DNA of 64,000 bases from the NCBI GenBank assembly GCA_028715605.1, contig JAQURM010000002.1, positions 248,001 through 312,000 on the forward strand, given 5' to 3'. The position numbers and the translations under genes were made by a program. This document shows, one piece after another, positions 1 to 64,000 of this stretch. The notes beneath the pieces are model-generated. The model was given only the letters and a program-made list of their open reading frames with translations. It did not search any database and had not been told where the DNA came from. The first letter of the stretch is position 1, and each line of letters begins with the position of its first letter. The DNA comes from Desulfovibrionales bacterium (lineage in GTDB: Bacteria > Desulfobacterota > QYQD01).

Positions 1-2
1 CC

Positions 3-896
3 ATCCGCAAGCTCGGTGTTGACCTGCATGTCTTTACGCCAAACTGGCACGTTGTACAGAAGTTGATGCTCCAAAGCTTCCTCGAAAAAGGGGACTTCTG
101 CTGGCATTGCCACACGGGAATTTTTGCCTATCCCATGTGGGTGGCAATCCGGTATAAAGTTCCTCTGATCTTTTGGGGCGAACCTTCCGCCGAGTATACC
201 GCGTACTACAGTTATGATCAACCGGAGGAAGTGGACGAAAAACGCTTCAACCGTTACATAAATCTTGGGATTACGGCTGAGGATATGTTTGTGCGGTTCG
301 AAGGCCGCATCGATGAGCGCGACCTTCAACCTTTTAAATATCCGCCCCTAAAGGAACTTCGCAAGATCAATTACCGATCAGTCTGTCTCGGAAGTTTCAT
401 CCCTTGGGACGTCAAGCGACAGAAAAGCATCATTGAGGCCGAGCTGGGGTGGAAAGGTGATGAAGTGGAAAATGTTCCCCCTGGGTACGATTATGAAAAA
501 ATAGAATGCTATTTGCAGGGCGTGCGCGATTATATCAAATACATTAAGCGAGGTTATACTCGCCCTGCCCACCTCGCATCCATCGATATTCGCAATGACC
601 GTATGAGGCGTGACGAGGCGCTGGAGATGATCAAAGGATTCGAGGGGAAACGTCCTCCCAGTCTCGATATTTTCCTGGAATATACCGGATTGACGGAAGA
701 CGAATTCCTTGAGATCGCAATGAGTCACGGTGTTTCGCCTTACAAACATGACCCTTCGAAGGTTGAACCTGGCGGGAAAGTTCATGATGTTGAGATGTGG
801 CCCAGACACGGAGCCATGTCCCGGGAAGAAACAGAGGTTCAGCTTGACCGCTGGCGTCGCAGAAATGGACGAGTCCCGTTGCGAGCAGCGCTTTGA
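3..896 (+). CDS. N-acetyl sugar amidotransferase (WbuX/WbpG/PseA-like), 5' end outside the window
   Basis: The reading frame is open from base 3, so the start lies upstream. The visible part is the C-terminal 297 residues. Enzymes of this family put an amidine group on an N-acetyl sugar nucleotide, using ammonia from a HisH-type glutaminase, in O-antigen or flagellin glycan synthesis. Visible family features are the Trp/His-rich stretch near WHCHTGIFAYP, the strand FWGEPSAEY and the terminal HDVEMW segment. HisH and a HisF-like protein follow directly, the trio known for Pseudomonas WbpG-HisH2-HisF2. The sugar substrate cannot be read from the sequence. The family call is confident; a role in flagellin glycosylation is inferred from the neighbours. 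Confidence -1.
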   Translation: MRKLGVDLHVFTPNWHVVQKLMLQSFLEKGDFCWHCHTGIFAYPMWVAIRYKVPLIFWGEPSAEYTAYYSYDQPEEVDEKRFNRYINLGITAEDMFVRFEGRIDERDLQPFKYPPLKELRKINYRSVCLGSFIPWDVKRQKSIIEAELGWKGDEVENVPPGYDYEKIECYLQGVRDYIKYIKRGYTRPAHLASIDIRNDRMRRDEALEMIKGFEGKRPPSLDIFLEYTGLTEDEFLEIAMSHGVSPYKHDPSKVEPGGKVHDVEMWPRHGAMSREETEVQLDRWRRRNGRVPLRAAL

Positions 897-898
897 TT

Positions 899-1037
899 AT
901 GGGACGCAGATGAACGCAGATTTTCAGGATTTTATCAAAAGATGTTGCGCGTTACGAGTTACGGGTTGCGGGTGCTGCAAATTCAGGGTTGAGGCTAAGG
1001 GGTTACGGTCAACAGTGAACGGAGAACGGTGAACGAT
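899..1037. repeat. Intergenic dispersed repeats (ACGCAGAT type, R4 GAGTTACGGG type, R2 CGGTGAAC type)
   Basis: Three short repeat types are packed between the amidotransferase and hisH: an ACGCAGAT-containing stretch (about 903-940), a GAGTTACGGGTTGCGG tract (about 955-975) and CGGTGAAC-like units (about 1008-1036). The last two types recur elsewhere in the window. No gene is supported here. Confidence -1.
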
Positions 1038-1039
1038 CA

Positions 1040-1657
1040 ATGATCGGTATCGTTGATTACGGTATGGGGAATCTGCTTTCCGTTTACCACGGGTTGGAGA
1101 TGGTGGGAGCGGAGGTGAAAGTCTGCACCCGGGGGGAAGATCTCAAAGATGTTGAGCGAATTGTGCTTCCGGGTGTCGGCGCTTTCGGGGATTGTATGAC
1201 GAACCTGACAGAGAAAGGTTTCACAGAAGCCCTGAATAAGGCGATTCTCCAGCAGGGCAAGCCCATTCTGGGTATCTGCCTCGGCATGCAGGCCATGGCG
1301 CGCCGAGGTTTCGAAGGCGGGGAACACAAAGGATTGGGTTGGATCGAGGGTGATGTCGTCCGCCTCCAGCCTGACGATCCGCTTCTGCGAGTGCCCCACG
1401 TGGGCTGGAATGAGGTTCATTACCGTCAAGAGAGCCCGCTTTTTGCAGGGTTACCGCTGTCCCCTGATTGCTACTTCGTCCACTCCTATCACTTGAGGTG
1501 CGATCATGAACACGATGTGGATGCGATCTGCAATTACGGCGGCGCGGTAACCGCAGCGGTCAGGCGTAATAATATCTTCGGCACCCAGTTTCACCCGGAA
1601 AAAAGCCAGGATTATGGCCTACAGGTGCTTAGCAATTTTCTCAAATGGAAGCCATGA
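1040..1657 (+). CDS. hisH: Glutamine amidotransferase HisH (sugar-amidination glutaminase)
   Basis: A 205-aa class I glutaminase that releases ammonia from glutamine. The triad is visible: Cys80 in GICLGMQ, and His185 and Glu187 in QFHPEKS. The oxyanion-strand region LPGVGAFGDCM is near residues 43-53. Normal HisH length is about 200 aa. In histidine synthesis it pairs with HisF. Here it lies between a sugar amidotransferase and a HisF-like protein and no other his gene is near, so it more likely feeds ammonia to the amidotransferase, like HisH2 of Pseudomonas O-antigen clusters. The upstream bases are repeat sequence with only a weak ribosome site (GGAGAA). Confidence -1.
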   Translation: MIGIVDYGMGNLLSVYHGLEMVGAEVKVCTRGEDLKDVERIVLPGVGAFGDCMTNLTEKGFTEALNKAILQQGKPILGICLGMQAMARRGFEGGEHKGLGWIEGDVVRLQPDDPLLRVPHVGWNEVHYRQESPLFAGLPLSPDCYFVHSYHLRCDHEHDVDAICNYGGAVTAAVRRNNIFGTQFHPEKSQDYGLQVLSNFLKWKP

Positions 1658-1658
1658 C

Positions 1659-1746
1659 CGAGTTGCGGGTTACGTGTTTCGCGTTCCGAGTTAGGAGTTA
1701 CGGGTGGGCCTTATAAGTTGCGGGTTGCGAGTTATGGGTTACGGCA
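1659..1746. repeat. R4-type degenerate repeat tract (GAGTTGCGGGTTAC)
   Basis: Units such as GAGTTGCGGGTTACG and GTTGCGAGTTATGGGTTACG follow one another with variation. The same style recurs at 955-975, about 13965-14033 (opposite sense) and, loosely, 34219-34273. It fills most of the hisH to hisF-like gap. No gene is seen. Confidence -1.
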
Positions 1747-1798
1747 TGCCGTCCATGTCAGGGTTGAGTCTGTGTAAGTCAGTGTGGGTCTGTGGCTG

Positions 1799-2587
1799 AT
1801 GTTGAAGAAGCGCCTTATACCAAAGTTACAGATGAGAGCGAGCCGTTTCGGGTCAACAACCCAGATGGTTCTCGTGACTACCGTTCAGTTCGGAGAGGTT
1901 ATCGAGATAGGGGATCCAGTCTCCCAGGCCAAGATCTATGAGGCCCAGGCTGCAGATGAATTGATATTCCTGGATCTCGATGCTTCGCTGGAAAATCGAG
2001 AGACGGTGATAGACGTGGTGAGAAAGGCGGCCGAGGAAATTTTTATACCATTCACGGTGGGAGGCGGAGTCCGATGTATAACAGATTTTCGCACATTACT
2101 GTCTAACGGCGCCGACAAGGTGAGTGTTAATACTGCTGCGGTCGAAGCCCCGGATCTGATTAATAGGGCTTCGGAAATATTTGGTGCGCAGTGTGTAGTT
2201 TTGAGCATCGACTATCGGAGAGATGGAGATAACAAGTACTGTGTTTGGGTCAAGGGAGGCAGATATAAAACCGGCCTCGATCCTGTGGACTGGGCTGTTG
2301 AAGGTGAGAAGCGTGGCGCAGGCGAGATATTATTAACGTCCATTGACCGGGACGGCACCCGAACTGGTCTGGATTTGGCGCTGACAAAGCGAGTGACAGA
2401 GGCAGTTTCCATTCCGGTCATTGCTTCAGGAGGTTGCGGAATGGCCAGCCATTTTGTGGATGGCTTTATCGTGGCAAAAGCAGATGCCGTTTCGGCAGGG
2501 ACTTACTTTTGCTTTAAGGATGAGAACCCTATGCAGACCCGTTCCCGGGTCAGAAATGCAGGCATACCTATTCGTCTGCATACGTAG
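1799..2587 (+). CDS. HisF-like cyclase/ammonia-channel subunit of the sugar amidotransferase
   Basis: A (beta-alpha)8 barrel protein of about 262 aa. The ATG at 1799 starts the family N-terminus [10 protein letters not shown]; an upstream in-frame GTG at 1784 is less likely. Barrel strands are visible as [52 protein letters not shown] and PVIASGGCG. In true HisF an Asp at about position 11 and a second Asp near 130 act in cyclisation. Here position 11 is Gln (IPKLQMR), while the second Asp (SIDYRR) remains. This agrees with the HisF2/WbpH-type branch, which conducts ammonia to a sugar amidotransferase instead of making imidazole glycerol phosphate. Its placement after hisH supports this. Confidence -1.
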
Positions 2588-2700
2588 AATTAGGAGGAAG
2601 ATTAGACAGTACCAGCCCGGATGAAGTTGCATATAGTAAAAATGGTAACAATTTAGCGTTTTGAAAATGTATGATTGATAAAAAGTGCAAAGAACATATC

Positions 2701-2866
2701 AAATCAGGAATTCAGGAAGACGTTTGAATCAGGAACTCAGAAAATTAAGGCTGATAATCTGGAACTCAGGAACTCATGAAAGAACAGAGCACCCAGAAGC
2801 CGAATTGCTGAAAATCAATTTCTCAAAAATACTTTCCTGATTTCCTGAGTTCCAGATTAATAACTT
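2701..2866 (-). repeat. R1 long intergenic element, copy A (inverted)
   Basis: The copy is bounded by AATCAGGAATTCAGG-like units on the left and CCTGATTTCCTGAGTTCC on the right. Its core (about 2775-2836) is the reverse complement of the cores of copies B, C and D. The gap from 2588 to 2960 holds this element and no supported gene. Confidence -1.
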
Positions 2867-2960
2867 TTTTTTGAGTATAGGACTGGTAACCTCAGGTTTC
2901 AAGGCTGAAAGCATTCGGGCGGAGGGATTGTAGCCGGAAGAGGGTCAGAAAAGAGGTATC

Positions 2961-3506
2961 ATGGAAAGTCAAAAAGAAAGCGCCAGGCCATTTATAGATG
3001 GAGAACGGATTTATTTACGAGAAGTTCGCCTTTCGGATGTGACTGAAAATTACTACCGCTGGATGAACGATCCTGAGGTGGTCCAATATTTGGAGACCCG
3101 GTTTTTTCCATATTCACGAGAGAAGATAGAATTTTACGTGAGACAAATGCAAGAAGATGCCAACAGTGCGTTTATGGCTGTTATTGTAAAAAATGGGGAC
3201 GAGCACATTGGAAATATTAAGGTAGGCCCTATCAACTGGTTTCATCGCTTTGCGGATATTGCTCTTATCATTGGAGAAAAAAAAAGCTGGGGGAGAGGAT
3301 ATGGTACAGAGGCTATTAAACTGGTCACCGATTACGCTTTTAACACGTTAAATCTTCATAAATTGACGGCAGGGATATACGCAAACAACATTGGTTCGAT
3401 TGAGGCCTTCAAAAAAGCTGGTTTCTCGGTAGAAGGGGTCAGGAAAAAACAGCGATTTTACCGTGGAGAGTATGTCGATGAAGTCATATTGGGCATTACA
3501 CGATAA
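2961..3506 (+). CDS. GNAT family N-acetyltransferase (RimJ/RimL-like)
   Basis: A 181-aa acetyl-CoA-dependent acyltransferase. The RimJ/RimL type N-terminus is visible (GERIYLREVRLSDVTENY, residues 13-30), followed by the acetyl-CoA loop WGRGYGTEAIKLV (about 112-124) and the C-terminal region NNIGSIEAFKKAGFSVEG. In flagellar glycan islands such enzymes (PseH type) acetylate amino-sugar nucleotides. Other GNATs act on protein N-termini, and the substrate here is inferred only from the neighbouring amidotransferase and Maf genes. An AGAGG ribosome site precedes the ATG. Confidence -1.
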   Translation: MESQKESARPFIDGERIYLREVRLSDVTENYYRWMNDPEVVQYLETRFFPYSREKIEFYVRQMQEDANSAFMAVIVKNGDEHIGNIKVGPINWFHRFADIALIIGEKKSWGRGYGTEAIKLVTDYAFNTLNLHKLTAGIYANNIGSIEAFKKAGFSVEGVRKKQRFYRGEYVDEVILGITR

Positions 3507-3570
3507 TCTGTCGATTATGCCGGCAGGATAAAAATTGAGTTTGATTTAATGCCGGCTAAAAGGAGCGAAA

Positions 3571-6030
3571 ATGGAAAATAAGTTATCTATATGTATCATC
3601 GGCAAGGATCAAGAGGGACTGTTAGGTGAGTGCATTGACAGCGCCTTGAAGTTGAGCCGGCGCGCGATTTATCTTGATCTGGGTTCAACGGACAAGAGTG
3701 TTGATCTGGCAGAACAAAAAGGTCTGGAGGTGGTAAAAAGTGAGCCTTCTTTAACCGAGGCACAAGAGTCATTGGAACGGTGGTGCAATTCGGAGTGGAT
3801 CCTTTTTTTGAAGGCGGGTGAAAAAGTCATCCTGCAGTCCGATGCGCTGATAGATAAGATACTCGGCAATGGACCTGCACAGGGATACAGTCTGATTGTC
3901 AAGGATGTTGTTGAGCCGGATGTCCTGGAAGACTATCGCTGGATAAAAATTTCCGGGCAATACAAATACTCCAAAGGTTCCAGATACGTGTCAAAGGTTG
4001 AAATCCGGTTGGTGCGTCGCCAGTATTTTGCCAAAATTTTAAAATTAATGATGACCTGGTCAAAAGAAGATCTATTTTCATTTAACAGTCAGATTCTAAG
4101 GGAGGTCCAGATTTATCCGTGTCAGCGTAATGAAGAATCAAAGGAAGACAGCCCCGCAGAGGCCAGGGAACTTGAGATGAAGTATCTCAAGGGAGAAATA
4201 TTGTTTGATCCGGCTGAAGAGGATAGTTTGTGGGAACTCGGGGATACCTATATTACTTACGCCGTCTTGACAAAGAAGGATTTGAACCGCTACTACAAAG
4301 GGCTTTCTGCCGGTTTTGGCGGGGAAAGGATGTATCTCACCCTGCTGCATAATCTGGGCAGATTTGGGAGATATGCGGAGGCAAGGGACTTCTTTGAGGC
4401 GTGGAAAAATACGTGGGAATTTTTTGACACACCTGAACCTTACAGGATTGGGGGTATCATATATGCCCATCTCTTTGATACAGACAAGGCCATACAGTGC
4501 CTTGAAAAATATGTCGAATCAGTTTCTGAAGATCGTTTAGGAGAACCGCTATCTCTATTGGGTAAGACCTACCTGCTGCATGGGAATAAAGAAAAGGCTG
4601 TCTCCCTGCTTAAACGCTCAAGGGAACTTCGCTATGATAAATTTGATGCTATGGTTATTGATTGCATCGACAAAGATGGCTGGGAACCGCCAAGGTTAAG
4701 TGTTTGTATGATTGCCAGAGACGAAGGGCCGAACATACGCAAGGCGCTGGATTCCGTATCCGGTATCGCGGATGAAATTATCGTTGTGGATACGGGATCG
4801 ACAGACAACACCAAGGAGATCGTCAGGGAATTTAAAGGCAAAATCATCGAGTCTCCATGGGAAGACGATTTTTCAAAGGTGAGAAATATCGGCCTTCGGG
4901 AGGCAACCGGCGCTTATATACTGTGCCTTGATGCGGACGAGTTCATAGATGCGCGGGACAGGATAAAGCTGGCATTAGTTAAACAGATCTTGCCGGTAGG
5001 GCGGGATACCGCTTTTTGCATAAAGGTCGAGTGGGAAGATAAAGAAGAGGAGATGACGGTCATGTTGCGTCTTCCTCAGATGAACCAGCCTTATTACCTT
5101 ACAAGGTTATTTCCCAATCACCCCGAAATACATTTTGAGGGCAGGGCATTTGAAGGCGTGGATAGCTCCATCGGCGCCTTGGGGATAAAAATCGAGCGCA
5201 ATGACTTGTTTAAGATCACTCATTCAAGGTGTGATCGCGAATTGAGGGATCGGAGGAAGAAGATAGCCGTGCGCAATGCTTTCGAATTTATCTCTGATCC
5301 TGAGACGGCCTTGCGGGGGATTCTTTATTTTCTGAGACTGGGTGACCTGGATGCCGCTCTTAAGTGGTTAGATAAGACCAGCATGGATAATCCTCAGCTC
5401 CTGGCAAGAATTGTCGAATTATATTCTACGGTTGGTAAGGCTAACAGTGTGGCAGGGCTCATTAATAAAGCTATCGATAAATTTCCGGAATCGATGGAAT
5501 TGAATCTGGCGAAAGCGGAGTTGGATCTTGCAGGCGGCAAATATGAAGAGGTGTGCAATATTTTGGAGCCTCGTCTGGGGAATATAAAAGAGGCAATGAG
5601 CAGGGCGGATTGGGCGAGAGCTTGTTATCTCTATGGTATGGCTTTACTGGAAACGGGGGACCTGGGTAGAGGCCTCGAATGCCTGAGTGACGCTCGCGAG
5701 GCAGACCCGTGGAACATCAGGTATAAGACAGGAGGCATCTATGCGCTCGCCAGGTGCGAAGAATGGGAAGGGGCGATCGGCGCGGTCGGAGACGTATTGA
5801 GGGGAGAAAATCTTGACCCTGGAGGGATAATCGGTGACTTTGCAGACCTAGGACTGGTTTTGGCGAAGTTGAGCAGACACTTTGCCGATACCAACAGGGG
5901 GGAGATGGCCGCTCTGTGCCGGAAGGTCATGGAAGAGATTATTCAATATAAGATATCAAATAAAACAGAACTCGAAAAAATGTCGGGGTATCTCAACGCG
6001 GTTGGGTTCGGAGGAGATGTCAATGCGTAA
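3571..6030 (+). CDS. Two-domain GT2 glycosyltransferase with TPR-like regions (819 aa)
   Basis: A large protein with two GT2-like modules. Module 1 (about 1-110) has the Rossmann start LSICIIGKD and the GSTDKS motif, but its metal site reads LFLKAGEK in place of a DXD, so it is probably inactive. A helical TPR-like region follows (about 190-370). Module 2 (about 375-560) is complete: LSVCMIARDEG, VVDTGSTDNT and the acidic metal motif LCLDADEF (Asp454 and Asp456). More TPR-like helices fill residues 580-800. The next gene overlaps it by 8 bp, which implies translational coupling to Maf. A role in glycan assembly on flagellin is inferred. Donor and acceptor are unknown. AGGAG precedes the ATG. 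Confidence -1.
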   Translation: MENKLSICIIGKDQEGLLGECIDSALKLSRRAIYLDLGSTDKSVDLAEQKGLEVVKSEPSLTEAQESLERWCNSEWILFLKAGEKVILQSDALIDKILGNGPAQGYSLIVKDVVEPDVLEDYRWIKISGQYKYSKGSRYVSKVEIRLVRRQYFAKILKLMMTWSKEDLFSFNSQILREVQIYPCQRNEESKEDSPAEARELEMKYLKGEILFDPAEEDSLWELGDTYITYAVLTKKDLNRYYKGLSAGFGGERMYLTLLHNLGRFGRYAEARDFFEAWKNTWEFFDTPEPYRIGGIIYAHLFDTDKAIQCLEKYVESVSEDRLGEPLSLLGKTYLLHGNKEKAVSLLKRSRELRYDKFDAMVIDCIDKDGWEPPRLSVCMIARDEGPNIRKALDSVSGIADEIIVVDTGSTDNTKEIVREFKGKIIESPWEDDFSKVRNIGLREATGAYILCLDADEFIDARDRIKLALVKQILPVGRDTAFCIKVEWEDKEEEMTVMLRLPQMNQPYYLTRLFPNHPEIHFEGRAFEGVDSSIGALGIKIERNDLFKITHSRCDRELRDRRKKIAVRNAFEFISDPETALRGILYFLRLGDLDAALKWLDKTSMDNPQLLARIVELYSTVGKANSVAGLINKAIDKFPESMELNLAKAELDLAGGKYEEVCNILEPRLGNIKEAMSRADWARACYLYGMALLETGDLGRGLECLSDAREADPWNIRYKTGGIYALARCEEWEGAIGAVGDVLRGENLDPGGIIGDFADLGLVLAKLSRHFADTNRGEMAALCRKVMEEIIQYKISNKTELEKMSGYLNAVGFGGDVNA

Positions 6031-7930
6031 CAATATGTTTTTTAAGAAAAACATGGCTATTTTGGAATCGAAATATCCTGATCTTGCCGCCAAAGTCAGG
6101 GCAAGTAGCAAGGTAATTGGTAAATGCAAGGTCATAAAGTCAAAAACAGGGGATCCGAATGTTATTGTTAAGAGAGATCTGGATCATATAATGCTTTATG
6201 ACAATGACGACCCTTTTGGGTATTGCAAAACCTATTTCGAAGAATTGAATATCAATCATGCCCCGATTGTTGTGTTTATGGGGCTGGGACTCGGGTATCA
6301 CCTCCACCTTTTTCTCAGACTTTATGGTAATCGTTGGGGGGCAAGGAAGATCATAATCTTCGAGGAGGATATTGAACTCTTCCGTCTGGCCTTGCAGTTT
6401 GCGGACCTGGAGCAGATAATCAGCCATCCGGATATCCACCTCTTTGTCGGTCGTGATCCTGAGGAGGCTTTTACACAGATTCGAAGGAACATCATTACTG
6501 AAAAAGGAATACATAATTTTATGAGGTCCACCAAGATCATTCCTTTACCGGCTCATATTTTATTAAATAACGAATATTATCTTAGAGCGCTTAATACAAC
6601 GAAGAAGGCCTTTCGCCAGATGATGATTTTAGCCGGTAATGATCCGACGGATTCTTTCGTCGGCATGGATAACCTGCTCAGCAACCTTAAACATATTGTC
6701 TCCAACCCCGGAATCAAACTGTTATACGACAAATTTAAGGGAATGCCTGCTGTTACAGTAGCATCCGGCCCTTCTCTTAATAAGAACATTCATCTGTTAA
6801 AAGATATTCGCGAACGGGCTCTGATCGTTTGTTGTGACGCGAGTCTTGTGCCGTTAATGAAACGCGACATCCGCCCCCATATTGTAGTTTCCCTCGAAAG
6901 GACGGACGGGACGGAATACTTTTTTGAAGATGTGCAGGATTTGGAAGGTATCTATCTGGCTATCTGTCCATTGGTCAGGCCAAGGGCCTTTGACAGTTTT
7001 AAGGGCGGAAAATTTATTGTTAATAGAACCTTTTCTCACTTTGATTGGCTTCATCAGGATAAGGGCTCGCTGTCCATTGGCCCTGCGGTATCGAATATGG
7101 CATTCAAGGTGTCTGAGGCGCTGGGTTGCGATCCGATTATCATGATTGGACAGGACCTGGCCTTTGCAGAGGATGGCGACACGCATGTTAAAGAGATGCC
7201 TTTTGGGGAACGTGATGAATATTACCATAAAGAGGTTTTGGAAGTGGAGGGGAACAACGGAAGGCCTGTCAAGACATCGAGGGCATGGGAGATATTCAGG
7301 TCACACCACGAGGAAGATATAAAATCCTACAAAGGGCTATGTATCAACGCAACGGAAGGGGGCGCGAAAATTCGGGGGGCCAGAGTCATGCCCTTTAAGG
7401 AGGCTATTGACAAATACTGCCGGGATAAAATCCATTCCAATTCGATTATCAGTGAAACGATTTCGAATTTTTACAGGGATATTGATGTTAAAAAGGAACT
7501 CGAACAGTTCCTGCCGCGGATACGGGGAACGCGGGAAACCCTGGAGGGCTTAATCAAAGTATTTAAGGATTTTCATGACGAAACCCGCTTGGCGCAAAAA
7601 ACAACGATACATCCTTTCATGTATGAAGGGGCAAAGATTGATAAAGATGTCCTTACCGGAATTGCCCAAAAGTTTCTCGATTTATTGAACTCTTATCTGA
7701 AAGATCAAGACGTCAACGACATCATGCTGCACACACTGCAACCTCATCTCGTGTGGTTCGCCAACAGGTTGAATTTTCTGCCTGAAATATATTCGGATCA
7801 GAACTGCCTGCGATCGGCACAGGTGCTCATGATAAAAGAATGGCTTGGAGTGCTCGGGCAATTTTTTGTATCTACCGCTGATTCACTCAGCGAGGCCGAG
7901 ACTTTTGTCTCTGAAGCCTTGAAAAATTGA
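6023..7930 (+). CDS. Maf-type motility-associated glycosyltransferase (DUF115/MptE-like)
   Basis: About 635 aa. The ATG at 6023 lies 8 nt after GGAGG (6010-6014) and inside the end of the previous gene; the frame is open upstream to 5882, but that part is shadow sequence. Maf proteins transfer nonulosonic acids such as pseudaminic or legionaminic acid onto flagellin in the cytoplasm. Visible parts are the N-terminal domain with GLGLGYHLHLFL and IIFEEDIELFRLAL, and the MptE-like core with VTVASGPSLNKNI, ALIVCCDASL and IMIGQDLAFAEDGDTH. The flagellin gene lies 6 kb downstream. The family call is firm and the sugar is unknown. Confidence -1.
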   Translation: MRNNMFFKKNMAILESKYPDLAAKVRASSKVIGKCKVIKSKTGDPNVIVKRDLDHIMLYDNDDPFGYCKTYFEELNINHAPIVVFMGLGLGYHLHLFLRLYGNRWGARKIIIFEEDIELFRLALQFADLEQIISHPDIHLFVGRDPEEAFTQIRRNIITEKGIHNFMRSTKIIPLPAHILLNNEYYLRALNTTKKAFRQMMILAGNDPTDSFVGMDNLLSNLKHIVSNPGIKLLYDKFKGMPAVTVASGPSLNKNIHLLKDIRERALIVCCDASLVPLMKRDIRPHIVVSLERTDGTEYFFEDVQDLEGIYLAICPLVRPRAFDSFKGGKFIVNRTFSHFDWLHQDKGSLSIGPAVSNMAFKVSEALGCDPIIMIGQDLAFAEDGDTHVKEMPFGERDEYYHKEVLEVEGNNGRPVKTSRAWEIFRSHHEEDIKSYKGLCINATEGGAKIRGARVMPFKEAIDKYCRDKIHSNSIISETISNFYRDIDVKKELEQFLPRIRGTRETLEGLIKVFKDFHDETRLAQKTTIHPFMYEGAKIDKDVLTGIAQKFLDLLNSYLKDQDVNDIMLHTLQPHLVWFANRLNFLPEIYSDQNCLRSAQVLMIKEWLGVLGQFFVSTADSLSEAETFVSEALKN

Positions 7931-8598
7931 TGCCGGCCCACGGGTTTTTAGAAAGCAACCTTGCCCTTCTGGCAAGCAAAGACCGGGATCTGGGCGCGAG
8001 GATGTCAGGAGTCGGCGTGGGCCTGTCCTGGGAACTATTGCCGGCCGTGGACGGGCTTTTAACGGCCGGAAAGTTGTTTGGACAAGGGCATTATCGCTAT
8101 ATTCATAGCCGGATAAGTCCCGGACAGGAAGCTGAACAATGGGCGGCATCGGTGGTAGATGTCTGTGGTAGTTTTGTTGTTTTGGGATTCGGCCTTGGCT
8201 ATCATATTTCCCAACTCCTTAAAAGAAACAGGTCGTTCAGCCGGTTATTAATCGTCGAGGCTGAACCTGAACTCTTCCGGGCGGCTCTGGAGTGCGTGGA
8301 CCTGACCGGTATTTTAAATGACGGCAGGGTGAATTTAGTCGTGGGAACAAGCGTTCTGAACGTAAAGAATTTTATTAGTGAAGGCAGTATGCAACCTGTT
8401 TCTTATCGGAAGTTTCTTTCTGCCACAGGGCTTCATCCGGAGTTTTATAGAGAGGTGGAACATATATTGGAAGAGTTGATTTTCAGGTATAGAAGAGATT
8501 CCCGCGACCCCGCCTTTGCTAAAAATGACCTGGCCGGGAGGGGCAGAATAACCCTGTGTGACGGAGTCTCTCGCCTGTTGGAGGAAATGAAAGAATGA
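7930..8598 (+). CDS. Stand-alone Maf N-terminal domain protein (possibly truncated Maf)
   Basis: A 222-aa protein. The ATG at 7930 overlaps the upstream TGA by one base, so the pair is coupled. Its sequence parallels the N-terminal domain of the preceding Maf: an opening FLESNLALLASKDRDLGARM, then VVLGFGLGYHISQLL and LLIVEAEPELFRAAL. The catalytic MptE-like core (GPSLN and GQDLAF motifs) is missing, where a full Maf has about 600 aa. The stop lies just before repeat copy B, so a lost 3' part is possible. It may instead be a helper of the full Maf. Not called a pseudogene because the frame is clean. Confidence -1.
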   Translation: MPAHGFLESNLALLASKDRDLGARMSGVGVGLSWELLPAVDGLLTAGKLFGQGHYRYIHSRISPGQEAEQWAASVVDVCGSFVVLGFGLGYHISQLLKRNRSFSRLLIVEAEPELFRAALECVDLTGILNDGRVNLVVGTSVLNVKNFISEGSMQPVSYRKFLSATGLHPEFYREVEHILEELIFRYRRDSRDPAFAKNDLAGRGRITLCDGVSRLLEEMKE

Positions 8599-8602
8599 CG
8601 TT

Positions 8603-8866
8603 TTAATCAGGAACTCAGGAAATCAGGAAAATAAGGCTTCAATCAGGAACTCATGAACTCAGGGAAAAAATGCTGTTCCATTCCTGATTTTTTGATTTCC
8701 AGATTCATTCATATAAATTGTTACCAGGAAAGTATTTTTGAGAAATTGATTTTCAGCAGTTCGGCTTCTGGTTGCTCTGTTCTTTCATGAGTTCGTGAGT
8801 CCCTGATTAAACTGAGATTTTTGTATTTTCTTTTTATGAGTTCCTGAGTTCCAGATTATCAGCCTT
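8603..8866 (+). repeat. R1 long intergenic element, copy B
   Basis: It starts with AATCAGGAACTCAGGAAATC and ends with GAGTTCCTGAGTTCCAGATT, so the ends are complementary and could pair. The core (about 8727-8790) is nearly identical to copies C and D and inverted relative to A. It fills the gap from 8599 to 8923; nothing else is seen there. Confidence -1.
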
Positions 8867-8923
8867 TTCTGAATGTAGGGCGTTTTCAAACACCTAAAGT
8901 ATTATGGAGGAATTACTGAAGAT

Positions 8924-9748
8924 ATGGAAAAGTTGAAAATAGGTGAAACGACCTATTCCGTTATAGGGTCACAGACCACCTTGCGTAGGAGTTATAGGTT
9001 AGAATCCTCTAAAGGTTTCCCATGGTACACATATACAGGTTGGGACAGAATATGTGGGGAGGGTATTATAGCTTACGCAAGCTATTCAAAAGCCGATAGC
9101 AGGGGGCGCCGCTTTCTTTTTTCAGTGGGTCCATGGTGGCTGGATGCGAACCATAGCCATCCCGGGTTTGGCAGCCTGTCGCTGATTTTTTTTGCCTTCG
9201 TGAGGCAGATACCTGGGTGGATAGGCCCGCTTTCCCTATATCCCACCTTACTCTATCCCAATATGCGGGGGATGAAGATACGCGGTAAGATCCGTGGCTG
9301 CGACGTCGATTTAAAGGGTGCAGACCTGGTCTTCTGGTTCCAATGTTACTCCAGAAAAATAGGGAAACGCGTGAACTATGCCTGTCTAGGACAACCCCTT
9401 AATGACAGGCTTATCGACGGGAACATCAATGATTTTGAGATGAAGATAGACATCGGGACCATAGATGATTGGGTATGCCTTGGAAGTTGTGACGAGAAAA
9501 CCGATTTATACGGTAACCTGGATTTGCAGGAGCTTGATCTTGATACGCCGGATAATATCGGCTTCATTTTAGCGCCAATTGAAGCCAGGCCGCTTTGGGC
9601 CGATGAATGTAATGTTGCGTCGCAGATAGATTTGGGTCTTAACAGGACGTGGCCTATCGACATTGGCAGTTTGCCGACGGGAGCTATTGCCATGTACGAG
9701 TTGGAGATCGATTATTATTCGAATTATGAAATAATAGCATTAAGCTAA
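8924..9748 (+). CDS. Unrecognised 274-aa protein in the glycosylation island
   Basis: I do not recognise a family. No signal peptide is visible. The composition is rich in Tyr, Trp, Gly and Asp and the sequence alternates short hydrophobic and polar stretches, as in beta-sandwich proteins. Notable segments are YTYTGWDRICGEG (about 37-49), a central hydrophobic run near GFGSLSLIFFAF, and an Asp-rich C-terminal half (for example LDLQELDLDTPDN). It lies between two R1 repeats and a GT9 gene, with GGAGG about 13 nt before the ATG. A glycan- or methyltransferase-associated carbohydrate-binding role would fit the surroundings but is a guess. Confidence -1.
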   Translation: MEKLKIGETTYSVIGSQTTLRRSYRLESSKGFPWYTYTGWDRICGEGIIAYASYSKADSRGRRFLFSVGPWWLDANHSHPGFGSLSLIFFAFVRQIPGWIGPLSLYPTLLYPNMRGMKIRGKIRGCDVDLKGADLVFWFQCYSRKIGKRVNYACLGQPLNDRLIDGNINDFEMKIDIGTIDDWVCLGSCDEKTDLYGNLDLQELDLDTPDNIGFILAPIEARPLWADECNVASQIDLGLNRTWPIDIGSLPTGAIAMYELEIDYYSNYEIIALS

Positions 9749-9833
9749 AACCGGGCCTTTGGGCGAGCGATGGAATTAAGAGGTATCAACAAATTCCATG
9801 CAATCCGGATCTATCTGTGAGGCAGAATTTGCT

Positions 9834-11399
9834 ATGGATATCTTGGTTATCCGCACCCATCGCCTTGGAGATGTACTCCAGTTGACTCCGATGTTGCAAG
9901 GTCTCAAGGAGAAATACCCGGCCGGCAAAATTACCTTCCTCACCGGACGGGACATGGCCGGTTTGCTGTCAGATAATCCCAACATAGATGAAATTATTTC
10001 CATTCCTGAAAAAGAATATCGATGGTATTTGAAGAATAGGCCTGAATCTTACGCGAAGATATACAATCAAACTTATGATCTCCTGTCTGAATTAAGGCAG
10101 AGGCGTTTTCAATTGATCGTCAACCGGCAGTACGAGGTTGGCGGCATTGTGGCCGGGCTGATAGGGGCAGATGAAATACGGGGGGGAGTTTTTTGCCCCG
10201 GGTGTGGATTTATTTTTGAAGACGGGGCGTCGAAAGCGCTCTTCGACATAATACGGACGAATCGGAAGGCCAACCGGCGAAATCTGGCTGATTGGGCCTG
10301 TCACATATCCGGCGTGCCGCCCGGTTGCGGGGACATGGCTTTTTATATACAGGAAACAGATCGCTGGGAGGCAGACGTCTTGCTTACAAAAGGAGGCGTA
10401 GGGGAGGACGAGTCGCCCGTCGCTGTGCAGATGGGTGCCGCGCGCTCATTCCGCCAGTGGGGGGCGGAAAACTATGTACGGGTCATCAGGTGGTTGACCA
10501 AGGCAAAGGAAAAAAAGGTTGTCCTCCTTGGAAGCGAGGACGAGCGGGATTTGGCCGAAGCAGTGCTGGACAACCTTGGCCAGGATAAGGGCCATGTCGT
10601 TGATTTGATCGGAAAGACGACTCTCAAGACCCTGGGCGGGGTGCTTGAACGGTGTCAGTATTTAATCACCGGAGATACCGGTACCATGCACATGGCCGCT
10701 TCAGTGGGGACACCGGTTATAGCCCTTTTATACGGCACGGCCTACCCCTGGGAAACCGGTCCGTATGGGACAGGACACCTCGTGCTTTACGCAGACGAAC
10801 CTTGTGCGCCATGTCTGAATCCGGGCGACTGTACTTCCGGACATAGATGCCGAAAGGCAATTACCCCTGAACACGTTTACGGGGCTTTAGAGATTGCCGA
10901 GGCAATGAGAAGATATCCATGCACCCCTCTCTCTTGGCCGGACGACGACGTCCGTCTATATATGACACTCACGCAGCCCGGTCATGACCAGCTTCTAGTC
11001 CCCATAGATAACGTCAATTCAGAACATCGAGAATCCGGTCTGTTTTTTTCCAGAGAACCGGGAAGAGAGTTGGGCTGCGGAAGCATCCTGGAGTCCGCTG
11101 CCGGCGCTTTGGTCCAACGAGGGGACAATATCATCAAGGAATTCTATGAAGGAAACAAAGAAGGCTTTCTGGAGACCTTACCTGAGTATTTTGATCGCCT
11201 GGGCAGGTTTGTGGAGTTTGTGAAAGGTCGACAGTCCGGTGATAATAGTCCGGAAATGATTCAGCTCCTGGCTCCGGCGCTGAACGAGGCCTGCCGGGCG
11301 ATGGAAGCGGGGGATTATGTGACTATTATTGATTTAATTCAATACAAATTTAAGACGATTCTTGAATCAGGAACTCAGGAAATCAAGAAGAATGAATGA
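9834..11399 (+). CDS. Glycosyltransferase family 9 (ADP-heptose:LPS heptosyltransferase-like)
   Basis: About 521 aa. The start at ATG 9834 gives the canonical GT9 N-terminus ILVIRTHRLGDVLQLTPML; the frame runs upstream to 9798 without homology. The C-terminal Rossmann domain shows VAVQMGAARSFRQWG, VVLLGSEDERDLAEAV, a GKTTLKTLGGVLERC strand and the nucleotide-sugar motif GDTGTMHMAASVGTPVIALLYGTA. A Cys-rich insert (CAPCLNPGDCTSGHRC) follows, as in some heptosyltransferase relatives. About 150 extra C-terminal residues are unassigned. The last eleven codons lie inside an R1 repeat tract, so the tail is repeat-derived. Role: sugar transfer to LPS or flagellar glycan. Confidence -1.
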   Translation: MDILVIRTHRLGDVLQLTPMLQGLKEKYPAGKITFLTGRDMAGLLSDNPNIDEIISIPEKEYRWYLKNRPESYAKIYNQTYDLLSELRQRRFQLIVNRQYEVGGIVAGLIGADEIRGGVFCPGCGFIFEDGASKALFDIIRTNRKANRRNLADWACHISGVPPGCGDMAFYIQETDRWEADVLLTKGGVGEDESPVAVQMGAARSFRQWGAENYVRVIRWLTKAKEKKVVLLGSEDERDLAEAVLDNLGQDKGHVVDLIGKTTLKTLGGVLERCQYLITGDTGTMHMAASVGTPVIALLYGTAYPWETGPYGTGHLVLYADEPCAPCLNPGDCTSGHRCRKAITPEHVYGALEIAEAMRRYPCTPLSWPDDDVRLYMTLTQPGHDQLLVPIDNVNSEHRESGLFFSREPGRELGCGSILESAAGALVQRGDNIIKEFYEGNKEGFLETLPEYFDRLGRFVEFVKGRQSGDNSPEMIQLLAPALNEACRAMEAGDYVTIIDLIQYKFKTILESGTQEIKKNE

Positions 11400-11462
11400 G
11401 CCAATCAGGAACTCAGGAAATCAGGAAGAACAAATAGGCTAATCAGGAACTCAAGAACTCAG
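11364..11462 (+). repeat. R1 unit array (TCAGGAACTCAGGAAATC)
   Basis: Three tandem-like units of the R1 edge sequence lie at the 3' end of the GT9 gene and after it, at about 11364, 11402 and 11442. The first unit is translated as the tail of the GT9 protein. There is no R1 core here. Confidence -1.
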
Positions 11463-11493
11463 GTCGTGCCTGAGGCAGATTCGCCTGGGCGAA
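11461..11493 (+). repeat. 33-bp inverted repeat, left arm, flanking the GxxExxY gene
   Basis: It starts with AGGTCGTGCC and ends with the self-complementary TTCGCCTGGGCGAA. Its reverse complement recurs at 12193-12225 with 29 of 33 bases matching. Each arm could itself fold into two small hairpins. Confidence -1.
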
Positions 11494-11543
11494 AAATGAG
11501 GAAATTAAGGCCAACAACCAGTGACTCAGGAAAGAAAGGACCG

Positions 11544-11951
11544 ATGGATGACAAGGATTTGACCGGAAAGATTATTGCTGCTGCTATTGCCGTACACCGG
11601 GAGCTTGGGCCGGGTTTTCTGGAATCAATATACGAGGAAGCCCTTTGTATCGAGCTAGACCTTCTAAAAGTTCCCTACGAAAGGCAGAAACCCATTGCGA
11701 TTATATATCGCGCAGAGATAGTCGGGGAGCACCGCCTGGATCTGTTAGTTGCCCAAACTGTCGTTGTTGAACTCAAGGCGATCAAAGCCTTGGAGAATAT
11801 CCATTTTGCTACAGTACATTCCTACATGAAAGCAACCCAGGCGGAAAGCGGCCTGTTGCTTAATTTTGCCTCTATGCCGTTGACAATAAAGAGAGTTGGT
11901 CGTGAATTTATTCAGGATAAAACAGCAGTTTTCGAAGACGGTGAAACATGA
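11544..11951 (+). CDS. GxxExxY family protein
   Basis: About 135 aa. The ATG at 11544 follows an AAAGAAAGGA ribosome site; the frame is open to 11466, but that part is repeat. The name-giving motif is visible as GPGFLESIYEEAL (about residues 22-34). A PD-(D/E)XK-like core follows: LDLLVAQTVVVELKAIK, with Asp then Glu-x-Lys. The biochemical role of the family is not established; a nuclease fold is inferred from this motif. The gene is bracketed by R1 repeats and by a 33-bp inverted repeat pair, unlike the glycan genes around it, so it looks like a separate insertion. Confidence -1.
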   Translation: MDDKDLTGKIIAAAIAVHRELGPGFLESIYEEALCIELDLLKVPYERQKPIAIIYRAEIVGEHRLDLLVAQTVVVELKAIKALENIHFATVHSYMKATQAESGLLLNFASMPLTIKRVGREFIQDKTAVFEDGET

Positions 11952-11954
11952 TTT

Positions 11955-12240
11955 TTAATCAGGAACTCAGGAAATCAGGAAAATAAGGCTTCAATCAGGA
12001 ACTCATGAACTCAGGAAAAAATGCTGTTCCATTCCTGATTTTTTGATTTCCAGATTCATTCATATAAATTGTTACCAGGAAAGTATTTTTGAGAAATTGA
12101 TTTTCAGTAGTTCGGCTTCTGGCTGCTCTGTTTTTCATGAGTTCATGAGTTCCAAATTGAAGTGAGATTTTTGTATTTTCTTTTTATGAGTTTTCGCCTG
12201 GGCGAATCTGCCTGTGGCACGACCTGAGTTCCAGATTTAA
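11955..12240 (+). repeat. R1 long intergenic element, copy C
   Basis: Nearly identical to copy B from AATCAGGAACTCAGG through the core and the TTTGTATTTTC segment. It is interrupted near the right end by the right arm of the 33-bp inverted repeat (12193-12225). It ends with GAGTTCCAGATT, just before the next glycosyltransferase gene. Confidence -1.
12193..12225 (-). repeat. 33-bp inverted repeat, right arm
   Basis: Reverse complement of 11461-11493 with 4 mismatches. It splits R1 copy C, which is continuous at the matching place in copy B, so it was inserted after the R1 copy formed. Confidence -1.
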
Positions 12241-12254
12241 TATATGGAGATCGG

Positions 12255-13559
12255 ATGGGTACTATTTCATTATGTATGATCACAAAAGACGAGGAGGATT
12301 TTCTTTCTCAGTGTCTGGACAGTGTCAAGATCCTGGTTGATGAGATCGTTATTGTGGACACCGGATCAACCGACAAGACCGTCGCTATCGCGAAGGACTA
12401 CGGGGCGAAGGTACACCACCACCCCTGGGAGAATGACTACAGCAAACACAGGAACCAGTCTATCTCTTATGCCACCGGGGACTGGATATTGGTTATGGAT
12501 GCAGATGAAGTTATCGCAGAGAGAGATCGGGACAAGATCAAGACGCTCCTCTCTTCCACAAATGCAGACGGCTTCCTGTTTACTCTAAGAAATTATGAGA
12601 GCACCCTTAACCTGGCCAATGTCACAGTCAATCCGGATGATTACGAAGAAGGAAGGGGGTATCCCGGTTTTATAGCCAATGATTTGATTCGCCTCTTCAG
12701 GAACGACCCTGATATATATTTTACCGGAAAAGTCCATGAGACTGTAACAGAATCCTTTCAGCAGGCAAAAAAGACCCTTTTCAATACGGGCATTCCCATC
12801 CATCACTACGGCAAGGTCAGAGAAGATCGCATAAGGCACAAACAGGAATTATATCTGAAACTCGGTGAAGAAAGGCTGAAAGACAATCCGCACGACCCGG
12901 TGGCCTATAAGGGTCTCGCGGATCAATACCTGGATATCGGGATGCCTGACCGGGCTCTGGAGGTCTCAAACAGGGGCATGGCGCTGTTTCCCGAAATGGT
13001 CGAACTGCGCTTCAACCGTGGGTTGTCCCTTGACAGACTCGGCCGGCGAAAGGAAGCCGGAGAGGAATATTCATGGGTTCTTGTGAGGAAACCGGATCAT
13101 CTCGGGGCGTGTCACAACCTGGCGCAGATTTATTATTCCGGGCAATGCTATGACGAGGCCGCTTCTGTGTTGGACAAGGGAATCCATAATGGTATCAGGC
13201 ATCCGGCCATCTTTTTTCTCCTCGGCCAGGTCTGTTTTGCCCTCGGATACTGGGATAAGTCCTTGAAAAGCATAGAACACGTCTCAGCTATCCAGGAGAA
13301 TTACCCCAGCATTAATTATTATAAGGCAATCCTGTTTTTGAAAAAGAATATGCCTGATGCCGCCATAAGCGCCCTGGAGAGGGAAATCAAAACCGGGGGC
13401 AACCTTGTTGCCGCCTACAACCTGCTCGGAGAAATATCTCTCACGTATGGAGATGCACAGAGCGCGGCGCAGTTTTTTCAAAAAGTCCTGACTATCAACC
13501 CTGATGACCCGACCGCAAAGGCACACTTAGAGAAAGAATGTAATACCTTGGGTGTTTAA
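12255..13559 (+). CDS. GT2 glycosyltransferase with C-terminal TPR repeats
   Basis: A 434-aa protein with an N-terminal GT2 domain (about 1-230): ISLCMITKDEEDFL, VDTGSTDKTV and the metal motif LVMDADEV (Asp82 and Asp84). TPR-like helix pairs run from about 215 to 430, for example GLADQYLDIGMPDRALEV and HNLAQIYYSGQCYDEAASVL. The layout matches the second module of the 819-aa protein, so the two are paralogous. It is the last glycan gene before the flagellin operon. A cytoplasmic flagellin or glycan glycosyltransferase is inferred; the substrate is unknown. GGAGATCGG lies just before the ATG. Confidence -1.
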   Translation: MGTISLCMITKDEEDFLSQCLDSVKILVDEIVIVDTGSTDKTVAIAKDYGAKVHHHPWENDYSKHRNQSISYATGDWILVMDADEVIAERDRDKIKTLLSSTNADGFLFTLRNYESTLNLANVTVNPDDYEEGRGYPGFIANDLIRLFRNDPDIYFTGKVHETVTESFQQAKKTLFNTGIPIHHYGKVREDRIRHKQELYLKLGEERLKDNPHDPVAYKGLADQYLDIGMPDRALEVSNRGMALFPEMVELRFNRGLSLDRLGRRKEAGEEYSWVLVRKPDHLGACHNLAQIYYSGQCYDEAASVLDKGIHNGIRHPAIFFLLGQVCFALGYWDKSLKSIEHVSAIQENYPSINYYKAILFLKKNMPDAAISALEREIKTGGNLVAAYNLLGEISLTYGDAQSAAQFFQKVLTINPDDPTAKAHLEKECNTLGV

Positions 13560-13586
13560 ACCCGTCCTGCATTCAGAAAAGGCTAT

Positions 13587-13783
13587 TAATCTGAAACTCA
13601 GAAAATCAAAAAATAAGATAATCAGGAACTCATGAACTCAGGAAAAAATGCTGTTCCATTCCTGATTTTTTGATTTCCAGATTTATTCATATAAATTGTT
13701 ACCATGAAAGTATTTTTGAGAAATCGATTTTCAGCAGTTCGGCTTCTGGTTGTTTTGTTTTTCATGAGTTCCTGAGTTCCTGA
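13587..13783 (+). repeat. R1 long intergenic element, copy D
   Basis: A shorter copy with the same core (about 13700-13760) and both CAGGAACTCATGAACTC edges. It lacks the last segment of copies B and C. It occupies the first part of the 13560-14057 gap. Confidence -1.
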
Positions 13784-13810
13784 TCCAAAAATCTAAATTG
13801 TTAAAAAAAT

Positions 13811-13838
13811 TCAAGTGATCCCCCTTGCCTTCCGATAA
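13811..13838 (+). promoter_or_regulatory. Sigma-28 (FliA) type promoter of fliC
   Basis: TCAAGTGA - 12 nt - TCCGATAA; the -10 part differs from the enterobacterial GCCGATAA in one base. The spacer length equals that of three other candidates in this window. Transcription would start near 13845 and leave a leader of about 210 nt before fliC. That leader holds two small hairpins (about 13913-13929, and TGGCA-AGGA-TGCCA near 13942) and an R4-like CTCGTAACC tract (13965-14033). Confidence -1.
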
Positions 13839-14057
13839 GCATATCAAAGAAAAGCGGAAAAAACACTAAATCAAGCAGAAAGGGGGGATGAAAAAGTAGG
13901 GAGTTGGGCAGTCCTCGCAGGATTGTCCTTGGTTTAAGCACATGGCAAGGATGCCAAAATAGTTATGAGTTGAGAGTGACGAGAGACGAGTTAAACACAA
14001 TAACTCGTAACCCGGAACTCGCAACTCGGAACCAAAAATTCACGGAGGATTAAGACT

Positions 14058-15485
14058 ATGGGACTTAGAATCGCGAACAACATTACCGCGATGAATGCTC
14101 ATCGCATGTTGAGTATCAATGATGCACAGTTATCAAAATCTCTTGAAAGACTCTCCTCAGGTTACCGCATCAACAGGGCAGCCGATGATGCTGCCGGTCT
14201 GGCCATTTCTCAAAGTTTCAGGGCAAATATAGCCAGTTTTAAGGTGGCTTCCCGAAATACCACTGAGGCCTCGGCGCTGTTGCAGGTGGCTGAAGGTGGT
14301 ATGGACCAGGTCGGTAACATGCTGACTCGTTTAAAAGAGTTGGCTACACAGGCCGCCTCGGCAAACGTGGGTTCCAGTGAGCGGACAAAGATAAACTCGG
14401 AGGGGAACGCCCTCATCTCGGAAATCGACCGGATCGCCCAGGCCACCAAGTACGGGAGCACTGCCCTTCTGGACGGGACGTTCGGGTCTTCCAAAACGGC
14501 CGGGACATACTCCGGAGGCGCGGATGATGTCAGGGTGTACGGGGATATTACCCATGTATACTCTATTGTATGTAATGCAAACGCTACAGGCATGTCGGAC
14601 ATGGATGTTACCATTACCGGTTTTACAGCATGCGCGGGGACATGGACCTTCGCTGCTGCGGGCACGGCTTCTCTGACCGTAGGCAATGGCACGGTGACGG
14701 AGACATATACCGCCATAAACTTTGCCGCCACATCTACCGAGACGGTAACCTTTGCCAACCTCGGGATAACCCTTACCATTGATTGTGGTGTTGGTTCGGC
14801 GGCTTGGTGCGCTTCGCAGATGGTGATTAGGGACACCGGCCTGACCAGCCTGACTGTGGAAGGGGCTACGACAGGCACCTACACCTTTGCCACGGCAGGC
14901 ACGGGCGCGGTTACCATAGGAAACGGCACGGTTACGGAGACGGTTTCAGGTCTAAGCCCGGGTACGGCAGCGGATCTGAATTTCAGCACCCTGGGTATTA
15001 CCTTCTCCCTTGGAACAGACTACACGGAAAACGATCTTGAAGGTGTAACCTTTATTGTGAGCGACTCCGGATCCAGCGGGTCCACGTTCCAGGTTGGGGC
15101 TGATAATGACACGAACAATCGCCTTTCGTTTACTATCAGCTCCTTGCGGGCTACTTCAACCACGGGGTTAAGCTTGTCATATGATTACCTGGATTCTGCA
15201 ACCGAAGCCCAGAGCATGCTTGACCTGGTTGACAGCGCCATCAGCACCCTGTCTTCAAGGCGAGGCGATGTCGGCGCTGCCATGAACCGGTTGAGTTATG
15301 CTGCTGCCAACCTGGCCACGACCATTGAAAACGTGCAGGCGGCTGAATCGGTCATCCGGGACGTGGATATGGCGGCCGAGATGACCTCGTTCACCAAGAG
15401 CCAGATATTGCTCCAGGCGGGTACCGCGATGCTGGCACAGGCCAACATGGCTCCGCAGAGCATCCTCAGCTTGATAGGTCAATAG
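14058..15485 (+). CDS. fliC: Flagellin with a cysteine-containing variable domain
   Basis: A 475-aa flagellar filament subunit exported by the flagellar secretion system. The conserved N-terminal D0/D1 part is clear (RIANNITAMNAHRML, LERLSSGYRINRAADDAAGLAIS, residues 4-54), as is the C-terminal part (ESVIRDVDMAAEMTSFTK and QANMAPQSILSLIGQ). The variable domain has four Cys (172, 192, 243 and 251), unusual in flagellins. It also has two related modules (about 194-241 and 273-318) sharing GNGTVTET and NLGIT/TLGIT motifs. It is rich in Thr and Ser, possible O-glycan sites for the upstream Maf protein. GGAGG precedes the ATG. Confidence -1.
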   Translation: MGLRIANNITAMNAHRMLSINDAQLSKSLERLSSGYRINRAADDAAGLAISQSFRANIASFKVASRNTTEASALLQVAEGGMDQVGNMLTRLKELATQAASANVGSSERTKINSEGNALISEIDRIAQATKYGSTALLDGTFGSSKTAGTYSGGADDVRVYGDITHVYSIVCNANATGMSDMDVTITGFTACAGTWTFAAAGTASLTVGNGTVTETYTAINFAATSTETVTFANLGITLTIDCGVGSAAWCASQMVIRDTGLTSLTVEGATTGTYTFATAGTGAVTIGNGTVTETVSGLSPGTAADLNFSTLGITFSLGTDYTENDLEGVTFIVSDSGSSGSTFQVGADNDTNNRLSFTISSLRATSTTGLSLSYDYLDSATEAQSMLDLVDSAISTLSSRRGDVGAAMNRLSYAAANLATTIENVQAAESVIRDVDMAAEMTSFTKSQILLQAGTAMLAQANMAPQSILSLIGQ

Positions 15486-15503
15486 GTCGTTAGTACCTGG
15501 CAT

Positions 15504-15538
15504 GTAGGGGGAGGAGACCTCTCCTTCCCCTACCTTTT
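15504..15538 (+). terminator. Intrinsic terminator after fliC
   Basis: A strong stem GTAGGGGGAGGAGA / TCTCCTTCCCCTAC, with one G-T pair and a CC loop, followed by CTTTT. It lies 19 bases after the flagellin stop and probably makes fliC a mainly monocistronic, highly expressed unit. Confidence -1.
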
Positions 15539-15558
15539 AGCCGGAGCTGGTGTAAGAA

Positions 15559-15660
15559 GCGTTCACCGATAGTGTCGTTCACCGTTAACGGTTCACCGAA
15601 AAAGACGTTTTTGGGGCTTTTCACGGTCAACGGTCAACGAACAATAACGGTGAACGGTTA
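15559..15660. repeat. R2 palindromic repeat (GTTCACCG ... CGGTGAAC)
   Basis: Forward GTTCACCGTTAACGG units, a central GAAAAAGACG...CTTTTCACGG loop and reverse CGGTGAACGG units form a large imperfect inverted repeat between fliC and flaG. The same layout recurs at 24147, 38027, 41787 and 42778. Confidence -1.
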
Positions 15661-15673
15661 CTGGGAGGCTGAG

Positions 15674-16069
15674 ATGGAAATCATCGAAGTGAGAGCAAGC
15701 GCAGTTGCTAATCCACCACCGCGCGCTCCCATGATAAGCTTCAATGCGGAAGAAACGAAGACTAAGCAAACGCCGGCATCGCCCGAGCCGAAAAGAGACG
15801 CTGAACCGGCGCAGTCGGAACTTATCAGAAAGGTGGCTAAAGGAAACGAAGAGGCCATCAGGAAAGTAGCCGAAAATATTAACCGTTTCATGGAGGACAT
15901 GGACTTCAGTCTTCGATTCATTCCGGACAAGGAAGCAGGGATAGTGACCGTAAAGGTGTTGGACAGCGATGGGAACATTATCCGTACCATACCGCCGGAG
16001 GAAATGGCAGCCCTTTCTTCCAGGATCGGGTCGAGCATTGGCATGCTGGTAAATAAAACACTGGGATAG
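15674..16069 (+). CDS. flaG: FlaG family protein
   Basis: 131 aa from ATG 15674, placed 5 nt after GGGAGG. The frame is open upstream to 15572 only through R2 repeat sequence, so the longer form is not believed. The FlaG domain is visible at the C-terminus: NRFMEDMDFSLRFIPD (about 74-89), VTVKVLDSDGNIIRTIPPEE and LSSRIGSSIGMLV. The N-terminal half is a charged, Pro-rich linker. FlaG proteins are encoded between flagellin and FliD and influence filament length; their mechanism is poorly known. The context fits exactly. Confidence -1.
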   Translation: MEIIEVRASAVANPPPRAPMISFNAEETKTKQTPASPEPKRDAEPAQSELIRKVAKGNEEAIRKVAENINRFMEDMDFSLRFIPDKEAGIVTVKVLDSDGNIIRTIPPEEMAALSSRIGSSIGMLVNKTLG

Positions 16070-16152
16070 TATAGAATGTCCATGGGTTGTTTTTTGCCGT
16101 GTGAAGGCGGTCAACGGGAAATGGTTAATGGACAGCGGGGAGGGAGTTTTTC

Positions 16153-19100
16153 ATGGCCGGCACTCAGTTAATAAGTGGATTGATCAGCGGTCTTGACTGG
16201 AGATCTATGGTTGACCAGTTGATAGCGGTCGAGCATAAGCGAGTTGACCTGGTCGCAAATAGAAAAAGTGAATATGAGTCAAAACTTGGCGAATGGCGGG
16301 GTGTGAATACGAAGCTGTTGGCCCTTAAAACAGCATCTACCGCCCTAAGCACCGAGAGCGCCTTTAAGGTGTTTTCCTCAACCACCACGTCCAACACAAG
16401 CACCGCAGCCTCCAATCTGCTGACGGTTTCCACCAGTTCCACGGCCTCTCCCGGGACCTATAACATTGAGGTCAATAATCTCGCTCAGTCGGAAAAGATT
16501 TCCTCAAAGAACTATGCCGCCACAGATACGGCCCTTTCTCTGTCCGGGGATATCTTAATATCGGGAAAGGTGGTCAGCATCGCGTCCACCGATACCCTGG
16601 CAAACATCAAAGACAAGATCAATGCCCTCAATACGGGGACGACGCCGACCGGAGTTACTGCCAGTATTGTCAAACACTCTTCTACAGATTATCACCTGGT
16701 CCTGAGGAGCGATGAGACAGGAGAGGACGGACTCAGTGTACTCGAGGGGGCCTATAATGGCGGTGATAACATCCTTGAGGAAATGGGTTTTATCAGCGGT
16801 TCAACCACCATCAAGAATACGACCAGCGACGGCGCCAAGAGCGACCTGTTTACGAGTTCCTACGGAGCCGTCAAGACACTATTAGGATTGACCAGCGCAC
16901 CGGGGGCCACCAATGTTACAATAGGTGGAAACTCCGTTAGTATTGATCTATCCAGCGCTACCGAATCACTGACGACGATTGCGCAAAAGATAGACGCGCT
17001 CGCGGGCATTTCGGCTGAGGTTGTCTCGGAAGAAGTGGATGGGGAGACTAAATACCGGATAGATATCAGCGGCACCACCTCTTTTACCGACAACGGCAAT
17101 GTCCTTCAGACGCTGGGCATTCTTGAAGGGACATACGGGACAGTCCAGGAGGTTCATTCAGGAGATGCGATTTATGCCATCGGCGGGGCGGCTATAACTG
17201 CTGCAACAAAGTTCTCAGAGATCTTCACGGGCGCCCTGCGCGGGGATCAAAAAAATCAGGAGATTTCAGCCCAGGGCAGCGACTATATCTCGGCAAGCAC
17301 CCAGTGGAATTGGATTAATACGGGGGGGGACGCTAATGATATAGATAATCTTGACACCATACGGGTTGAGGGAACGGACCATGACGGCAACGCGGTTGAT
17401 CAGACCTACACCATTAACGACAATACAGAAACTTTAAGCAACTTTTTGAGCTGGCTGGAAACCCAGTATGGTGGATCTTCAGAGGTTGATGCGTATTTTG
17501 ATTCCGACGGCAGACTGGTTCTCGAAGATCTTCAGTCCGGCAGCAGCCAGCTCAGTATCAGCAATGTGACGTACGGCGGCACCAATCTTACTTTCAGCGG
17601 TACCGAGCCATTTGGTAACAATATTTCAGACAACGACACCATCACCATTGCAGGGACAAGGGGAGACGGAACAACAGTCAGCGCTATTACATATACGATT
17701 GCTGATGCCAGCACAAATACAATACAGGATCTTTTGAATAAGATTCATGATGGAGATGCCGGTGATGACGCCTTTGGTGAGACGTCAAGGACTGCCACTC
17801 CCAGCGTTTCCGGCGGGAAAATCACAATTACCGATGACACGGCCGGAGACAGCCAACTTTCTCTATCTCTTATTGCCAACAACGAGGATGGCGGCACCCT
17901 TAATTTTGGAACGATCTCCATGACCACGGAAGGCCGATCCATGCAGATAGCTGCCGGGGAAGATGCCGAGATCGTGGTCGATAATGTGGTCATAACCAAC
18001 TCATCCAATACTATTACTGACATCATAGAAGGTACGACCCTGAATATTGCAGGGGAAAGCGCTGATACCACGGTTACCCTCAAAATAGAACGGGATATTA
18101 GCGCCATAAAGGAAAAAATCAATGCTGTGGCCGATGCCTATAATGCGATCATGGAGTACATAAATACCCAGTTCGACTATGATGAGGAGAATGAAAAGGT
18201 CGGGGGGATTCTCTTTGGGGACGGGACACTGTCTTCTATAAAGTCTGAATTGATAAATACCATCACGCAAACAGTCACGGGGGTATCCAGCGACTATAAC
18301 CGGTTGCCTCTGATCGGAGTCTCGCTGGATGACGATGCCCTGATGACCATTGATGACGAAGACCTGACCGCTGCCCTTCAGGCGAATTTTGATCATGTAA
18401 AAAAGCTTTTTATCGCCCATGGCTCGTCACCAAATTCCAATCTGGAGTATGTCGGGCATACAAATAATACAGTAGGGGGCGCCTATGATGTAAATATCAC
18501 CCAGGCCGGCACCCGCACCACTGTCACCGGCTCGAAAGCCCTCGCCGCGACGTTAGGGGAAGCGGTAACGGTGACCATTACGGATTATGCCACCGGCCGG
18601 GTGGCTGATGTGAGCCTTACCGATAGTATGGATATAGACGATGTGGTCAACGCCATCAATTCGGAGCTGGGCGAAGAATACACGGAGCAACTTAAGGGGG
18701 ATAACGCAAACGCCGGTGTCACCTCCTCGACCTTGTTTAACGATGCCAGTGTGGGCGGCGATAATAATGATGTCATCACGTTTTCCGGGACAAGACGGAA
18801 CGGAATCAGTGTTTCCGGGAGTTACACGATCAGCGATGCGACTACAGAAACCGTAGGAGACCTTCTTGAAGCTATCGAAGATATGTTCGAAGACGAGGTG
18901 ACCGCTGCCCTGGATAGTAATGGAAAATTAGTCATAACCGACACGCAAGCCGGGGACAGCAACCTTTCGTTTTCCATCGATACTACGGCGCTTGACGCCC
19001 TGAATTTCGGCACGGTTGACGTGGATCCCACCGGAGCGGATGGCAGCCAGGAAGGCCGTTACGCCATGACCATTACCGCATCCGAAGGTACGGGCGGCGA

Positions 19101-19614
19101 CGCAAACAAGCTGATCCTGACTCATAATACATACGGCACCGGGCATATCATTGTGGTCTCCCAGTCCAGCGCCTCGGACCCCCTGGGACTGGACGATGCC
19201 ACGCAGGTTTACGGCAAAGATGTTGCCGGAACGATCAATAGCGTGACCGCCACGGGGAGCGGACAAACGCTCTATCTGGATAGTGATGGCAACAACGCAG
19301 ACGGTTTGTCGATTAACTATACGGGCAGCGGCACCACCACTACAACTTTTACCTTAACCCTGGGGATCGCAGATTTGCTGGAACGTCAGCTTGGCTTTAT
19401 CACCGATGCCACTGATGGGTACGTGACGTACAAACAGACCTCCCTTGAAGACAGCATTGACAGCTTTGAGACCCAGATCGAGCAAATGGAGGCAAGCCTG
19501 AACCGCAAAATGGATGTGATGATCAGCCAGTTCGTGGCCATGGAACAGGTAATCGGTCGACTTCAGACTGTAAGCAGTTGGTTGTCCTCCCAGATGACCG
19601 CGATGTTTTACTAA
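16153..19614 (+). CDS. fliD: Flagellar filament cap protein FliD (unusually large, 1153 aa)
   Basis: The cap at the filament tip that folds exported flagellin. The N-terminal family domain is clear (GLISGLDWRSMVDQLIAVEHKRVDLV, residues 9-34), and the C-terminal coiled-coil end is present (SIDSFETQIEQMEASLNRKMDVMISQF, about 1098-1124). Usual FliD length is 450-700 aa. The extra mass is a middle region with three related modules near 403, 497 and 876, each with a G-T-R/D-x-x-G turn, a YTI-D-A/N-T-T core and a DT-G-S-LS end. Flagellin_IN-like strands are also present (NIKDKINALNTG). GGGAGG precedes the ATG. It is followed by fliS. Confidence -1.
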   Translation: MAGTQLISGLISGLDWRSMVDQLIAVEHKRVDLVANRKSEYESKLGEWRGVNTKLLALKTASTALSTESAFKVFSSTTTSNTSTAASNLLTVSTSSTASPGTYNIEVNNLAQSEKISSKNYAATDTALSLSGDILISGKVVSIASTDTLANIKDKINALNTGTTPTGVTASIVKHSSTDYHLVLRSDETGEDGLSVLEGAYNGGDNILEEMGFISGSTTIKNTTSDGAKSDLFTSSYGAVKTLLGLTSAPGATNVTIGGNSVSIDLSSATESLTTIAQKIDALAGISAEVVSEEVDGETKYRIDISGTTSFTDNGNVLQTLGILEGTYGTVQEVHSGDAIYAIGGAAITAATKFSEIFTGALRGDQKNQEISAQGSDYISASTQWNWINTGGDANDIDNLDTIRVEGTDHDGNAVDQTYTINDNTETLSNFLSWLETQYGGSSEVDAYFDSDGRLVLEDLQSGSSQLSISNVTYGGTNLTFSGTEPFGNNISDNDTITIAGTRGDGTTVSAITYTIADASTNTIQDLLNKIHDGDAGDDAFGETSRTATPSVSGGKITITDDTAGDSQLSLSLIANNEDGGTLNFGTISMTTEGRSMQIAAGEDAEIVVDNVVITNSSNTITDIIEGTTLNIAGESADTTVTLKIERDISAIKEKINAVADAYNAIMEYINTQFDYDEENEKVGGILFGDGTLSSIKSELINTITQTVTGVSSDYNRLPLIGVSLDDDALMTIDDEDLTAALQANFDHVKKLFIAHGSSPNSNLEYVGHTNNTVGGAYDVNITQAGTRTTVTGSKALAATLGEAVTVTITDYATGRVADVSLTDSMDIDDVVNAINSELGEEYTEQLKGDNANAGVTSSTLFNDASVGGDNNDVITFSGTRRNGISVSGSYTISDATTETVGDLLEAIEDMFEDEVTAALDSNGKLVITDTQAGDSNLSFSIDTTALDALNFGTVDVDPTGADGSQEGRYAMTITASEGTGGDANKLILTHNTYGTGHIIVVSQSSASDPLGLDDATQVYGKDVAGTINSVTATGSGQTLYLDSDGNNADGLSINYTGSGTTTTTFTLTLGIADLLERQLGFITDATDGYVTYKQTSLEDSIDSFETQIEQMEASLNRKMDVMISQFVAMEQVIGRLQTVSSWLSSQMTAMFY

Positions 19615-19642
19615 AAAATTTGAAGGATAAGGAGTAACACGG

Positions 19643-20077
19643 ATGAAGTACCCCAAAGGCGCTAGAGCTTATAAAAATACAGCAGTAGGGACGGCTGACC
19701 AGAAGGACCTGATCCTTATTTGCTACGATGAGGCCCTAAGGTCTCTCCAATTCGGAAAGGAGTGTTATTTCAAGAAGGAATTTGAGGAAAAAGCGAGGCA
19801 ATTTATTCGGGCGCAGGGTTTTATATCAGAGCTGTTGTGTTCGCTGAATATGCAAGCCGGCGGCGAGATTGCCCGGAACTTAAGCGCTATTTACAAGTTC
19901 TGCTTGCAACATATTGTGCAAGGTGACGTAAGTGGAAATATGAGGGCTATTGATGATATTATTAAGATGCTTTCAGAACTAAGATCAGCCTGGGCGCAGC
20001 TTGATATGAGGACCCAGGTTGAGTCCCGGCCTGAGGAAGTAACCGGTGAGGCCAGGGAATTCAGTGTGGGGGCCTGA
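19643..20077 (+). CDS. fliS: Flagellin export chaperone FliS
   Basis: A 144-aa cytoplasmic chaperone that binds the flagellin C-terminus before export. Family features are the N-terminal AYKNTAVGTADQKDLILICYDEALRSL (9-35), with the Tyr/Asp helix, and the four-helix-bundle pattern through RAIDDIIKMLSELRSAW (about 100-116). Length is normal. It lies 28 bp after fliD with AAGGAG before the ATG. Confidence -1.
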   Translation: MKYPKGARAYKNTAVGTADQKDLILICYDEALRSLQFGKECYFKKEFEEKARQFIRAQGFISELLCSLNMQAGGEIARNLSAIYKFCLQHIVQGDVSGNMRAIDDIIKMLSELRSAWAQLDMRTQVESRPEEVTGEAREFSVGA

Positions 20078-20078
20078 T

Positions 20079-20639
<561 letters not shown>

Positions 20640-20687
20640 TGTTTTTTTATTGTCTTATCCCCTCTACCTAAATATCCCCGGCATATT

Positions 20688-20714
20688 TAAGTTTCCTGTC
20701 TTTTTTGACGATAA
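20688..20714 (+). promoter_or_regulatory. Sigma-28 type promoter candidate for the response regulator at 20819
   Basis: TTAAGTTT (from 20687) - 12 nt - GACGATAA (20707-20714). Same spacer as the fliC, motA and 54.9-kb promoters. It lies about 105 nt before the start codon. The rest of the 20640-20818 gap is AT-rich, with no gene seen. Confidence -1.
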
Positions 20715-20818
20715 GCCAGAAAAATCTATGTTCTTATTTTAGAGAGTTACTTTAGAAAGTTGCAGAAGTTACAAGAGCTACAAATACTTCAGTTTGTGAA
20801 TTTTGGAAGAATCTGGAC

Positions 20819-21511
20819 ATGAATGGAAATACTGATAGAAACATCCATATCCTCATTGTTGAGGACGAAAAGAACATTGGTGATCTTCTAAGGGAGAGCC
20901 TTGCGTCTGACGATCGCAGCATAAAGGTCTCATACGATGGGGCGGAGGCTATCCGCGAGCTTAAACGGAAGAAGTATGACCTGGTAATAACGGATATTAT
21001 GCTGCCCGGCGCAAGCGGGATAGATGTTCTTCGCGAGGCCAAAACCCTTTATCCGCACAGTATGGTTATCATTATTACCGGCTACGCCTCCCTGGAGACG
21101 GCCATAGAAGCAGTCAGGGAAGGGGCCTATGACTACCTGCGCAAACCATTTCGACTGGACGAAATAAAGATAGCTGTTAACAACGCCTGCGAAAAGATAA
21201 GACTTATAAGGGAAAATAGTCTTTTAATGCATGACCTGAAAGAGGCGTATGCCGAGTTAAAGAGATTTGATGAGGCCGAGAAGAGACAGGCAAAAGCTGA
21301 TGGGGCGAATATCGGAAGAACTGAGTTAAGATCAAATTCTTTGGACATATTCCCCCGGCATGTTATTCCGCCTTCGTATTTCGAGGGGGAGGAGGGGATC
21401 AAGAAGATTCTAACCGATCTGGAGCGGATTGTTCGCCTGAAGAATGCCGGCTTATTGGATGAAGACGAGTTTAGCCTTTGCAAGAAACTGCTGCTTGAGA
21501 TGGCAAAATAA
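20819..21511 (+). CDS. Response regulator with C-terminal SHOCT-like segment
   Basis: 230 aa. The N-terminal receiver domain (about 9-125) has the acidic pocket VEDE, the phospho-acceptor Asp59 in VITDIMLPG, Thr/Ser in IIITGYAS and Lys in YLRKPFRLDE. A coiled segment follows (about 130-165). The C-terminus (about 195-230) reads KKILTDLERIVRLKNAGLLD and then EDEFSLCKKLLLE, like a SHOCT oligomerisation/anchoring motif. There is no DNA-binding or enzymatic output domain. It sits at the head of the signalling block next to the flagellar genes under a sigma-28-like promoter, so a motility role is likely. Confidence -1.
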   Translation: MNGNTDRNIHILIVEDEKNIGDLLRESLASDDRSIKVSYDGAEAIRELKRKKYDLVITDIMLPGASGIDVLREAKTLYPHSMVIIITGYASLETAIEAVREGAYDYLRKPFRLDEIKIAVNNACEKIRLIRENSLLMHDLKEAYAELKRFDEAEKRQAKADGANIGRTELRSNSLDIFPRHVIPPSYFEGEEGIKKILTDLERIVRLKNAGLLDEDEFSLCKKLLLEMAK

Positions 21512-21515
21512 AAGT

Positions 21516-21622
21516 GATGAGTGATGACTAAAAAAGAATTCAGGAGACAGGATACAGGAGACAGAAGACATTCTGAATTCTGACCAATGACCAATGACTA
21601 TTGACCAGTGACCAATAAATAG
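21516..21622. repeat. R3 repeat tract (TGACCAATGACTA) with an ACAGGAGACAGAAGAC unit
   Basis: GTGATGAGTGATGACT units, a GAATTC-bounded ACAGGAGACAGAAGACA stretch and TGACCAATGACCAATGACTA units. Related tracts occur at about 30336-30424 and 39495-39580. It fills the gap before the HD-GYP gene. Confidence -1.
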
Positions 21623-21643
21623 CTCCGATTAGAAAGGTACACT

Positions 21644-23215
21644 ATGGACAAGCCTTTAAATGTGATGGTGGTTGACGACGATGCGGTCATCTGCGAGACG
21701 CTGCGGGAATTTTTTCTTGCCCTGGGCGATTACGAGGTATTTACGGCCCATGATGGTTACGAGGCCTTTGATCTGCTGAATAAAGTAGAGATGGATTGTA
21801 TTTTTGTTGATTTCATGATGCCGGGCATGAGCGGTTTGCAGTTCCTGGAGAAGGTGAAGACCCATGACAAGTCTATTCTGGTCGTAGTTATGACCGGATA
21901 TCCTTCTCATGACGCCATTATTGAGGCTATGCGTAAGGGCGCCTCAGATTTTTTAACCAAGCCGTTTAAATTAGATGAGATAAGAATAGCCTTGGAAAGG
22001 CTGGCCCGGGAGCGTTCCATCTTAAAAGAAAATATATTTTTAAGCGAGGAACTCAAAGAGAAGAAGGCCCTGGAGGACCTTAATAAACGATTAGAGAAAA
22101 AGATCAGAGAGCAGTCTATACTCTTTATGATCGGTGATACCCTGAGCAAGGTTCATCGCACCGAGGAACTTTATCAAAAAATAGTTGAGATGGCCTGCCA
22201 ATTGGTGGACGCCGAAAAATCATTTTTTATGCTGGCCGATATGGAGAAGGGAGAGATGGTGCTCATTGCTGCCAAGGGTATTGATAAAGAGGAATATATC
22301 GGTAGATGGGCGGCCCCATTAAAAGGCAATATGATCGGGCAGGTTATCTTAGAGGGCGTGCCCTTGATTTTAAAGGACATTCAGAAACATGGCGGTCCCA
22401 AACTGGATTTTTTGCCCCAAGGCATCAAGGGGACGCTTATTACTATCCCGTTTAAAATCCGCAATGAGACCTTTGGTGCTTTAACTGTGACCGGGAAGAA
22501 GACGGGGGATGTTTTTTCTGAAGAAGACCTTTTTATCCTCTTTTTACTGGCAGAGAAGTCTTCCCTGACCGTAGAAAATTTGATCTTATATGAAAGCGTG
22601 ATGTTGAACCTCCACGCCACATTAAGGGCGCTGGTCAGTACGCTGGAGGCGAAAGATCCTTATACCAGAAGTCACTCGGGACGGGTAACCGCTTATGCCA
22701 TAAAGATAGCCAGGGCCTTGGGACTTAAGCAGGAAGAGATCGATTCCATAGCCTTTGCCGGCTATCTGCATGATATAGGGAAAATAGGCATCCGGGATGA
22801 TATTCTCTTAAAGCCGGGTAAGCTTTTAGCGCAGGAATATGATATTATAAAAAAACATCCGGTTATCGGTGAAAATATAGTTAAACACCTTGGGCTATTG
22901 CCTAAGGAAAAGGCCATTATCCGGCACCACCATGAGAGATGGGATGGCAAAGGATATCCGGACGGGCTTAATGGAGAAGATATACCGTTGCTTTCCCGGA
23001 TACTGGCGGTGGCGGATGCTTATGATGCCTTGACTTCCAACCGCCCTTATCGTAAGGCCAAAAGCCGGAGCGAGGCTATCCGAATACTGCAAGAGAACAG
23101 GTTTATCCAGTTTGATGGTCAGTGTGTAGATATGTTGGTCGGCATTTTGGATGAGGAGGGCAATACCAAAGAAATTAAAAAGGGATTTAAGCGCCGGCAC
23201 ATGTCAATAGCTTGA
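21644..23215 (+). CDS. Response regulator with GAF and HD-GYP domains (c-di-GMP phosphodiesterase)
   Basis: 523 aa. Receiver domain (1-125) with Asp56 in FVDFMMPG and Lys in FLTKPFKLDE; coiled linker; GAF domain (about 160-310, with KSFFMLADMEKGEMVL and GQVILEGVP); then HD-GYP (about 325-515) with the metal-binding HD pair His376-Asp377 in YLHDIGK and the GYP motif at 437-439 (DGKGYPDGLNGEDI). Such enzymes hydrolyse c-di-GMP, here under phosphorylation control. All key residues are present. A short ribosome site, GAAAGG, precedes the ATG. Near CheZ, PilZ and motAB, it probably promotes motility. Confidence -1.
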   Translation: MDKPLNVMVVDDDAVICETLREFFLALGDYEVFTAHDGYEAFDLLNKVEMDCIFVDFMMPGMSGLQFLEKVKTHDKSILVVVMTGYPSHDAIIEAMRKGASDFLTKPFKLDEIRIALERLARERSILKENIFLSEELKEKKALEDLNKRLEKKIREQSILFMIGDTLSKVHRTEELYQKIVEMACQLVDAEKSFFMLADMEKGEMVLIAAKGIDKEEYIGRWAAPLKGNMIGQVILEGVPLILKDIQKHGGPKLDFLPQGIKGTLITIPFKIRNETFGALTVTGKKTGDVFSEEDLFILFLLAEKSSLTVENLILYESVMLNLHATLRALVSTLEAKDPYTRSHSGRVTAYAIKIARALGLKQEEIDSIAFAGYLHDIGKIGIRDDILLKPGKLLAQEYDIIKKHPVIGENIVKHLGLLPKEKAIIRHHHERWDGKGYPDGLNGEDIPLLSRILAVADAYDALTSNRPYRKAKSRSEAIRILQENRFIQFDGQCVDMLVGILDEEGNTKEIKKGFKRRHMSIA

Positions 23216-23260
23216 CGGTATGTCGATTTTTACTACAACATTGAATATAGGTGAAGAGCA

Positions 23261-23392
23261 CGTAGGGTGGGCTTTGCCCACCAAAGGAAATGCCAAATTA
23301 TTTCTGGACTTAAGGCTTTAGCCTTTTATAAAATCCTGAAGGGTTAACTCCAGCGGTGGTTACGTATTAATGTGGGCAAAGCCCACCCTACG
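23261..23392. repeat. R6 MITE-like element with perfect 21-bp terminal inverted repeats
   Basis: The left end starts CGTAGGGTGGGCTTTGCCC and the right end is its exact reverse complement over 21 bp. The element is 132 bp long and non-coding. From memory, GTAGGGTGGGC repeats of this kind are widespread in bacterial genomes. It lies in the gap before the PilZ gene. Confidence -1.
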
Positions 23393-23444
23393 ACTGATAG
23401 CTGAGTGCTGACTGCTTCATCCGGAACTCTCGGATTTCCGGATG
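23389..23444. repeat. R5 AGCTGA tract and R10 CATCCGGAA hairpin
   Basis: GACTGATAGCTGAGTGCTGACTGC is followed by a hairpin with perfect 9-bp arms, CATCCGGAA / TTCCGGATG (23418-23444). The same pair of motifs occurs in inverted order at 37973-38014. Confidence -1.
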
Positions 23445-23504
23445 GAAACTATTTATTTGGCATGATAAGTGCAAATGCCTCGTATGGGGGAGAATGAATC
23501 TCTG

Positions 23505-24095
23505 ATGGACGAAAAAGAGAATATAGAAAAGCGAGAATTTGCCCGCGCCAGGGTCAGCCTGCCTGTTCAATACAATATCTTTGACTTAGAGGGATATAAT
23601 AAGCTACGGAAAAAGAGAAAGGCTGAGACCCGGGTCTGCCGGCACAATCTTTTGGCTATTACATTTCCTCCTACGCCAATTTCCCGCCGCGAAGAGACCG
23701 ATTATGATATAAGGGAACGCCTGGAAATCATTAATAATAAATTGGATTACTTAATAGGTCTTATTATAGGTGGTGTGCCAAAGAAGGAATATAAATATAG
23801 GGATGCGGTAGTGGAGTTAAGCGGCGCAGGATTGAGAATTATGACCTGCCGGCCGATTCCCCCGGCGATGTATCTGGAACTCTGTCTTATAGTGCCATTT
23901 TTTCCCTATTTTATCGATGAGATTTATGGACAGGTCAAACGGGTAATCTCCGTACAGGAGGAAAATTCCCCTGAAGAAGCCTGTGAGGTGGCCGTAGAAT
24001 TTATAGAGATAGAAGATGGCGTCAGAGAGAAATTGATTCAATTAACGTTTGAAAAACAAAGGGAGCTTTTGCGGAGCAGGAGGGAGGGAAAATGA
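23505..24095 (+). CDS. PilZ domain protein (putative c-di-GMP receptor)
   Basis: About 196 aa from the ATG at 23505, where the conserved KREFARARVSLPVQYNI follows; in-frame starts at 23469 (GTG), 23475 and 23484 are also possible, and only GGGGGAG (23486) looks like a ribosome site. PilZ proteins bind c-di-GMP through an N-terminal RxxxR; here the cluster is KREFARAR. A D/NxSxxG-like motif appears as VVELSGAGLRI (about 105-115), partly degenerate. A helical insert lies between (about 60-85). It is followed by PFFPYFIDEIYGQVKRV and EVAVEFIEIE strands. It is likely a motility/adhesion effector; actual binding is not certain. Confidence -1.
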   Translation: MDEKENIEKREFARARVSLPVQYNIFDLEGYNKLRKKRKAETRVCRHNLLAITFPPTPISRREETDYDIRERLEIINNKLDYLIGLIIGGVPKKEYKYRDAVVELSGAGLRIMTCRPIPPAMYLELCLIVPFFPYFIDEIYGQVKRVISVQEENSPEEACEVAVEFIEIEDGVREKLIQLTFEKQRELLRSRREGK

Positions 24096-24146
24096 GTTTG
24101 TTTTTGACCCCTCAAGCTGATAAGATAGAGGAAAGGAACGTAAACG

Positions 24147-24215
24147 TTCCCCGTTGTTCGTTCACCGTTCACCGAAAAAAGCTTTTCGGGTTCCTACTGA
24201 CAACGGTAAACTGAT
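24147..24215. repeat. R2 palindromic repeat
   Basis: GTTCGTTCACCGTTCACC, then the centre GAAAAAAGCTTTTCGG, then a degenerate GACAACGGTAAACTG right arm. It lies between the PilZ gene and a histidine kinase gene. Confidence -1.
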
Positions 24216-24242
24216 ACAAAAGAACAAAGCAGGTGCAAGGCC

Positions 24243-25043
24243 TTGGAAGATAAATTAATACAGGAAGTAATCCACCAGCATTATATGTCCGGTATCGGGC
24301 GGTTAATGAAGGGCGTGGCCCATAATATGAATGGGCCCTTACAGGTTCTATCTATTCAGGTTGAACTTTTGAAAAAAATAATGGCCGAAGGGGGGGGGAT
24401 TTTAGCTGACCTGGGCGCATTATCTTTCTCCGGCGAGGGTGGAAAACTTCTGAAGGATCTCGAGAGTAAACAAGAGATATGCGTTAAGAAGATCGGACAA
24501 CTGGAAGAGGAGTTGGAGCGGCTGCATAGCATGACGGATTTTATTGTTAACCGGTGCAGCGCAAGCGAAGAGAACAATACCAGTATGGTGGACCTCAATG
24601 AGGTAATAAAAGATGAGGTCGTCCTCCTGCACGCAGACCTGTTTTTTAAGCATAAGGTCAAGAAGACACTAAAGTTAAAGGAATCTTTACCGTTGATCTT
24701 TGCCCGGTATCCGGACTTGAGTCAGGCCCTGAATCACATTCTCCAAAACGCAATAGAAGCGATTATTGACGCAGAGGAACGGGAAATCATCGTTGAAACC
24801 GGTCTGAATGGTGGTAATGTCTTTGTTTCTGTACAGGATACAGGTTGCGGGATACCTCCTTCAGCCAAAGAGAAGCTCTTTACCCCGTTTTATACTACTA
24901 AACCTCACCCCCATCCCGGACTTGGTTTATTTTTGGCCAGGAAGATATTGGAACCGTTAAGAGCAAAGTTTAAGGTCGAAAGCGAACCGGGAATGACCCG
25001 GGTGGCGGTGTTTTTCCCCTATAAAAAGAAGGAGAAAATGTGA
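24243..25043 (+). CDS. Soluble histidine kinase
   Basis: 266 aa, starting at TTG. The phospho-acceptor region is at the very N-terminus: GVAHNMNGPLQVL with His27. The ATPase domain follows (about 150-262): N box NHILQNAIEAI, G1 box VQDTGCGIPPSAKE, F box LFTPFYTTK and G2 box HPGLGLFLARKIL. No membrane segment or sensor domain is present, so the input must come from a partner. The 3' end is adjacent to cheZ without a gap, suggesting an operon PilZ-HK-CheZ-HDOD. All kinase boxes are intact. Confidence -1.
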   Translation: MEDKLIQEVIHQHYMSGIGRLMKGVAHNMNGPLQVLSIQVELLKKIMAEGGGILADLGALSFSGEGGKLLKDLESKQEICVKKIGQLEEELERLHSMTDFIVNRCSASEENNTSMVDLNEVIKDEVVLLHADLFFKHKVKKTLKLKESLPLIFARYPDLSQALNHILQNAIEAIIDAEEREIIVETGLNGGNVFVSVQDTGCGIPPSAKEKLFTPFYTTKPHPHPGLGLFLARKILEPLRAKFKVESEPGMTRVAVFFPYKKKEKM

Positions 25044-25793
25044 ATGAAGTTTGCAGATGAAAAAACCATGGATGAGTTGGTGCGGCAGATTGGTCAATAC
25101 GTTGCCGAGACCCTGGAACCTACCTTTCGCGTTACACTGGAGACAGAGATAGGCAAGGCGCTGGACCGGGCTATAAATGAAGGCCGATTCTATAAATACA
25201 TGAGCGGGGAATTTCAAAAAGGGATAACCGGACTGTTCAAAGAAATATCTGACTTCAAAAAGACAACCGTTCAAACCGAATCCTCCTGCCTTCCGGATGC
25301 CCAGGAGAATGCCGAGAAGATGCTGTCAGAGGCATCCACCCAATTGGATTATGTCTTTAAATCTACAGAGGAAGCGGCCACCAAGATATTGGACATCATA
25401 GAGAAGAACATGGGGGTCCAGGAAAGGATATCGACTCTTCTGGAAAAAGAAGGGGCAAAGGTTTCCAGCAATGGTTTTGTTGGGGAGCTTAAGGCTATAA
25501 ACACAGAGATACAGAATGATTATGTAGAGATTATGACTACCTTAAGCTTCCAGGATCTTACCGGGCAACGCATCAAAAAGGTTGTAGGATTCTTATCATT
25601 TATTGAAAATGAAGTACTGCGCCTGTTAATCTCAACCGGGATGAAGATAAAGGAGAAAGCGGCCTATCCGGATAAAGACGCAGAGCAGATCATCTCTGAG
25701 GCCGAAGCCAGGGCAGATATCACTTTAAAAGGACCGCAAGACGGGACAAGCCAGGCGGACATAGATAAGTTATTGGCTGACCTGGGTCTTTAG
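25044..25793 (+). CDS. cheZ: CheZ-type protein phosphatase
   Basis: 249 aa. CheZ dephosphorylates CheY-P. The catalytic signature QDLTGQ is present at 170-175 (Asp171 and Gln175). The C-terminus SQADIDKLLADLGL resembles the CheY-binding tail of CheZ, joined by a flexible Ala/Gly-rich linker. Long amphipathic helices (about 95-165) fit the four-helix hairpin. It starts directly after the kinase stop with AAGGAG before it. No cheA or cheY of standard form is in the window; its target may be one of the neighbouring receiver proteins. Confidence -1.
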   Translation: MKFADEKTMDELVRQIGQYVAETLEPTFRVTLETEIGKALDRAINEGRFYKYMSGEFQKGITGLFKEISDFKKTTVQTESSCLPDAQENAEKMLSEASTQLDYVFKSTEEAATKILDIIEKNMGVQERISTLLEKEGAKVSSNGFVGELKAINTEIQNDYVEIMTTLSFQDLTGQRIKKVVGFLSFIENEVLRLLISTGMKIKEKAAYPDKDAEQIISEAEARADITLKGPQDGTSQADIDKLLADLGL

Positions 25794-25806
25794 GTGAATT
25801 TTAATC

Positions 25807-28380
25807 TTGACCGGAGATATTTACAGCCAGATCAAATCCTCAGGATACTTGCCTCCACTTCCTCAGGTTGTGGCCGAACTCATGCGGGCCACCCTGAGTG
25901 ATAAAACTTCTATAAGCGATATAGCCAAAATAATCCAGCGAGATCCTTCCCTTACCGGTTATGTGCTAAAGGTCGTAAATTCTCCCTTTTATGGTCTAAG
26001 CCGGAAGATTACCACGCCTTCTCAGGCCATCGTGATCCTGGGTCTCAGGGCCGTTCAGAATATCAGCCTGACCGCTTCTGTCTTCCAGACCTTTCGTGGG
26101 GTGAAAACAAAAAGCGCCTTTAGTGTCGAGCGATTCTGGTGGCATTCCCTGGCCTGTGCCCTGACCAACAAGCATCTGTCCGAAGAGGTCGGTTATGACA
26201 ACAGCGAAGAGGCCTTTGTGGCCGGACTGTTGCACGATATCGGCAAACTGGTTCTCTATACAAACTTTAGCAGTGATTATGAAATAGTAGTCAGGAAACA
26301 TCGGGAGGGAGAGAACCTGATTGTAACGGAAGAGAGCTTCTTCGGGACCAATCACGCGGATATTGGCGGATGGCTTCTGGATTCGTGGAACCTCCAGCCA
26401 TTCATGGTGGATGCGGTTCGTTATCATCACCGGCCTCTTAAGAGAATAGTAACCGCCCTGTCCTTAGTCAAGACAACTTATCTGGCCAATGTGCTATCGC
26501 ATGCCCTATTTGAAACCGGCGTTGAGGCCGGGCTTGGGGAAGAAGCGGAACTGGTGAGTAAATCACTGGGGGTTCCCTTAGATTATATAGATAAATTAAG
26601 CGAAAAACTGTCCAAGGATATTGAAGAACTTGCGGAGTGTATGGGTATCGCGGTTGAGACCCCCGGTCTTTCGCGCTCTCCGTCTATTAGTTACGGACAG
26701 TTGGATGATCTTTCAGAGAAGAAACAGAAAGAGATATGCGCTGCTATTAAGGATGTTTCACTTTTATTAGGGATGTTAAGAGCGCTCCTAGAGGCCAGGG
26801 ATCGTGAAGAGGCTATTGATATAATCTTTGAGGCCCTTTCTATACTCTTTTCCTTTGAATCGGCCCTTCTCATGCTGGTGGATAATAATGGGCACAAGCT
26901 GGTCGGCAAAAGGGCCTTCGGCACGAAACAGGACGACCTGGCTGAAAAGATAATCATTCAACTGGATAAAGACGGCAGTATCTGGCAGGAGGCTTTGACC
27001 TCAAAGTGCATAGCCCGCTCCAGGGAATTTTTTCGCAACCATTCATACGCGATAATAGACGAACAGATCGGGAATCTCCTCAAGGCCAAAGATTTTATCG
27101 TTGTTCCGCTGATACACGCGGGAGAAATCTTTGGCGCGCTGGCTCTGTGTGCGGAAAAATCATGGGATGAATCACAAGAGAGCTTACTGCAGGTGCTGGC
27201 CGTTCACGCGGCCAGCGCCTTAAAAACGCATAATCTTAGGGAGCGGTTATTTGAAGCCGACCGCCTTAATAAAACTATAGTTTATCACGCCCCGATCGGC
27301 CTTATCTCCCTGGATAAGGACGGGAGGATTATGCGTTTTAACCCGATGGCTAAAAAAGTCTTTGAGATACCGGCCGCCAGGAGCATGACCGGCCTTAATA
27401 TCTGTGATGTTTTCGATGTGCAGTCAGATATGCTTAAGGAGAGGTTCGCGCCGCTCCTTTCCGGGCGTTATCAGGAGATATCTCCTTTTGAATATCGTGC
27501 TCCATCCGGCAAAACCTATTGGTTATGCGGCAAAGGGGTGCCCTTGGAAGACCGGAACTCCCTTAAAGGTTTTTTGATCCTGATGGAAGATGTGACCGAA
27601 CGCATCCAGGCTGAAGAGACCATGCAGAAGTATGCCGCTTCCTTAGAGGAGCGGGTAAAAACAAAGACCCGGGCCCTGGAAGAAAGTCAGGCCCAGCTCT
27701 TGCGTGCCGCGCGTCTTGCCGCTACCGGACGTCTTGCCCGTAGGGTGGCCCATGAAGTGAATAATCCGCTGGGTATAATACGCAACTATTTACAAATTAT
27801 GAGCCTCAAGATGCCGGAAGACGATCCGAAGAAGGAATCAATGCGTATTATAGATGAAGAAATAAGTCGTATCGCTTCCATAATTCAACAGTTAGTAGAT
27901 TTTTCCCGGGCGGAGATGATTAACCTCCAACGCCTGGATATTAATAATCTTCTTCAGGACCTGGTCAAAATTATGCGGGATTCTTATCAAGAGCAGGGTA
28001 TTACCATGATTTTAGATTTGTCAGAGAGTCCGGCTTATGCTAATGTGGATATTGATAAAATCAAACAGGTCTTTATTAACCTGATCAAGAATGCGGCGGA
28101 GGCCATGCCGGACGGCGGAGAGATCCGGTTAGCTACGCGCCTGAGGGATAAAGACGGAAGGAATCTGGTGGCCATTGAGGTGGCTGATACAGGAGCCGGT
28201 ATCCCTGACGACGTCAAAAAACATATGTTTGAACCCTTCTACAGCAGTAAGGGATTATCTAACTCCGGACTCGGGCTTTCAGTTTCTTATGGTATCATCA
28301 AGGCCTTGGGCGGCGACATTGCGGTGGAGAGCGCCGTAGGGAAGGGCACGACCCTTACCATTTTTCTGCCGGCGGGTTGA
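25807..28380 (+). CDS. HDOD-GAF-PAS histidine kinase
   Basis: 857 aa from a TTG start. HDOD domain (about 1-270): YLPPLPQVVAELMRA, DPSLTGYVLKVVNS, FVAGLLHDIGKLVL. GAF-like region (about 330-480): FESALLMLVDNNGHKLV and FIVVPLIHAGEIFGALALC. PAS (about 485-610): APIGLISLDKDGRIMRFNPMA. Kinase: LARRVAHEVNNPLGII with His649, then NLIKNAAEAMP, VADTGAGIP and GLGLSVSYGII. HDOD domains are regulatory in signalling and motility; the fusion to a complete kinase suggests a cytoplasmic sensor. The gene lies 13 bp after cheZ. Confidence -1.
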   Translation: MTGDIYSQIKSSGYLPPLPQVVAELMRATLSDKTSISDIAKIIQRDPSLTGYVLKVVNSPFYGLSRKITTPSQAIVILGLRAVQNISLTASVFQTFRGVKTKSAFSVERFWWHSLACALTNKHLSEEVGYDNSEEAFVAGLLHDIGKLVLYTNFSSDYEIVVRKHREGENLIVTEESFFGTNHADIGGWLLDSWNLQPFMVDAVRYHHRPLKRIVTALSLVKTTYLANVLSHALFETGVEAGLGEEAELVSKSLGVPLDYIDKLSEKLSKDIEELAECMGIAVETPGLSRSPSISYGQLDDLSEKKQKEICAAIKDVSLLLGMLRALLEARDREEAIDIIFEALSILFSFESALLMLVDNNGHKLVGKRAFGTKQDDLAEKIIIQLDKDGSIWQEALTSKCIARSREFFRNHSYAIIDEQIGNLLKAKDFIVVPLIHAGEIFGALALCAEKSWDESQESLLQVLAVHAASALKTHNLRERLFEADRLNKTIVYHAPIGLISLDKDGRIMRFNPMAKKVFEIPAARSMTGLNICDVFDVQSDMLKERFAPLLSGRYQEISPFEYRAPSGKTYWLCGKGVPLEDRNSLKGFLILMEDVTERIQAEETMQKYAASLEERVKTKTRALEESQAQLLRAARLAATGRLARRVAHEVNNPLGIIRNYLQIMSLKMPEDDPKKESMRIIDEEISRIASIIQQLVDFSRAEMINLQRLDINNLLQDLVKIMRDSYQEQGITMILDLSESPAYANVDIDKIKQVFINLIKNAAEAMPDGGEIRLATRLRDKDGRNLVAIEVADTGAGIPDDVKKHMFEPFYSSKGLSNSGLGLSVSYGIIKALGGDIAVESAVGKGTTLTIFLPAG

Positions 28381-28441
28381 TATATGGATTTTGATCGCAC
28401 ATACGGGATTATTACTCATGGAGGAGTAGACAGGCCCCAAA

Positions 28442-30283
28442 ATGTATAATATTTTGATTATTGATGATGAAAAACGGATGCGTGACAGCCTCAAGGTGCT
28501 TCTTTCGGGTGAGGGTTACGAGATTGAAACCGCCGATAGTTGTCAGAGCGGCATAGAGTGTCTGAAAAAAGGCCCTTATGCCTTGGTGGTTACGGACTTG
28601 GTTACTCCCCGATTGACCGGCTTTGAGGTGATGGATCATGTGGCCAAACATTGTCCTGAAACCTTAGTTATTGCTATGACCGGTTATGCCTCTCTGGACT
28701 CGGCCGTAGAGGCTATGCGCAGAGGCGCTTATGACTATATAGTTAAGCCCTTCAATTTTGACGTCATGAAATTGACGGTGGAGAGGGCTATAGATCGGGT
28801 CAACCTTTCCCGGCGGGTCAGGAAAACTGAAGAAAAATATAAATTGCTCGTAGAAGAAATAAACGATGGTTACTTTGTCTTACAGGATAAGAAATTGGTA
28901 TATGCGAACAAGACCTTTGCCGGTATGTTGGGTTATAAACCGGAAGATATAACGGGCCGGGATTTTACATATTTTATCGGCCTTGGGACTTATCCTAAAT
29001 TTGAGCAGTTACTATTGACTAAAAATGGAGATTCTGTCCAGGAGGAGTTTCATTTTAAAAGTAAAGAAGGGGCAGATGTCCCTGTAGAGATTCGGGTGAC
29101 GCGGACTTATACGGATGATCAGCCTTCTCTGGTAGGGATATGCCGGGACATAAGAGAAAGAAAGGCATTATGGGATAAGATAATACGTTCGGAGAAACTG
29201 GCCTCACTAGGGGGACTTATTGCCGGGATCGCCCATGAATTAAACAACAAACTTACTCCGGTTCTGGCCTATGCCGAGCTGATGGGGGATTCTACGCTGG
29301 ATCCTCAGAACCGGCGGCGAATTGAGATTGTCGCTAATTCGGCTATGGGAGCTAAAAAGGTCGTGGAATCGCTTCTCCTCTTCGCCCGTCAGGAAAAACC
29401 GCAGAGAAAGCGTATTGACATCAATGAAGTCATCCATAACGCCCTAAACTTGTTACAATATCAGTTTAAGAATGAAAAAATCGCCCTGAGACTGGATCTT
29501 AAACCTGATCTGCCGGATATCTTTGCCGATTTTCATCAAATGGAACAGGTTTTCCTGAATATAATCAAAAATGCCTTCCAGTCCATGGATGGGACAGGCG
29601 GACAATTAACCATTTGTTCGCTGAGTGATGAGAAAGATATTATAGTAGAAATTTCAGACACAGGTATCGGCATTCCCCCGGAAATCCTGCCGATTATCTT
29701 TGATCCGTTTTTTACCACTAAGGCCGAAGGCAAGGGCACAGGGTTAGGATTAAGTCTTTGTCACGGCATCGTGCAGGAGCATGGAGGCGAAATATCAGTG
29801 ACCAGCGAGCCGGGCCGGACGACCTTTCAGGTCAAATTACCCTTAAACAGGCCTGAAGCCGACCGCGGACAAGATAGATATTCATCCGGCGATAATACGG
29901 AAAGAGAGGCCCGTAAGACCATCCTGGTTATTGATGATGAGGAAAGCATCTCCCTTCTTTTAAGTGAACTGCTGGAAGGTAAATATGAAGTCGCAAGGGT
30001 GTCGAACGGGCATGAGGCATTAAAGGTGATGGCGGACAGGGAATTCGATTTAATTATATCGGATATTAAAATGCCTGGTATGGATGGTATGGAATTTTTT
30101 AAATGGATTGAGACGAACAAGCCGTTGTATAAAAGGAAAATAGTTTTTACCACAGGAGTTACATTTGACGCTGAAGTCCACGCCTTTCTGGAGGGCACAA
30201 AAAACCCTTATCTTACTAAACCCTTCAAGATCGCCCAGCTTATGGAGGCCGTAGAGACGACATTGGCCAGAGGTGAAGGATAG
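28442..30283 (+). CDS. Hybrid histidine kinase: REC-PAS-kinase-REC
   Basis: 613 aa. The N-terminal receiver has Asp52 ([10 protein letters not shown]) and the KPF motif. PAS at about 128-245 ([20 protein letters not shown]). The kinase has [15 protein letters not shown] with His265, [22 protein letters not shown] and [13 protein letters not shown]. The C-terminal receiver (about 495-610) starts with ILVIDDEES and carries the Asp in [11 protein letters not shown]. There are no membrane segments. It follows the HDOD kinase with a 61-bp gap; GGAGGAG is upstream of the ATG. It converges on motB. A phosphorelay with the neighbouring receivers is likely. Confidence -1.
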
Positions 30284-30335
30284 AGCGACAGCCTGTCCCA
30301 AAAATGTCAAGGCCCAAAGTTCAAATGAAATTCAT

Positions 30336-30424
30336 CGTGAGTGTCATTAGTCAATGGTCATTTGTCATTGGTAAAAACGATTAACCTTCCCAACTTGACC
30401 AATGACTAGTGACTAATGACCAGT
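30336..30424. repeat. R3 inverted-repeat tract between convergent genes
   Basis: GTCATTAGTCAATGGTCATT on the left and ACCAATGACTAGTGACTAAT on the right are near-complementary arms around an AACGATTAACC centre. The right arm enters the motB 3' end and encodes its last residues. It may act as a bidirectional terminator, but there is no clear T-run. Confidence -1.
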
Positions 30425-31174
30425 GGCTTCTTTCTCCGCCCCTGAGCGCAGTATAACTATATCCACCCGTCTGTTTTTAGAACGTCCGTCCTCGTTATCA
30501 TTCGGGACTACCGGGCGATATTCGCCGTAGCCGGCCGCTGACAGTTTCCTGGGGTCAAACGGATGATATGTTAAGAGATGCCGGATGATCGCTGAGGCCC
30601 GGGCAGTTGATAATTCCCAGTTGGACGGGAATTGGGGTGTATTGATGGGTACATTGTCCGTGTGCCCTTCAATACGGATGTGATTAGGCACTCTTAAGAG
30701 GGTCTGGGCTATATCGTCCAGAACGGGTTTTATATCTTCGCGGATGGTGGCCCGGCCGATATCAAAAAATACCTTGTCCGCGATACTGATAACCATACCA
30801 CGTTCATCGATAGAGATGCTGACGGCCTGATTTAATCCCTTCTCCTTGGTCTCCAGGGATTTTTTGATTTCTTCGGCGGCCTTCTTCATTTCCGCCTCTT
30901 TATACCCGGCGCCCTTATCGCTCACGAAACTGGGTTGGGCGGGGACGTTTGCCCCGGGCAGTACGCTTCTGCCCCCTCCGCTTATCTCTGACAGGGGGAT
31001 AGCGCCAAAGGCCCGCTGGATGGAGTCCATAACATAGCCCATCTTTTGGCCATCCACGCGGGACGAGGCATACATGGTGACAAAAAAGGCGAACAGCAGG
31101 GTGATAAAGTCCGCATACGAGACCAGCCATCGTTCATGATTGACGTGTTCTTCGTGTTTTTTCTTTTTGCCCAT
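30413..31174 (-). CDS. motB: Flagellar motor stator protein MotB
   Basis: 253 aa. A single N-terminal membrane helix carries the ion-binding Asp22 (WLVSYADFITLLFAFFVTMY). A plug/linker region follows, then the C-terminal OmpA-type peptidoglycan-binding domain (about 125-245): FFDIGRATIRED, IRIEGHTDNVPI, NWELSTARASAI and NRRVDIVI. MotB anchors the stator to the wall. It lies 6 bp after motA in the same operon. The last residues (ATGH) come from the R3 repeat. Confidence -1.
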   Translation of the reverse strand: MGKKKKHEEHVNHERWLVSYADFITLLFAFFVTMYASSRVDGQKMGYVMDSIQRAFGAIPLSEISGGGRSVLPGANVPAQPSFVSDKGAGYKEAEMKKAAEEIKKSLETKEKGLNQAVSISIDERGMVISIADKVFFDIGRATIREDIKPVLDDIAQTLLRVPNHIRIEGHTDNVPINTPQFPSNWELSTARASAIIRHLLTYHPFDPRKLSAAGYGEYRPVVPNDNEDGRSKNRRVDIVILRSGAEKEATGH

Positions 31175-31180
31175 AGTTAT

Positions 31181-31969
31181 CTATCCTTTCTCGCGTACGG
31201 TCTGAGGCAGCGGTTTTTCTTTGGCGGCCTCAGACAGGAAGGATTTAAGCTTTTCTTCGATAATCCGTGGATTTTCACCGATGGAGACGGCCACCACCCC
31301 TTCCAGCATCATTTCCTTGGTAATTATACCGTCGCGGTTCCTTAGTTTTAATTTATTGCCGACGGGCAGGAAGATCAGATTGGCCGAACCCACCCCATAG
31401 ACAGTAGCCACGAAGGCACAGGCAATACCAGGCCCCAGCTTGCTCGGGTCGGAAAGGTTTTCCATAACATGAATCAGCCCCAAGACTGCCCCTATGATGC
31501 CAATGGTTGGCGCATACCCGCCGGCTGACTCAAATATCTTGCCGGCTACCGCACCGTATTCTTCCGTATATTCTAATTCCGTTTCCATGGTCTCGCGAAT
31601 AGACTTTGGCTCGATACCGTCAATGGCCAGCATGAGGGCCTTTTTCAGGAAGGGGTGCTGTATATCCTGGGCGTCTTTTTCCAGGGATAGGATACCTTCT
31701 TTGCGGGCCTTATTGGCAAAGCTGGTTATCTGGGCGATAATTTGATAAGGTTCTTCTTTCGGTTCGCTCAGTACGGTGCCGATGCTTTTTATAGCGCCGA
31801 TAATATCCTTAAGAGGGAAACTGACAAATACAGCCCCAAATGTCCCCCCGAAGACAATGACGGCCGCGGTTCCCTGTGTGATGCTGCCCAGGTGGCCGCC
31901 TTCCAGTATCTGGCCGCCGACTATGGCGCCTATGCCTAAGATTAAACCGACGATGGTTGCTATATCCAT
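31181..31969 (-). CDS. motA: Flagellar motor stator protein MotA
   Basis: 262 aa. Four membrane segments are visible: near 5-25 (IVGLILGIGAIVGGQIL), 32-52 (TAAVIVFGGTFGAVFVSF), and the pair around 150-205 (GYAPTIGIIGAVLGLIHVM and ACAFVATVYGVGSANLIFLPVG). The large cytoplasmic loop between 55 and 145 contacts the rotor. With MotB it forms the proton- or sodium-driven stator; the ion cannot be decided by eye. A near-perfect sigma-28 promoter lies 53 bp upstream. Confidence -1.
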   Translation of the reverse strand: MDIATIVGLILGIGAIVGGQILEGGHLGSITQGTAAVIVFGGTFGAVFVSFPLKDIIGAIKSIGTVLSEPKEEPYQIIAQITSFANKARKEGILSLEKDAQDIQHPFLKKALMLAIDGIEPKSIRETMETELEYTEEYGAVAGKIFESAGGYAPTIGIIGAVLGLIHVMENLSDPSKLGPGIACAFVATVYGVGSANLIFLPVGNKLKLRNRDGIITKEMMLEGVVAVSIGENPRIIEEKLKSFLSEAAKEKPLPQTVREKG

Positions 31970-32021
31970 AATGTCTTATCTGGCTGTTAGTGGTATTTAT
32001 CTTCCGGGGTTTTACATCTTG

Positions 32022-32049
32022 TTATCGGCAGTATTAGTCTGAAACTTTA
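32022..32049 (-). promoter_or_regulatory. Sigma-28 promoter of motA-motB
   Basis: Read on the minus strand: TAAAGTTT - 12 nt - GCCGATAA. Both boxes match the enterobacterial FliA consensus exactly. The -10 box lies 53 bp before the motA ATG. Confidence -1.
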
Positions 32050-32112
32050 GCCATTAAGTTTGAAGATTTGGTTGAAAGTTGCCGAAAGGTTTTACAGAGG
32101 GGTTAAAGGGAG

Positions 32113-33090
32113 ATGGTTAAGGAAATGCCGGAATCTTTATCTTTTATCCCTATCCCCCTCGAAACCCTTATTGAGGAAAGTTCTCCCGATTTTGATATTT
32201 ATCTGCGACAAGGTAGTGAGGATGAGGGGTTTGTGCTTTATCGGGAGGCGAACCTCTTTTTATCCCATGTTCAGTTGGTACGCCTGAAACATAACGGAAT
32301 TGGTACGGTTTTTATCCGGAGTGCGGATAGAGGCAAACGGTTACGCTATATGGCCGGTCAGCTCCGGCAGATGATGGAAAGACAGAATATACCGGCATCA
32401 AAGAAGGCCGGTATAATTTATGGCCTTAGCAAGGGCGTAGTAGAGAATGTCATGGGGGATCCGCGGATAGAGAATGTAGAGATATGCAAAGAAGTAGCTG
32501 CGCAGCATGTAGCCCTTATCATAAGCGATGAGATGGCGTTCCAGAACTTTTTTAAAATCATGTCTTACGATTATTATACGCACACTCATAGCGTGAATGT
32601 CTGCATTTTTGTAACGGCCTTAATCAAGGCCCTAAGATTGTGTGACGAACAGACTATGAAGGTACTGGGAATGGGGGCCTTGCTGCACGATGTAGGCAAG
32701 AGCCGTATAGATAAGGCCATTCTGAATAAAAGAGGGCGGCTTACTCCGGAAGAGTTCGCGGAGATTAAAAAACATCCTGAAATGGGGTTTGAAATCGTAC
32801 AGGATAGTTCACCGCTGCCCGCGGCAGGCGCAAAAATTATTCTGAATCACCATGAGAAATGCGATGGTTCAGGTTATCCCCGTGGCTTGAAAGGCGACGA
32901 GATAGATGTGTATTCAAAGATAACTTGCATAGTGGATATTTTTGATGCCCTGACCACAAATCGATGTTATAAGGGTGCATTACCCGGTTTTTCAGCCCTG
33001 GAGATAATGCAAAATGAGATGAGGGATCAGGTGAATCAGGCCTTATTAAAGGAACTCATCGTTCTAATCGGCAAAGTTTCCAGGCATTAG
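32113..33090 (+). CDS. HD-GYP domain phosphodiesterase
   Basis: 325 aa. The N-terminal DUF3391-like part (about 10-110) includes FDIYLRQGSEDEGFVLYREANLF and has no known catalytic motif. The HD-GYP domain (about 150-310) has HTHSVNVCIFVTALIKAL, the HD pair His192-Asp193 in LLHDVGKSRI, and CDGSGYPRGLKGDEI. The HHE-like NHHEKCDG is present. Predicted to hydrolyse c-di-GMP. It is divergent from motAB and followed at once by an HDOD gene. GGGAG is upstream of the ATG. Confidence -1.
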   Translation: MVKEMPESLSFIPIPLETLIEESSPDFDIYLRQGSEDEGFVLYREANLFLSHVQLVRLKHNGIGTVFIRSADRGKRLRYMAGQLRQMMERQNIPASKKAGIIYGLSKGVVENVMGDPRIENVEICKEVAAQHVALIISDEMAFQNFFKIMSYDYYTHTHSVNVCIFVTALIKALRLCDEQTMKVLGMGALLHDVGKSRIDKAILNKRGRLTPEEFAEIKKHPEMGFEIVQDSSPLPAAGAKIILNHHEKCDGSGYPRGLKGDEIDVYSKITCIVDIFDALTTNRCYKGALPGFSALEIMQNEMRDQVNQALLKELIVLIGKVSRH

Positions 33091-33102
33091 GAGGTGATGA
33101 TT

Positions 33103-34098
33103 TTGGACGGCAAAGATGATGTGTGGGAGATAGACCTGGATGACGATACGGGAAACAGTGATGAACTTGATCCTGCCGTCTTTAAGCTTATCTCTGAACA
33201 GATAGAGCAATTGCCTCCATTCCCGATGGTGATTAATCAGGTCCTGTCTATGATCGAAGACCCGAATGCCACGCTTGCCGATCTGTCCAGGATTATTTTG
33301 AATGACCCGTCATTGACCGGCATGATATTGAAGGTTATAAATTCTGCTTATTATGGATTTAACAGTAAAATATCAACGGTTTCACATGCTGTAAGTCTTT
33401 TGGGGTTCAATGAGGTAAAAAATATGGCCTTAAGCCTGCCTATCAATGACACCCTTTTCGCTAAAACCAGGTCGTCTGGTCTTAGCCAGGCCGACTTATG
33501 GGTACACTCCGTAGGCGTGGGTATTTGTGGCCGTAAGATAGGGGAGAAAGTGCGCTACCCTGTCCCCGAAGAGGCTTTTGTAGCCGGTCTGCTGCACGAC
33601 ATTGGAAAAACCCTGTTAAATGATGTATTCCCGGATAAGTTTGACCAGGCGTTGCACAGGGCAGAGGAACAACAACGGGCGCTCGTGGATATTGAACAGG
33701 AGTTATTAACTATCTCGCATGCTACAATCGGCTTCTGGCTGGCCCAACACTGGAAGCTGCCGGATGCCTTAACCGCTGCTATTCAGAATCACCATCAGCC
33801 GCTCATTGCCATATCTGATGGAAATGCCGGTATACGTCTGGAAGCCATAATTTTCCTGGCTGATTTTTTGGCTAAATTCCTTTCGCTGGGGTTTAGTGGC
33901 GATAGATGCCTCCCTCCAATAGGACCGGAAATCGTTAAACATCTGGCTATTAAACCTGAAGATGTCGTCTCTATCGCCGAGGCTGTACAAAAGGATATCC
34001 AACCCACCTTACGGCCGTTTGGCCTGGAAATCGATTTGAAATCGATTACTGCTGAAGACAAGACAAAGATGGCTGGTTTTTTTACAACCCCGGATTAG
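33103..34098 (+). CDS. HDOD domain protein
   Basis: About 331 aa. The strong ribosome site AGGAGGTGAT (33089-33098) favours TTG 33103; the in-frame GTG 33094 and ATG 33097 lie inside that site. The HDOD domain spans about 35-230: LPPFPMVINQVLSMIED, DPSLTGMILKVINSAYYG, AVSLLGFNEVKNMAL, FVAGLLHDIGKTLL and FWLAQHWKLPDAL. An acidic N-terminus precedes it. HDOD proteins are non-enzymatic signalling modules linked to motility and c-di-GMP networks. It forms a pair with the HD-GYP gene. Confidence -1.
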   Translation: MDGKDDVWEIDLDDDTGNSDELDPAVFKLISEQIEQLPPFPMVINQVLSMIEDPNATLADLSRIILNDPSLTGMILKVINSAYYGFNSKISTVSHAVSLLGFNEVKNMALSLPINDTLFAKTRSSGLSQADLWVHSVGVGICGRKIGEKVRYPVPEEAFVAGLLHDIGKTLLNDVFPDKFDQALHRAEEQQRALVDIEQELLTISHATIGFWLAQHWKLPDALTAAIQNHHQPLIAISDGNAGIRLEAIIFLADFLAKFLSLGFSGDRCLPPIGPEIVKHLAIKPEDVVSIAEAVQKDIQPTLRPFGLEIDLKSITAEDKTKMAGFFTTPD

Positions 34099-34156
34099 CC
34101 CGCCCTCAATCCTTTTTGCTTGCTTTTTCGCCTAGGTCTAAGTAAATTTTGATAAA

Positions 34157-34325
34157 CTCGTAAAAAAGCCGTTTCACCGCTGAGTACGCAGAGCCCGCAG
34201 AGAGAACTTCATTTTCGTTATTGGTTGTTAGTTATTTGTTACTCGAATAACGAATAACAATTAACGAATAACTTCATTTCTTATCTCGGCGACCCTGCGG
34301 TAATTTTGACTTTTTACGAAGCCGT
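34157..34325. repeat. R7 element (CGCTGAGTACGCAGAG), copy 1
   Basis: The ends TCGTAAAAAAGCCG and GACTTTTTACGAA are imperfect terminal inverted repeats. Inside are CACCGCTGAGTACGCAGAG and CTTATCTCGGCGACCCTGCG. An R4-like ATAACGAATAAC stretch (34219-34273) is nested in the middle. An inverted relative lies at 47803-47922. This fills the gap from 34099 to 34337. Confidence -1.
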
Positions 34326-34337
34326 AGAGGTTGATTT

Positions 34338-35195
34338 TTGAAAGTGGAACCAGCTAACAAAGGCGTACTCTACATAGTTTCCACCCCCATCGGTAATCTG
34401 GAGGATATTACTCTACGGGCCCTCAGGATATTAAAGGAAGTGGATATAATCGTTGCCGAAGATACCCGGTGGACGCGCAAGCTTCTTTCCCGCTACCAGA
34501 TTCACGTCCCTCTTGTAAGCTGTCATGAACACAATCAGGTAGAAAAAAGTGGAGAGTTGTTAGAAAAGTTGCGTCTGGGTATTAAAGCAGCTTTGGTTAC
34601 GGATGCGGGCACTCCCGGAATTTCGGATCCAGGTTATTATATCATCCGTGTGGCTTTAGAAAATGGGGTCAGGGTTATTCCTGTTCCCGGGGTTTCGGCG
34701 GTTATCGCCGCATTGAGTGTTTCGGGGCTGCCTGCAGATTCTTTCTCCTTCCTGGGTTTTTTGCCGCGGCAATCGTCGAGGCGTAAAGCTGTCTTACAGA
34801 AACTTCGTTACGAGAAGAGGCCCTTTGTCATTTATGAAGCGCCTAAGCGGCTGATGGCTACTCTGCGGGATATTTTAGATGAGGCAGGAGACCGTAAAAT
34901 GCTCCTGGCGAGGGAATTGACCAAGAAGTTCGAAGAACTGAAATGGGGTATGCTGAGCGGGGTCCTGGACGACCTGGAGGGAAAAGATATTCGGGGTGAA
35001 ATCACGTTGGTATTTGACGGCTCAAGGGAGCAGGAAGTGTTTGATGAGGATACAATACTTAATACTATCAGATGGTATCAAGAGAATACGGACTTAAAAC
35101 TAAGCGGTATTGTCCGTAAGGTGGCTGAAGAGTTGGGCGTCTCGAAAACAGAGGTTTATCGCTTGGGGCTGAAATTTAGGAAAGCTGATAGCTGA
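34338..35195 (+). CDS. rsmI: 16S rRNA (cytidine1402-2'-O)-methyltransferase
   Basis: 285 aa from a TTG start. RsmI uses S-adenosylmethionine to 2'-O-methylate C1402 of 16S rRNA. The tetrapyrrole-methylase fold is plain: LYIVSTPIGNLEDITLRAL (11-29), VAEDTR, ALVTDAGTPGISDPG, VIPVPGVSAV and FLGFLPR. The C-terminal helix region (VRKVAEELGVSKTEVYRL) fits the family. Length is normal. It overlaps the HPr start by one base. Confidence -1.
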   Translation: MKVEPANKGVLYIVSTPIGNLEDITLRALRILKEVDIIVAEDTRWTRKLLSRYQIHVPLVSCHEHNQVEKSGELLEKLRLGIKAALVTDAGTPGISDPGYYIIRVALENGVRVIPVPGVSAVIAALSVSGLPADSFSFLGFLPRQSSRRKAVLQKLRYEKRPFVIYEAPKRLMATLRDILDEAGDRKMLLARELTKKFEELKWGMLSGVLDDLEGKDIRGEITLVFDGSREQEVFDEDTILNTIRWYQENTDLKLSGIVRKVAEELGVSKTEVYRLGLKFRKADS

Positions 35196-35500
35196 TGGCT
35201 GAAAGCTATAAAAGAATAATGACTACTCCCAAAATCAGTAAGGTGTGTACGATCAAGAATAAACTTGGGCTCCATGCCCGGGCGGCGGCCAAATTTGTAC
35301 AGACGGCCTGCCGTTTTAAATGCGATGTCCGGCTGGCCAGAAATGGTGAAGAGACAGATGGTAAAAGTATTCTGGATATATTGACACTGGCCTGTCTTAG
35401 GGGTACGGAAGTTGAGATTAGTGCTGTGGGGGAGGATGCGCCTGAGGCTGTCAGTGCCCTTGAAAAACTAATAAATGATAAGTTTGGGGAAGAACAGTGA
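35195..35500 (+). CDS. ptsH: Phosphocarrier protein HPr
   Basis: A small phosphotransferase protein taking phosphate from EI. The active-site His lies in LGLHARAAAKFV (residue 27 from this start, 19 from the alternative ATG at 35219); the regulatory Ser region is DGKSILDILTL. The usual length of 85-90 aa favours ATG 35219. The first eight residues (MAESYKRI) come from an R5 AGCTGATAGC repeat. It overlaps ptsI by 4 bp. Since no EIIB/EIIC is seen, a regulatory role (as in nitrogen-PTS) is likely, possibly serving the EIIA domain at 62.6-63.3 kb. Confidence -1.
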   Translation: MAESYKRIMTTPKISKVCTIKNKLGLHARAAAKFVQTACRFKCDVRLARNGEETDGKSILDILTLACLRGTEVEISAVGEDAPEAVSALEKLINDKFGEEQ

Positions 35501-37284
35501 AACGAGAAGCGGATAACGTCAAGACATTAAAGGGCGTCCCGGTCTTTCCGGGCATAGCCATCGGTAAGACCCTGCATATAGATCGCCGCAAGATTAAGGT
35601 GGTTTATGAATACCTCATGAACGATGAACAGGTGGCGGCAGAGATCGTGCGTTTCAAGGAGGCAGTAGAACAGGCACAACAGGCCCTCCTGGCCATTAAA
35701 GAAGAAATCCCGGAGGAGTTAAGAGAGCACTGTTCTATAATAGATAGCCACCTTCTGATCCTGAAAGATAAGATGCTTTACGACCAAGCACTCCGGATTA
35801 TTGCTGAAGAGAAAATTAATGCGGAATGGGCGCTTAAGAAGGCGCTGAAAGAAAGTCAGGCCATTTTCGAGCGTATCCAGGACGAGTACATCCGCAGCCG
35901 TTTTCATGATGTGGAGTTTGTTACAGAGAGGTTATTAAGGGTCTTGACCGGCCATTCACTGGAGAGCCTGGCGGATATTAAAGATAATGTAATCGTGGTA
36001 GCGCATGACCTTTCGCCGGCCGATACTACCCAGATGAAACCGGACAGGATTATGGCCTTTCTGACGGATATAGGCGGGCGGACTTCGCATACGGCCATAA
36101 TCGCCCGTTCCCTGGGGATACCGGCCGTAGTTGGTCTGGAGACGATAACCGGCGCGGTTTCAAGTGGGGATCAGATAATCGTCGATGGTGTGACGGGTAC
36201 GGTCATCGTTAATCCCCCGGAAGAGACTATTCAGGAATACAGACAGAGGCAAGGCCGGTACGAAGATTATCGGATACAAACGGTCAAATACGGCCATCTC
36301 CGGGCAGAAACAATCGACGGCTATCAAATCAAGATAAAGGCCAACGTTGAATTTTTAGACGAACTGCCTTCTATTCTGGAGTATGGCGCGGAAGGCATAG
36401 GACTGTTGCGCACGGAGTTTTTATACCTGAACCGTGATGACTTGCCCACCGAAGAAATCCTTTTTAATGCCTATAGCGAGGTAGTGGAGCGCATTGCCCC
36501 TAACCCGGTGACTATACGTACACTGGATATAGGAGGGGATAAATTTGCTTCATCAATAAAGTGGGTAAGCGAATCAAATCCTGCCCTTGGACTTCGGGCC
36601 ATTCGTTTTTGTCTGAGGGAGAAGGACATCTTCAAGGTTCAATTGCGCGCCTTGTTAAGGGCCGGTTGTTTCGGCGACCTGCGTATCATGTTTCCTATGA
36701 TTTCCGGCAAGCAGGAGATAGTGGAAGCCAAGCGTATCTTGGAGGCGGCGTGTGAAGAATTGTACCGGGAGGGAATACCGTATAAGGAATCGGTCAAGAT
36801 TGGCGCCATGATTGAAGTGCCGACGGCGGCAGCCATAGCCGACATCCTGGCCGAGGAAGTGGATTTTTTTAGTATCGGGACGAACGACCTCATTCAATAT
36901 TCCCTGGCTATAGACCGGATAAATGAACACGTGGCCCACCTTTATGAGCCGCTTCATCCCGGCGTTCTTCGTATGATAAAGCAGGTGGTGGAAGCCGGTC
37001 ACCGTGGGGGCGTTGAGGTGGCCATGTGTGGAGAGATGGCCGGTGAGGCGTCTTATATGCCTATTTTACTGGGACTGGGGCTTGATGAACTAAGTATGAA
37101 TCCCCTGGCAGTTCCTCAGGCTAAACGTATTATTCGCATGTCCACTATGGAAGAGGCTAATGAAGTGGTAAATGATATATTGCAATTTTCTACGGCTGAT
37201 GAAATACACGCCTACTTAAAAACAAAATGGGCTAAAAGGTTCACGGAAGAATTTTTGTGGCCTTCTTCCCAATTTACACTTTAG
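35497..37284 (+). CDS. ptsI: PTS enzyme I (PEP-protein phosphotransferase)
   Basis: 595 aa from GTG 35497 (GTGA overlap with ptsH). EI phosphorylates HPr using phosphoenolpyruvate. The N-terminal swivelling domain has the phospho-His198 motif GGRTSHTAIIARSLGIPAVVG. The PEP-binding barrel shows EGIGLLRTEFLYL, LDIGGDK, NPALGLRAIRF, MIEVPTAA, FFSIGTNDLIQY and VAMCGEMAG. Length is normal. No GAF (PtsP-type) domain is present. Confidence -1.
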   Translation: MKREADNVKTLKGVPVFPGIAIGKTLHIDRRKIKVVYEYLMNDEQVAAEIVRFKEAVEQAQQALLAIKEEIPEELREHCSIIDSHLLILKDKMLYDQALRIIAEEKINAEWALKKALKESQAIFERIQDEYIRSRFHDVEFVTERLLRVLTGHSLESLADIKDNVIVVAHDLSPADTTQMKPDRIMAFLTDIGGRTSHTAIIARSLGIPAVVGLETITGAVSSGDQIIVDGVTGTVIVNPPEETIQEYRQRQGRYEDYRIQTVKYGHLRAETIDGYQIKIKANVEFLDELPSILEYGAEGIGLLRTEFLYLNRDDLPTEEILFNAYSEVVERIAPNPVTIRTLDIGGDKFASSIKWVSESNPALGLRAIRFCLREKDIFKVQLRALLRAGCFGDLRIMFPMISGKQEIVEAKRILEAACEELYREGIPYKESVKIGAMIEVPTAAAIADILAEEVDFFSIGTNDLIQYSLAIDRINEHVAHLYEPLHPGVLRMIKQVVEAGHRGGVEVAMCGEMAGEASYMPILLGLGLDELSMNPLAVPQAKRIIRMSTMEEANEVVNDILQFSTADEIHAYLKTKWAKRFTEEFLWPSSQFTL

Positions 37285-37292
37285 AAGTATTA

Positions 37293-37502
37293 TCAGTCAG
37301 CGCCCTTTTTCAGGGTCTTCAGGCGGGTGCGCATCTTGGCGACCAGAGTTTGCATGTCCACCTGGAGGTCGGCCATTTGTTGATGTCTTTTCTCGTAAAC
37401 TTTTATAAGTTCACTTAACCAATATTCAGTAGCCTGTATTTCACGTTCCCTGAGTTCGTTTTCAACCTTTCTTTTCATCTGTTCCACGAAGGCCTTGTCC
37501 AT
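37293..37502 (-). CDS. Small coiled-coil protein of unknown function
   Basis: About 69 aa from the ATG at 37502 (MDKAFVEQMKRK); ATG 37511 and GTG 37547 in the same frame are alternatives, and the only ribosome-site-like sequence (AAAGGA) is just upstream of 37511. The whole chain is charged and helical (VENELREREIQATEYW, KVYEKRHQQMADLQ), with no hydrophobic segment. It converges on ptsI with an 8-bp gap. I recognise no family. The low-complexity helix pattern and the decent ribosome site make it a probable but not certain gene. Confidence -1.
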   Translation of the reverse strand: MDKAFVEQMKRKVENELREREIQATEYWLSELIKVYEKRHQQMADLQVDMQTLVAKMRTRLKTLKKGAD

Positions 37503-37609
37503 TGTCTGCATAATCCTTTCCGCTATTGAGATAATTTTTGTGGGCACGAGTATGGATAAGTCAGCTACCGGCTTTCAGCTTTGAGCCTTCAACCAGCGGC
37601 CTTTAGCCG

Positions 37610-37804
37610 TCAGTCGGCTTTACCGGAACCATAGAGTTCACAGCGGGTGAAATCTATCTCCTTCTTGCACTTCGGACAGATGTGCTTAACATCAAATTCA
37701 TCCGAGAATATCTCCTTTTCTGCTCCACAGTTCGGGCACTTACATATAAATGAGTTTAGATTCTTATTAGATTCAAATCCCGGGCAGTGTTTTGGGGTGG
37801 TCAT
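37610..37804 (-). CDS. Small zinc-ribbon protein
   Basis: 64 aa with two CxxC knuckles, CPNCG (about 24-28) and CPKCK (about 43-47), a typical zinc ribbon, plus extra Cys at 7, 22 and 55. GGAGGAAGC lies directly upstream of the ATG (minus strand), so expression is likely. The function is unknown. Such proteins may bind metal or nucleic acid. It stands alone between repeats. Confidence -1.
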   Translation of the reverse strand: MTTPKHCPGFESNKNLNSFICKCPNCGAEKEIFSDEFDVKHICPKCKKEIDFTRCELYGSGKAD

Positions 37805-37972
37805 CTCTGCTTCCTCCTTGGATGTCTTTTCTTAATAAACACTATACAACAAATCTAAAAATTTTTAAGCTGTTTATTGGTATGACAGGACGCCCTGGGT
37901 TTGACAAAAAAACCAGTTTACAAATACCGAAATTACATCGTAACATAGGAATACGATAAGTTAATTAGTTAC

Positions 37973-38132
37973 CCATCCGAAAGCCCCGGTTTTCCGGATG
38001 GAGCAGTCAGCTATCAGCATGAAGCCGGTTCACCGTTCACTGTTGACAGTTGACCGTTTACCGAAAGAAGATGTCGGACAACGGTTAACGGATAACAATC
38101 ATACTGACAGCTGAAAGCTGATCGCTGAAAGC
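37973..38132. repeat. Composite repeat block (R10 hairpin, R5, R2, R5)
   Basis: In order: an R10 hairpin CCATCCG...CCGGATGG (37973-38001), an R5 AGTCAGCTATCAGC tract (to 38014), an R2 palindrome (GTTCACCGTTCACTG ... CGGTTAACGG, about 38027-38097) and another R5 tract GACAGCTGAAAGCTGATCGC (38100-38132). The same hairpin-plus-R5 pair occurs inverted at 23389-23444. It fills the gap before 38187. Confidence -1.
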
Positions 38133-38186
38133 GTGAAGACGGAAACGGCAGTTTCCGGATGGAAACCAATTAAGGAGGGATGGATT

Positions 38187-38486
38187 ATGGCGCTTATGGA
38201 GTTAAGCGTGGTGCCCCTTGGGTTAGGGACGCCCAGCGTCGGGGATCATATCGCAGATATTCAAAAGGAACTGGCCAAGGGGAAATTACCTTATAAACTA
38301 ACGGACATGGGAACGATTATTGAAGGCAGTATATCAGATGTCTTATCCTTAGCTGCAAGGTTGCATGAGCTTCCTTTTGCCAGGGGTGTAAAACGTGTGC
38401 AGACCGTGATTATCATTGATGACCGGAGAGATAAAAAAGTCCTGTTAGATGATAAGGTGAAGTCGGTTCAGGCCAGATTGAAGTAG
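38187..38486 (+). CDS. MTH1187/YqgV family thiamine-binding-like protein
   Basis: 99 aa from ATG 38187, which follows AAGGAGGG by 7 nt; the frame opens at 38133, but upstream is repeat. The family pattern is visible: MELSVVPLGLGTPSVGDHIADI (4-25), YKLTDMGTIIEGSISDVL, then RVQTVIIIDDRRD. It is a ferredoxin-like fold (DUF77) that binds thiamine-like compounds in some members; the in vivo role is unclear. It lies 11 bp before a CXXC mini-protein and a polyferredoxin gene, so possibly one operon. Confidence -1.
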   Translation: MALMELSVVPLGLGTPSVGDHIADIQKELAKGKLPYKLTDMGTIIEGSISDVLSLAARLHELPFARGVKRVQTVIIIDDRRDKKVLLDDKVKSVQARLK

Positions 38487-38497
38487 GGGTTAGTCGG

Positions 38498-38629
38498 ATG
38501 CGAAAGGGACCTTTTATCATTATTGGTGTATTTCTTCTTTTGTGTTTAATAGGCACGGTTAGCGGCGAGATCAAGTATGTACTGCAAAAGGCCGTCAGTA
38601 TATGCCTTGATTGCATAGGCATCGGATGA
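38498..38629 (+). CDS. CD1871A-type CXXC mini-protein (43 aa)
   Basis: A short gene: MRKGPF, then one membrane helix (IIIGVFLLLCLIGTV, 7-21), then a short outside or periplasmic part ending ICLDCIGIG. The terminal CxxC followed by IGIG matches the CD1871A family of tiny CXXC membrane proteins as I remember it. Its TGA overlaps the ATG of the next gene (ATGA at 38626-38629), which ties it to the polyferredoxin. It may help redox chemistry or assembly there; the function is not known. Confidence -1.
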   Translation: MRKGPFIIIGVFLLLCLIGTVSGEIKYVLQKAVSICLDCIGIG

Positions 38630-39522
38630 GGCAGCATCTGCGGCGAATTATCCAGTCCCTCTCGGCCTTACTCCTGAACGGTTACTGGTATTTTCCTGTA
38701 AGCCGGACTATATATCAGGGTCGGCTTAAGTCTATCTGCTCTCCGGGATTAAACTGTCATTCCTGCCCGGCAGCTACAACCGCATGTCCGCTAGGGGCTA
38801 TCCAGAATTTTATGGCCGGTATCCGTGCCTCATTAGAAGCGGCGCGCTACCATTTTGGATTCTATGTCCTGGGATGGCTGGGGATTATTGGAGGACTGGT
38901 GGGGCGCATGCCCTGCGGCTGGATATGCCCCTTTGGTCTTATTCAGGACCTTTTGTTTAAGATTCCCGGGCGCAAGATCAGGATACCCTATATCTTCAGC
39001 TATGGCCCTTATATCTTCCTGGCCCTGACCATCTTTATCTTACCCGTCTGGGTGGTTGATGCCTTTGGATATGGTTTCCTGTGGTTCTGTAAGTTTATCT
39101 GCCCGGCCGGGACCCTGGAGGCCGGACTGCCGCTTTTAATCCTGCAACCAACCCTGCGTATGATGGTTGGGCATCTTTTTTACATTAAGGTAGCGGTCTT
39201 GTTTTTCCTTATTACCGGGAGCGTCCTGGCCAGCCGTCCATTCTGTCGCACCGTATGTCCCCTCGGGGCATTTTATTCTTTCTTCAATCGGGCGAGCCTC
39301 TTCCAGCTCAAGTATCATCCGGAGAAATGCACGCATTGCGAGTTATGCTACCGGGACTGTCCCGTAGATATTAAATTTTATGAATCACCTAACGACAGGC
39401 GGTGCATACGCTGTCTGGTATGTCTGCGCGAGTCCTGTGCATTTGGGGCTATTTCCTGGGAGATGGGAGGCCTGGAAGGTCAAAGTTCAAGGCCCAAAAC
39501 GTCACCGGTCAATAGTCAATAG
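38626..39522 (+). CDS. NapH/CcoG-like membrane 4Fe-4S polyferredoxin
   Basis: 298 aa. The start ATG 38626 overlaps the previous stop; the TTG at 38611 is not preferred. Visible: CSPGLNCHSCPAATTACPLG (37-56), membrane helices near 75-92, 125-145 and 182-202, two CxxxCP motifs (CGWICPFG and CKFICPAG), CRTVCPLGAFY, and two [4Fe-4S] ferredoxin motifs at the C-terminus (CTHCELCYRDCP and CIRCLVCLRESC). Proteins of this type pass electrons between quinone or other donors and periplasmic enzymes. The last 14 or so residues are R3-repeat-encoded. The partner enzyme is unknown. Confidence -1.
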   Translation: MRQHLRRIIQSLSALLLNGYWYFPVSRTIYQGRLKSICSPGLNCHSCPAATTACPLGAIQNFMAGIRASLEAARYHFGFYVLGWLGIIGGLVGRMPCGWICPFGLIQDLLFKIPGRKIRIPYIFSYGPYIFLALTIFILPVWVVDAFGYGFLWFCKFICPAGTLEAGLPLLILQPTLRMMVGHLFYIKVAVLFFLITGSVLASRPFCRTVCPLGAFYSFFNRASLFQLKYHPEKCTHCELCYRDCPVDIKFYESPNDRRCIRCLVCLRESCAFGAISWEMGGLEGQSSRPKTSPVNSQ

Positions 39523-39580
39523 TCACTGGTAAAGACGATCCAGCCTCCCGACTTAACCAATGACTAATGACTAAATGACA
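39495..39580. repeat. R3 inverted-repeat tract between convergent genes
   Basis: GTCACCGGTCAATAGTCAAT on the left, an AAAGACGATCC centre, and ACCAATGACTAATGACTAAA on the right. It overlaps the 3' ends of both the polyferredoxin gene and pth, the same convergent setting as at 30336-30424. Confidence -1.
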
Positions 39581-40149
39581 TTCACTTCTTTGATGTTAAA
39601 AAGATTCATGGCTTCCTCAATCCCCTGCCGGACTATGGCTTCAGACGCCCTTGCTGCTTTTTTTAAAGTCTCTTTTAGGATTGCTCTCTCCTCAAAAGAA
39701 AATGGCTCAAGGACATAGTGCTCTGGCTTCTGTTGAGGCAATGGCCTGCCGATCCCAATCTTAAGGCGTGGGAATTCCCGGGTGCCCAGGATCTCAATAA
39801 TCGAGTCCACGCCATTATGTCCGCCTGATCCTCCGCTTCGCACTATCTTTATGCGTCCTAACGGGATATCCATATCATCATGGACGACCAGAAGATCAGG
39901 GGGGGGTATCTTGTGGAAGTTAAGTATCTGTGCTACTGCTAAACCGCTCCGGTTCATATAGGTAAGGGGTTTGGCCAGGAGGACTTGCCTTTCGCCAATA
40001 TACCCCTTACCAATGAGGCTATCCCACTTTTTTGCGGCGAGTGAGATCTGAAATATCCCGGCAAGGTGATCAATAAGGATAGCACCAATATTATGCCTGG
40101 TTTCTGCATACTTGATGCCGGGATTGCCAAGGCCAACAATACAGCGCAA
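39571..40149 (-). CDS. pth: Peptidyl-tRNA hydrolase
   Basis: 192 aa. Pth frees tRNA from dropped peptidyl-tRNA. N-terminal CIVGLGNPGIKYAETRHNIG with the catalytic His19; also KPLTYMNRSG, LLVVHDDMDIPLGRI and GGSGGHNGVDSI. All family residues are present. It lies 2 bp after rplY. The stop codon lies in the R3 repeat. Confidence -1.
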   Translation of the reverse strand: MRCIVGLGNPGIKYAETRHNIGAILIDHLAGIFQISLAAKKWDSLIGKGYIGERQVLLAKPLTYMNRSGLAVAQILNFHKIPPPDLLVVHDDMDIPLGRIKIVRSGGSGGHNGVDSIIEILGTREFPRLKIGIGRPLPQQKPEHYVLEPFSFEERAILKETLKKAARASEAIVRQGIEEAMNLFNIKEVNVI

Positions 40150-40151
40150 CT

Positions 40152-40814
40152 TTATTTCGACTCTTTTACCTCGGGTTCCTTGCCCTTGGTGGAAACCACT
40201 TCCGGTTCGGCAACGACCTCTTCCTCGGCGACAGCCGCTTTTTCTTCAGCTGCCGGCGGAACCACGGTAACTAAAGTGACAGCGGCATCGTCCAGCACAT
40301 GGAGGTTTTCCGGCAGCTTCAGGTCTTTTATATGGATTGATTCCCCAATATCCAGGGGAGTGACATCAACCTCGATGAATTCTGGAATGTCTGCCGGCAA
40401 ACATTCCAGCTCGATTTCACGGGTTACTGTCTGGAGGATACCACTTAGCTCCACTCCCTTGGCCCGCCCCTTGACGTGCAAAGGAACCCGGACCACTATT
40501 TTCTTATCCATAGCGACTTCATATAAATCGGTATGGATAATTTCCCGGCTTAGGGGATTCGTTTGCACTTCTTTCAACATAGCCATTTTATTTACTGTAT
40601 GGCCATCGTCTTTAATGGTCAGGGCAAAAATGGCATTTTCGCTTCCAGCCTTATTCAGCTTACGTTTAAGCTCCAGACTATCCAGAGTCAGGGGTTGAGG
40701 TGGAATTCCTTTGCCGTAGAAGATGGCCGGGGTAAGACCCTGGCGGCGCAGACTGCGGGCCGCACCTTTCCCCATTTTTTCTCTACTTTCTGCAGTTAAT
40801 TCAATCTGTTTCAT
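40152..40814 (-). CDS. rplY: 50S ribosomal protein L25 (Ctc form)
   Basis: 220 aa, the long form: an N-terminal L25 domain (IELTAESREKMGKGAARSLR, GLTPAIFYG) binding 5S rRNA, and a C-terminal TL5/Ctc beta domain (about 95-190: VRVPLHVKGRAKGVELSGIL, IEVDVTPLDIGESIHIKDL). The tail is Glu/Ala/Val-rich and low in complexity. It lies 9 bp after prs. GGAGG precedes the ATG. Confidence -1.
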   Translation of the reverse strand: MKQIELTAESREKMGKGAARSLRRQGLTPAIFYGKGIPPQPLTLDSLELKRKLNKAGSENAIFALTIKDDGHTVNKMAMLKEVQTNPLSREIIHTDLYEVAMDKKIVVRVPLHVKGRAKGVELSGILQTVTREIELECLPADIPEFIEVDVTPLDIGESIHIKDLKLPENLHVLDDAAVTLVTVVPPAAEEKAAVAEEEVVAEPEVVSTKGKEPEVKESK

Positions 40815-40823
40815 TTATTCCTC

Positions 40824-41765
40824 CTAAACAAACAAAGAACTTACGGAATCTTCATTATGAATACGTTGGATGGCTTCCCCCAGGAGTTTTGCTACAGATA
40901 ATACCTCGATTTTCCGGCATTTTTGGGCTTCCGTCCCGAGGGGAATAGTGTCTGTGACTATCAGTTTACTTATAGGTGAAGCTTCGATACGTTTGATAGC
41001 CGGGCCGGATAAAACCGGGTGTGTGGTACAGGCGTGTATCACCTTCGCCCCGTGCTCCTGCAGGGCCTGAGCGGCCTGACAGAGTGTCCCGGCCGTATCT
41101 ACCATGTCATCCAGTATAACCACATTTTTACCTTTTACATTGCCGATGATATTCATTACCTGTGATTCATTCGGTCGTTCCCGGCGTTTATCAATAATAG
41201 CCAGTTGTGCCTCCAGTCGTTTGGCAAAGGCCCTGGTTCTCTCTACGCCCCCGGCATCAGGAGATACCATGACCAGATTTTCAAGAAAATGCACGCGTAT
41301 ATATTCCAGGAGCACGGGGGCAGCGAAAAGATTATCCACGGGTATATTAAAAAAACCCTGGATTTGTCCGGCATGGAGGTCCATGGCCAGGACGCGGCGT
41401 GCGCCTGGCGTAGTTATTAGATCTGCCACCAGTTTTGCGGTTATCGGCGTGCGCGGAGCCACTTTTCTGTCCTGGCGGCCGTAGCCATAGTAGGGGATGA
41501 CGGCAGTAATACGCCTGGCCGAGGCCCGGCGCAGGGCGTCGATCATAATAAGCAATTCCATTAGATTTTGGTTTACAGGAGGGCAGGTGGGTTGAATCAC
41601 GAATACATCGCTGCCGCGTACATTTTCTCCTATTTCGACCATGGTTTCGCCATCACTGAAAGTGCGGACAACGGCCTTACCCAATTCCATACCCAGATAG
41701 CGACATATAGCATGTGCCAGGGGTAGATTAGAGTTGCCGGAGAATATCTTGAGTCTGTTGATCAT
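40824..41765 (-). CDS. prs: Ribose-phosphate pyrophosphokinase
   Basis: 313 aa from ATG 41765, with TAGGTG 7 nt upstream; a GTG at 41774 is in frame. Prs makes PRPP from ribose 5-phosphate and ATP. Visible: [45 protein letters not shown]-loop residues and the PRPP motif [14 protein letters not shown]. It is first in prs-rplY-pth and is preceded by tRNA-Gln and ispE. Confidence -1.
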
Positions 41766-41786
41766 CTTCTGCACCTAATATACGTT

Positions 41787-41861
41787 GTCCGTTCACCGTT
41801 GACCGTTTACCGGAGAAAATTTACTCTTGCGGTTAACGGTGAACGGTTAACGGTTAACTTT
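41787..41861. repeat. R2 palindromic repeat between tRNA-Gln and prs
   Basis: GTTGTCCGTTCACCGTTGACC on the left and GCGGTTAACGGTGAACGG plus another unit on the right, with GAGAAAATTTACTC in the centre. The arms are complementary, so a large hairpin can form in the transcript leader of prs. Confidence -1.
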
Positions 41862-41864
41862 AAT

Positions 41865-41939
41865 TGGCTGGGGTGGGAGGATTCGAACCTCCGAATGCGG
41901 GTTCCAAAGACCCGTGTCTTACCGCTTGACGACACCCCA
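41865..41939 (-). tRNA. tRNA-Gln (anticodon TTG)
   Basis: 75 nt including an encoded CCA. The acceptor arm TGGGGTG pairs with CACCCCA. The anticodon stem CGGGT/ACCCG encloses CTTTGGA, giving anticodon TTG. The T arm reads GGAGGTTCGAATCCTCC. It lies 4 bp after the ispE stop, a placement common next to prs in related bacteria. Confidence -1.
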
Positions 41940-41943
41940 ACTG

Positions 41944-42804
41944 TTATAATGATCTTACGAGGTAAACTGTCCAGTCTGAATTGGACCTTAGCCTTTCATA
42001 GGCTAGCCGGGCTTTTTCTTCCTCCTTAAAAAGCCCGAATACTGTGGGGCCGCTTCCTGTCATCAATGTCCCCTCAGCCCCATAGGAAAGCAGAGATTTC
42101 TTCATAGTATGAATAACCGGATACTCTGAGGCAGTAACCTCTTCTAAGTCGTTATGTAGAAATTGTTCTATATTGATAATGTCTTCGGGCGAGAAGATAA
42201 AAAGATTTTCTCCGATTGTCAACTTTAAATTTTTATAAGCCCATTTAGTACTAACAGGAAAACAAGGACTTATAAGCACAAACCATAGCGGAGGAGATGA
42301 GTAAATAGGCTCCAGTTGATCTCCGATTCCACGCCCGATAGCTATGGTACAGGGTTCAAGAAAAAACGGTACGTCTGCCCCCAACTTGCTGCCTATGGAG
42401 CTGAGATTAGCCCGGGCGCAGGGATTTCCGTACACCTCCTGCAATCCATTCAGTACAGAGGCCGCGTCGCTGCTTCCACCGCCCAGGCCGGCTGCTACAG
42501 GGATATTTTTCCGGATTTCGATGTCAACACCCGGTAATAAGCCGGTAACTTTATAAAAAAGAGAAGCGGCCTGATAAGCAATATTCGTCTCATCTTCAGG
42601 CACCGTGCCCTGAGGACAGGACAGATTTATTCCCCTTTCCACTTTTCTGATAATTATGTAGTCAAATAAAGTTACCTTTTGAAAAAGGGTAAAGAGCGAG
42701 TGGTACCCGTCAGGCCTTTTCCCGGTCACTCTTAAGAAAAGGTTTATCTTGGCAGGCGCATAAAGGGTAATATAGTCGTTCACCGTTGTCCGTTCACCGT
42801 TCAC
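41944..42804 (-). CDS. ispE: 4-diphosphocytidyl-2-C-methyl-D-erythritol kinase
   Basis: 286 aa from ATG 42804, or 279 aa from an in-frame GTG at 42783. IspE phosphorylates CDP-methylerythritol in the MEP isoprenoid pathway. GHMP kinase motifs: APAKINLFLRVTGKRPDGYH, the ATP loop PVAAGLGGGSSDAASVL, and MTGSGPTVFGLF. The known family start lies just before APAKINL, so GTG 42783 is plausible. The extra MNGERTT is encoded by an R2 repeat. Confidence -1.
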   Translation of the reverse strand: MNGERTTVNDYITLYAPAKINLFLRVTGKRPDGYHSLFTLFQKVTLFDYIIIRKVERGINLSCPQGTVPEDETNIAYQAASLFYKVTGLLPGVDIEIRKNIPVAAGLGGGSSDAASVLNGLQEVYGNPCARANLSSIGSKLGADVPFFLEPCTIAIGRGIGDQLEPIYSSPPLWFVLISPCFPVSTKWAYKNLKLTIGENLFIFSPEDIINIEQFLHNDLEEVTASEYPVIHTMKKSLLSYGAEGTLMTGSGPTVFGLFKEEEKARLAYERLRSNSDWTVYLVRSL

Positions 42805-42893
42805 CGTTCACCGAAAAAGACGGTTTTCGCGTTTTTCACGGAGACCAGCGGACTAATAACGGGAAATCGATAACGGTGAACGGATACCGTTAT
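42778..42893. repeat. R2 palindromic repeat overlapping the ispE start
   Basis: Three GTTCACCG units, the centre GAAAAAGACGGTTTTCGCG and CTTTTT, then CGATAACGGTGAACGG. The longest and most regular R2 copy in the window. It reaches from inside the ispE 5' end to the protease stop codon. Confidence -1.
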
Positions 42894-44347
42894 TATTCAC
42901 CCGGAGTAATACTCAGATACAAGGTTTGCCCTTCGCGCTGTACAAGGAATAAGACGGCATCCTCTTTAGCCGCTTTCTCCATGGCCATCCGGTAATCTCT
43001 CAGATTTTTTATACTCTTGCGATTGATTTCTTTGATAATGTCTCCCTGATTGAAATCAGCATCTTCCGCCGGGCTGCCCGGCGCGATGCCTGTGACGATA
43101 ACGCCGGTTTCGTCTTCAAGTCCTAATTCCTCGGCTATCTCGGGTGTGATTTCCTGGACGCTTAGACCGATTTTTCTCTCCACCTCAGTCTTGGCAACAG
43201 GCGGTTTCTCCTCTTTCATTTCGGAAATCTTCGCGGTTAAAGTCTGTTCCTGCCCGTCGCGAATAATTTTTATAAGGACTGTCTTCCCGACCGGAGTGTT
43301 TGCCACGAGGCGCGGCAAGTCTGACATTTCGTCTATTTTCTTCCCGTCAAATTCAATTATCACGTCACCGCGTTTAATATTTGCCTTATCGGCCGGGCTT
43401 CCGGCAAAGACGTCGCCCACCAGGGCGCCCCTGCCTTCTCTGATGCCGAAAGAACGGGCCAATTCAGGGGTCATTTTCTGGATAGCCACACCCAGCCATC
43501 CCCGGACTACCCTTCGTTTTTCCTTTAGCTGGACAATAATTTCTTTGGCTATATTGATCGGGATGGCGAAGCCAATACCCTGGCCGGTGGCTACTATAGC
43601 GGTATTGATACCGACTACTTCCCCTTTGACATCCAAGAGCGGACCCCCGCTATTTCCGGGGTTAATAGAGGCATCTGTCTGGATGAAGTCATCATATGGC
43701 CCGGCCCCGATAACCCTTCCCTTGGCGCTGACAATGCCGGCGGTCACAGTATGGTTTAAGCCAAAGGGATTGCCGATGGTTATTACCCAATCCCCGATGG
43801 AAAGGGCATCTGAATCACCCAGGGTTACCGATGGGAGGTCGCGGAAGGAATCGATTTTAATCAGAGCCAGGTCTGTCTTGGGATCCCGGCCGATGATCTC
43901 TGCCGAAAATTCTCTCTCATCCGCCAGCCGCACCTTTATCTGGTCCGCATGCTCAATCACATGGTTGTTGGTTATGATATACCCATCCTTATCGATAATG
44001 ATGCCCGATCCCAAACTCCGCTGTTTCAGGTCACGTTCAGGGGATTGATCGCCGAAGAATTTCTCGAAGAAATCCCGGAAGGGGTCATTTTTATCAGATG
44101 GCCCCATAAAATGGCGGAATACCCGTCCTCCGCCCTTGATGGTGCGGACGGCGCTTATATTAACGACCGCCGGGCTTACCGCCTTCACTAAACTCGCAAA
44201 GGATGCCGGCAGCGCCTGGGGATTCACTGTATTGGAGGCCGCCGGCCTTCCCATGAGATCAAAACGGGAGGCCAGAACCAGACCAAAGACCATGGACGCT
44301 AATGCCACGGCAATTAAGGTTAACTGGCGTTTTTTCCTGTTATCCAT
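42893..44347 (-). CDS. Deg/HtrA family periplasmic serine protease
   Basis: About 484 aa from ATG 44347, with AGAGG upstream; an in-frame start at 44374 is not preferred. An N-terminal signal anchor (LTLIAVALASMVFGLVLA) points to the periplasm. The trypsin-like triad is His129 (NNHVIEH), Asp159 (KTDLALIKID) and Ser233 (NPGNSGGPLLD). Two PDZ domains follow (about 290-370, GWLGVAIQKMTPELA; about 395-480, GLSVQEITPEIAEELGL). It degrades or refolds envelope proteins. It follows the DUF1844 gene in a likely operon. Confidence -1.
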   Translation of the reverse strand: MDNRKKRQLTLIAVALASMVFGLVLASRFDLMGRPAASNTVNPQALPASFASLVKAVSPAVVNISAVRTIKGGGRVFRHFMGPSDKNDPFRDFFEKFFGDQSPERDLKQRSLGSGIIIDKDGYIITNNHVIEHADQIKVRLADEREFSAEIIGRDPKTDLALIKIDSFRDLPSVTLGDSDALSIGDWVITIGNPFGLNHTVTAGIVSAKGRVIGAGPYDDFIQTDASINPGNSGGPLLDVKGEVVGINTAIVATGQGIGFAIPINIAKEIIVQLKEKRRVVRGWLGVAIQKMTPELARSFGIREGRGALVGDVFAGSPADKANIKRGDVIIEFDGKKIDEMSDLPRLVANTPVGKTVLIKIIRDGQEQTLTAKISEMKEEKPPVAKTEVERKIGLSVQEITPEIAEELGLEDETGVIVTGIAPGSPAEDADFNQGDIIKEINRKSIKNLRDYRMAMEKAAKEDAVLFLVQREGQTLYLSITPGE

Positions 44348-44377
44348 AGGGATGCCTCTTGGATTCTTTATCAAACC

Positions 44378-44764
44378 TCAGGCCTCGCGGACATAACGCA
44401 TGCGGAGGTCATACAGGATGTGCTGGATCAGGGCTTCTTCGTCTTTGGTCAGGCTGCCTTTGGTCTTTTCTTGCAGCATGGCAATGGTATCTATAGTATG
44501 CTTGGCAAAAACTAGGTCTCTCTCCCTTTTCCCGGTGCCCGGATCGGCTATTTCACCCAGGTGAACCAGGGCAGAGGTATTAAGAGAGAAGATAAAGGTG
44601 GAAAAATCAACCGGCGGCAAGACAGTGGGCCGTTTGGATTCCTTCGGTATCTCCTCTTCTGCCGGCCGTTCTTTTGAAGCGGCGGTAGTTTCCTGGCCGG
44701 ACTTTTCCTGGGAGAAACTACGCCTGTCTCTTACCACATATCCTTTTTCTTTGTCCTCGTTCAT
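44378..44764 (-). CDS. DUF1844 family protein
   Basis: 128 aa. The charged N-terminal half is likely disordered. The conserved C-terminal domain reads LPPVDFSTFIFSLNTSALVHLGEI (about 49-72), then AKHTIDTIAMLQEKTKGSL and EALIQHILYDLRMRYV. The function of the family is unknown. Here it lies between serA and a Deg protease gene, on the same strand, so probably in one transcript. Confidence -1.
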   Translation of the reverse strand: MNEDKEKGYVVRDRRSFSQEKSGQETTAASKERPAEEEIPKESKRPTVLPPVDFSTFIFSLNTSALVHLGEIADPGTGKRERDLVFAKHTIDTIAMLQEKTKGSLTKDEEALIQHILYDLRMRYVREA

Positions 44765-44804
44765 GGCCGGTTATCCCTGAGTAGTTATATTGCCACGAAA
44801 CTGT

Positions 44805-46385
44805 TTAGAATTCAAGCGGTTGTGCCGACACCACCTGTGGTATCTTAAGCATTTCCTTGAGCACCTTAGCCGACACCGGGGCGTTTGTATTTAACAGGAT
44901 GACATTTCTGCCCGGTCCTGTCTCCTGGCCAACATGCATACGGGCGATATTTAAACCGGCCTCGCCCATGGTCGTACCGATAGCCCCAATGACCCCCGGC
45001 TCGTCTGTGTTATAAATAAAGAGCATGTGTCCTTCCAATACCGCTTCCAGGCGGAAGGTGTTTATCCTGACCAGGCGCAGCTCTTTTTTGCCGAAGATCG
45101 TTCCGGAGAGGGCGTTTTCTTCCTGCGGTGTTTTGACGCGCAGGGTGATAAGATTGGTAAAGTCTTCGGTTGTGGTGCTCTTTAACTCTGTGACCTTTAC
45201 GCCCCGTTCCTTGGCAATAATAGGCGCATTAACGAAATTGACGTCGTGCTTCAAGATAGGAGCGAACAGGCCCTTCAACATTGCTATAGTTATCGGCCGG
45301 GTATCCATATTGGCGACGTCGCCGACATATTCGATAGTCACTTCCTGGATGCCGCCCTTGGCTATCTGCATCTGGAAACTGCCCATCTTCTCGACCAGGG
45401 TCAGGTAAGGCTGAATGCTGGCCAGTACATCGGAACTTACAGAAGGAAAATTGACCGCATTGGAGATATTACCGTTTTTGAGAAAATCAACCAGTTGGTT
45501 GGCTATGGCTACGGCCACATTTTCCTGGGCCTCTTCGGTAGCGGCGCCAAGGTGCGGCGTGCATATAAATTTATCCATAGTAAATAAAGGGTAGGACTCC
45601 GGAGGTGGTTCCTGGGCAAAGACATCCAGGGCCGCACCGGCTACCTTGCCGCTCTGTATGGCTTCATAAAGGGACCCTTCGTCCACGATACCCCCGCGCG
45701 AACAGTTAATCAACATGACCCCATCTTTCATTTTGGCGAATGATTCTCTATTGATCAATTCTTTCGTATCCTTAGTCAGGGGGACATGGATGGAGATATA
45801 GTCGGAACGGGTATAAAGGTCGTCCAGAGACACCAGCCCTACCCCCAACTTCTCGGCAGTTTCCGGCCTGATGTATGGATCATAGGCTATGACGTGCATT
45901 TTCAGGCCGCGGGCGCGGTCGGCGACGATACTGCCGATCCGTCCGATACCGATGATGCCCAAGGTCTTATTGAACACTTCCCGTCCGGTAAATTTTTTCT
46001 TTTCCCATTTGCCGGCCTTCATGGAAGCAGTAGCCTGGGGAATGTTCCGGGAGAGGGTCAGAAGCATGGCTATGGTGTGCTCGGCAGTGGTAACCACGTT
46101 ACCGCCCGGCGTATTCATTACAATAATGCCCTTTTTGCTGGCCGCCGGTATATCCACATTGTCCAGTCCGATGCCCGCCCGGCCAATGACCTTGAGTTTC
46201 CCGGCGGCCCCGATAATGTCCGGGGTCACTTTAGTGGCGCTCCGGATGACCAGACCATCACAGTCTTTTATCTCTTTCTTGAGTTCTTCCGGCTTGAGTC
46301 CGGTCTTGAAGACCACCTTAAGGCCGGACTGTTTCAGTATCTCGATGCCTTTAGGAGATAGATTATCGCTGACCAGTACTTTCAT
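44805..46385 (-). CDS. serA: D-3-phosphoglycerate dehydrogenase
   Basis: 526 aa, the long form. The first step of serine synthesis (3-phosphoglycerate to 3-phosphohydroxypyruvate, NAD-linked). Substrate/NAD domains: VIRSATKVTPDII, GRAGIGLDNVD, the Rossmann loop LGIIGIGRIGSIVADRA, NCSRGGIVDEG and the catalytic His in TPHLGAATEEAQ. An intervening ASB-like domain precedes a C-terminal ACT domain (LFIYNTDEPGVIGAIGTTM) that usually binds serine. It follows the aminotransferase gene by 25 bp. Confidence -1.
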   Translation of the reverse strand: MKVLVSDNLSPKGIEILKQSGLKVVFKTGLKPEELKKEIKDCDGLVIRSATKVTPDIIGAAGKLKVIGRAGIGLDNVDIPAASKKGIIVMNTPGGNVVTTAEHTIAMLLTLSRNIPQATASMKAGKWEKKKFTGREVFNKTLGIIGIGRIGSIVADRARGLKMHVIAYDPYIRPETAEKLGVGLVSLDDLYTRSDYISIHVPLTKDTKELINRESFAKMKDGVMLINCSRGGIVDEGSLYEAIQSGKVAGAALDVFAQEPPPESYPLFTMDKFICTPHLGAATEEAQENVAVAIANQLVDFLKNGNISNAVNFPSVSSDVLASIQPYLTLVEKMGSFQMQIAKGGIQEVTIEYVGDVANMDTRPITIAMLKGLFAPILKHDVNFVNAPIIAKERGVKVTELKSTTTEDFTNLITLRVKTPQEENALSGTIFGKKELRLVRINTFRLEAVLEGHMLFIYNTDEPGVIGAIGTTMGEAGLNIARMHVGQETGPGRNVILLNTNAPVSAKVLKEMLKIPQVVSAQPLEF

Positions 46386-46410
46386 TATCGGCTCCTTGCG
46401 GTTTAATTGG

Positions 46411-47562
46411 TTAAGCTATATCCCGGTGCTGGAAGAGATATTCTTCTGCGGCCCTGACCCCGCTGCCCAATTCCATAGGGTAACCAAGTTCTTTTAAGAC
46501 TATCTCCACAGCCGATAGTACGAGTATGAGTTCGAACCTGTCGGTATATCCCATGTGAGAGATGCGGAAAATCTTGCCTTTGGCCTCACTCTGGCCTCCG
46601 GCAATGGTTATACCGTACTTCTCACGCAGCAATTTGACGACCTGTTGCCCGTCCACGCCTTGCGGCGCCCGAACTACCGTGACGGCCTCCGAGGGAACTG
46701 CCGTATAAAGTTCCAGCCCCATGGCGATTATGGCCTTACGCGCCGCTTCGGCCAGCAGGCGATGATGGGCGAATAATTTTTCCAGACCCTCTTCTTTTAT
46801 GCTAATCAGTACTTCTCTTAGACCTGCGATCAGGGAAACCGCCGGGGTATAAGCAGTCTGGTCTTTTTTGAGGGATTTCCTTTCCTTAAGGAAATTGAAA
46901 TAATATTTAGGCAGATTCGATTTTTCGACCCGTTGCCAGGCCTTGGGGCTGACGCTGGCGAAGGCCAGACCCGGAGGTAAGCAAAATGCCTTCTGGGAAC
47001 CGGCCACAACGATGTCCAAACCCCAGTCATCGACCGCGATGTCAAAGACGCCCAGGGCGGAGATGGCATCTACGACCAGTATGGTGTCAGGATAGGCCCT
47101 GACGACCTCGCCTACTTCCTTTATGGGGTGCTTTACACCGGTGGATGTCTCATGGGCCTGAATGAATACGGCCTTGATGCTTCTATCCGCTTCCAGGGCG
47201 GAACGGATAAGGGCAGGATCTACCGCCTCACCCCACGTTACGTCTATATTTATAGCCGTAACGCCGTAGGCCTCACAGATTTCCGTCCAGCGCTCTCCGA
47301 ATTTACCGCCCCGGACGACCAGGGCCTTGTCGCCTTTGGATAACGTGTTGGTTACGGTCCCTTCCATGGCCCCGGTGCCGGAAGAGGCAAAGATAAGGAC
47401 GTCGTTTTTTGTCTGGAAGAGATACTTGAGCCCTTCTTCGACCTCACGCAGTATAGCGGCAAACTGCGGCGCCCGGTGATGAATAATGGGTTGGGCCATG
47501 GCGAGCAAGGTGCTCGGGGCTATGGACACCGGCCCGGGGGCGAATAGATATTTTTTTTGCAT
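46411..47562 (-). CDS. Class V aminotransferase (phosphoserine/serine-type)
   Basis: 383 aa, PLP-dependent. Opening FAPGPVSIAPSTLLAMAQPIIHHR; ASSGTGAMEGTV for phosphate binding; HETSTGVKHP; Asp165 in LVVDAISALG; PLP Lys191 in VAGSQKAFCLPPG. The family includes serine-glyoxylate/pyruvate and alternative phosphoserine aminotransferases. The pairing with serA suggests it makes phosphoserine (or serine). It is first in the operon aminotransferase-serA-DUF1844-protease. Confidence -1.
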   Translation of the reverse strand: MQKKYLFAPGPVSIAPSTLLAMAQPIIHHRAPQFAAILREVEEGLKYLFQTKNDVLIFASSGTGAMEGTVTNTLSKGDKALVVRGGKFGERWTEICEAYGVTAINIDVTWGEAVDPALIRSALEADRSIKAVFIQAHETSTGVKHPIKEVGEVVRAYPDTILVVDAISALGVFDIAVDDWGLDIVVAGSQKAFCLPPGLAFASVSPKAWQRVEKSNLPKYYFNFLKERKSLKKDQTAYTPAVSLIAGLREVLISIKEEGLEKLFAHHRLLAEAARKAIIAMGLELYTAVPSEAVTVVRAPQGVDGQQVVKLLREKYGITIAGGQSEAKGKIFRISHMGYTDRFELILVLSAVEIVLKELGYPMELGSGVRAAEEYLFQHRDIA

Positions 47563-47714
47563 CAGTCTATAGTTCCTTTATTGATTGATTGTTTGGTTTT
47601 TATTTAAACTTTCAATTATGTTTTGCCTTAATGCCTTAAGGTCAATATAACTTCACGCGCGTTGACTTTGAGGAGTCCTATATCCAGACTGTAATATCTT
47701 TTACAAAACGTGAA

Positions 47715-47743
47715 TATATGCTACTATTCCCGGACGTTGTCAA
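47715..47743 (-). promoter_or_regulatory. Possible sigma-70 promoter of the serine operon
   Basis: Minus strand TTGACA - 17 nt - CATATA. The -35 is perfect and the -10 poor. It lies about 150 bp upstream of the aminotransferase start. The gap 47563-47945 otherwise holds the R7 copy and no gene. Confidence -1.
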
Positions 47744-47802
47744 GAGTAAACCGGCCTTATAAAGACCGCATGAGGAGATTTTTTATCCGTCAAGGCATGA
47801 TG

Positions 47803-47922
47803 ATTTCGTAAGAAGTCAAGTTTACCGCAGAGGCCGCCAAGAACGCTGAGATAACATATTAAATAGTTTAAGGTTTTCTCTCTGGGCTCTGCGTACTCAG
47901 CGGTGAAAAAGCTTTTTACTAT
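47803..47922. repeat. R7 element, copy 2 (inverted relative to copy 1)
   Basis: Starts TTTCGTAAGAAGTCAAG and contains ACCGCAGAGGCC, CTCTGGGCTCTGCGTACTC and CAGCGGTGAAAAAGC. Reverse-complementing it aligns with the outer parts of 34157-34325, minus the nested R4 stretch. Confidence -1.
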
Positions 47923-47945
47923 GCCGTCAAAGCATGGGAGATAAT

Positions 47946-50372
47946 ATGCCCCATCTCGCCTTTTATTTTGATTGCCTTCTTAATCCGCTCTTTTTCGTTG
48001 CGAAGGAAGATTTTGCCAACTTGGGGGCGGTAAAGGAATTAGGCGCCACGATAACCGGGGCGGTCGATCAGCTTTTATCTCAGGACATACCTGAAGAAGC
48101 GAAGGTCAGGTTGCTGGATATAAAGGGGCTATTCCAGGACTATGAAGGAAAGGCCTTGCCGGATAGGCGGGAAAGGGTAGCAAAGGCCCTGAGGGACTTA
48201 TCCGGCTTGGCCGCAGAGGTCCTCTTAAGCAGATACCGGCAAGACAGAAAGATATTGGCACAGGATGTCCAGTTCCTGAAGGGAGTGGGTAAAAGCCGGT
48301 CCGGCAGGTTGGCCCGGAAGGGCATCAAGACCCTGGAAGATATCCTTTTGTTTATACCGCGTGCCTATGATGACAGAAGAGTGGTTACACAGATCGCCGA
48401 CCTTAAGACGGGACAAAGGGCGGTAGTAGTAGGTGAGATTGTCTTATCCGGTACTGTTCGCTACCGGGTCAGCCGCAAGGCGGTATTTGAGATGATCGTT
48501 CGGGACCGGACCGGCCAGATTTCCGCCAAGTGGTTTAACTTCTCCCGTGTATATATGGAGCGGGTATATAAAAGAGGACTGAAGGTGATCCTTTCCGGCG
48601 AGGCGCACTCCTTCCGTCAGCAAAGGGAATTTATCCATCCGGACATAGAAATCCTGGATAGCGAGGAAGGTAAAGATACCAGTTTCGGCCGGATTATACC
48701 CGTTTATTCAGAGACAGAGGGGATATCGCAGAAGCAGATGCGCCGCATCCTAGATGGCGCTGTTACTGCGTATGCTTATGCCACGGAAAGTTTTATACCC
48801 GCGGATATATTGCGGCGAAGAAAGCTCGTCTCGCTCCCCCGGGCCCTTTCTGTCCTCCATTTCCCGGGTGATGATACCGGCCTGAAGGCCCTCATAGAAG
48901 GTAAGAATACTTATCACCACAGCCTGATCTTTGACGAGTTTTTTTTCCTGGAACTGGGCCTGGCCCTCCGCCGCAGGCGCACGGCCAGGCAAAAGGGAAT
49001 TGCCTTCAAGGGTCAGCCCAGGCTTTTTCAGGATTTCATGTCCAGACTGCCTTTCCCTTTGACCCGGGCCCAGAAGCGCGTCATGGCCGGGATCGAAAAA
49101 GATATGGGCAGGCCCTACCCCATGCACAGACTGGTGCAGGGAGATGTGGGCAGCGGCAAGACCGTGCTGGCCTTTGCTGCGGCCATGACGGCCATTGGCA
49201 ACGGTTTTCAAACGGCCATTATGGCCCCCACGGAAATCCTGGCCGAACAGCATTACGATAATTTCAGAAAGATGGCGGAAGGTCTGTCTGTGCCTGTTTG
49301 TCTTCTTACCGGTAGTACGCCCGGGCCCGCCAAGAAGGAGATATATCATGAGGTGGCCCGGGGTAATCCCGGTCTGGTCATAGGGACGCACGCCCTGATC
49401 CAGGAGGGTCTTGAGTTTGGCCGGCTGGGGCTGGTAATTGTCGATGAGCAGCATCGCTTTGGTGTCTTGCAGCGGGCGGCCTTGAAGGAAAAAGGGCCAA
49501 GCCCGGCCTGCGGTCGGCCTTTACGGCCGGATATCCTGGTCATGACCGCCACTCCCATACCGCGCACGCTTTCCATGACCCTTTACGGCGACCTGGATGT
49601 CTCTATAATAGACGAACTTCCCATGGGGCGGAAGCCCGTACAGACAAAGGTGTATGCAGAGGGGGCCCGTCCGCGGGTTTATGAAATGGTGCGGCGTGAA
49701 CTGGCCAGGGGCGGACAGGCATATATTATCTATCCCCTGGTTGAAGAGTCAGAGACCCTGGACCTGCTCAATGCCAAGGAGATGGCTGAACATCTGCAAA
49801 AAGAGGTCTTTTCGGATTATGTAGTGGGCCTTCTCCATGGTCGTCTCAAAGGGGCGGACAAAGAGGCGGTTATGAGCCGGTTTAAGCGGGGAGAAGTGCA
49901 GGTGCTGGTCTCCACCACTGTGGTGGAGGTCGGCGTGGATGTGCCCAATGCCACGGTTATGGTGATTGAGCATGCCGAACGCTTTGGCCTCTCACAGCTT
50001 CATCAACTGCGAGGCCGGGTAGGGCGGGGAGAAAGGGAATCAATATGTTTTCTTATCGCCCGCCCGGGCCGCGACTCCGATGCCGGTCAGCGTCTCAAGG
50101 TGATGGAAGAGACCACGGACGGTTTTCGCATCGCTGAAGAGGACCTGAAGATCAGAGGCCCCGGAGAGTTCCTGGGGACGCGTCAGTCCGGGCTGCCTGA
50201 GCTGAGGACGGCCAATATTGTGAGGGATATCGCTATCCTGACGGCGGCCCGTGAAGAGGCTTTTCGCCTGATAGAAGAGGACCCGGAACTTAGCCTGCCC
50301 ACGCATAGGGCGCTTAGGGAGATTGTGGAGGATCGCTGGGCCAAGGGTCTGGCGCTGGCCGAGGTAGGGTAA
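47946..50372 (+). CDS. recG: ATP-dependent DNA helicase RecG
   Basis: About 808 aa from ATG 47946, five nt after GGGAG; ATG 47934 is in frame. RecG reverses stalled forks and branch-migrates junctions. An extra N-terminal stretch of about 110 aa precedes the wedge/OB domain (GIKTLEDILLFIPRAYDDRR, VVGEIVLSG). Helicase motifs: VQGDVGSGKTVLAF (I), MAPTEILAEQH, VIVDEQHRFG (II), VMTATPIPRTL (III), VVEVGVDVPNATVMVIE (V) and LHQLRGRVGRG (VI). Ends with the usual RecG tail. Confidence -1.
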   Translation: MPHLAFYFDCLLNPLFFVAKEDFANLGAVKELGATITGAVDQLLSQDIPEEAKVRLLDIKGLFQDYEGKALPDRRERVAKALRDLSGLAAEVLLSRYRQDRKILAQDVQFLKGVGKSRSGRLARKGIKTLEDILLFIPRAYDDRRVVTQIADLKTGQRAVVVGEIVLSGTVRYRVSRKAVFEMIVRDRTGQISAKWFNFSRVYMERVYKRGLKVILSGEAHSFRQQREFIHPDIEILDSEEGKDTSFGRIIPVYSETEGISQKQMRRILDGAVTAYAYATESFIPADILRRRKLVSLPRALSVLHFPGDDTGLKALIEGKNTYHHSLIFDEFFFLELGLALRRRRTARQKGIAFKGQPRLFQDFMSRLPFPLTRAQKRVMAGIEKDMGRPYPMHRLVQGDVGSGKTVLAFAAAMTAIGNGFQTAIMAPTEILAEQHYDNFRKMAEGLSVPVCLLTGSTPGPAKKEIYHEVARGNPGLVIGTHALIQEGLEFGRLGLVIVDEQHRFGVLQRAALKEKGPSPACGRPLRPDILVMTATPIPRTLSMTLYGDLDVSIIDELPMGRKPVQTKVYAEGARPRVYEMVRRELARGGQAYIIYPLVEESETLDLLNAKEMAEHLQKEVFSDYVVGLLHGRLKGADKEAVMSRFKRGEVQVLVSTTVVEVGVDVPNATVMVIEHAERFGLSQLHQLRGRVGRGERESICFLIARPGRDSDAGQRLKVMEETTDGFRIAEEDLKIRGPGEFLGTRQSGLPELRTANIVRDIAILTAAREEAFRLIEEDPELSLPTHRALREIVEDRWAKGLALAEVG

Positions 50373-50452
50373 GTGCATTATTTCTTTTGACAACGATTGG
50401 CGCAATAAGGTAAGAGTTTAAGTCTTCATTAAGGCACGGCAGGAAGGTTATC

Positions 50453-51760
50453 ATGGCAAAACCCATTTACGTAGGACTTATTGGTTTAGGAACAGTAGGC
50501 AGCGGTGTGGCCAGAATTCTCCTTGAGAAAGGAGACTTATTGGCCAAACGGGTGGGGGCGCCTGTTGTCCTCAAGCGGATTGTGGATAAGTATCCGGACA
50601 GGATTAAGCTTAAGGTAGCGAAAAAGCTGCTCTCTACCAATATTGAGGACGTCTTTGGCGATGACGAAATCTCCATAGTGGTGGAGCTTATCGGCGGGTA
50701 CGAGCCGGCGCGTAGTTTTATCCTCAAGGCTATCGAACGGGGTAAACATGTGGTTACCGCCAACAAGGCCCTGCTTGCTGCTCATGGGAAGGAGATATTT
50801 ACGGCGGCCGGGCGTAAGGGCGTGGATATTGGTTTTGAGGCCAGCGTAGGAGGAGGTATTCCGGTCATCCGGGCTGTGCGGGAAGGTATGGTGGCAGACC
50901 ATATCCAGTCCATATTGGGCATTATGAACGGTACGTCGAATTATATCCTGACCAAGATGACGGATGAAGGGAGTTCTTTCGGGGATGTATTGAAAGAGGC
51001 CCAGGCCAAAGGCTATGCCGAGGCGGATCCCGCCTACGATGTGGAGGGGATCGACGCGGCCCACAAACTGGCCGTTATAAGTACATTAGCCTACGGCAGT
51101 TTCGTGCGGCTGGAAGATATTTATACAGAGGGTATAGCAAGCATTGAACCCGTGGATATTGCCTTTGCCAGGGAACTCGGTTATCGTGTTAAACTTCTCG
51201 CCATATCCCGCTGCGACGGTCAGTCGGTTGAAGTCCGGGTCCACCCCACCATGATTCCAGGCGAGCATCTCCTGGCCAATGTAAACGGCGTCTATAATGC
51301 CTTTTATATACAAGGAGATGCGGTAGGACAGGTGCTTCTGTACGGGTTGGGGGCAGGCATGATGCCTACCGGCAGCGCGGTGGTCGGCGACATTATTGAT
51401 CTGGGCCGTAATGTGCTGAAGGGCACGACCCAGCGTGTCCCGGCCCTTTCATGTGCGATTAATCAGATGCGGTCGCTTCCGATCAAGCCTATGGATGATC
51501 TGGTTTGCCGGTGCTATATGCGCTTTTCTGTTGTGGACAGCCCGGGTGTTTTATCCAAAATTGCCGGGGTCCTGGGACGCAACGGTATCAGTATAGAATC
51601 AGTCATCCAAAAAGGCCGCGATGTCCGCGGCTCTGTTCCCATAGTCATGATGACGCATGAGGCCCGGGAGAGCAACGTACGCAAGGCATTGGCCAAAATC
51701 GACCGCCTGGATGTGGTAACCGCCAGGACCATGTTTATTAGAATTGAGAATACCTTGTAA
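50453..51760 (+). CDS. hom: Homoserine dehydrogenase
   Basis: 435 aa. Reduces aspartate semialdehyde to homoserine in threonine/methionine synthesis. NAD(P) loop VGLIGLGTVGSGVARIL; substrate domain VTANKALLA, EASVGGGIPVIRAVREG, GIMNGTSNYILTKM and AEADPAYDVEGIDAAHKLAV. A C-terminal ACT domain (RFSVVDSPGVLSKIAGVLGRNGISI) usually senses threonine. It is followed after 17 bp by the PGM-like gene. Confidence -1.
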   Translation: MAKPIYVGLIGLGTVGSGVARILLEKGDLLAKRVGAPVVLKRIVDKYPDRIKLKVAKKLLSTNIEDVFGDDEISIVVELIGGYEPARSFILKAIERGKHVVTANKALLAAHGKEIFTAAGRKGVDIGFEASVGGGIPVIRAVREGMVADHIQSILGIMNGTSNYILTKMTDEGSSFGDVLKEAQAKGYAEADPAYDVEGIDAAHKLAVISTLAYGSFVRLEDIYTEGIASIEPVDIAFARELGYRVKLLAISRCDGQSVEVRVHPTMIPGEHLLANVNGVYNAFYIQGDAVGQVLLYGLGAGMMPTGSAVVGDIIDLGRNVLKGTTQRVPALSCAINQMRSLPIKPMDDLVCRCYMRFSVVDSPGVLSKIAGVLGRNGISIESVIQKGRDVRGSVPIVMMTHEARESNVRKALAKIDRLDVVTARTMFIRIENTL

Positions 51761-51777
51761 CTTAGGAATTTCTTTAT

Positions 51778-52980
51778 ATGAAGTATGTAGTCTTGATCGG
51801 GGACGGCATGGGGGATTATCCTCTGGAGGAATTAGGCGGGAAGACCCCGCTTCAGGCCGCTTCTACTCCGGCCATGGATTTCCTGGCCCGGGAGGGTGAA
51901 CTGGGGTTGGTAAAGACCGTGCCTCCGGGTTTTGAGCCGGGTAGCGACGTGGCCAATCTCTCCATACTGGGATATGATCCTGCCTCCTGCTATACCGGTC
52001 GCGGCCCGCTTGAGGCCGGAAGTATGGGGATAACATTGTCCCCTGATGGCGTGGCCTTCCGGTGCAATTTAGTCACCCTGGACTTTATGGCCGATGGCCG
52101 GGTAGTTATGGTTGACTATAGCGCCGGTCATATCTCTACCGAAGAGGCCAGAGTTATGGTTGCCGATATCGGGCGAGAGGTAAAGGTCAACGGGCTTACG
52201 CTCTATCCCGGAGTAAGTTACAGGCATCTCCTGGTCTGGGCGGAAGGCAAGGAAAAGCTGGCCACAGTCCCGCCCCATGATCATACCGGTAAAGATGTTA
52301 CCGCTCATTGGGGAGTCTATCAACACGATCCGGTTCTGATTAACTGGATCGCCCAGGTATTGATTATTTTAAGGGACCATCCGGTGAACGAGAGGCGTGT
52401 GCAAGAGGGGAAAAAACCGGCAAATGCGGTGTGGTTGTGGGGACAGGGGCGGATGCCCTCTATGCCGAAATTTTCCGAACGTTTTGGCATCAAGGGCGCT
52501 ATAATCTCGGCCGTTGATCTCTTGAAGGGCATCGGCGTCTATGCCGGACTTGAGCCTATTGCCGTTCCGGGCGCTACCGGTTATCTCGACACCAATTATC
52601 AGGGGAAGGCAGAGTACGCCCTGGCCGCTCTTAAAGAAAAGGATCTGGTGGTGGTTCACGTGGAGGCCCCGGATGAGGCCTCCCATGGCGGGAATCTTGA
52701 AGAAAAGATAAAGGCCATAGAGAATTTTGACCAAAAGGTAGTGCGGGTTGTGGTAGATGGTCTGGCTGAATTTGGCGAGCACCGCGTCTTACTGGTGACC
52801 GACCATTACACCCCTATTTCGATAAAGACACACGTGGGCGAGCCTGTGCCCTTTGCCATCTTTTCTTCGAACAGGCGGGGCCGGTCGAGAGAAGCCGGGT
52901 TTAACGAGGTTTCCGCTAAGGAAACGGGCTTATTTATCAGGGACGGCTTTAAGCTTATGGAAAAATTCATTAGAATATGA
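51778..52980 (+). CDS. Archaeal-type cofactor-independent PGM-like protein (proposed homoserine kinase)
   Basis: 400 aa in the alkaline phosphatase superfamily. Metal-site motifs: VLIGDGMGDYPLEELGGKTPLQAA (5-28), PGSDVANLSILGYDP with the phospho-Ser region, VVVHVEAPDEASHGG and LLVTDHYTPI. Either a 2,3-BPG-independent phosphoglycerate mutase or, as proposed for the subfamily found beside threonine genes (TIGR02535, from memory), a homoserine kinase. The direct pairing with hom favours the latter. No thrB or thrC is in the window. The stop is followed by the tRNA-fMet promoter. Confidence -1.
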   Translation: MKYVVLIGDGMGDYPLEELGGKTPLQAASTPAMDFLAREGELGLVKTVPPGFEPGSDVANLSILGYDPASCYTGRGPLEAGSMGITLSPDGVAFRCNLVTLDFMADGRVVMVDYSAGHISTEEARVMVADIGREVKVNGLTLYPGVSYRHLLVWAEGKEKLATVPPHDHTGKDVTAHWGVYQHDPVLINWIAQVLIILRDHPVNERRVQEGKKPANAVWLWGQGRMPSMPKFSERFGIKGAIISAVDLLKGIGVYAGLEPIAVPGATGYLDTNYQGKAEYALAALKEKDLVVVHVEAPDEASHGGNLEEKIKAIENFDQKVVRVVVDGLAEFGEHRVLLVTDHYTPISIKTHVGEPVPFAIFSSNRRGRSREAGFNEVSAKETGLFIRDGFKLMEKFIRI

Positions 52981-52998
52981 ATTGAGGGCTTGCCTGTC

Positions 52999-53027
52999 TT
53001 GACAGATACGGTTTTATGGTGTACTTT
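52999..53027 (+). promoter_or_regulatory. Sigma-70 promoter of tRNA-fMet
   Basis: TTGACA - 17 nt - TACTTT; the -10 box ends 13 nt before the mature tRNA. Spacing and the perfect -35 make it convincing. Confidence -1.
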
Positions 53028-53040
53028 ACAAAACGTCTGA

Positions 53041-53117
<77 letters not shown>

Positions 53118-53125
53118 AAAAAATC

Positions 53126-53162
53126 AAAGGGCTATTCGCCGGAAGCGGATAGCCCTTTTTTT
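53126..53162 (+). terminator. Intrinsic terminator after tRNA-fMet
   Basis: Stem GGGCTATTCGC / GCGGATAGCCC with one T-G pair, loop CGGAA, then seven T. It directly follows the tRNA. Confidence -1.
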
Positions 53163-53343
53163 GTGTCCAGATAGTGCCTAAAATTTTTCAACCATTCCGC
53201 AGATTACCCTTTCAGCCTCTTCGCCTTTTCTTGTCTTGTTTGCTAAATTATAGTATCATCGCGGACATATGAAAAATCGACGAAAAAGTAGAGCCGATAT
53301 AAGTTATAAATGTGATGTCGTTCAAATTTTTTAAATAGATGCT

Positions 53344-54474
53344 ATGAATGATACAAAAGTCCATAACATAGATGAATATATTACAAAATCGAACAATCTT
53401 CTAAGCAGTGGTTTTTTCACCTATAGAGGCCAGTACTGTTCATCATGGTCTCTTGAACCTGGAATTATAAGGAAAATTAAAAATACATATAATGGAATTG
53501 GAGAAAGCGGTTTATTATTCAGACTTTCGGTTGATCATCTAATTGAGATATTAAAAAAAGCGAGATCTAATAAGTATTTTTCAGATGATATATGTGATTT
53601 AAATATCCTCGCTATTCTTCAGCATTATGGAGCCGCAACACCACTGCTTGATTTCTCAAATGATCCATTAGTGGCGTTATACTTTGCTTGCCAACCATGT
53701 AAAGATAAAGATGCCGAATCTGATGGTAACGTTTTTTGCATCAATTATTCTAGCCAAATCAGATCAAATTCTTCACCATTGCGACCTGTCAATGACCCAT
53801 CTCTTATAAACATAGAATCTGCTTTAAATGATACCAGTCGTTACATATGGTACTGGTCGCCCCCTAATGATCTTTGTAAAAGAAGCAAAAAACAGCAGTC
53901 GGTTTTTGTCTTTGGCTGGGGATTATATTGGAAATATGACACAAAGAAGCTTATTGATGAATTAAAGATATTAATCATTTCTGCCGAAAGCAAGAAAGGT
54001 ATTTTGAAAGATTTGAAAGAAAAATATGATATTTCAGAACAGACACTTTTCCCTGATATATATGGTTTTGCGCAATCGAACCGCTACGATAAAATAATTC
54101 AACATTACAGTGCAGAAGAATTCTATGATAAAGGCGAAGAACAATGGGGGGATGGCAGCCCCGAATGGGCAGCAGAATATTATAAAATGGCATACACTAC
54201 TAAAAAGCTTGAATGGATAGATGCAAGATGCAAATGTGCCCTTGCTTTAAGTTGGAATGGCGAACAAAATAAGGCTTTAAATGTTATTGATGAATCGATA
54301 AAGAAATTTGGTGAATTTTGGAAATATTACGCATGTAGAGCGATTATAATCTGGAAAATAGAACAAGATTGGAAAGATGATCTGAGAAGAGCCGAGGAAT
54401 TAGCTAATAATGCAAATGAAAGCTCTGAATTTAAAACTTTTGTAAATGACTACAGTGTATTGCCTTACGATTAA
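53344..54474 (+). CDS. FRG-domain protein with TPR-like C-terminus
   Basis: 376 aa. The FRG domain is visible in the first 200 residues: FFTYRGQY (Arg28-Gly29-Gln30) and LQHYGAATPLLDFSNDPLVALYFA (about 98-121). The C-terminal third has helix pairs (AEYYKMAYTTKKLEW, CKCALALSWNGEQNKAL) like TPRs. FRG domains are of unknown biochemical role and are often seen near phage-defence genes. The gene is far more AT-rich than its neighbours, lies between two strong terminators and right after a tRNA, and looks acquired. No ribosome site of the usual strength precedes it. No partner gene is seen. Confidence -1.
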   Translation: MNDTKVHNIDEYITKSNNLLSSGFFTYRGQYCSSWSLEPGIIRKIKNTYNGIGESGLLFRLSVDHLIEILKKARSNKYFSDDICDLNILAILQHYGAATPLLDFSNDPLVALYFACQPCKDKDAESDGNVFCINYSSQIRSNSSPLRPVNDPSLINIESALNDTSRYIWYWSPPNDLCKRSKKQQSVFVFGWGLYWKYDTKKLIDELKILIISAESKKGILKDLKEKYDISEQTLFPDIYGFAQSNRYDKIIQHYSAEEFYDKGEEQWGDGSPEWAAEYYKMAYTTKKLEWIDARCKCALALSWNGEQNKALNVIDESIKKFGEFWKYYACRAIIIWKIEQDWKDDLRRAEELANNANESSEFKTFVNDYSVLPYD

Positions 54475-54516
54475 GAAGGAAATAAGGGGCAATATAGGAT
54501 GCCCCCTAAATCCTAA

Positions 54517-54555
54517 TAAACAAGGGCTTGGGAAAGATTCCCAAGCCCTTGTTTA
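54517..54555. terminator. Bidirectional terminator between the FRG gene and the riboswitch-controlled gene
   Basis: Perfect stem AACAAGGGCTTGGGAA / TTCCCAAGCCCTTGTT with an AGA loop. A-runs and T-runs flank it on both sides, so it can end transcripts from both directions. Confidence -1.
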
Positions 54556-54576
54556 GGTATGGACCTTTAAAGTGTA

Positions 54577-54924
54577 TCATGCCATCTTGTCAAAGAAACT
54601 TTGTTTTTGGGCAGTAACCTGGGTTTTTCCATTTTGGTCATATTGTTCGTAAACTTTTTCCTCTTTACCAGTCGTGCTAATTTTCTGAGTATTAAATTTC
54701 AACCCGGCATCAGAATCAAATATCTTAGGGAAATCAGAACCGATCCCCTGCTCCATAATAGTAAGTTTCTCGTTGTTTATATAAATAGAGGATTCCGTCT
54801 GGTCTGGAGTGCTCGCCAGTTTTTGGCCAGTTACGTGAGCATATGGCTCCTTGCCATCTTCGGGCCTCCTGAATTGCCCGGGTTGCTGTTGCCGAATGTG
54901 AACGGTGGTCTCATTGATTTTCAT
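54577..54924 (-). CDS. Unknown 115-aa protein under sigma-28 and c-di-GMP riboswitch control
   Basis: I do not recognise a family. The protein is hydrophilic and has no signal peptide or membrane helix. The N-terminal part is polar (INETTVHIRQQQPGQFRRPE). The middle has ESSIYINNEKLTIMEQGIGSD, like short beta strands. The C-terminus is KEEKVYEQYDQNGKTQVTAQ and then SFFDKMA. GGTGA lies 6 nt before the ATG. The leader of about 200 nt has, in order, a sigma-28-like promoter, a GEMM c-di-GMP riboswitch and a terminator hairpin. That control points to a flagellar or surface-attachment role, such as an exported or regulatory late flagellar protein. This is inference from regulation only. Confidence -1.
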   Translation of the reverse strand: MKINETTVHIRQQQPGQFRRPEDGKEPYAHVTGQKLASTPDQTESSIYINNEKLTIMEQGIGSDFPKIFDSDAGLKFNTQKISTTGKEEKVYEQYDQNGKTQVTAQKQSFFDKMA

Positions 54925-54982
54925 GTCATTTCACCATTCATGAATAATGCGCTGCCAGGTTGTAACTAAGTGTCCGGGCATT

Positions 54983-55027
54983 GAAAACGAAAAGCCCGCT
55001 TCCAAAGGTGGGAAGCGGGCTTTTCAG
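54983..55027 (-). terminator. Riboswitch expression platform: intrinsic terminator
   Basis: Minus strand: stem GAAAAGCCCGCTTCC / GGAAGCGGGCTTTTC (54989-55025), 15 bp perfect, 7-nt loop, followed by GTTTTC. It begins 16 nt after the aptamer core ends and 60 nt before the start codon, so it is placed to be controlled by the aptamer. Confidence -1.
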
Positions 55028-55040
55028 TTATAAACATTCA

Positions 55041-55121
55041 CTTGGCAACCCCGCTGCCCTGTCCGCTCAAGCGGATTTAGGCCGGAAGCTTTGCGTCCCA
55101 ACCTTTCGGAAGATTTGCCCT
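55041..55121 (-). ncRNA. Cyclic di-GMP-I (GEMM) riboswitch aptamer
   Basis: Read on the minus strand, the class I landmarks occur in order: AGGGCAAA, a short stem closed by a GAAA tetraloop (CCGAAAGG), GGGACGCAAAGC, the receptor stretch TTCCGGCCTAAA, a P3 hairpin CCGC-TTGA-GCGG, and GCAGCGGGGTTGCC. This matches the Vibrio Vc2-type aptamer layout from memory. It binds c-di-GMP; whether binding turns the gene on or off cannot be told without folding the terminator alternatives. Confidence -1.
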
Positions 55122-55131
55122 TCGATAATAT

Positions 55132-55159
55132 ATATCGGCATACTGACAAAAAAACTTGA
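55132..55159 (-). promoter_or_regulatory. Sigma-28 type promoter of the riboswitch transcript
   Basis: Minus strand TCAAGTTT - 12 nt - GCCGATAT: seven of eight bases fit FliA at each box. Transcription would begin close to 55125, just before the aptamer. Rest of 55122-55255: no gene seen. Confidence -1.
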
Positions 55160-55255
55160 AAAATTATCAGGATAACGGCAACTACAAGGTCAAGAGCTTT
55201 TCGTGCTGTGTGGGAAATAACGGGACGCCTTGAATATTCTTACGGCTTTGAGCTT

Positions 55256-56017
55256 CTACTTTCCGATACGCCCCAGAAGGCGTAACAGGCCATCCAGGAT
55301 CACAATGGGATGCGGCGGGCAACCGGGAATGTACAGATCGACAGGAAGGATACCTTCCACACCGTCATGCACTTCTTTGTGTCCGGCATAGGGTCCGCCC
55401 GCAATGGCGCAGGCGCCCACGGCAATGACAATTTTCGGTGCAGGAACCGCTTCATAGGTTTTTATTAAAGCCGGCTTCATATTCTCCGTCACCGGGCCGG
55501 TCACGAGGATTCCATCTGCATGGCGTGGTGAGGCGACAAACTGAATACCGAAACGACCAAGGTCGAAGACAACGGTAGTGAGCACATTCGTGTCCGCCTC
55601 GCAGGCATTGCATCCGCCGGCGCTTACCTGCCTCAGCCGCAGCGCCCGGCCAAGCAGACGTTTCATTCGGGCATCAAGGGACCGGGCAGTCCCCGTACCT
55701 GTACCCGGTAGAACCATGTCTTGCCGCCGTCTGGCAGCCATGCGGTATTCCCGGGAAAAACGGATCGCATTCACGGGACATGCAGTTTCACATTCCCCGC
55801 AAAAGAGACATCGCCCGAGATCGAGATGCAGACCATCTGCTGATACCTTTACCGCGCTCGTGGGGCAGACTTCCGCGCAGACCCGGCACTGTCCGGGGCA
55901 CCGCGCTGTATCCACTACCGGGCATCCCCGGTAACGGTCCGGCAATATCGGTTCTTTCGCGGGGAAGGGAATCGTGCCGTATCCCAGCTTACATCGCGCA
56001 ACTAGCTCCTTGAGCAT
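55256..56017 (-). CDS. HyfI/NuoB-like small subunit fused to a 2[4Fe-4S] ferredoxin (Ehr-type complex)
   Basis: 253 aa. The N-terminal half has two ferredoxin motifs, CPGQCRVCAEVCP (about 40-52) and CLFCGECETACP (about 70-81). The C-terminal half is NuoB-like with all four Cys for the proximal cluster: GGCNACE (two), VGACAIAGG and IPGCPPHP. It would pass electrons in a membrane complex. In Hyf/Hyc these are two separate subunits (HyfH and HyfI), so this is a fusion. It is the last gene in the operon, 13 bp after the large subunit. The iron-sulfur wire is intact although the NiFe site next door is lost. Confidence -1.
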   Translation of the reverse strand: MLKELVARCKLGYGTIPFPAKEPILPDRYRGCPVVDTARCPGQCRVCAEVCPTSAVKVSADGLHLDLGRCLFCGECETACPVNAIRFSREYRMAARRRQDMVLPGTGTGTARSLDARMKRLLGRALRLRQVSAGGCNACEADTNVLTTVVFDLGRFGIQFVASPRHADGILVTGPVTENMKPALIKTYEAVPAPKIVIAVGACAIAGGPYAGHKEVHDGVEGILPVDLYIPGCPPHPIVILDGLLRLLGRIGK

Positions 56018-56030
56018 TCCATCTCCCGAT

Positions 56031-57554
56031 TCACAGGTCGTGTCCGCAATACGACAAATTGAAGCTCTTGTTGCAGAGCGGAAAATCCGAGATCTGCTGG
56101 TCGCGCAAGGCCATGGCCAGTCCCATCCAGTTGTGAAAGGACGGGTCCACCACCTTGTAATGGGCGAAGCGCCCCTCGACGTCCGTCACCGCCACGTGGC
56201 AGATTTCCCCGCGCCAGCCCTCTGTCAGGGAAACCACGAGCCGCTCAGGCGGCAGTTCCCCGGTCGCAGCCCGTATGGGTCCGCCCGGGAGCATCTCCAT
56301 CTGTTTCTGAATGAAGGCCACGGAACGCTGGATTTCCAGCCACCTTACGTATGCGCGCGCAAAGACATCGCCAGTTTCCCCTAGCGCAATCGGAATATGG
56401 CTTAGGGCATAGATTCCTGACGGGAACTCGTAGCGGACATCCCGTTCCAGGCCGCAGGCGCGTGCAGCCGGCCCCACCAGTCCCAGGTCTTCACAGGTCT
56501 GGCGCAGCACCCTTCCCGTCTTCTCAAATCGTCCCACGACGGACGGCGTCTTCCAGAGGAGATCTACGGCCGTGGTCACATTATTGTAAATCCGCCCTAT
56601 TTTCTCCAGCAAGAGTTTGGCCTGATCGGCGTCCAAATCAAAAACCACACCGCCCGGCCGCACCAGCCCTCGTCCGAAACGATTCCCGCAAAGGAGCGCA
56701 GTCAGGTTTAGAAAGTCGCCGCGCAGACGGCCGCAATGAGCTGCCGTAGGCAAATATCCCACGTCGCCGGCCAGCGCGCCAAGATCTCCGGTATGATTGG
56801 CGAGTCTCTCAATCTCGAGCGCCACGGCGCGCAAGGCGTAAGCCCGAGCCGGCACTATACAGCCCTGCAAAGCCTCTATGGCCTGGCAATATGCGGTCAT
56901 ATGGCCTACGGACGTATCACCGGCCAAGGTTTCCATATAGTGAGCGCTGCGCGAGGTCGGTCCGCCGAGCATGGCCCGTTCGACTCCGCGGTGCTGATAT
57001 CCAAGTGATATTTCCAGATGATAAACGTTTTCTCCGTGGCATTGAAAACGGAAATGACCGGGTTCAATTATCCCGGCGTGTACCGGACCTACCGCAACGT
57101 CATGGACCTCTTCGCCGGCAACCTGGAAAAAGTCGGTCACCGAGGGCTGAATGGCCTCAGTGGCGGAACGCGCCCAGGCGTCGTAACCCGGGCGGTAGGA
57201 ATAGTGGAACCGTATGGGCTTCAGCCAGGGGTGTCCCAAAGGCCGCACTCCCCATTGTTCGGCCATCTCCCGTTCGAACCAGTGGGCCTGCGGACAGTCA
57301 ACGGTAAGCGACGGATAGCAATCGGAGACTTCGGTCTCGACAATAAAGAGCGCTCCTTCGCGGCTCCGGGCCAGTACGGCCAGAAGGCGAAGCGTGTTCG
57401 GCCCATGCGGCCTCCCAAAAAGGGCAGCAAGGCGTGCGCCGTCGGCCACACTGCGAACCACGGTTTCTCTAAATTCAGCGGTGGAAACGAGCGGTATATC
57501 GCGGAGACCCACCGGGCAGCTATTATAGGCGCGAAGAAAGCGCTTTGATTCCAT
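56031..57554 (-). CDS. HyfG/HycE-like large subunit lacking NiFe ligands (Ehr-type)
   Basis: 507 aa: an N-terminal NuoC-like part (about 20-150, with YPSLTVDCPQAHWFEREMAE) fused to a NuoD/HycE-like part starting at VGPVHAGIIEPGHFRF. In real group 4 hydrogenases the NiFe centre is held by CxxC near ERxCGIC and by DPCxxC at the C-terminus. Here they read METLAGDTSVGH and VVDPSFHNW, with no Cys at those places. The ending FPLCNKSFNLSYCGHDL is typical. It is thus a complex I/hydrogenase relative without a metal site, as described for Ehr complexes. Its substrate is unknown. Confidence -1.
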   Translation of the reverse strand: MESKRFLRAYNSCPVGLRDIPLVSTAEFRETVVRSVADGARLAALFGRPHGPNTLRLLAVLARSREGALFIVETEVSDCYPSLTVDCPQAHWFEREMAEQWGVRPLGHPWLKPIRFHYSYRPGYDAWARSATEAIQPSVTDFFQVAGEEVHDVAVGPVHAGIIEPGHFRFQCHGENVYHLEISLGYQHRGVERAMLGGPTSRSAHYMETLAGDTSVGHMTAYCQAIEALQGCIVPARAYALRAVALEIERLANHTGDLGALAGDVGYLPTAAHCGRLRGDFLNLTALLCGNRFGRGLVRPGGVVFDLDADQAKLLLEKIGRIYNNVTTAVDLLWKTPSVVGRFEKTGRVLRQTCEDLGLVGPAARACGLERDVRYEFPSGIYALSHIPIALGETGDVFARAYVRWLEIQRSVAFIQKQMEMLPGGPIRAATGELPPERLVVSLTEGWRGEICHVAVTDVEGRFAHYKVVDPSFHNWMGLAMALRDQQISDFPLCNKSFNLSYCGHDL

Positions 57555-57556
57555 CT

Positions 57557-59029
57557 TTAAGATCCTCCAAGCATTATGGCCGCCTCATGCAGGGTGCGGC
57601 CCAAAAAAGGCGGCAAATACAGACCCAGCATCAGGACAAACGCCCCGAGCGCTGCCGCAGGCACAAGCGCCAGCAGCGGTTCCGCGCGGGATGGTCCCTG
57701 ATCTTCAGGGGCCTTACCCTGGGCCATACGGATCACAATAGCAGCCATTCCGGCAAAGATGGTAGAAAGGAGCAATAGATAGGTTACGGCCACAGCGGTG
57801 TATCCCTTGTCGAATGCTGCTTTGAGGATAATGAATTCACTTACAAAAGTACCGAAGGGAGGCGCGCCCGTAATGGACAGAAATCCGGCGACCCACAGTA
57901 CGCCTGATGCCGGTACGAGTTGCAGGATGCCCCGGACCCGTGCGGTAGATTTTGTTGCGTACACTGTCAGCAGATTTCCGGCTACGAGAAAGAGCATCCC
58001 TTTAGTCAGGGAGTGATTGACGGCGTGAAAGACGGCGCCGAAGATTCCGTCCCCGCCCAAGCCCACTCCCAGGGAGAGGATGCCCATATGTTCTACACTG
58101 GAGTAGGCCAGCATTCGTTTAAAATCCGTCTGGGCAATGATGAACACGGCGGCAACGGCCATGGACACGAGGCCGAAGGCAATAAACGCCTCCCGGCCAA
58201 AGGCCTCGATACCGGCTGCGCTGCACACCTGCTGGATGCGCAGGATGCCCAGGAATGCGCAGTTGAGGAGTGCTCCGGAGAGAAGCGCCGAAACAAGCGA
58301 TGGGGATTCACTGTGTGCGTCGGGCAGCCAGGTATGCATGGGGGCAAGTCCCATCTTGGTCCCATACCCGATCAGAAGCAGTACGAACGCGGCTTTCAAC
58401 CAGGGCACGTTCAGCTTGCCGGCCTGCGCCATGAGATCGGCCACAACGAGCGGTATGGGACCGCTACCGGGAGCCGATGCGGCTACGGTAAGGAAAAAAT
58501 TGCCAAGCAGGGCCAGAGCGATCCCGACCGAGCAGAGCAATAGGTACTTCCAGGTGGCCTCGAGAGAGCGGTCGTGCCGGTGGAAATATATCAGGGGGGC
58601 GCTGGCCAGGGTCGTAGCCTCGACCGCCACCCAGAGGAGCCCGAAATGCTGGCTTATGGTCACGAGCGTCATGGTGGCCAGAAAGAAGAGGAGGCACCCG
58701 GTGAATACCGCCTCCGGGGCATTGGTAAAGAGCACGCCCTCTTCAAAGTCTTTCCGCTCGCCGTGGGGTTCACGCTTCAGGTACCCCAGCGCGTAGAGAG
58801 CGGAGGCCAGAAAAAGCACACTGGTAATGCTCAAGAAGACGAGGCCGCCCGCATCTACGGCCAGCCACCCGCCCAGGGCTGGAGCCGGTCTTTTCATCCA
58901 TGAGGCCGCGGTCATCGCCAGATGCGCCAGAGCCGTGGCAACAAGCAAGGCGCGCCGCAAGGCATCGTAGCGGATGACAAAGCAGGCAAGGGCTGCGGCG
59001 GCGGGAATAAGGACGAGAGCAAGCGTCAT
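57557..59029 (-). CDS. HyfF-like antiporter-type membrane subunit
   Basis: 490 aa with about 13-14 hydrophobic segments. Ion-pump (NuoL/M/N-type) features: a conserved central part with LLLIGYGTKMGLAPMHTWLPDAHSE (about 215-238, with Lys and His), an ALLSGALLNCAFLGIL helix, RMLAYSSVEHMGILSLG and HAVNHSLTKGMLFLVAGN. It presumably conducts H+ or Na+. ATGA overlap with the HyfE gene; 2-bp gap to the next gene. GC-rich. Confidence -1.
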   Translation of the reverse strand: MTLALVLIPAAAALACFVIRYDALRRALLVATALAHLAMTAASWMKRPAPALGGWLAVDAGGLVFLSITSVLFLASALYALGYLKREPHGERKDFEEGVLFTNAPEAVFTGCLLFFLATMTLVTISQHFGLLWVAVEATTLASAPLIYFHRHDRSLEATWKYLLLCSVGIALALLGNFFLTVAASAPGSGPIPLVVADLMAQAGKLNVPWLKAAFVLLLIGYGTKMGLAPMHTWLPDAHSESPSLVSALLSGALLNCAFLGILRIQQVCSAAGIEAFGREAFIAFGLVSMAVAAVFIIAQTDFKRMLAYSSVEHMGILSLGVGLGGDGIFGAVFHAVNHSLTKGMLFLVAGNLLTVYATKSTARVRGILQLVPASGVLWVAGFLSITGAPPFGTFVSEFIILKAAFDKGYTAVAVTYLLLLSTIFAGMAAIVIRMAQGKAPEDQGPSRAEPLLALVPAAALGAFVLMLGLYLPPFLGRTLHEAAIMLGGS

Positions 59030-59703
59030 GGGTTGGATTCCTCAGTTTCGCCCTGGTTCCAGTCGCTGAGACGAGCGAGCCTGTGGGTATCGATGTGGTC
59101 GAACTCGCGGCTTATGTGGAAGATCATGATTCCCATAATGAAGACGGCTACGAAGACGTCGAGCAGGACACCCATTTCCACCAGCCACGGCTGTTCGGAC
59201 GAGATCGTGGTTCCGAAGGCATAGACACCGTTCTCCAGCACGAGATAACCCAGGACCTGGGTGAGCGCTTTCTTGCGGGTCACGATAAGGAAGAATCCCA
59301 CAAGGATGGTGAAAAAGGCGATGGCCACCATGAGCCGCAAGTCCGCTGAAACAGGCAGCGCCAGACGCGATCTCATGCAGAGGACGACGGCGAGGGCCAC
59401 GACCCCGAAAATGATGGACAATACATACCCCACAAAGGGCTCGGTCTCGCGCCGGACGTCCGCAGCCCTCAATGCCTTAAAGAGCAGCCACGGGAAGACC
59501 ACACCTTTAAGGGCCAGAGCGCTTGTGGCGAGCACTATGGCATGAACGCTCCACTCCGCAGAGCCAAACAGAATGGGCAGAAGGCCCAGGGCTATTCCCT
59601 GGACCGCCACAACCTTGATACAAAAACCGAGCTGGCTCGATCCAAGCAGCGCCAGGTTGCTCAGGATCAGAAGCAGAGTAATGGTGTCAAACCAGGTATT
59701 CAT
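59026..59703 (-). CDS. HyfE-like membrane subunit
   Basis: 225 aa from ATG 59703; the longer frame to 59799 overlaps the upstream gene and is not used. Five to seven hydrophobic helices: an N-terminal one at 8-24, AIVLATSALALKGVVFPWLLF, FVGYVLSIIFGVVALAVVLC, LMVAIAFFTILVGFFLIVTRKKALTQVLGY and MGVLLDVFVAVFIMGIMIF. HyfE resembles NuoK fused to extra helices. The terminal LVLENGVYAFG is NuoK-like. It lies 2 bp after the HyfC-like gene. Confidence -1.
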   Translation of the reverse strand: MNTWFDTITLLLILSNLALLGSSQLGFCIKVVAVQGIALGLLPILFGSAEWSVHAIVLATSALALKGVVFPWLLFKALRAADVRRETEPFVGYVLSIIFGVVALAVVLCMRSRLALPVSADLRLMVAIAFFTILVGFFLIVTRKKALTQVLGYLVLENGVYAFGTTISSEQPWLVEMGVLLDVFVAVFIMGIMIFHISREFDHIDTHRLARLSDWNQGETEESNP

Positions 59704-59705
59704 CC

Positions 59706-60617
59706 TTACCTCAGAGCCAGCATCAGAGCCAGGGTGGAGAATGCGCCCGCCCCCACCAGGAGCTGCGGCACGCGGACCAGGCGCAGGCGCGCCATACACG
59801 ATTCCACAATCCCTACCAGCACGGCGACGGCCATAATCCCGACAAGGACGGCCGCCCCGTCAAGCCAGGGATTGCCCGTCCGGACCGGCACCACCACCCC
59901 CACCAGGAGAGCGCTCAGCACCCAGAGCTTGAGGGCCGCTCCGTAGAGAATAAAAGCGAAATCCGGACCGCTGTGGTCTAAGACCATGACCTCGTGGATC
60001 ATGGTCAGTTCCAGGTGCGTGTTCGGGTCATCCACCGGGATACGGGCGTTTTCCGCCAGGAGGACAATAAACAGGGCCACAGCCAGAAGCAGCAGGATGA
60101 TGCCGGACCGCGTCCAGACCTCGCCCGTCAGGGCGAAAATCATGCCCGAGAGGGAAAGGCTCTTCGTTTCCCGCGCCAGCACTGCCAATCCCAGCAAGAG
60201 GGCCGGTTCCGCCAGAGCGGAAAAGAACACCTCGCGGCTGGCACCCATGCCCTCGAAGCTGGAACCGGTGTCCAGGGCCGCAACGACCGTGAGAAAACGC
60301 ATCAAGCCTAGGAGATACGCGAACAAGATCAGGTCCCCCGCAAAGGACACGGGCGCGCCTATGCCGCCCAGAGGCACCAAACCCGCTGCCGCCGATACCG
60401 CCGCCAGTCCGGCCACGGGGCCGCAGACAAAGACCCAGGTGGTGGTGCGACTGTAGACTGCACCTTTCTGCAGGAGCTTCCAGCAATCAAAATAGGCCTG
60501 CACGAGGGGCGCCCCCCGGCGTCCGGCAAAGAACGCCTTGGTCCGGTTTATGATGCCGAGGAGCAAGGGGGACAGCAAAAGGGCCAGGAACCAGGAGACA
60601 TATCCGGCAGTGTTCAT
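59706..60617 (-). CDS. HyfC/HycD-like (NuoH family) membrane subunit
   Basis: 303 aa from ATG 60617, overlapping the HyfB stop (ATGA); the frame goes on to 61208, but that part is a shadow of the HyfB gene. NuoH-type motifs: INRTKAFFAGRRGAPLVQAY (23-42), a quinone-cavity-like loop ENARIPVDDPNTHLELTMIHE (Glu-rich, about 205-225) and about eight helices. It joins the soluble arm to the ion-pumping subunits. Confidence -1.
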   Translation of the reverse strand: MNTAGYVSWFLALLLSPLLLGIINRTKAFFAGRRGAPLVQAYFDCWKLLQKGAVYSRTTTWVFVCGPVAGLAAVSAAAGLVPLGGIGAPVSFAGDLILFAYLLGLMRFLTVVAALDTGSSFEGMGASREVFFSALAEPALLLGLAVLARETKSLSLSGMIFALTGEVWTRSGIILLLLAVALFIVLLAENARIPVDDPNTHLELTMIHEVMVLDHSGPDFAFILYGAALKLWVLSALLVGVVVPVRTGNPWLDGAAVLVGIMAVAVLVGIVESCMARLRLVRVPQLLVGAGAFSTLALMLALR

Positions 60618-62599
60618 GGCATTCCCCCCAGTTTCCATACGATCAACGCCATGAGGGCCACGGCGATATAGAGCATGTACAATTGCACGCGGCCGTGCTG
60701 CAACCAGCGCAGTCTCGAAAGGCCCCATACGACGCCGCGAAACACGGGAGCGTACAGCTTCTCGCGGTAAGTATCCGGAGTAGACGTATGTAGGGCCGCA
60801 CTCCGCGGGAAAAGACCGGAAGGCCGCGAGATGCGGCGTTCTGTCCAGAGAAAAATGCGGAAGAAATCCGTCAGGGGTTGAGCAAACGAGGACGCGGTGT
60901 ACTGCATGCGCGGCGAGGGCTGGGCATACCCGCAATCCCAGGTAACTCCTTCCCCTATGGTACGCCTTGCCAGGAGCCGGAGCCGCAGCAGTGCAAACGC
61001 ACCAATCATGGCCAGCAGGCCGCAAGCCCCCCGCGCCACCACGGCGAGCGGCTGGGCAGCTGTCATGAGTTCCGCCCGCACCACGTTTCGTGCCAGCGGC
61101 GCAAGCTGTGCCACCACGGGCGACATGAGCCTGAGGGCCAAGGGCGCCAGAAGCCCGATCAGAACGCAACCGGCGGCCAGCACGCCCATCGGAAGGCGCA
61201 TGGCCCACCCCACCTCGTGGGTCCGGGACAGGTCGCTCCGCGGCTCGCCGAGGAAGATAATGCCGAAGGCTTTGGCAAAGCAGGCCGCAGCCAGTCCTCC
61301 GATCAGGGCCAGGCCGGCAATGACGGCAGACAGAGTGCCGACCACGGCTGCATCATTCACCGCTCCACCCCGGAAGGCGCCCAGGTAGATCAGAAATTCA
61401 CTTACAAATCCGTTCAGGGGCGGCAGCCCGCAGATCGCCGCCGCGCCGATGAGAAAGGTCACACCGGTCCAGGGCATCCTTTTCATAAGTCCACCCAGAA
61501 GATCAATCTCCCTGGTCCCCGCAGCGTGAAAAACCGAGCCGGCTCCGAGGAAAAGAAGACTCTTGAATATGGCGTGGTTCAGCACGTGGAGCAGACCGCC
61601 GCAAAACCCCAGGACGATCAGGGCGGGCGATCCTATCCCCACCCCGATGACCCCCACGCCTAATCCAAGGGCGATGATTCCGATGTTCTCCACGCTGTGA
61701 TAGGCCAGAAGGCGCTTTAAGTCGTGCTGCGCCAGGGCAAAGAGTACCCCCATAATTCCTGAAGTCAGCCCTATGGCCACCAGCAAATATCCCCACCAGG
61801 GTGAGGGAGGTCCCAGAAAGGTCAGGGCCCGAAGGATCCCGTAGATCCCGGTCTTGATCATAACTCCGGACATAAGGGCCGAGACGTGACTCGGCGCTGC
61901 CGGATGGGCTTCCGGCAGCCATACGTGCAAAGGCAGAAAACCGGCTTTGGCCCCGAACCCGACCACGGAAAGGAGAAAGAGCACTCCGGCCGATGTTGGT
62001 ACCCCAAAGGCACAGATGCGGTCGAAGTCGAATGATCCCACCTCGTTCCCAAGCAGGACAAAGAACGCCAGCAAAAATGCAGCCCCCACGTGCGTGGCTA
62101 CGAGGTATGTCCACCCTGCGTCTCGAACGCTCTCTTTGTGATGCTCAAAAGTCACGAGGAAAAAGGAGGCGACGGACATGAGCTCCCAGGCCACGAGAAA
62201 GAGCACCGCGTTGCGCGCCACGAGCACCATGCTCATGCTGGCCACGAGCAGGCTGTAGAAAAACCAGTGCCCGCGGACCGAGTACTTGCCGTAATAAGGG
62301 GTCAGGTACTCGGTGCCGTACAGGGCAGCCAGCGCCGAAATTCCCAGAACCGGAAGGAGAAAAAATGCCGAAAGCGGATCCATGCCCACAGCAAAGGACC
62401 CGTAAGGGACACTCCATGCATAACTGACGGCTTCAGCAGATCCGGACGCAAGCACACGGATCGCAGGCACCAGCCCGATCAAACTTCCAAGTATTACGCC
62501 GCCGGAACCCAGTCTGGTTGCCATACGGGGCCGGCGTGCACCGAGCGCCGCCAGTCCACCGAGAAACATGGTGGCTATTGCCATCAAAAGCACATTCAT
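60614..62599 (-). CDS. HyfB-like (NuoL family) antiporter-type membrane subunit
   Basis: 661 aa, about 16 hydrophobic segments. Signature parts: YLTPYYGKYSVRGHWFFYSLL (about 114-134), FGAKAGFLPLHVWLPEAHPAAPSHVSALMSG (about 218-248), RLLAYHSVENIGIIALGLG and HVLNHAIFKSLLFLGAGSV, with the usual channel Lys, His and Glu. The C-terminal tail has WDCGYAQPSPRMQYTASSFA, found in HyfB/HycC. First structural gene of the complex; it overlaps the regulator gene by 4 bp. Confidence -1.
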   Translation of the reverse strand: MNVLLMAIATMFLGGLAALGARRPRMATRLGSGGVILGSLIGLVPAIRVLASGSAEAVSYAWSVPYGSFAVGMDPLSAFFLLPVLGISALAALYGTEYLTPYYGKYSVRGHWFFYSLLVASMSMVLVARNAVLFLVAWELMSVASFFLVTFEHHKESVRDAGWTYLVATHVGAAFLLAFFVLLGNEVGSFDFDRICAFGVPTSAGVLFLLSVVGFGAKAGFLPLHVWLPEAHPAAPSHVSALMSGVMIKTGIYGILRALTFLGPPSPWWGYLLVAIGLTSGIMGVLFALAQHDLKRLLAYHSVENIGIIALGLGVGVIGVGIGSPALIVLGFCGGLLHVLNHAIFKSLLFLGAGSVFHAAGTREIDLLGGLMKRMPWTGVTFLIGAAAICGLPPLNGFVSEFLIYLGAFRGGAVNDAAVVGTLSAVIAGLALIGGLAAACFAKAFGIIFLGEPRSDLSRTHEVGWAMRLPMGVLAAGCVLIGLLAPLALRLMSPVVAQLAPLARNVVRAELMTAAQPLAVVARGACGLLAMIGAFALLRLRLLARRTIGEGVTWDCGYAQPSPRMQYTASSFAQPLTDFFRIFLWTERRISRPSGLFPRSAALHTSTPDTYREKLYAPVFRGVVWGLSRLRWLQHGRVQLYMLYIAVALMALIVWKLGGMP

Positions 62600-63306
62600 G
62601 ATGTTTGGTTTGGAGCCTTTTCAGCAGTTGTGTTTTTTGCGAAGCCGCCCTCGATTTGTGCGATAAAGGCAAATATTTCCTCGCGCGAACCTTGGGCAGC
62701 CAGCAACTCCCGGAATTGATCGTTTCGAAGGATAAAGGAAAGACGAGAGAGTACGTGCAGGTGTACCCGGACCGTTGGGCTGGCGACAGTGAAAACGGTA
62801 TGGACGGGTTTGCCATCCAGAGCGCCAAAGTCAACCGGTGTTTCCAGGAAACAAAGCATGACTATGGGATGAGTTACATGAATTATCACGGGATTACGCA
62901 AGTGGGGGATGGCAATGCCGTCCCCGATGCCGGTCGATCCCAACTCCTCCCGGGCCAACAAGACCCGGAATAGAAAATCCCGGTCTACGCCTTCCGGCAG
63001 GCGCATATGCTCAACCAGAGCCAGGAGTACATCTTCCCGGTTTTTTCCGCTAATACGGTAATGAATGCCCCCGGCCTGAAGGGCTGCTCCAAGGCTCGGC
63101 ATAGGTAATTCGCTCGCGGGCTCGGAGAAGATTTCAGGCGAGACATTTATGTGGCGGGCCGTAGCCCACTCAAGCAGCTCGACTCTGTTAAAACGATATT
63201 GCTCGTTAACACAGTATGCAGGCAGTTTCCCCTGAGTTATCCAGCGATAAATCGTCTTTTCCGAGACTTTCAACAACCGGGCTGCATCACGAACCATCAG
63301 GTTCAT
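62596..63306 (-). CDS. HTH-EIIA (PTS fructose/nitrogen-type) regulatory protein
   Basis: 236 aa in two parts. An N-terminal excisionase/MerR-like helix-turn-helix (1-50: MVRDAARLLKVSEKTIYRWITQ, then RFNRVELLEWA). A C-terminal EIIA-2 domain (about 75-225) with phospho-acceptor His135 in GIAIPHLRNPV and flanking LLAREELGSTGIGDG and FALDGKPVH-like strands. EIIA domains take phosphate from HPr. No EIIB or EIIC is near, so this looks regulatory. It is first in the operon and overlaps the HyfB-like gene (ATGA). Confidence -1.
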   Translation of the reverse strand: MNLMVRDAARLLKVSEKTIYRWITQGKLPAYCVNEQYRFNRVELLEWATARHINVSPEIFSEPASELPMPSLGAALQAGGIHYRISGKNREDVLLALVEHMRLPEGVDRDFLFRVLLAREELGSTGIGDGIAIPHLRNPVIIHVTHPIVMLCFLETPVDFGALDGKPVHTVFTVASPTVRVHLHVLSRLSFILRNDQFRELLAAQGSREEIFAFIAQIEGGFAKNTTAEKAPNQTS

Positions 63307-63376
63307 AGTACATTGAACTCCCGCTATTTTTCTCTCAGTCTGGACATGTTTATACAGCTAAGGACAAAGGTTCCCT

Positions 63377-63404
63377 ATTAAAGACATATGGGCAAAAATG
63401 TCAA
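63377..63404 (-). promoter_or_regulatory. Sigma-70 promoter of the EIIA-Ehr operon
   Basis: Minus strand TTGACA - 16 nt - TTTAAT, near consensus. The -10 ends 70 bp before the EIIA ATG. The left target duplication of the MITE starts 4 bp from the -35 box. Confidence -1.
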
Positions 63405-63407
63405 CCA

Positions 63408-63698
63408 AATTCTACTACTGAAGTTTCCTGAGTTTTTAAAGGGGCTTTTTATAATAATACGTTAATCTTAATGATAATTGGTTTTGCATTTATTAAGTGA
63501 ACCCCTAGTCTCTTCGCTTCACGGCTTGCACAGCGACCCTTTCGAGGCTCGCAGGTGGGGAACGCTTACCCCTTCCAGCCACTAAAGGGCTGGTTTTCCC
63601 CTTCCTGCTCGCCCTCGATGGGTACCCCGCTGCTCCAGCAAGTTTCGCTCAGAAACATAGAGGTCCCCTAAAACTCAGGAAACTCCAGAATTCTACTA
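63408..63698. mobile_element. MITE-like element with 10-bp target site duplication
   Basis: The element proper is 63418-63688 (271 bp). Terminal inverted repeats CTGAAGTTTCCTGAGTTTT and, from the right end, CTGGAGTTTCCTGAGTTTT match in 18 of 19 bases. The 10 bases AATTCTACTA lie directly outside both ends (63408-63417 and 63689-63698), a perfect target duplication. There is no transposase frame inside. The inner part is GC-richer, with several small hairpins. The transposase family that mobilised it is not known to me. Confidence -1.
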
Positions 63699-64000
63699 TT
63701 GGGATGTGACCGTGGAGATTATCACCGCGCATTGGCAGCGGTCTGGCCGGTTCAGGAGAAAACTCAACCGGGGCGATTATGTGGGGTATTTATCCGCAGC
63801 AAGAGCGCCGGGTCAGCAGGGGATTGTCGAGAGGAGGGTTTTGCGGAAAATTGTCCGCTTTCGCAAATTGGATAAAATTATGCGCGTATGTCCGGGGTTA
63901 CTGCCGGAATTAATCTTCTGCCGGATTAGTGGCACATAGTTTCTTTTGCCTTTTCACCTTTATTACAGTCATCGCATATAGCAATGAACTGGCCGTCTTC
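63699..64000. other. Right-edge region without a supported gene
   Basis: A GTG-started frame of 77 codons (63706-63939) has a basic, Arg-rich translation with no family I know and no ribosome site. It may be chance or a decayed gene. Nothing else is seen to the window end. Confidence -1.

Follow-up and report, generated by a model that had tools for sequence, protein, structure and literature searches.

From its sequence, the minus-strand module described here probably (at a probability of roughly 0.6) forms a two-input, one-gene unit in which active sigma-28 and low c-di-GMP would together lead to the production of a small, possibly flagellum-linked protein, and which belongs to a recurring, mobile cassette. 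The module lies in a window of 64,000 nucleotides, the whole stretch of DNA analysed, from a contig of a Desulfovibrionales bacterium. The initial annotation had described it as an AND gate that combines a sigma-28 promoter with a c-di-GMP riboswitch. That architecture is well supported here and is recurrent in other genomes.

Architecture of the transcription unit

The unit comprises the following features, in the order in which they would be transcribed.

55152..55159, minus strand: sigma-28 -35 element TCAAGTTT, containing TCAAG, with an N15 spacing as in the organism's own flagellin promoter
55132..55139, minus strand: sigma-28 -10 element GCCGATAT, 12 nt after TCAAGTTT
55041..55129, minus strand: c-di-GMP-I (GEMM) riboswitch aptamer, full-length match to RF01051 (73 bits, E=2e-12, cut-off 35 bits)
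55047..55058, minus strand: aptamer 3' strand GGCAGCGGGGTT, proposed antiterminator strand (folding of the growing transcript; complementarity p=0.007)
55011..55022, minus strand: AAGCCCGCTTCC in the 5' arm of the terminator, proposed antiterminator partner (folding and complementarity)
54989..55025, minus strand: intrinsic terminator of 15 bp, arms 55025-55011 and 55003-54989, 100% complementary, 7-nt loop
54931..54935, minus strand: weak ribosome binding site (GGTGA), located 6 nt upstream of the start codon
54577..54924, minus strand: ORF of 115 residues (P0001), the regulated gene, with third-position bias in its comparable part
54808..54924, minus strand: codons 1-39 of P0001, homologous to the N-terminus of the FlgM protein of locus L057 (51% identity)
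54517..54555, no strand assigned: perfect 18-bp hairpin after the ORF, a probable terminator

The RF01051 search bears out the earlier description of a GEMM-type aptamer with all its landmarks, and the 15-bp terminator described behind it is indeed a perfect stem. This is the only copy of RF01051 in the 2.56-Mb genome. In its GGGCAAA segment, a G falls at what we take to be position 20 of the Vc2 numbering, the ligand-contact position that separates c-di-GMP sensors from cGAMP sensors. The hairpin at the 3' side of the ORF was absent from the initial annotation; with it, the module appears as a complete, closed one-gene transcription unit.

A flagellar promoter in front of the riboswitch

In its short form, the module promoter reads TCAAG-N15-GCCGATA, which matches 11 of 12 positions when scored as TAAAG, a spacing of 14-15 nt and GCCGATA. 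Scores of at least 11/12 occur in ~0.02% of shuffled 80-nt leaders. Two promoters of the same window serve for comparison.

13811..13837, plus strand: flagellin promoter TCAAG-N15-TCCGATA, identical to the riboswitch promoter in its -35 box and spacing
32023..32049, minus strand: motA promoter TAAAG-N15-GCCGATA

Its resemblance to these two promoters places the module promoter in the organism's own dialect. FliA is encoded in the genome (250 bits, for a cut-off of 189.6), as are a canonical FlgM on another contig, flagellin and three GGDEF domains. Thus, a motif with the right spacing, a FliA protein and a similar motif at class III genes are all found, and the sigma-28 promoter first proposed for the minus strand stands on its 11/12 match, a -35 box shared with the organism's flagellin and an encoded FliA.

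That the promoter is a chance match, with the riboswitch transcribed from elsewhere, is very improbable. One -35 position does deviate from TAAAG, and 0.45 sites of such quality are expected per shuffled window; the actual window holds four that reach 11/12, one of which is the motA promoter. Against a coincidence, the site directly precedes the only GEMM of the genome, its -35 box and spacing are those of the organism's own flagellin promoter, and TCAAG variants recur before GEMMs in Nitrospira and Desulfobacterota.

Based on this promoter, transcription is expected to start near position 55125. The distance from GCCGATA to GGCAAA is 13 nt here, compared with 16-38 nt in nearly all other cases. 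Because the -10 box is so near the aptamer, the transcript may begin inside P1, which would weaken ligand binding and is a point against the switch model.

Predicted switching mechanism

In folds of the growing transcript, GGCAGCGGGGUU, the 3' strand of the aptamer, is base-paired to AAGCCCGCUUCC in the terminator's 5' arm until the 3' arm of the terminator exists, and this antiterminator is part of the minimum-energy fold. From this pairing, the module is predicted to be OFF at high c-di-GMP; on which way the switch works, the initial annotation had taken no position. The complementarity between aptamer and terminator exceeds that of shuffled sequences here (p=0.007) as well as in L057 (0.006), L027 (0.011), L013 (0.034) and L289 (0.039), and is not significant in L130, L142, L051, L133 and L012, which weighs against the model. 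Enforcing the aptamer in the antiterminator state costs 14.6 kcal/mol (-29.4 versus -44.0). The greater part of this cost could be covered by nanomolar binding of c-di-GMP together with tertiary contacts, which are not included in the computed energies. The cost is somewhat above what nanomolar binding alone would pay and counts against the switch model.

In the proposed sequence of events, polymerase carrying FliA would start near position 55125, such that RNA would be made only when sigma-28 is free, and the c-di-GMP-I aptamer would be the first RNA to emerge. At low c-di-GMP, GGCAGCGGGGUU would pair with AAGCCCGCUUCC, no terminator would form and the polymerase would read through. At high c-di-GMP, the bound aptamer is predicted to retain GGCAGCGGGGUU, so that the 15-bp terminator forms and transcription ends. 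The gene would thus be ON under two joint conditions, active sigma-28 and low c-di-GMP, i.e. in swimming cells. Its product would be a small protein, free of cysteine, that resembles the N-terminus of a FlgM over its first 39 residues and is devoid of the sigma-binding half of FlgM. Expression only after hook completion, as had been proposed for this gene, is what textbook sigma-28/FlgM biology leads one to expect.

Both polarities are known for c-di-GMP-I riboswitches, which lends some weight to the opposite, rather improbable direction, in which c-di-GMP would favour read-through and the gene would be expressed with active sigma-28 and high c-di-GMP, in cells about to settle. The Flp and type IV pilins found behind similar leaders (see below) would fit such a surface-attachment programme. 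However, in the minimum-energy fold the terminator is blocked by the free aptamer strand, and no ligand-dependent anti-terminator was found in the module sequence. Both observations point to the OFF direction at high c-di-GMP.

A product with a FlgM-like N-terminus

The 115-residue protein had been said to belong to no recognised family, and searches of Pfam, NCBIfam and PHROGs gave no significant match. No homologues were found above threshold in the species-genome collection (scanned with a peptide pattern), in viral contigs, in plasmids or among 58 relatives. The lack of a full-length homologue, including in four congeners, counts against the model.

Residues 1-39 of P0001 are 51% identical to residues 1-39 of the FlgM protein of L057, a Desulfobacterales operon (E=7e-8 for a database size of one million residues), and the reciprocal search of 297 genomes with L057 FlgM returned P0001 (E=3.6e-6). 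Over the shared N-terminal stretch, nucleotide differences number 7, 11 and 22 at codon positions 1, 2 and 3, respectively, as expected of translated sequence. The L057 leader has the layout of the module, with TCAAG-N14-GCCGATA, an aptamer and a CCCGCTTC...GAAGCGGG terminator, and is 66% identical to the module leader. There is no full-length homologue by which to judge whether homologues share the riboswitch and the promoter, but the one locus with a homologous N-terminus has promoter, aptamer and terminator.

In FlgM proteins, the signal for flagellar export resides in the N-terminal half, and sigma-28 is bound by the C-terminal half. P0001 itself is not a FlgM, since the C-terminus of FlgM is missing from it and FlgM profiles do not recognize it: the profile of the phylum scores it below shuffled sequences, and neither PF04316, which covers the sigma-28-binding C-terminal region, nor TIGR03824 matches. 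Its FlgM-type N-terminus likewise has no detectable sharing with the general FlgM profile of the phylum. A frameshifted FlgM remnant was also rejected, as no FlgM C-terminus is encoded in either alternative frame of the ORF region. AlphaFold modelling of P0001 alone, with no alignment, gave no confident structure (pLDDT 35). Our best guess, a weak one derived from the N-terminal similarity, is that P0001 may be a small protein linked to the flagellum, which might leave the cell by the flagellar secretion channel. Of the 'late flagellar or adhesion factor' suggested initially, the flagellar link is hinted at by the FlgM-type N-terminus, whereas P0001 bears no adhesin hallmark.

Comparison with known systems

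C-di-GMP-I riboswitches with terminators are well known. The module resembles the RF01051 riboswitches with intrinsic terminators (clan CL00126, which also includes RF03167, c-di-GMP-I-GGC) in its aptamer with all landmarks and in a terminator that can compete with the 3' strand of the aptamer. It differs from the usual RF01051 systems in that its sigma-28 promoter is almost on the aptamer and that the controlled gene has no known family. Its similarity to FlgM (PF04316) resides in residues 1-39, which match the N-terminus of L057 FlgM, and in the presence of FlgM behind similar leaders in L038, L114, L081 and L057; unlike FlgM, P0001 has no C-terminal sigma-binding region. The large flgB operon of Clostridioides difficile has a c-di-GMP-I riboswitch in its 496-nt leader (PMC7438776). 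Both are c-di-GMP riboswitches in flagellar transcripts, but the module consists of one small gene under a class III (sigma-28) promoter.

The closest precedent is merRNA of Bdellovibrio bacteriovorus, a c-di-GMP riboswitch RNA that is abundant in the motile phase, measures 445 nt and has no conserved ORF (PMC3627812). Similar to the module, merRNA is a c-di-GMP riboswitch RNA tied to a motile phase, the FliA-dominated attack phase. By analogy, the product of the module might be the short terminated aptamer RNA itself (~125-140 nt), acting as a c-di-GMP sink in motile cells, with the ORF as a passenger. The strong terminator directly behind the aptamer and the lack of a full-length homologue of the ORF are in line with this reading, which we nevertheless regard as unlikely. 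In the N-terminal part of the ORF, codon bias is of the coding type and there is a match at the protein level, and conserved proteins are encoded behind similar leaders elsewhere. The module also has antiterminator complementarity, a ribosome site, the ORF and a closing hairpin; merRNA differs from it in the antiterminator, ORF and closing terminator. Furthermore, merRNA is much longer, and its table entry notes no FliA promoter (PMC3627812). A translated gene under a two-input leader is the more probable reading.

Neither a recurring sigma-28/c-di-GMP-riboswitch module nor a flgM riboswitch was found described in the literature searched, which left out preprints and most subscription journals.

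Recurrence of the promoter-riboswitch combination

We scanned a genome collection in which each species is represented by one genome. The search pattern, GCCGATA with two conserved GEMM blocks behind it, gave at least 117 sites. With a covariance model built from the GEMMs of the phylum, 54 of the 117 listed sites were classed as real aptamers and 63 as chance matches. A -35 box, defined as at least 4/5 of TAAAG 13-17 nt before GCCGATA, was present among the matches listed in 40 of the 54 real aptamers and in 3 of the 63 chance matches (Fisher p=7e-16, an optimistic value because related species, e.g. three Nitrospira, were counted separately). As the -35 box is outside the search pattern, this comparison is an independent test. 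In the real aptamers among the matches listed, its spacing is always 14 or 15 nt, with little excess at other distances.

In 395 genomes of the phylum, the scan returned nine pattern sites, all nine of which are GEMM leaders and eight of which have a clear -35 box, while a reversed control pattern gave no site in the same genomes. Unselected GEMMs of the phylum rarely have a close promoter site scoring at least 11/12 (3 of 65). Three more of the 65 (L012, L024 and L029) have a perfect 12/12 TAAAG-N15-GCCGATA located 150-190 nt upstream of the aptamer; these long-leader sigma-28 promoters were missed by the close-range scan. With three close sites and three perfect, more distant ones, the idea that GEMMs in general are sigma-28-driven was rejected. 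The RF03167 variant was dropped as a candidate sigma-28-linked class, as RF03167 and RF01051 match the same loci.

The pairing of promoter and GEMM was seen in Desulfobacterota, Nitrospira, Armatimonadota, Actinomycetota, Bacillota and others. The order promoter-riboswitch is therefore not confined to the module but recurs across several phyla. Judged on these scans, the sigma-28/GEMM combination is genuine and has arisen or spread repeatedly enough to recur, although it is a minority arrangement. In a Geobacter sp. MAG (L134:3453-4642, plus strand), four GEMM aptamers are present within 1.2 kb, at least one of them with a CTAAAG-N14-GCCGATA promoter.

Genes behind similar leaders

FlgM (PF04316) is encoded directly after the leader in two Armatimonadota (L038 and L114) and in L081, where the -35 box matches only 3/5, and as the second gene in L057, on a Desulfobacterales contig. 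No GEMM lies near the canonical flgM loci of the phylum. In L139 (Actinomycetota), which has a GEMM and a sigma-28-like promoter, a fragment resembling the FlgM C-terminus was detected below cut-off.

Small proteins with both flagellar rod domains (PF00460 and PF06429) follow the leader in three Nitrospira (L063, L075 and L085) and in L054, and are encoded by the second gene in L108. Flp pilins or TadE-like genes were found in several genera (L004, L011, L077, L103 and L120, and several loci of the phylum, L290-L294 and L297), and Tad pilus genes are thus apparently under the control of the flagellar sigma factor and of c-di-GMP. Type IV pilins are present in two Actinomycetota with sigma-28-like promoters, L111 (650-1487, plus strand, Thermoleophilaceae) and L146. 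In Gammaproteobacteria and Burkholderiales, GEMM leaders precede DUF1631 proteins, recognized by Pfam match in L035 and by appearance in L046, L107 and L145. A sigma-28 -35 box was observed at L035 and L145.

A family of exactly 77 residues is encoded behind the terminator in L036, L074, L108 and L133, in all four cases by the first gene after a sigma-28 promoter, a GEMM and a terminator. Its members, which are 31-64% identical, are acidic and probably unstructured, contain GKVNP and a C-terminal RIIDLLG-like motif, and have no Pfam match above cut-off.

Genomic context and origin

The module is part of a variable segment of the window.

53165..55220, no strand assigned: variable low-GC block with the module and an FRG-domain gene, 37.7% GC compared with 49.6% in the window

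Alignments to congeners stop near 55220 and 53165. Between those points congener G001 has a transposase-like gene, and past the end of the hydrogenase genes G004 has an unrelated gene. Both congeners lack the block at the corresponding site. P0001 is absent from the four congeners. Most likely, the module was gained as a cassette beside a tRNA gene in the present species; its loss in the congeners is a possible alternative. In G001 (L241:3316-4299, minus strand), the gene that replaces the module between the hydrogenase operon and the tRNA gene resembles REP-associated transposases. The FRG-domain protein (PF08867; 53344-54474, plus strand) shares the low-GC block beside the tRNA gene. FRG proteins are frequent in defence islands.

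Implications for flagellar control

The two main controls of flagellar expression, c-di-GMP and the sigma-28/FlgM checkpoint, have mostly been studied as separate layers joined via proteins. The recurring arrangement suggests a reusable device that ties the building of the flagellum to the choice between swimming and settling. More broadly, and at slightly less than even odds, the sigma-28 promoter and c-di-GMP-I riboswitch may be a reused, horizontally mobile module in several phyla, by which late flagellar genes, including the one for the anti-sigma-28 factor FlgM, and new families of small unstructured proteins are jointly checked for flagellar assembly and c-di-GMP on one transcript; P0001 would be a dedicated product with a FlgM-like export end and no sigma-binding end. 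In about 50 of the loci surveyed, the organism is named and the target gene can be read; several of these genes code for conserved small proteins with no family name. Both the logic of the device and its products are therefore testable. If the proposal is true, sigma-28 transcripts, in some lineages even that of flgM, carry a leader RNA that senses c-di-GMP directly, and c-di-GMP would gain direct feedback onto the flagellar checkpoint.
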